Assembly (NCBI GenBank): GCA_030619425.1
Contig: JAUXBJ010000017.1
Coordinates: forward strand, 1 to 12,585
Length of the DNA stretch: 12,585 bases
Origin: a bacterium
GTDB taxonomy: Bacteria > Zixibacteria > MSB-5A5 > GN15 > FEB-12
Reading direction: 5' to 3'
Below the pieces are notes generated by a model. It saw only the letters and a program-made list of their open reading frames with translations. It searched no databases and was not told the DNA's origin. Positions 1-12,585 of the stretch are shown here, piece by piece. Both the position numbers and the translations under genes were made by a program. Positions within the stretch are counted from its first letter, which is position 1, and every line of letters begins with the position of its first letter.

Positions 1-434
1 CTACAGACGGACGGATACATAGCATCTCAGTCTCAGAGACAAAAGGGGACCAGAAGCACAATGTCGGTGAGGCCACAATAGTGGAAGACTACGGTATCGA
101 GGGTGACGCCCATGCCGGCTCCCAACGTCAGGTGTCTCTGCTGCCTCTGGAGTCGTTCTCGAAAATGGATGGGCATCTGATCGATCTCAAGCCGGGCGAT
201 TTCGCCGAAAACCTGACCACAACCGGGCTCGACTTTGAGGATGTTTCGATTGGCCGGAAGCTCATGATCGGCGAGCGCATTGTGCTGGAAGTGACCCAGA
301 TCGGCAAGGAGTGTCACAATGACTGCCACATTCGAGAGATCGTCGGCGACTGTATCATGCCGCGCGAGGGCGTATTCGTGCGCGTACTGAAAGGTGGCGT
401 CATTCGCGTCGGTGACGCCATAGCGTGGGGATGA
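1..434 (+). CDS. MOSC-domain protein, 5' end outside the window
   Basis: The reading frame is open from the left edge (first full codon at position 3) to TGA at 432-434. About 143 residues are visible, and the true start lies just upstream. The visible part begins with GRIHSISVSETKG and continues with EDYGIEGDAHAG and a QVSLLPLES segment, the classic opening of a MOSC (molybdenum cofactor sulfurase C-terminal) domain. Near the end is GKECHNDCHI, which contains the conserved MOSC cysteine, followed by GDCIMPREGVFVRVL. MOSC proteins bind pterin cofactors and are thought to carry sulfur on that cysteine, handing it to Moco or other metal-sulfur centres; the exact role of stand-alone versions is poorly defined. 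mog starts 1 nt after the stop, so this is part of the Moco operon. An ATG-lacking in-frame GTG at 81 is not the start, because conserved MOSC sequence lies upstream of it. A fusion to another Moco domain beyond the left edge cannot be excluded. Confidence 0.9.
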   Translation, partial: TDGRIHSISVSETKGDQKHNVGEATIVEDYGIEGDAHAGSQRQVSLLPLESFSKMDGHLIDLKPGDFAENLTTTGLDFEDVSIGRKLMIGERIVLEVTQIGKECHNDCHIREIVGDCIMPREGVFVRVLKGGVIRVGDAIAWG

Positions 435-435
435 G

Positions 436-939
436 ATGAATTACACTGTGGGCGTTGTTATCATTTCCGACCGGGCATCCAGAGGTCAAAGAGAGGATAG
501 GTGTCTGCCGGTGATTCAAGCGGCCTTCGAGGGCACCGAATTCGATCTAACGGAATCGGTCGTGGTTTCAGATGAACCGATGGCGATTCACGCGGTTCTG
601 ACGAGTTTCATCAGTCGCCGATACAGCCTCATTCTGACTTCCGGCGGTACCGGTTGTGCCGCCCGTGACAACACGCCGGAAGTAACGCGCACTCTGTTGG
701 ACCGTCCCACTCCCGGAGTTGATGAAGCGTTCCGTACTTTCAGTCGCGACAAGTCTCCGTACGCTATGTTCTCGCGTGCGGTTTCAGGCGTGGCCGAGCA
801 CTCATTCATTATCAATATGCCCGGCTCGCCAAAAGCGGTGCAGGAGATTTTGGAGTTTATCTTACCTGTCATCAAGCATCCCCTTAAACTGATCGCCGGC
901 GCCATCACCGACTGTCAGGAGGATCTGGCTGACTCATGA
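436..939 (+). CDS. mog: Molybdopterin adenylyltransferase (MogA/MoaB family)
   Basis: This 167-residue protein has the size of MogA/MoaB. These enzymes use Mg-ATP to adenylylate molybdopterin, giving the MPT-AMP that MoeA uses for molybdate insertion in the cytoplasm. Visible family motifs are ISDRAS (residues 10-15), an aspartate at 46, LTSGGTG (67-73) followed by RDNTPE with D78 and E82, the PGVDEAFR segment, a YAMFSRAVSG segment and INMPGSPKAV. Together these cover the MPT- and nucleotide-binding pocket of the MoCF_biosynth fold. The region around residues 18-26, normally containing a small SGP-type turn, is divergent (QREDRCLPV). ATG at 436 follows the MOSC stop by 1 nt without a strong ribosome site of its own, which suggests translational coupling. 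The last 4 nt overlap the moeA start (ATGA). MogA and MoaB are hard to separate by sequence alone; adjacency to moeA and MOSC supports the Moco role. Confidence 0.92.
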   Translation: MNYTVGVVIISDRASRGQREDRCLPVIQAAFEGTEFDLTESVVVSDEPMAIHAVLTSFISRRYSLILTSGGTGCAARDNTPEVTRTLLDRPTPGVDEAFRTFSRDKSPYAMFSRAVSGVAEHSFIINMPGSPKAVQEILEFILPVIKHPLKLIAGAITDCQEDLADS

Positions 940-2144
940 TCAGTTACAAAGAAGCTACCCAGACCATTCTCGACAACGTATCCGTCCTTCCTAAAGTCGA
1001 ACGCTCTATCAGTGATGCCGTCGGCTATTGCCTGGCCGATGATGTGGTGTCGGGTATCGATGTGGTGTCGTATCGCAATTCGGCCATGGACGGATTCGCG
1101 GTCTGTGCGGCCTGGCTGTCCGAGTGCGATGGTTCCAATGCAGTAGTCCTGCCGTATCGTGACACCCTTTTCGCCGGTGATGCCGAAGTGGCTCCATTCG
1201 AAGAAGGGGTTGCCGTCAAAGTAATGACCGGTGCACCGGTGCCGGATGGCTACGACGCGGTAGTGCGATTCGAGGACACAACCTATGACGATAAGCAGGT
1301 TACCTTCCACCAGGCGATTGGAAACTACACCTATATTCGCGCACCGGGTGAGGATGTCGAGACGGGGCAGAAGCTGTTCAAAACCGGTGATCGGATAGGT
1401 CCGCTTGACATCGGGCTGGTGGCCTCGATCGGGTTCCCCGAGGTGATCGTGTACAACAGGCCGTCAGTGCTTATTGCAACCACCGGTAATGAACTGGTTC
1501 CGCCCGGCGACGTGCTGCCTCCAGGCGCCGTGTACAACTCCAATCTGTACACGATTGAGGCCATGGTGAGTCCGTTTAGTCGATCGTTGCAGCGGTTGAC
1601 CGGCGTGGATGACAGTCTTGAGCAGTTGCAGACGATCATGGCGAGTGAAGCCGAGGTGATCGTGACCTCAGGCGGTGCTTCGGCTGGTGAGCGCGATCTG
1701 GTGATCAAAGCGGCTGAGGAGGCCGGATTCGAATCGATCCTTCACAAGATTCGTATCAAACCGGGCAAGCCGGTCTATTTTGCCCGACGCGGGAACCAAC
1801 TACTGTTTGGATTGCCCGGCAATCCGCTTTCAACAGCTGTGACTTGCGCCATATTCGTGCTACCGGCCCTCAAGAAGATGACAGGGTGGAAGGACTATCG
1901 CTTGTCTCCGATGCCCGCGCGACTCAGCCCGGACTCCATTCGCAAGACCGGGCGGATGCTGATCTGGCCGGGATCATTCAGCAACTCCTCCGGCGAAATT
2001 CTAGCCGAGTTCTCTCCCAAGAAATCGTCGGCCGCTTTGTCGGCGCTGCTCGGTTCCGATGGTTTGATTTTCCAGAGCATCAGGGATGGCGCCGAACCGC
2101 CCACTATCGAGGTGGTCCCATGGGACCAGATACTGAGCGGTTGA
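936..2144 (+). CDS. moeA: Molybdopterin molybdenumtransferase MoeA
   Basis: This 402-residue protein is full length for MoeA, which inserts molybdate into MPT-AMP to give active Moco. Visible motifs in order are NSAMDGFAV (residues 48-56, with D52 matching the essential aspartate of the family), VMTGAPVPDGYDAVVRFED, TTGNELVPPG (around residues 182-191, E186), VTSGGASAGERD (243-254) and KPGKPVYFA followed by GLPGNPLS. The N-terminal linker and beta domains span about residues 1-170, the MoCF_biosynth domain about 175-310 and the C-terminal beta-barrel about 325-395. ATG overlaps the mog stop as ATGA. An AGGAGG lies at 917-922, 13 nt upstream, a long but possible spacing, so translation is probably coupled to mog. 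The gene ends the plus-strand Moco run, and a 137-nt gap separates it from the convergent pmbA. No sign of truncation. Confidence 0.96.
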   Translation: MISYKEATQTILDNVSVLPKVERSISDAVGYCLADDVVSGIDVVSYRNSAMDGFAVCAAWLSECDGSNAVVLPYRDTLFAGDAEVAPFEEGVAVKVMTGAPVPDGYDAVVRFEDTTYDDKQVTFHQAIGNYTYIRAPGEDVETGQKLFKTGDRIGPLDIGLVASIGFPEVIVYNRPSVLIATTGNELVPPGDVLPPGAVYNSNLYTIEAMVSPFSRSLQRLTGVDDSLEQLQTIMASEAEVIVTSGGASAGERDLVIKAAEEAGFESILHKIRIKPGKPVYFARRGNQLLFGLPGNPLSTAVTCAIFVLPALKKMTGWKDYRLSPMPARLSPDSIRKTGRMLIWPGSFSNSSGEILAEFSPKKSSAALSALLGSDGLIFQSIRDGAEPPTIEVVPWDQILSG

Positions 2145-2281
2145 CCCCGGATAGAATCTCCAGCCTGAGTTCTACAGAACAACCGTTCCTGCGACGATGC
2201 CGTCAGAGTCTTCAGCGACCAGAGCAACAAGATTGCGGCACTTCGCTCGCGACGTAAAAGAACCACTCCGTCAACGACCTG

Positions 2282-3604
2282 TTATACGCCGCTGAAGTGT
2301 ACATCCTTGAAGTACATACTGGGACGACGCCATGCCGAGTACATATACTCGTCATTGCCCACCATCACCAGTTGGTTCCACAACTCCGACAGGTTACCCG
2401 AGATGTTCATTTCGTTCACCGGTTTGACCGCCCGGCCATTCTCGATTAGAACGCCCATAATCCCGTACGAGAAATCGCCGGTGGTGGAGTTCGAGTTGCC
2501 GCCGATGAACGTAGTCACCAGAATGCCGCGCTGCATGCCTTCAATCATCTCGTCAAGAGACTTATCGCCCTTGTCTAAAACCAGATTGGTTGTCGAGCCG
2601 GTCGTTGGCTCCATCCCGAGTTTCTTGCCATAGTAAGTATCGATGTAGAACGATTTCAAGACGCCCTTGTCGACCATAACCCGGCGTTTTGTCGACATGC
2701 CTTCACCGTCGAACAACTTTGAACCCAGCCCGAAATCGATGAAGGGATCGTCGATAATAGTCAGTTTGTCCGATCCGATTCTCTGACCAAGCTTGTCGTC
2801 GAGAAAGGAACTCTTCTGTTGCAGGGAACGTCCGCTCATGGGGCCGATAAGCGCCCGAAGCAGTCGACTGCCGGCACGATTCTCGATGAGCATATCATAT
2901 CGGCCCGACTCCAGCTTGGTCTGACCAAGCTTGCGCAGGGCCCGCTGCACCGCCAGCTTTCCGACAACTTTGGCAGCCGGCAGGTTCTTGCGGAAACGTA
3001 CTGTGCGCCAGTCCCAATCTTCAGGACGGCTGCCGGAATCGTCACGAACTGTGGCCTCAGCGCCGATTGAGAACGAAGTTCCCATCCGGTCCCCCTCGAA
3101 TCCGTTACTATGGACCTTGACCGTCTCAAAAAATGAGTCGGAGAAACTGGAGGTGCAGGAGATGATGCGCTCACTTTCGGCCAGGGCGGCGTCCTCGATC
3201 CGGCGTGCAATGGCCACTCGTTCGTCCGAGGTGAGACTATCGTAGGCCGGGTCAAACATATGCAGATCGAGTGACTCTCTTCCCGCGTAGTACTTGGGGT
3301 CCGGCAACGTTCGATACGGGTCCTCGTTGAGATACTTGGTCATGGCCACAGCTTCGGTCACGAACGACTCCAGACCTTCTCGCCGGATATCATTGGTCGA
3401 GTGGCCGGAATAACGATTACCGACATACAGCGATAGACTCAGCGAGTTCTGAGTTGACTCCTTCAGCGTCTCCACCTGCCGCTCGCGACATCCGATCTCG
3501 ATATTGCGGCTGCGTGCAATATTGACGGCCACATCGTCGGCTCCGGCCTTCCTGGCCCGGGCCACCACCCATCCGGCCAGTTCATATGATTCTGATTTAT
3601 TCAT
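2282..3604 (-). CDS. pmbA: PmbA/TldE, non-catalytic partner of the TldD metalloprotease
   Basis: This 440-residue protein belongs to the TldD/PmbA family. In the E. coli model, TldD and TldE (PmbA) form a heteromer that degrades flexible peptides; TldE lacks the zinc site. No HExxxH motif is present here, while family features are clear: DDPFIDFGLGSKLFDGEG, GVLKSFYIDTYYGKKLG, the TTGSTTNLVL segment and a C-terminal FSYGIMGVLIENGR. ATG at 3604 (MNKSESYELAGWV) is preferred because it begins right at the normal N-terminal helix, with AAGAAAG about 9 nt upstream. A GTG at 3643 would add 13 residues of low-complexity charged sequence. The gene follows tldD by 60 nt on the same strand, and no promoter is evident between them, so co-transcription is likely. 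No signal peptide is visible, in contrast to its partner. The assignment as PmbA is firm; the substrate is unknown. Confidence 0.93.
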   Translation of the reverse strand: MNKSESYELAGWVVARARKAGADDVAVNIARSRNIEIGCRERQVETLKESTQNSLSLSLYVGNRYSGHSTNDIRREGLESFVTEAVAMTKYLNEDPYRTLPDPKYYAGRESLDLHMFDPAYDSLTSDERVAIARRIEDAALAESERIISCTSSFSDSFFETVKVHSNGFEGDRMGTSFSIGAEATVRDDSGSRPEDWDWRTVRFRKNLPAAKVVGKLAVQRALRKLGQTKLESGRYDMLIENRAGSRLLRALIGPMSGRSLQQKSSFLDDKLGQRIGSDKLTIIDDPFIDFGLGSKLFDGEGMSTKRRVMVDKGVLKSFYIDTYYGKKLGMEPTTGSTTNLVLDKGDKSLDEMIEGMQRGILVTTFIGGNSNSTTGDFSYGIMGVLIENGRAVKPVNEMNISGNLSELWNQLVMVGNDEYMYSAWRRPSMYFKDVHFSGV

Positions 3605-3664
3605 CTTCGATACTTTCTTTATTTCTCTTGCTTGTCCTGACACTTATCAGCCGTCGCAACCCCC

Positions 3665-5209
3665 TCACGAGGAGACACCGCCGACTGTGATCGACGACAC
3701 CTTGATCGTCGGCAATCCGAACGATACCGGCACCCACTGACCATTCTTGCCGCAGGTGCCGCCGCCCTCCATCAACTCCAGGTTATCAGCGACCATTACC
3801 ACTTTGGTCAGCACGTCAGGTCCGTTGCCGATGATGTTGACATCCTTGATCGGACGTGTCTTCCTGCCGTTCTCGATCAGGTAGCCGGACTTGAGGTAGA
3901 AGGTAAAATCACCGGCGCCGATATGAACCTCTCCATTGGTAAAGGACTCAGCATAGATGCCCTTCTTGACACTCTGGATTATTTCGTCGTGCTTATGCGG
4001 CCCGGGGAGCATGTAGGTGTTACGCATCCGCGGCATCGGTTGGTGACGGAATGACTGTCGCCGACCGTTGCCGGTTGGATTGACGCCGTAGTGCTTCGCG
4101 CTGATATGATCGTGCAGGTAGCTTTCGAGAATGCCGTTGCGAACCAGGTAAGTCTTCTCTGATTGGTTGCCTTCGTCGTCAATGTTGATCGAACCACGCA
4201 TGTTCGGATTGGTGCCGTCATCGACAATCGACACAAAACTCTCAGCTACCGGTCTGCCGATCTTGTCGGAGAAGATAGAGGTTTCTTTGCGGTTGAAGTC
4301 GGCTTCCATGCCATGACCGATGGCCTCGTGCAACAGGATGCCGGATTGCGCGGGAGCCAGCACAACCTCCATTTCGCCGCCCTCAGGCTTTACCGCCTCG
4401 AACAACTCCACCGTGCGCCGAACAGCCGTCGAGGCCAAAAGGTCAATCTTTTCCGGACTGAAGTAGTCCATCCCATGCCGACCACCGAGATTGTATCCAT
4501 TCTCCTCGCGCCGCCCGTTCTGTTCGGCGGTACAACTCACGAACACCCGAGTCATCGGCTGGTAGTCGCAAGCTATTCGGCCGTCAGAGGAAGCCACTAT
4601 CATGTAGCTGGTGCTGTCAGTGAAGTACACCTGGGACTTCACAATGCGCTTATCAGTAGCAAAGACTTTTTCGTTCAGGGTCTGCAGGTGTGGTATCTTC
4701 CGGTCGATCCCCACTTCCTCCCATGAAATGTTGATAGGGTAGTAGTTCGGCACATTGCTGGTCACCAACTTCTGCGGCGGCGCCGCTTGACCCCGGCCGG
4801 CGATATTGGCCGCTGTCCGGGCCGCCAGTTTCATGGCCTTCGGCGTAAGCTCCTCAGTGAAGGAATAACCGACCCGGTCCCCGTCAATCACTCTAATGCC
4901 GACACCTAAGTCGACGTTAGTGTACGCCCGATTGACCAAATGGTCTTCCAGGGCCACCGTGTTGCTGATTGCGTGTTGAAAGAAGAGATCGCAATAGTCA
5001 CCGCCATGGGCCAGCGCGGCTGACATCACATCCCGAATTTCGACCTCGCTGACAGCAAAGTGTTTCAGGTATTCCTCTAAGTTACCTGAGGCGAGTGGCG
5101 GCGCTGCGAACGCCGCTAGCGGGTTACCCTTGAAGATCATGGGGACTCCGGCCACCACCAGTCCCATGGCGCCGGCTTTCACGAAATCTCTTCTGGTTAT
5201 CTGGGCCAT
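3665..5209 (-). CDS. tldD: TldD zinc metalloprotease with Tat signal peptide
   Basis: This 514-residue protein is the catalytic subunit of the TldD/PmbA pair. The zinc motif HEAIGH lies at residues 294-299, and the third-ligand cysteine is in GGTCGKNGQ (C486). FSDKIG, a STRRGS-like NMRGSINIDDEG segment and NGILESYLHD also match the family. The N-terminus is unusual: ITRRDFVKAG (R6, R7) fits the twin-arginine consensus and is followed by a hydrophobic stretch at about residues 12-26 and a likely signal-peptidase site after AFA (33-35). This places the enzyme outside the cytoplasm or at the membrane, unlike E. coli TldD. The start at 5209 is fixed by GGAGGAG at 5222-5216, 6 nt upstream. An in-frame ATG at 5224 would bury that site and adds only five residues. 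Transcription probably begins from the promoter at 5408-5380. pmbA follows in the same operon. The substrate is unknown. Confidence 0.94.
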   Translation of the reverse strand: MAQITRRDFVKAGAMGLVVAGVPMIFKGNPLAAFAAPPLASGNLEEYLKHFAVSEVEIRDVMSAALAHGGDYCDLFFQHAISNTVALEDHLVNRAYTNVDLGVGIRVIDGDRVGYSFTEELTPKAMKLAARTAANIAGRGQAAPPQKLVTSNVPNYYPINISWEEVGIDRKIPHLQTLNEKVFATDKRIVKSQVYFTDSTSYMIVASSDGRIACDYQPMTRVFVSCTAEQNGRREENGYNLGGRHGMDYFSPEKIDLLASTAVRRTVELFEAVKPEGGEMEVVLAPAQSGILLHEAIGHGMEADFNRKETSIFSDKIGRPVAESFVSIVDDGTNPNMRGSINIDDEGNQSEKTYLVRNGILESYLHDHISAKHYGVNPTGNGRRQSFRHQPMPRMRNTYMLPGPHKHDEIIQSVKKGIYAESFTNGEVHIGAGDFTFYLKSGYLIENGRKTRPIKDVNIIGNGPDVLTKVVMVADNLELMEGGGTCGKNGQWVPVSFGLPTIKVSSITVGGVSS

Positions 5210-5373
5210 AAGGCACTCCTCCATTATGTTTAGCGGAAAACTGATCGGGAGAAAAGGGCATACGAATCCATCGCATGCTGAGCTTTACGGGGATGTCGGG
5301 CGATGGTTCCATCGTTATGCAGGTTCTGCGACAGTAAATGCGGAGCCGTGAGTCGAACCGGCTCAACTCTATG
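5210..5373 (-). promoter_or_regulatory. Structured 5' leader of tldD-pmbA
   Basis: From the predicted transcription start near 5373 to the tldD ATG there is an untranslated leader of about 164 nt with several inverted repeats. GAGCCG (5364-5359) pairs with CGGCTC (5348-5343) around a 10-nt loop. Further on, CGATGG (5314-5309) can pair with CCATCG (5306-5301) in a tight hairpin. The same middle strand, as CCATCGC (5306-5300), can instead pair with GCGATGG (5274-5268). The two hairpins exclude each other, as in attenuators or translational switches. There is no U-run after the distal hairpin, so a transcription terminator is not apparent. No known riboswitch class was recognised. Any regulatory function is inference from base pairing only. 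Confidence 0.4.
5216..5222 (-). promoter_or_regulatory. Ribosome binding site deciding the tldD start
   Basis: Reading the minus strand, GGAGGAG is followed by six bases and ATG at 5209. The perfect complement to the 16S tail and the ideal spacing select this ATG over the in-frame ATG at 5224, which overlaps the site itself. The choice also gives a normal, short Tat n-region. Confidence 0.85.
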
Positions 5374-5379
5374 TCAGTC

Positions 5380-5408
5380 ATTATGAGAGTCTTCGGTGCC
5401 CGTGTCAA
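5380..5408 (-). promoter_or_regulatory. Sigma-70-type promoter for tldD-pmbA
   Basis: On the minus strand, a consensus -35 hexamer TTGACA (5408-5403) is separated by exactly 17 nt from CATAAT (5385-5380), a five-of-six match to the -10 hexamer. This is the best promoter match I found in the window. It points to tldD and predicts a start near 5373. A short dyad CCTAA-N7-TTAGG at 5410-5426 lies just upstream of the -35 box, where an activator could bind. Confidence 0.75.
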
Positions 5409-5592
5409 CCCTAATCCTGATTTAGGCGCGGCCGGATTGCTTTGGTTAGAGGCTATTTCTTACGCCATCAGAGTTCAGCAACACAATAATTCCACCATGT
5501 ATGAAAAGTCAGGGGCTGATTTGTCGATAGACTCACTATGCCTGTTGTAGGCTGGCAGTCGATAAAGGGAACCAGAGGCTGGATCGGTCGCT

Positions 5593-5614
5593 TATATATA
5601 GAAATCAGATTTCT
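5593..5614 (+). promoter_or_regulatory. Putative cysK promoter -10 region and overlapping operator dyad
   Basis: A TATATA box at 5593-5598 is followed directly by the perfect inverted repeat AGAAATC-A-GATTTCT (5600-5614). A 1-nt centre cannot form an RNA loop without losing base pairs, so this reads better as a protein-binding site. Its place at or just after the likely transcription start of cysK fits a repressor operator. No -35 hexamer is visible at the right distance, so the promoter itself is weakly supported. The regulator is unknown; an Rrf2/CymR-like cysteine regulator is one possibility. Confidence 0.45.
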
Positions 5615-5620
5615 CAATCG

Positions 5621-5625
5621 AGGAG
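5621..5625 (+). promoter_or_regulatory. Ribosome binding site deciding the cysK start
   Basis: AGGAG lies 7 nt before ATG at 5633 but only 1 nt before the in-frame ATG at 5627. The spacing selects 5633, giving [14 protein letters not shown], the usual CysK N-terminus. Confidence 0.8.
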
Positions 5626-5632
5626 AATGCAA

Positions 5633-6553
5633 ATGCGATTCGACAACATTGCCGATACTGTCGGCCGAACACCGTTGGTCAGGATTAATCGGCTCACCTT
5701 GCCTCGCTCGGCTATGCTATATGCCAAGTTGGAAAGTTTCAATCCCGGCGGTTCAGTTAAAGACAGGATTGGGGTGTCTATGATTGAGGCGGCCGAAAGA
5801 GATGGTCGCCTGAGGCCGGGCTTGACCATCGTCGAGCCCACCTCCGGCAACACCGGTATTGCGCTGGCTATGGTTGCCGCCGCCAAAGGCTACCGTTGCG
5901 TGTTCACCATGCCCGAGACCATGAGCGTGGAACGTCGCGCCATACTCAAAATGTTCGGCGCTAAGATCATTCTTACGCCGGGTTCGGAGGGGATGAAAGG
6001 AGCCATGGCCAAAGCGAACGAATTGGCCGGCCAGGCTGGATACTACCAGCCGCAACAGTTCAGCAACCCGGCCAACCCGGAGGTTCATCGTCGCACCACT
6101 GCCGTGGAGATCATCAACGACCTGGACGATTTGCACCTTGATGCTCTGGTGTTAGGGGTCGGGACCGGCGGGACTATTACCGGCACCGGTACAGTTCTCA
6201 AAGACAAATACGGTTGCCGGATTGTTGCCGTGGAACCGGACGCTTCGCCGGTGCTTTCCGGCGGTGATCCGGGTCCGCACCCGATTCAGGGCATAGGCGC
6301 TGGGTTTGTGCCCGACAACTACGATGCCGGTATTGTCGATGATATCATCAGGGTCAGGAACGAAGATGCCCTTGAGACCTCGCGCCGTATGGCTGCCCGG
6401 GAAGGGATGCTGGTCGGAATATCATCCGGCGCGATCGTCTGGGCGGCTCTGCAGGTCGCAGCCGGACTGGGCGAAGGCAAGATGGTGGTCACTATTGTTC
6501 CCGACACCGGCGAACGCTATCTTTCCACGGCCCTGTTTGAACACTTGGAGTAG
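5633..6553 (+). CDS. cysK: Cysteine synthase (O-acetylserine sulfhydrylase)
   Basis: This 306-residue PLP enzyme converts O-acetylserine and sulfide to cysteine in the cytoplasm, the last step of sulfur assimilation. Visible motifs are GRTPLVRI (residues 11-18), NPGGSVKDR with the PLP lysine K43, the substrate-binding PTSGNTG loop, [11 protein letters not shown], typical of O-acetylserine sulfhydrylases, the phosphate-binding glycine loop [10 protein letters not shown] and VGISSGA near the C-terminus. Length and motifs fit CysK/CysM. No long N- or C-terminal extension (such as the CBS domains of cystathionine beta-synthase) is present. cysE follows after 42 nt on the same strand, so the two probably form one transcript. 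An AGGAG site fixes the start at 5633 rather than 5627. A palindrome at 5600-5614 is a candidate operator. CysM-type specificity cannot be ruled out from sequence alone, but pairing with cysE favours CysK. Confidence 0.95.
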
Positions 6554-6595
6554 AGACCGCGAAAGGTGGTGTCACGGAGAGGCTATGGTTAAATA

Positions 6596-7171
6596 ATGCG
6601 AGCGATTATTGAAGACATAAGAGCGATCTATCGCAACGATCCGGCTGTCAGAAACATTGAGTTTCTGCTTTATCCCGGTTTTCAAGCGATATTCTTTCAC
6701 CGGTTTATTCATTTCTTGTGGAACCTGAAGGTTCCGTTTGTCCCACGACTGCTCTCGCAGATTTCACGGTTCTTCACCGGGCTGGAGATACATCCGGGAG
6801 CGACGATTGGCCGGGGGTTCTTTGTCGATCATGGCGCCGGAGTTGTGATCGGTGAAACGACGATTATCGGGGATAACGGCGTGCTGTTTCATAATGTGAC
6901 CCTGGGCGGAACCGGCAAACACCAGGGCAAACGCCATCCCTCGCTGGGGAACAATGTGTTCATCGGTACCGGCGCAACTCTCCTGGGACCGATTGAGGTT
7001 GGCGACAATGTCAAGATCGGCGCCAATACTTTTGTCGTAATGCGTGACATCCCTTCCGATTGTTCAGTCGTTGGCACTCCGGCGCGGATCATCAGGCGCA
7101 ACGGCGTTCCCTGCGACGAGGAACCCCCCAAGACTATCGACCGTCTGGTGCACGAGGGAAGTTTCGGCTGA
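6596..7171 (+). CDS. cysE: Serine O-acetyltransferase
   Basis: This 191-residue enzyme transfers acetyl from acetyl-CoA to serine, supplying O-acetylserine to CysK. A helical N-terminal part (about residues 1-60) is followed by left-handed beta-helix hexapeptide repeats from IHPGATIGRG to about residue 165. Catalytic features visible are VDHGAGVVIGET, with D78 and H79, and HNVTLGGTGKHQGKRHP. It is the short form; E. coli CysE is about 273 residues with a larger N-terminal domain. The C-terminus is SFG, with no final isoleucine. In several bacteria that residue inserts into the CysK active site to form the cysteine synthase complex, so the complex may be absent or built differently here. GGAGAGG (6576-6582) is 13 nt before the ATG, unusually far, and a three-codon ORF (6585-6596) ends in TAATG overlapping the start. 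Confidence 0.95.
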   Translation: MRAIIEDIRAIYRNDPAVRNIEFLLYPGFQAIFFHRFIHFLWNLKVPFVPRLLSQISRFFTGLEIHPGATIGRGFFVDHGAGVVIGETTIIGDNGVLFHNVTLGGTGKHQGKRHPSLGNNVFIGTGATLLGPIEVGDNVKIGANTFVVMRDIPSDCSVVGTPARIIRRNGVPCDEEPPKTIDRLVHEGSFG

Positions 7172-7213
7172 CCCGTGCGGTCGTTTCTTATCACTTCACG
7201 AGCCACAAAAGCG

Positions 7214-7242
7214 TTGATTTCGTGGGTCATCGCAGCCATATT
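7214..7242 (+). promoter_or_regulatory. Possible promoter for the dikinase-like gene cluster
   Basis: TTGATT (7214-7219), a 17-nt spacer and CATATT (7237-7242) match four of six bases in each sigma-70 hexamer. The site lies in the 146-nt gap after cysE and would start transcription about 65 nt before the next gene. The match is modest, and read-through from cysKE is also possible. Confidence 0.3.
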
Positions 7243-7303
7243 GCCGTCGTCGGGGCATGGGCGTGACACCGTCCCGTCCCGATTGTATTCGTGTCTTGAT
7301 TAG

Positions 7304-7312
7304 AAGGTGGAG
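7304..7312 (+). promoter_or_regulatory. Ribosome binding site of the dikinase-like gene
   Basis: AAGGTGGAG lies directly before two in-frame GTG codons at 7312 and 7318. The purine run ends 5-7 nt before 7318 but overlaps or abuts 7312, so GTG 7318 is the better start; the difference is two residues. Confidence 0.55.
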
Positions 7313-7317
7313 TGACG

Positions 7318-9867
7318 GTGATTCGAACCGGTAAGTATTCCGAAGGTGACTGGGGAGACGGTGCGGAACTACGCGCTATTAGAGATAAATTTAGCCACTT
7401 TCGCCGTCTGTTGGACCATAACCACCAGGCTCTCGAAATTCTGGGCGACATGGAGGAAAAGTCACAGGGGAAGTACCTCTTTGATCTCAACTTCATACGA
7501 TCGCGCCTGGCCGATCTGCGGGCCAACGTAAGCGAGATCATTCGTTGTCTGGTAACACTGGGAGGGGACCACTATCAGGTTTTGCAGGAACGATTCACTT
7601 TGATCGATGATCAGATCGAACTCGTTTTTCCAAGCAATCGTCCCATTCGAGAAGACGCATACTGCCGTCGGTTCGACACTCTGAGTCGGATGAATTCTTA
7701 CAGCGTCGGAAGTAAGAACGCGCAATTGGGTGAAATGATCTCCAAGCTCGGGCTTCCAGTGCCCCAAGGGTTTGCTGTCACTGCCTGGGCGTACAAACGC
7801 TTTATCGAAAGCAACGACCTGCAAAACCGGATCAGCGAACGGATCGATTCCGTCGACATCCGTAGTTTCCGAGACCTGGTTCGAGTGAGCGGAGAGATAG
7901 TCGATCTGATAAAAGCGTCCACCGTCCCGAACGACCTGGCCGAGGCTATCATAGAACACGCGCGTGGACTGACGACGAAAGCTCGGGAGGCACGCTTCTC
8001 GCTTCGGTCCAGCGCTATCGGTGAAGATACGCTGTTCAGTTTCGCCGGCCAGTACGCCTCATACCTGAACGTTCGGTCGGACCAGTTGGTGCGACGATAT
8101 CGTGAAGTGTTGGCCGGCAAATTCACACCACAAGCGATCTACTATTTTCTGAGCCACTCCCTTTCCGAATCGGAGTTGGCTATGAGCGTCGGTTGTGTGG
8201 CCATGGTGGACGCCGCAGCCGCTGGAGTGGCGTACAGCCGCGACCCGGTCAACCCGGTCGACGATCATGTTCTGGTGAATGCTGTTTGGGGCCTCGGCAA
8301 GTTCCTGGTTGACGGTACACTCACACCCGATAATTTCCGCGTCTCGAGACGCGGCAAGTTGATCGAGGCGCAAATCGCCGACAAACCGGTTCATCTGGTC
8401 ATGGATACTCACGGCGGGACTATCAGCCGGCCGGTGTCGCCGAAGCTGCGACAGAAACCATCGCTCACCAATAAACAACTCCGCAACCTTGCTCGCTACG
8501 CTGTGCTTTTGGAGGAGCACTATGCTTGCCCTCAGGATATCGAATGGGTGGTCGATCAAAAAGGCAAGCTGCTGTTGCTTCAGACTCGGCCGCTCCAGGT
8601 GCAGGCGATTCAACCCGGTACGCCGCTGCCGGATTTGTCCGACGCCGAAGTCCTGGTTTCAGGGGGAGACACCGTCTGTCATGGCGCCGGTTGCGGTCGG
8701 GTTCACCATGTGACGTCGGCGGATGGTTTGCCGTCGGTACCGGAAGGCTCGGTGCTGGTAGCGCCCAATCCGTTTCCCGGGTTGGTGACGGTGATGAACA
8801 AGGTCAATGCTCTGGTTACTCGCGTCGGCGGCGTCGCCAGCCACATGGCCACGATAGCCCGTGAGTATCGGGTGCCGACCCTGACCGGTGTGCCCGACGC
8901 CCTGAACCTGCCGGCCGGAGAAATTGCTACCGTCGATGCGACCGGGGCCGTTGTGTATCACGGGCGCCTGGACGAGCTGCTTCAGGCTCGACACCCGGAG
9001 TACAACCTAAGTGATGAGGAGAGCATCTTCGATATCCTCGGGCGCGTACTGGACTTGGTTTCGCCTCTCAGGTTGCTGCATCCCGACGACGATGATTTTC
9101 AGGTCGAGAACTGTGTGACGCTGCACGATATTACCCGATACGCGCATCAGAAGGCGACCGAGGAGATGTTCTACCGGGCCACCGATATCGCCGACAAAGA
9201 GCGTATCGGTCTGCGTCTGAAAACGGACGTGCCGGTGACAGTCGGTCTGGTCTATCTGGATCGTGGCCGCCGGGCATCCGGCCGTCGGGGCTGGGTCAAG
9301 GAAGAGGACCTCGGTTCGATACCGATGCGAGCCTTCTGGAGCGGTGTCAAACAAGAGGGCTGGCCGCAGTCGGGTGGGGACGAGCACGCGCTCAAGTTAA
9401 CCTTGAAAGATCGTGGCGCACTGCCATTTTCTGAGAACTCGTTTGCCGCTCTCAGCGAGGAGTATATGATCCTCAGTCTGCGTTTTGGCTATCATTTTGC
9501 GACCGTGGAGGCGCTGTGTTCGGATAATATCAATAAGAACTATATCAACCTCCAATTCAGTCATGGTGGCTCTACCTTCGACAGGCGGGCCCGCCGCGTG
9601 AGCCTCATGACGACAATACTTAGGGAGATGGAGTTTGAGTGCCGCACCAAGGGGGACTTTCTGGAAGCTACCGTCTCCTACAAGGATGCTGAGGCCATGG
9701 TCAGCAAGCTGACCCGCCTGGGGCGCCTGACCATAATGACCAAACAGCTCGATATGGCGCTTTCCACCGACCAGGTTGCTTCCTGGTATTTGAATGACTT
9801 TCTGAAGAGACTGGACCTGGTGGAAGTTCCGACATCGGCCGACCGACCGGAGAAAGGATGCGACTGA
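7318..9867 (+). CDS. PEP-synthase-like phosphotransferase with a non-canonical C-terminal domain
   Basis: This 849-residue protein (GTG start) combines four parts. Residues 1-115 look like an all-helical bundle (FSHFRRLLDHNHQALEIL). Residues about 120-430 are the PPDK/PEP-synthase ATP-grasp domain: NSYSVGSKNAQLGEM, LRSSAIGED (R230) then FAGQYASYLNV, YSRDPVNP, QDIEWVVD and QTRPLQ. Residues about 475-560 are the swivelling phosphohistidine domain, with TRVGGVASHMATIARE and H509 as the likely phosphorylated residue, ending in VDATGAVVYHG. Residues about 565-849 are not the usual PEP/pyruvate TIM barrel: I see no RTE-type or NDLTQ-type motif, but instead RFGYHFATVEALCSDN, NKNYINLQF and GRLTIMTKQLDM. 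I recall similar uncharacterised proteins in deltaproteobacteria, but know of no assigned acceptor. The protein probably uses ATP to phosphorylate H509 and passes phosphate to an unknown acceptor, much as rifampin phosphotransferases use a non-PEP third domain. Its stop overlaps the start of a response regulator (TGATG). Confidence 0.85.
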   Translation: MIRTGKYSEGDWGDGAELRAIRDKFSHFRRLLDHNHQALEILGDMEEKSQGKYLFDLNFIRSRLADLRANVSEIIRCLVTLGGDHYQVLQERFTLIDDQIELVFPSNRPIREDAYCRRFDTLSRMNSYSVGSKNAQLGEMISKLGLPVPQGFAVTAWAYKRFIESNDLQNRISERIDSVDIRSFRDLVRVSGEIVDLIKASTVPNDLAEAIIEHARGLTTKAREARFSLRSSAIGEDTLFSFAGQYASYLNVRSDQLVRRYREVLAGKFTPQAIYYFLSHSLSESELAMSVGCVAMVDAAAAGVAYSRDPVNPVDDHVLVNAVWGLGKFLVDGTLTPDNFRVSRRGKLIEAQIADKPVHLVMDTHGGTISRPVSPKLRQKPSLTNKQLRNLARYAVLLEEHYACPQDIEWVVDQKGKLLLLQTRPLQVQAIQPGTPLPDLSDAEVLVSGGDTVCHGAGCGRVHHVTSADGLPSVPEGSVLVAPNPFPGLVTVMNKVNALVTRVGGVASHMATIAREYRVPTLTGVPDALNLPAGEIATVDATGAVVYHGRLDELLQARHPEYNLSDEESIFDILGRVLDLVSPLRLLHPDDDDFQVENCVTLHDITRYAHQKATEEMFYRATDIADKERIGLRLKTDVPVTVGLVYLDRGRRASGRRGWVKEEDLGSIPMRAFWSGVKQEGWPQSGGDEHALKLTLKDRGALPFSENSFAALSEEYMILSLRFGYHFATVEALCSDNINKNYINLQFSHGGSTFDRRARRVSLMTTILREMEFECRTKGDFLEATVSYKDAEAMVSKLTRLGRLTIMTKQLDMALSTDQVASWYLNDFLKRLDLVEVPTSADRPEKGCD

Positions 9868-10436
9868 TGAAGGGAAGAATCCTGGCTGTTGATGATGAAT
9901 TGCACATGCTGAAACTGCTCGAAAGAGTATTTGCCGAAAGAACACAGCATCGGATTACAACTACCAATAACCCTCTGGAAGTGGCGGGAATCCTGGAGCA
10001 GGAGCGATTTGATATCATCATCACCGATCTGAGGATGCCGGGCATGGACGGCATGGAGATACTGCGCTGGATGGCCGATAATGATCGCGATGAGCAAGTC
10101 ATAATCATCACCGCTTTTGGTTCTGTTGAGAGCGCGCGAGAGGCGGTTTCGCTGGGCGCCTTTGACTACATAAACAAGCCGTTCAAGCAGGAGGAGCTTC
10201 TTTTCGCCGTCGATAGAGCGCTTCACTTTGCTGCCATGCGCAAGGATTTCAAACAGGCCCATAAACTGTTCTCCATACAACCGCTCTCAGAAGCTACCGA
10301 GCAGTTCACCAGCGCCTATATCCGTCGGTTGGCATTGACCGTGGATAATGATCCACAGGTTGTGGCCGAGCGGAGCGGTCTCAATCTGGATGAGGTCAAG
10401 CGCCTCCTGCAGAAGGAAAACGACCGGAAATTGTAG
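9867..10436 (+). CDS. Response regulator, receiver plus short HTH-like tail
   Basis: This 189-residue protein has a complete CheY-like receiver at residues 1-118: acidic pair D9/D10 (AVDDE), phospho-acceptor D54 in IITDLRMPGMDG, T82 in IITAFGS and K104 in INKPF. After a linker, residues about 140-185 (QFTSAYIRRLALTV then DPQVVAERSGLNLDEVKRLLQ) resemble a Fis/NtrC-type helix-turn-helix. There is no AAA+ domain, so the layout is like the small ActR/RegA-type regulators. DNA binding is inferred, not certain. ATG 9867 overlaps the dikinase stop as TGATG, with AAAGGA 8 nt upstream. ATG 9858 would add MRL and is an acceptable alternative. No histidine kinase is encoded nearby. Translational coupling to the dikinase-like gene suggests the two proteins work together. 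Confidence 0.9.
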   Translation: MKGRILAVDDELHMLKLLERVFAERTQHRITTTNNPLEVAGILEQERFDIIITDLRMPGMDGMEILRWMADNDRDEQVIIITAFGSVESAREAVSLGAFDYINKPFKQEELLFAVDRALHFAAMRKDFKQAHKLFSIQPLSEATEQFTSAYIRRLALTVDNDPQVVAERSGLNLDEVKRLLQKENDRKL

Positions 10437-10488
10437 ATTGCGCTGCTTCCGGCTGTGACTATATTTCGGCAGTGAAAGGAACTGATAT

Positions 10489-11013
10489 ATGAAGATGACA
10501 AGAGCCGGCGATCTGATGATCCCGCTGGAAAAGTACCCGCATATGCCTCACTGGTTCACACTCAGGCAGGCAATCGTTGAGATGGAAAACTCGGTCCTGG
10601 AAATCGACGGTCGCAAGTCTCTGCCGAGAGTGGTTCTGGTGTTCGACGAAAAATACCAATTGGTCGGATTGTTGCGCCGCCGTGATATTCTGCGCGGACT
10701 CGAACCGGAGTTTCTCACCGACAAACCGCTGGACTATCGCAAGAAGCTGTTTGACGTCAAAGTCGATCCCAACCTGTCTGAGATTTCCTTTGATAAGATC
10801 CTCGAAGGTGTACGCAGGCGAGCCGACCGGCCGGTTAGCGATGTCATGATCCCGGTGGCCGGTACTGCCGACTACGATGACCACATCGTCAAGGTGGTCT
10901 ACGAGATGAACGCTAACAAGTTTAGCCTGCTGCCGGTACTCAAAGATGGTCGCGTGGTGGGTGTTGTGCGGACAGTGGATGTTTTTCGTGAGTTTGCCAA
11001 GTTGGTCATATAG
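10489..11013 (+). CDS. Protein with two CBS domains
   Basis: This 174-residue protein is almost entirely a tandem CBS pair (Bateman module), at about residues 6-72 and 115-172. These modules usually bind adenine nucleotides such as AMP or ATP and transmit energy status to a partner. The first domain ends in LVGLLRRRDIL (D66) and the second in VVGVVRTVDVF (D164). Both keep the ribose-contacting aspartate, but the Thr/Ser normally three residues before it is replaced by arginine, so ligand preference may differ. No catalytic or transport domain is attached, so it probably acts by binding another protein. ATG 10489 has AAAGGA at 10475-10480, 8 nt upstream. The 52-nt gap after the response regulator shows no terminator, so it is probably the third gene of that unit. 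The partner is not known; the dikinase-like protein is the obvious candidate. Confidence 0.88.
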   Translation: MKMTRAGDLMIPLEKYPHMPHWFTLRQAIVEMENSVLEIDGRKSLPRVVLVFDEKYQLVGLLRRRDILRGLEPEFLTDKPLDYRKKLFDVKVDPNLSEISFDKILEGVRRRADRPVSDVMIPVAGTADYDDHIVKVVYEMNANKFSLLPVLKDGRVVGVVRTVDVFREFAKLVI

Positions 11014-11055
11014 CCGCCGTCGGTGGGCATCCCTCCAGTTGGACTGACACTCTGA

Positions 11056-11103
11056 AGGTCTCTTGGAGGTAAATGCTGTTGTCGTGCTCTCCCGACGAGA
11101 CCT
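11056..11103. repeat. Inverted repeat between convergent genes, possible terminator
   Basis: AGGTCTC (11056-11062) pairs perfectly with GAGACCT (11097-11103), and inside it GTCG (11081-11084) pairs with CGAC (11093-11096), which abuts the outer arm. The structure lies in the 88-nt gap between convergent genes and touches the stop codon of the Memo-AMMECR1 gene. There is no T-run on either side, so it is not a standard intrinsic terminator. Function is uncertain. Confidence 0.3.
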
Positions 11104-12585
11104 ACTCCCCGAATATAACCGCCTGGAACTTCAATATCACGGCTTGGGGTAATTTGTAGGCGTGGGGTGGCAAGCCCGCCTTGCGACAGGTTTGCTCCAG
11201 GAATGTGTCGCGGTCCCATCCATTGTCAGTCGCTACCTGAGGCAGCAAGAGACCGCGATTTCTGCCCATTACAATCATCAACCCATCGCGACCGACCTCA
11301 ATCTCGTCGAGCGATGCAGTTTCCTCAAGCGGCGTCAGGACCGATATCTCGATGTGCAACCCGGCCAATTCATCGGCCTGCACGGGAGTAAACCTCGGAT
11401 CCTCCACCGCTGCCTTGATAGCACATGACGACACTGTTCTATACAGCGGCTCGACTGCCTGTGTGTAGCCGATGCAGCCGCGCAGACGACCCTGCTTCTC
11501 CAACGTCACAAAAGCCGCCCCCGGTTCGAGTAGTATCCCGGTTACCTCGAACTCCGGGACGGCGCCGTCCTTCAGATAATCGGCAATCGACTGACGGGCG
11601 ATCTGCAGAAGGCGCTTCTTCTGGCTCGCACTCAGATAGTATGGTTCTTTCTTTTCCACTTTCAACTCCCCATTGTCCGGTACTTGTTCTGTTTTGTCGT
11701 TCTTCTTTGCACTCTGACGATAGAGCACCATTGCGGCGTAACCGACCACCGACTGTTTGTCGCCGCTCACATCCCCGGAATCACCATATCGAAGCAGCCT
11801 GGCCCGATTGGCCCCTTTCCTGAGGGCGGCCCTGGTAACTGCGACCGTCACGCCGCCGCCACACATCTCAACCTTGCCTGATGCCAGCAGTGTTGCCAGC
11901 CGGTCGGGGTCCAAATCCAAAAGGCAAGCGATGCCGAGAGAGTCCATCGGCGCGCCGACCGATGATGGTTTGAAATGCTGCCAGTCGGTCGAGGCGACCA
12001 TGATCGTGCGCGAATCGTACTCGAGTCCCTCCAGCGCGGTCGCCAACATATCGATTCTGTGCTTGTCTTGATACCTGATCACCACCGGGACGATTGTGAA
12101 ATCAGGTAGCACTGATTGCAGGTATGGCAACTGTACTTCCAACGAATGCTCGCGCGCATGAGCCGCCGCGATAACATCGATTCCCTTCCCGGACGCCAGC
12201 GCCGTGCATAACTCATCATCGCATCGCACAGATCCAAGAGGCGTGTGCCAGATCACACCGGGGCCGTAGACCGATGCCCCTTTGACGGGATAGCGATGGG
12301 AGGGACCGCAGAGAATCACCCGATTGACATCGGACCCTTCGAGAAGTTCGTAGCTGTGAGCGGCGATAGCCCCGGAGTAGATCAACCCTGCGTGGGGTAC
12401 GATGAGTGCAATTATATCTCCATCAATCACCGGCAGGTCGGTAGCCTGGGCCAAATGTTTTTGAACCATCGCTGCCAGGGCGCCGCTATCTGCTGGGTAA
12501 AAGGCGCCCGCTACAGCCGGGTGACGATCTTCGCCCGCGGCCTGTCCAGCTACTATCAGAGCACATAGCAAACACAATGTCAAAC
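11102..12585 (-). CDS. Secreted-type Memo-AMMECR1 fusion (AmmeMemoRadiSam proteins B and A), 5' end outside the window
   Basis: The frame is open to the right edge, so the start probably lies beyond 12585; a TTG at 12583 is the only start-like codon near the edge. The visible N-terminus (TLCLLCALIVAGQAAGED) is a hydrophobic signal-peptide core with a likely cleavage site near QAA, implying export. Counting from 12583, residues about 20-285 form a Memo domain: HPAVAGAFYP, VPHAGLIYSG (H64), GPSHRYP (H96), REHSLEVQLPYLQ, STDWQHF and CGGGVTVAV, which supply the conserved histidines and cysteine. A charged linker (about 287-310) leads to an AMMECR1 domain (about 312-493) with the hallmark RGCIGY, followed by AAVEDPRF and EISVLTPLE. 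Memo and AMMECR1 usually occur with a radical SAM enzyme in the AmmeMemoRadiSam system, whose chemistry is not fully established. That enzyme is not in this window and might lie upstream of this gene. The domain assignment is firm; the biochemical role is not. Confidence 0.92.
   Translation of the reverse strand, partial: LTLCLLCALIVAGQAAGEDRHPAVAGAFYPADSGALAAMVQKHLAQATDLPVIDGDIIALIVPHAGLIYSGAIAAHSYELLEGSDVNRVILCGPSHRYPVKGASVYGPGVIWHTPLGSVRCDDELCTALASGKGIDVIAAAHAREHSLEVQLPYLQSVLPDFTIVPVVIRYQDKHRIDMLATALEGLEYDSRTIMVASTDWQHFKPSSVGAPMDSLGIACLLDLDPDRLATLLASGKVEMCGGGVTVAVTRAALRKGANRARLLRYGDSGDVSGDKQSVVGYAAMVLYRQSAKKNDKTEQVPDNGELKVEKKEPYYLSASQKKRLLQIARQSIADYLKDGAVPEFEVTGILLEPGAAFVTLEKQGRLRGCIGYTQAVEPLYRTVSSCAIKAAVEDPRFTPVQADELAGLHIEISVLTPLEETASLDEIEVGRDGLMIVMGRNRGLLLPQVATDNGWDRDTFLEQTCRKAGLPPHAYKLPQAVILKFQAVIFGE

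Follow-up and report, generated by a model that had tools for sequence, protein, structure and literature searches.

Three consecutive genes of the window (the whole stretch of 12,585 nucleotides analysed here), which encode a dikinase-like protein (DIK), a response regulator (RR) and a CBS protein, were on balance best explained as the surviving part of a module controlling sulfur-oxyanion uptake in dissimilatory sulfate reducers. The fullest form of this module has the gene order DIK-HK-RR-CBS-DASS, where HK is a histidine kinase and DASS is a symporter of the Na_sulph_symp family (Na+/sulfate symporter). Comparison of sequences across loci and genomes showed how the genes are ordered, that in this lineage HK is absent and DASS lies apart, that the module is associated with sulfate reduction genes, and that the catalytic residues of DIK are conserved.

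The three plus-strand genes described in the first-pass annotation, with their TGATG overlap and 52-nt gap, were confirmed as ORFs with the same coordinates (Table 1). The DIK-RR-CBS order was kept in two further genomes of the window genus, G001 (locus L031) and G004, where DIK is split across two contigs (L033 and L152); in G006, the fourth genome of the genus with DIK, the contig end falls inside this gene. The cysK-like and cysE-like upstream neighbours were common to G001, G004 and G006. The adjacency is no mere coincidence, since G001 and G004 share it and HK, RR and CBS genes recur around DIK homologues in records labelled several phyla.

Table 1 Features of the DIK-RR-CBS locus in the window
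Feature	Position	Strand	Details
cysK-like gene (PLP enzyme)	5627..6553	+	Upstream of DIK, strand shared
cysE-like gene (hexapeptide transferase)	6596..7171	+	Adjoins DIK on the upstream side
DIK gene	7318..9867	+	GTG start at 7318 (alternative in-frame GTG at 7312), TGA at 9865-9867; 849 aa (851 from GTG 7312)
DIK N-terminal helical region	7360..7626	+	Residues 17-105; modelled as three helices; unmatched in Pfam
DIK ATP-grasp domain PPDK_N	7702..8607	+	Residues 131-432; Pfam E 9.4e-90
DIK PEP-utilising mobile (swivel) domain	8740..8943	+	Residues 477-544; Pfam E 1.2e-16
DIK unclassified C-terminal domain	9025..9810	+	Residues ~572-833; position held in PEP synthase by the pyruvate-binding barrel
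DIK/RR junction	9865..9869	+	TGATG stop/start overlap
RR gene	9867..10436	+	ATG start at 9867; stop at 10434-10436
CBS gene	10489..11013	+	ATG at 10489; 174-aa product; starts 52 nt past the RR stop

The DIK protein consists of N-terminal helices, an ATP-grasp domain, a phosphohistidine swivel domain and an unclassified C-terminal domain. Residues R232, E411, Q424 and R426, which we take to be the catalytic set of PPDK_N, and the swivel His511 (codon 8842-8844), presumably the phospho-acceptor histidine as also judged by alignment to PEP synthase, were present in all 130 DIK rows examined, near-duplicate loci among them. DIK thus keeps the residues expected for autophosphorylation, and its first-pass description as an ATP-grasp plus phosphohistidine enzyme stood. 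In the N-terminal region D46, E48, K50, G84 and G85 were invariant among 85 aligned sequences, and this region may be a docking surface for RR. The C-terminal domain carries H605, D606, R609, H612, H728, N743, R762 and D782 in 130/130 rows. Pfam matched nothing past residue 544 of the window DIK, no barrel family was among the matches when 88 of these C-terminal domains were searched, the predicted secondary structure (element list read) differed from a beta/alpha barrel, and structural comparison gave no convincing match.

The ATP-grasp domain with its Arg, Glu, Gln and Arg and the swivel domain with its His are shared with PEP synthase and pyruvate phosphate dikinase (PPDK). However, these enzymes end in a PEP/pyruvate-binding TIM barrel to which DIK has no match, and the N-terminal helical region and the unclassified C-terminal domain are found in DIK and not in them. 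Assignment as PEP synthase was rejected (NCBIfam TIGR01418, 312.9 bits against a cut-off of 739.75), as was rifampin phosphotransferase (RPH; NF041857, 217 bits against 999). The domain order of RPH is ATP, rifampin-binding, His, whereas that of DIK is ATP, His, C-terminal domain. One protein search returned at least 444 homologues of the C-terminal domain; among the matches listed, many DIK homologues were named pyruvate, water dikinase or PEP synthase, and these database names are probably wrong.

DIK could also be a metabolic phosphotransferase or ligase for a small molecule of sulfur oxyanion metabolism, with HK, RR and CBS confined to regulating expression or transport for the same pathway. 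The dikinase-family domain logic (ATP domain, swivel His, acceptor domain), the invariant His/Asp/Arg/Asn set of the C-terminal domain and the presence of up to 12 DIK matches in one genome of a second phylum, as would be expected for enzymes with several substrates, give this explanation some weight. It was nevertheless judged improbable, because DIK repeatedly accompanies a signalling pair as well as a transporter.

The surroundings of DIK homologues were surveyed at the best 80 of at least 547 confirmed loci by mechanical gene calling, in which HK, RR, CBS, DASS and TauE were labelled with purpose-built profiles and examples were verified by Pfam. The first-pass annotation had asked whether receiver and CBS genes recur beside DIK homologues. 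They did, together with HK genes, in records labelled several phyla, but an HK gene intervened between DIK and RR in 36 of the 50 RR-bearing rows, a set which includes near-duplicate loci as well as some RRs that are either long or dissimilar to that of the window. The full DIK-HK-RR-CBS-DASS order was found, for example, in L036, L040, L054, L060 and L064, and DIK with CBS but without a nearby RR in L045, L048, L065, L072, L077 and L149. At the DIK/RR junction of many RR-bearing relatives the HK gene occupies about 1.4-2.3 kb. According to Pfam its product contains HisKA, HATPase_c and PAS, and dCache_1 scored 41.1 and 33.9 bits, under the Pfam cut-off of 45. A quick tree was built from 48 rows (8 of 56 having been dropped beforehand), with 16 of its 45 inner branches weakly supported.

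In a classical two-component system the cognate HK is encoded in the operon, whereas the window locus has none. The earlier remark that no HK is present was upheld, since no HK gene was found among the ORFs of the window and no HK orthologue in the window genome (69% complete), nor was one found in G001 (96% complete). The best HK matches in G000, G001, G004, G053, G043 and G037 reached 143-155 bits, while the scores in three HK-bearing genomes were 535-961 bits. The window genus therefore seems to have lost its dedicated HK.

The distribution of the module was compared with that of the sulfate reduction genes in 132 genomes of the phylum, the counts being raw and uncorrected for kinship. DIK was present in 31 genomes, 30 of which carry aprA or dsrA, and these genes were found in 24 of the 101 genomes without DIK. 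Similarly, DASS was present in 48 genomes, and 44 of these carry aprA or dsrA versus 10 of the 84 without DASS. Among the 50 aprA genomes, 44 pass the curated cut-off, and six, including the window genome with two aprA fragments below the cut-off, have partial matches alone. Within the window genus, all four DIK genomes have aprA and three of them dsrA, and the three genomes without DIK have neither. The full cluster also lies close to sat-aprBA or qmo-like genes at some loci: in L045 and L060/L141 the Sat-AprB-AprA genes precede DIK by 1.6-4.8 kb, and two HdrA-like genes lie downstream in L036 and L040. Exceptions were G012, which has DIK, CBS and DASS and is missing both aprA and dsrA, and G005, G051 and G071, which have DASS without either gene. 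DIK is dispensable both for sulfate reduction and for DASS, because a close DIK is missing from 22 genomes with DASS and the 24 genomes noted above have aprA or dsrA without DIK. The link of the module with sulfate is strong, and its wiring, described below, we infer. The link with sulfate respiration lay beyond the view of a first reading made from the letters alone.

In the phylum, a CBS homologue lies directly upstream of 36 of the 48 DASS-family symporter genes. Unlike these pairs, the CBS gene of the window has no adjacent DASS; the DASS orthologue of the window genome is located elsewhere, on a 4.9-kb contig without CBS. The lack of an adjacent DASS in the window weighs against the module reading. 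The window CBS protein was confirmed to contain two CBS stretches, as had been annotated, and they form a candidate adenylate-binding pair.

A Desulfovibrio cluster (DVU0251-DVU0245 / Dde_0597-0605) known as the 'nitrate cluster' has been reported to confer nitrate resistance when it is mutated (PMC4001038). It brings together a TauE permease, an HK, a receiver-domain RR and a PPDK_N/PEP-mobile protein; it has TauE and PtxB, with no CBS or DASS in the available table (PMC4001038), whereas in the window a CBS gene is present and a transporter gene beside it is not. Isolated insertions in the TauE, RR and dikinase genes led to the same nitrate resistance. The D. vulgaris kinase gene is an annotated pseudogene, and in the authors' preliminary data its isolated mutant had little or no advantage, while disruption of RR gave nitrate resistance (PMC4001038). 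Fitness in nitrate also rose (2.34) when the kinase gene Dde_0602 of D. alaskensis was disrupted, so the kinase matters in that species. Pooled and isolated mutants conflict for two cluster genes, and the published function, a leaky thiosulfate transporter, was put forward as a hypothesis (PMC4001038). The dikinase DVU0246 was likened to DIK by gene content and order alone, in agreement with L162, where the order is TauE-DUF4881-HK-RR-DIK and DIK belongs to the window family; DVU0246 was not named among the matches listed (120 per search, three protein searches).

The DASS symporter encoded in the full cluster is a member of Na_sulph_symp (PF00939), whose proteins have been surveyed as putative sulfate importers (PMC5840216). 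According to the available text of that review, it is unclear which putative transporters carry sulfate in sulfate reducers, and most of their genes are distant from the sulfate reduction genes with some exceptions, whereas some DASS loci here are close to sat-aprBA or qmo-like genes (PMC5840216). CBS, histidine kinase, response regulator and dikinase are nowhere mentioned in this text. High-affinity uptake is said to be regulated, with no regulator named in the available source. In the open-licence literature nothing was found on dikinase-receiver phosphotransfer or on CBS together with a sulfate transporter and a two-component system.

The RR protein comprises a receiver domain (Pfam E 1.4e-28) followed by a C-terminal extension (about 65 aa), for which Pfam gave no match in the window. 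The receiver is complete, as first annotated, with D9, D10, D54, T82 and K104 (phospho-acceptor Asp54, codon 10026-10028). Receiver residues were tabulated for 27 RRs (21 with HK, 6 without) shorter than 215 aa, a selected part of the loci covering those directly 3' of DIK or DIK-HK with others left out. All five residues were also kept in G001 and G053. In two HK-less relatives, G043 and G037, position 54 is Glu, while the DIK catalytic residues including His511 are intact.

These data bear on the first-pass proposal that DIK feeds the receiver, the His511 phosphate being handed to Asp54 in place of an HK. The retention of the receiver residues despite HK loss and the D. vulgaris kinase and RR phenotypes (PMC4001038) agree with it. 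In the window's own lineage, where the acidic pocket of the receiver is retained, it may apply. As a general mechanism, however, it is weakened by the HK in most RR-bearing rows, the RR-less DIK loci and the Asp54 to Glu change. It is further opposed by the role of Dde_0602 (PMC4001038), by the conserved C-terminal domain, which looks like an acceptor site of DIK's own, and by the many other kinases listed in the cell that could be donors, so that we consider it quite unlikely. Very doubtful, too, is an ordinary two-component transcription cassette with a Fis-like RR C-terminus activating sulfur genes and with DIK and CBS as passengers: the extension has a helix-turn-helix-like pattern by eye in the window clade and a weak HTH_8 match in one relative (E 0.16, below the cut-off), but DIK and CBS recur with the HK-RR pair at loci labelled several phyla, many RRs beside DIK are shorter than 165 aa, that of L162, checked by Pfam, is a receiver alone, and the extension is entirely lost in G037.

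In the preferred reading, the control module for sulfur-oxyanion uptake, a membrane HK with a dCache-like sensor region would phosphorylate RR, which would work by partner binding, most likely to DIK. DIK would autophosphorylate at His511 from ATP with release of AMP, and the phosphate would move to an acceptor held by the new C-terminal domain. The CBS protein would be the regulatory partner of DASS, gating the symporter and reading the adenylate state; the first-pass alternative, in which gating is done by the receiver and the CBS protein, is compatible with the evidence. Sulfate activation costs ATP -> AMP + PPi, therefore coupling of uptake to adenylates would make sense. Since the dedicated HK seems to be gone in the window genus, RR there would be fed by another donor or work unphosphorylated. 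RR partners other than DIK are conceivable, and the window RR extension could be DNA-binding.

More speculatively, DIK with its unclassified acceptor domain might be the output of an HK-receiver pathway that controls sulfate or other sulfur-oxyanion uptake in sulfate-respiring bacteria, with RR docking on DIK via its alpha-1 face and DIK turning the ATP/AMP status into a phosphoryl signal; in HK-less lineages DIK and the receiver might still cooperate, possibly with DIK as phosphodonor.

DIK would represent a novel type of phosphohistidine protein, in which an ordinary front end is joined to an unclassified acceptor domain. The occurrence of the DASS-CBS pair and of the dikinase-receiver module follows that of dissimilatory sulfate reduction in the phylum genomes compared, and a Desulfovibrio cluster of similar make-up already has mutant phenotypes, which provides genes to test. 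The DIK-centred module is widespread and little studied, and sulfate-breathing microbes seem to control sulfate import with it.

The three-gene layout proposed in the first-pass annotation was borne out: the TGA stop codon of the dikinase-like gene (DIK) ends at 9867, overlapping the ATG start of the response regulator gene (RR) at the same position, and the CBS gene starts 52 nt downstream of the RR stop. Pfam searches assigned residues 131-432 of DIK to PPDK_N and residues 477-544 to the PEP-utilising mobile domain; past residue 544 no Pfam family was matched. RR has a receiver domain extended by about 65 aa, and the CBS protein has two CBS stretches. The front end of DIK, the receiver, the CBS protein and the Na+/sulfate symporter (DASS) are of kinds already known, and the DIK C-terminal domain falls in no family of the libraries searched. 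The window genome (G000; 2.3 Mb, 413 contigs, completeness 69%), in which the window is contig C276, also has PPDK_N matches on five more contigs (C260, C297, C55, C191 and C183).

Coordinates of features in the window and in related loci
Feature	Location	Coordinates	Strand
DIK	window	7318-9867	+
RR	window	9867-10436	+
CBS protein	window	10489-11013	+
cysK- and cysE-like genes	window, upstream of DIK; same place in G001, G004, G006		
TldD/PmbA-like tandem pair and Memo-AMMECR1 fusion, flanking the three genes	window	2282-5224 and 11102-12583	-
Receiver of a kinase-less cluster, Glu for Asp54, no C-terminal extension	G037	L037:6812-7243	
Universal stress protein (Usp) genes adjoining TauE-type DIK clusters	related loci	L122:7001-8764; L157:9852-10643; L169:4922-5356	
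Cytidylate-kinase-like + BON protein immediately before DIK, TauE-type cluster	related locus	L151:5306-6124	
M229 (protein of about 229 aa), examples	related loci	L126:4117-4827; L097:5214-5903	
DIK match with one in-frame TGA (genome search)	G034	C1:581817-584324	

Relatives were collected with the DIK C-terminal domain as family marker. It was present in 20 of 61 near genomes and in 78 of 198 genomes of a second phylum, reached via a locus labelled Deltaproteobacteria, where a single genome reached 12 matches. Scanning named genome contigs confirmed at least 547 relatives, and the best 80 of them were retained. DIK neighbourhoods were annotated mechanically in 129 loci (116 without near-identical DIKs). 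Comparing them, as the first-pass annotation had proposed, placed RR within 3.5 kb of DIK in 76 of the 116 loci and CBS in 38, together with histidine kinase (HK) in 64, the permease TauE in 49, DASS in 30 and M229 in 30; the counts at 3.5-7.5 kb were 29, 8, 21, 3, 6 and 2, respectively, with 747 near and 407 far genes overall and some loci ending early. DASS or TauE was near DIK in 73/116 loci, and none of the six kinds in 9/116. DIK paralogues have multiplied in the second phylum (the 12 matches are in G182), and two or three DIK genes occur together at several loci (L093, L096, L129, L154 and L160). Among the 30 loci with M229 near DIK, 27 also have TauE; the one M229 example tested had no Pfam match, and Alph_Pro_TM comes after other TauE genes. 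Usp beside TauE-type clusters is possibly another nucleotide-binding partner.

In loci L036, L040, L041, L042, L043, L046 and others, DIK and RR are separated by a gene of about 450-780 aa, and a kinase gene occupies this place in 36 of 50 RR-bearing rows (near-duplicates counted). The three kinases tested with Pfam (L036, L040 and L042) are PAS, HisKA and HATPase_c proteins; two long ones among them matched dCache_1 under the cut-off, and those of two other clusters (L162 and L163) matched above it. In L036, CBS is followed by a protein of Na_sulph_symp, the DASS family, completing the order DIK-HK-RR-CBS-DASS. With the L036 kinase as query, three HK-bearing genomes gave 961, 652 and 535 bits; in G000, G001, G004, G053, G043 and G037 the best matches (143-155 bits) covered the kinase core only. 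The window, G001, G053, G043 and G037 formed one clade in a quick tree, and L062, also kinase-less, grouped beside an HK-bearing relative (SH-aLRT 99 for both). Most simply, the kinase would have been lost once before these five lineages split, and again elsewhere.

Asp54, the receiver phospho-acceptor, was present in all 21 RRs with a kinase and in four of the six without (window, G001, G053 and L062). The other two, from the sister genomes G043 and G037, have Glu instead and have also lost Asp10, yet their DIKs keep the ATP-grasp residues and His511, the swivel phospho-acceptor by alignment to PEP synthase. Judged from these residues, DIK is retained for something other than phosphorylating Asp54. 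The earlier idea that DIK phosphorylates the receiver is thus weakened by these sisters, and it keeps some support from the receiver chemistry retained in the window's lineage after kinase loss. Together with this retained chemistry, conservation of the alpha-1 face (H13, M14, L17, L18 and E19) in all six kinase-less RRs makes it probable that the receiver still interacts with a partner, which may be DIK.

Sulfate reduction or qmo-like genes lie close to DIK in some loci. Sat, AprB and AprA were found 2.3-4.8 kb upstream in L045, above NCBIfam cut-offs, and in L060/L141 their homologues are 1.6-3.9 kb upstream of DIK. Downstream of DIK, L036 has two genes that are HdrA-like (qmo-like) and score under the NCBIfam HdrA cut-offs, with homologues in L040. 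Among 132 genomes searched in the phylum, 31 have DIK (E<=1e-120), 50 aprA (E<=1e-80) and 47 dsrA (E<=1e-60). Either marker occurred in 30/31 DIK genomes, the exception being G012, vs 24/101 others (Fisher p 7.7e-14, kinship uncorrected). In the window genus, G000 (aprA as two fragments), G001, G004 and G006 have DIK and aprA, three of them with dsrA; none of DIK, aprA and dsrA was found in G002, G003 and G005. The family of the window's CBS protein occurred in 44 of the 132 genomes (41 with aprA or dsrA) and DASS in 48 (44 with either; p 1.3e-20). A CBS homologue is immediately upstream of 36 of the 48 DASS genes, and the window genome has DASS on a separate contig, with no CBS there; the window's CBS gene would therefore most simply be a former DASS neighbour. 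A CBS-DASS pair is located apart from DIK in G053, G043 and G037. Against the sulfate link, 22 genomes have DASS without a close DIK, DIK is missing from 24 that carry aprA or dsrA, and G005, G051 and G071 have DASS and neither marker. Taken alone, the association with sulfate is very likely.

It has been reported that nitrate resistance in Desulfovibrio mapped to one gene cluster (Korte et al. 2014; PMC4001038). The cluster contains a TauE permease, a conserved hypothetical, PtxB, a histidine kinase (an annotated pseudogene in D. vulgaris), a receiver-domain RR gene of 360 bp, a PPDK_N/PEP-mobile protein and a phosphatase. In D. vulgaris, 100 mM nitrate made no difference to the growth of isolated mutants in the dikinase, RR, hypothetical or TauE gene, and preliminary data gave the kinase mutant little if any advantage. 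Results from pooled and from isolated mutants conflicted for the hypothetical and kinase genes, and the D. alaskensis kinase mutant gained fitness. A leaky thiosulfate transporter was suggested there. Locus L162, whose DIK belongs to the window's family, has the order TauE-DUF4881-HK-RR-DIK, identical to the described cluster save PtxB, for which no Pfam match was found in L162; the dikinase DVU0246 was likened to DIK by gene content and order. Apart from this TauE form, searches of open-licence papers turned up neither the DIK-HK-RR-CBS-DASS module nor a link between it and dissimilatory sulfate reduction. The mutant phenotypes and the L162 order support dikinase, RR and anion permease acting in one pathway.

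Sulfate activation by Sat yields PPi, APS reduction yields AMP, and AMP is also released by PPDK_N chemistry. HK and RR would fit sulfate or sulfur-oxyanion uptake to external supply, and CBS, and DIK via ATP/AMP, would fit it to internal adenylates. Gene order and the RRs without an output domain suggest that RR may act on DIK and CBS on DASS. On balance, this is the most likely reading, somewhat more likely than not: the module as a whole would adjust the uptake of sulfate or sulfur oxyanions to external supply and internal adenylates.
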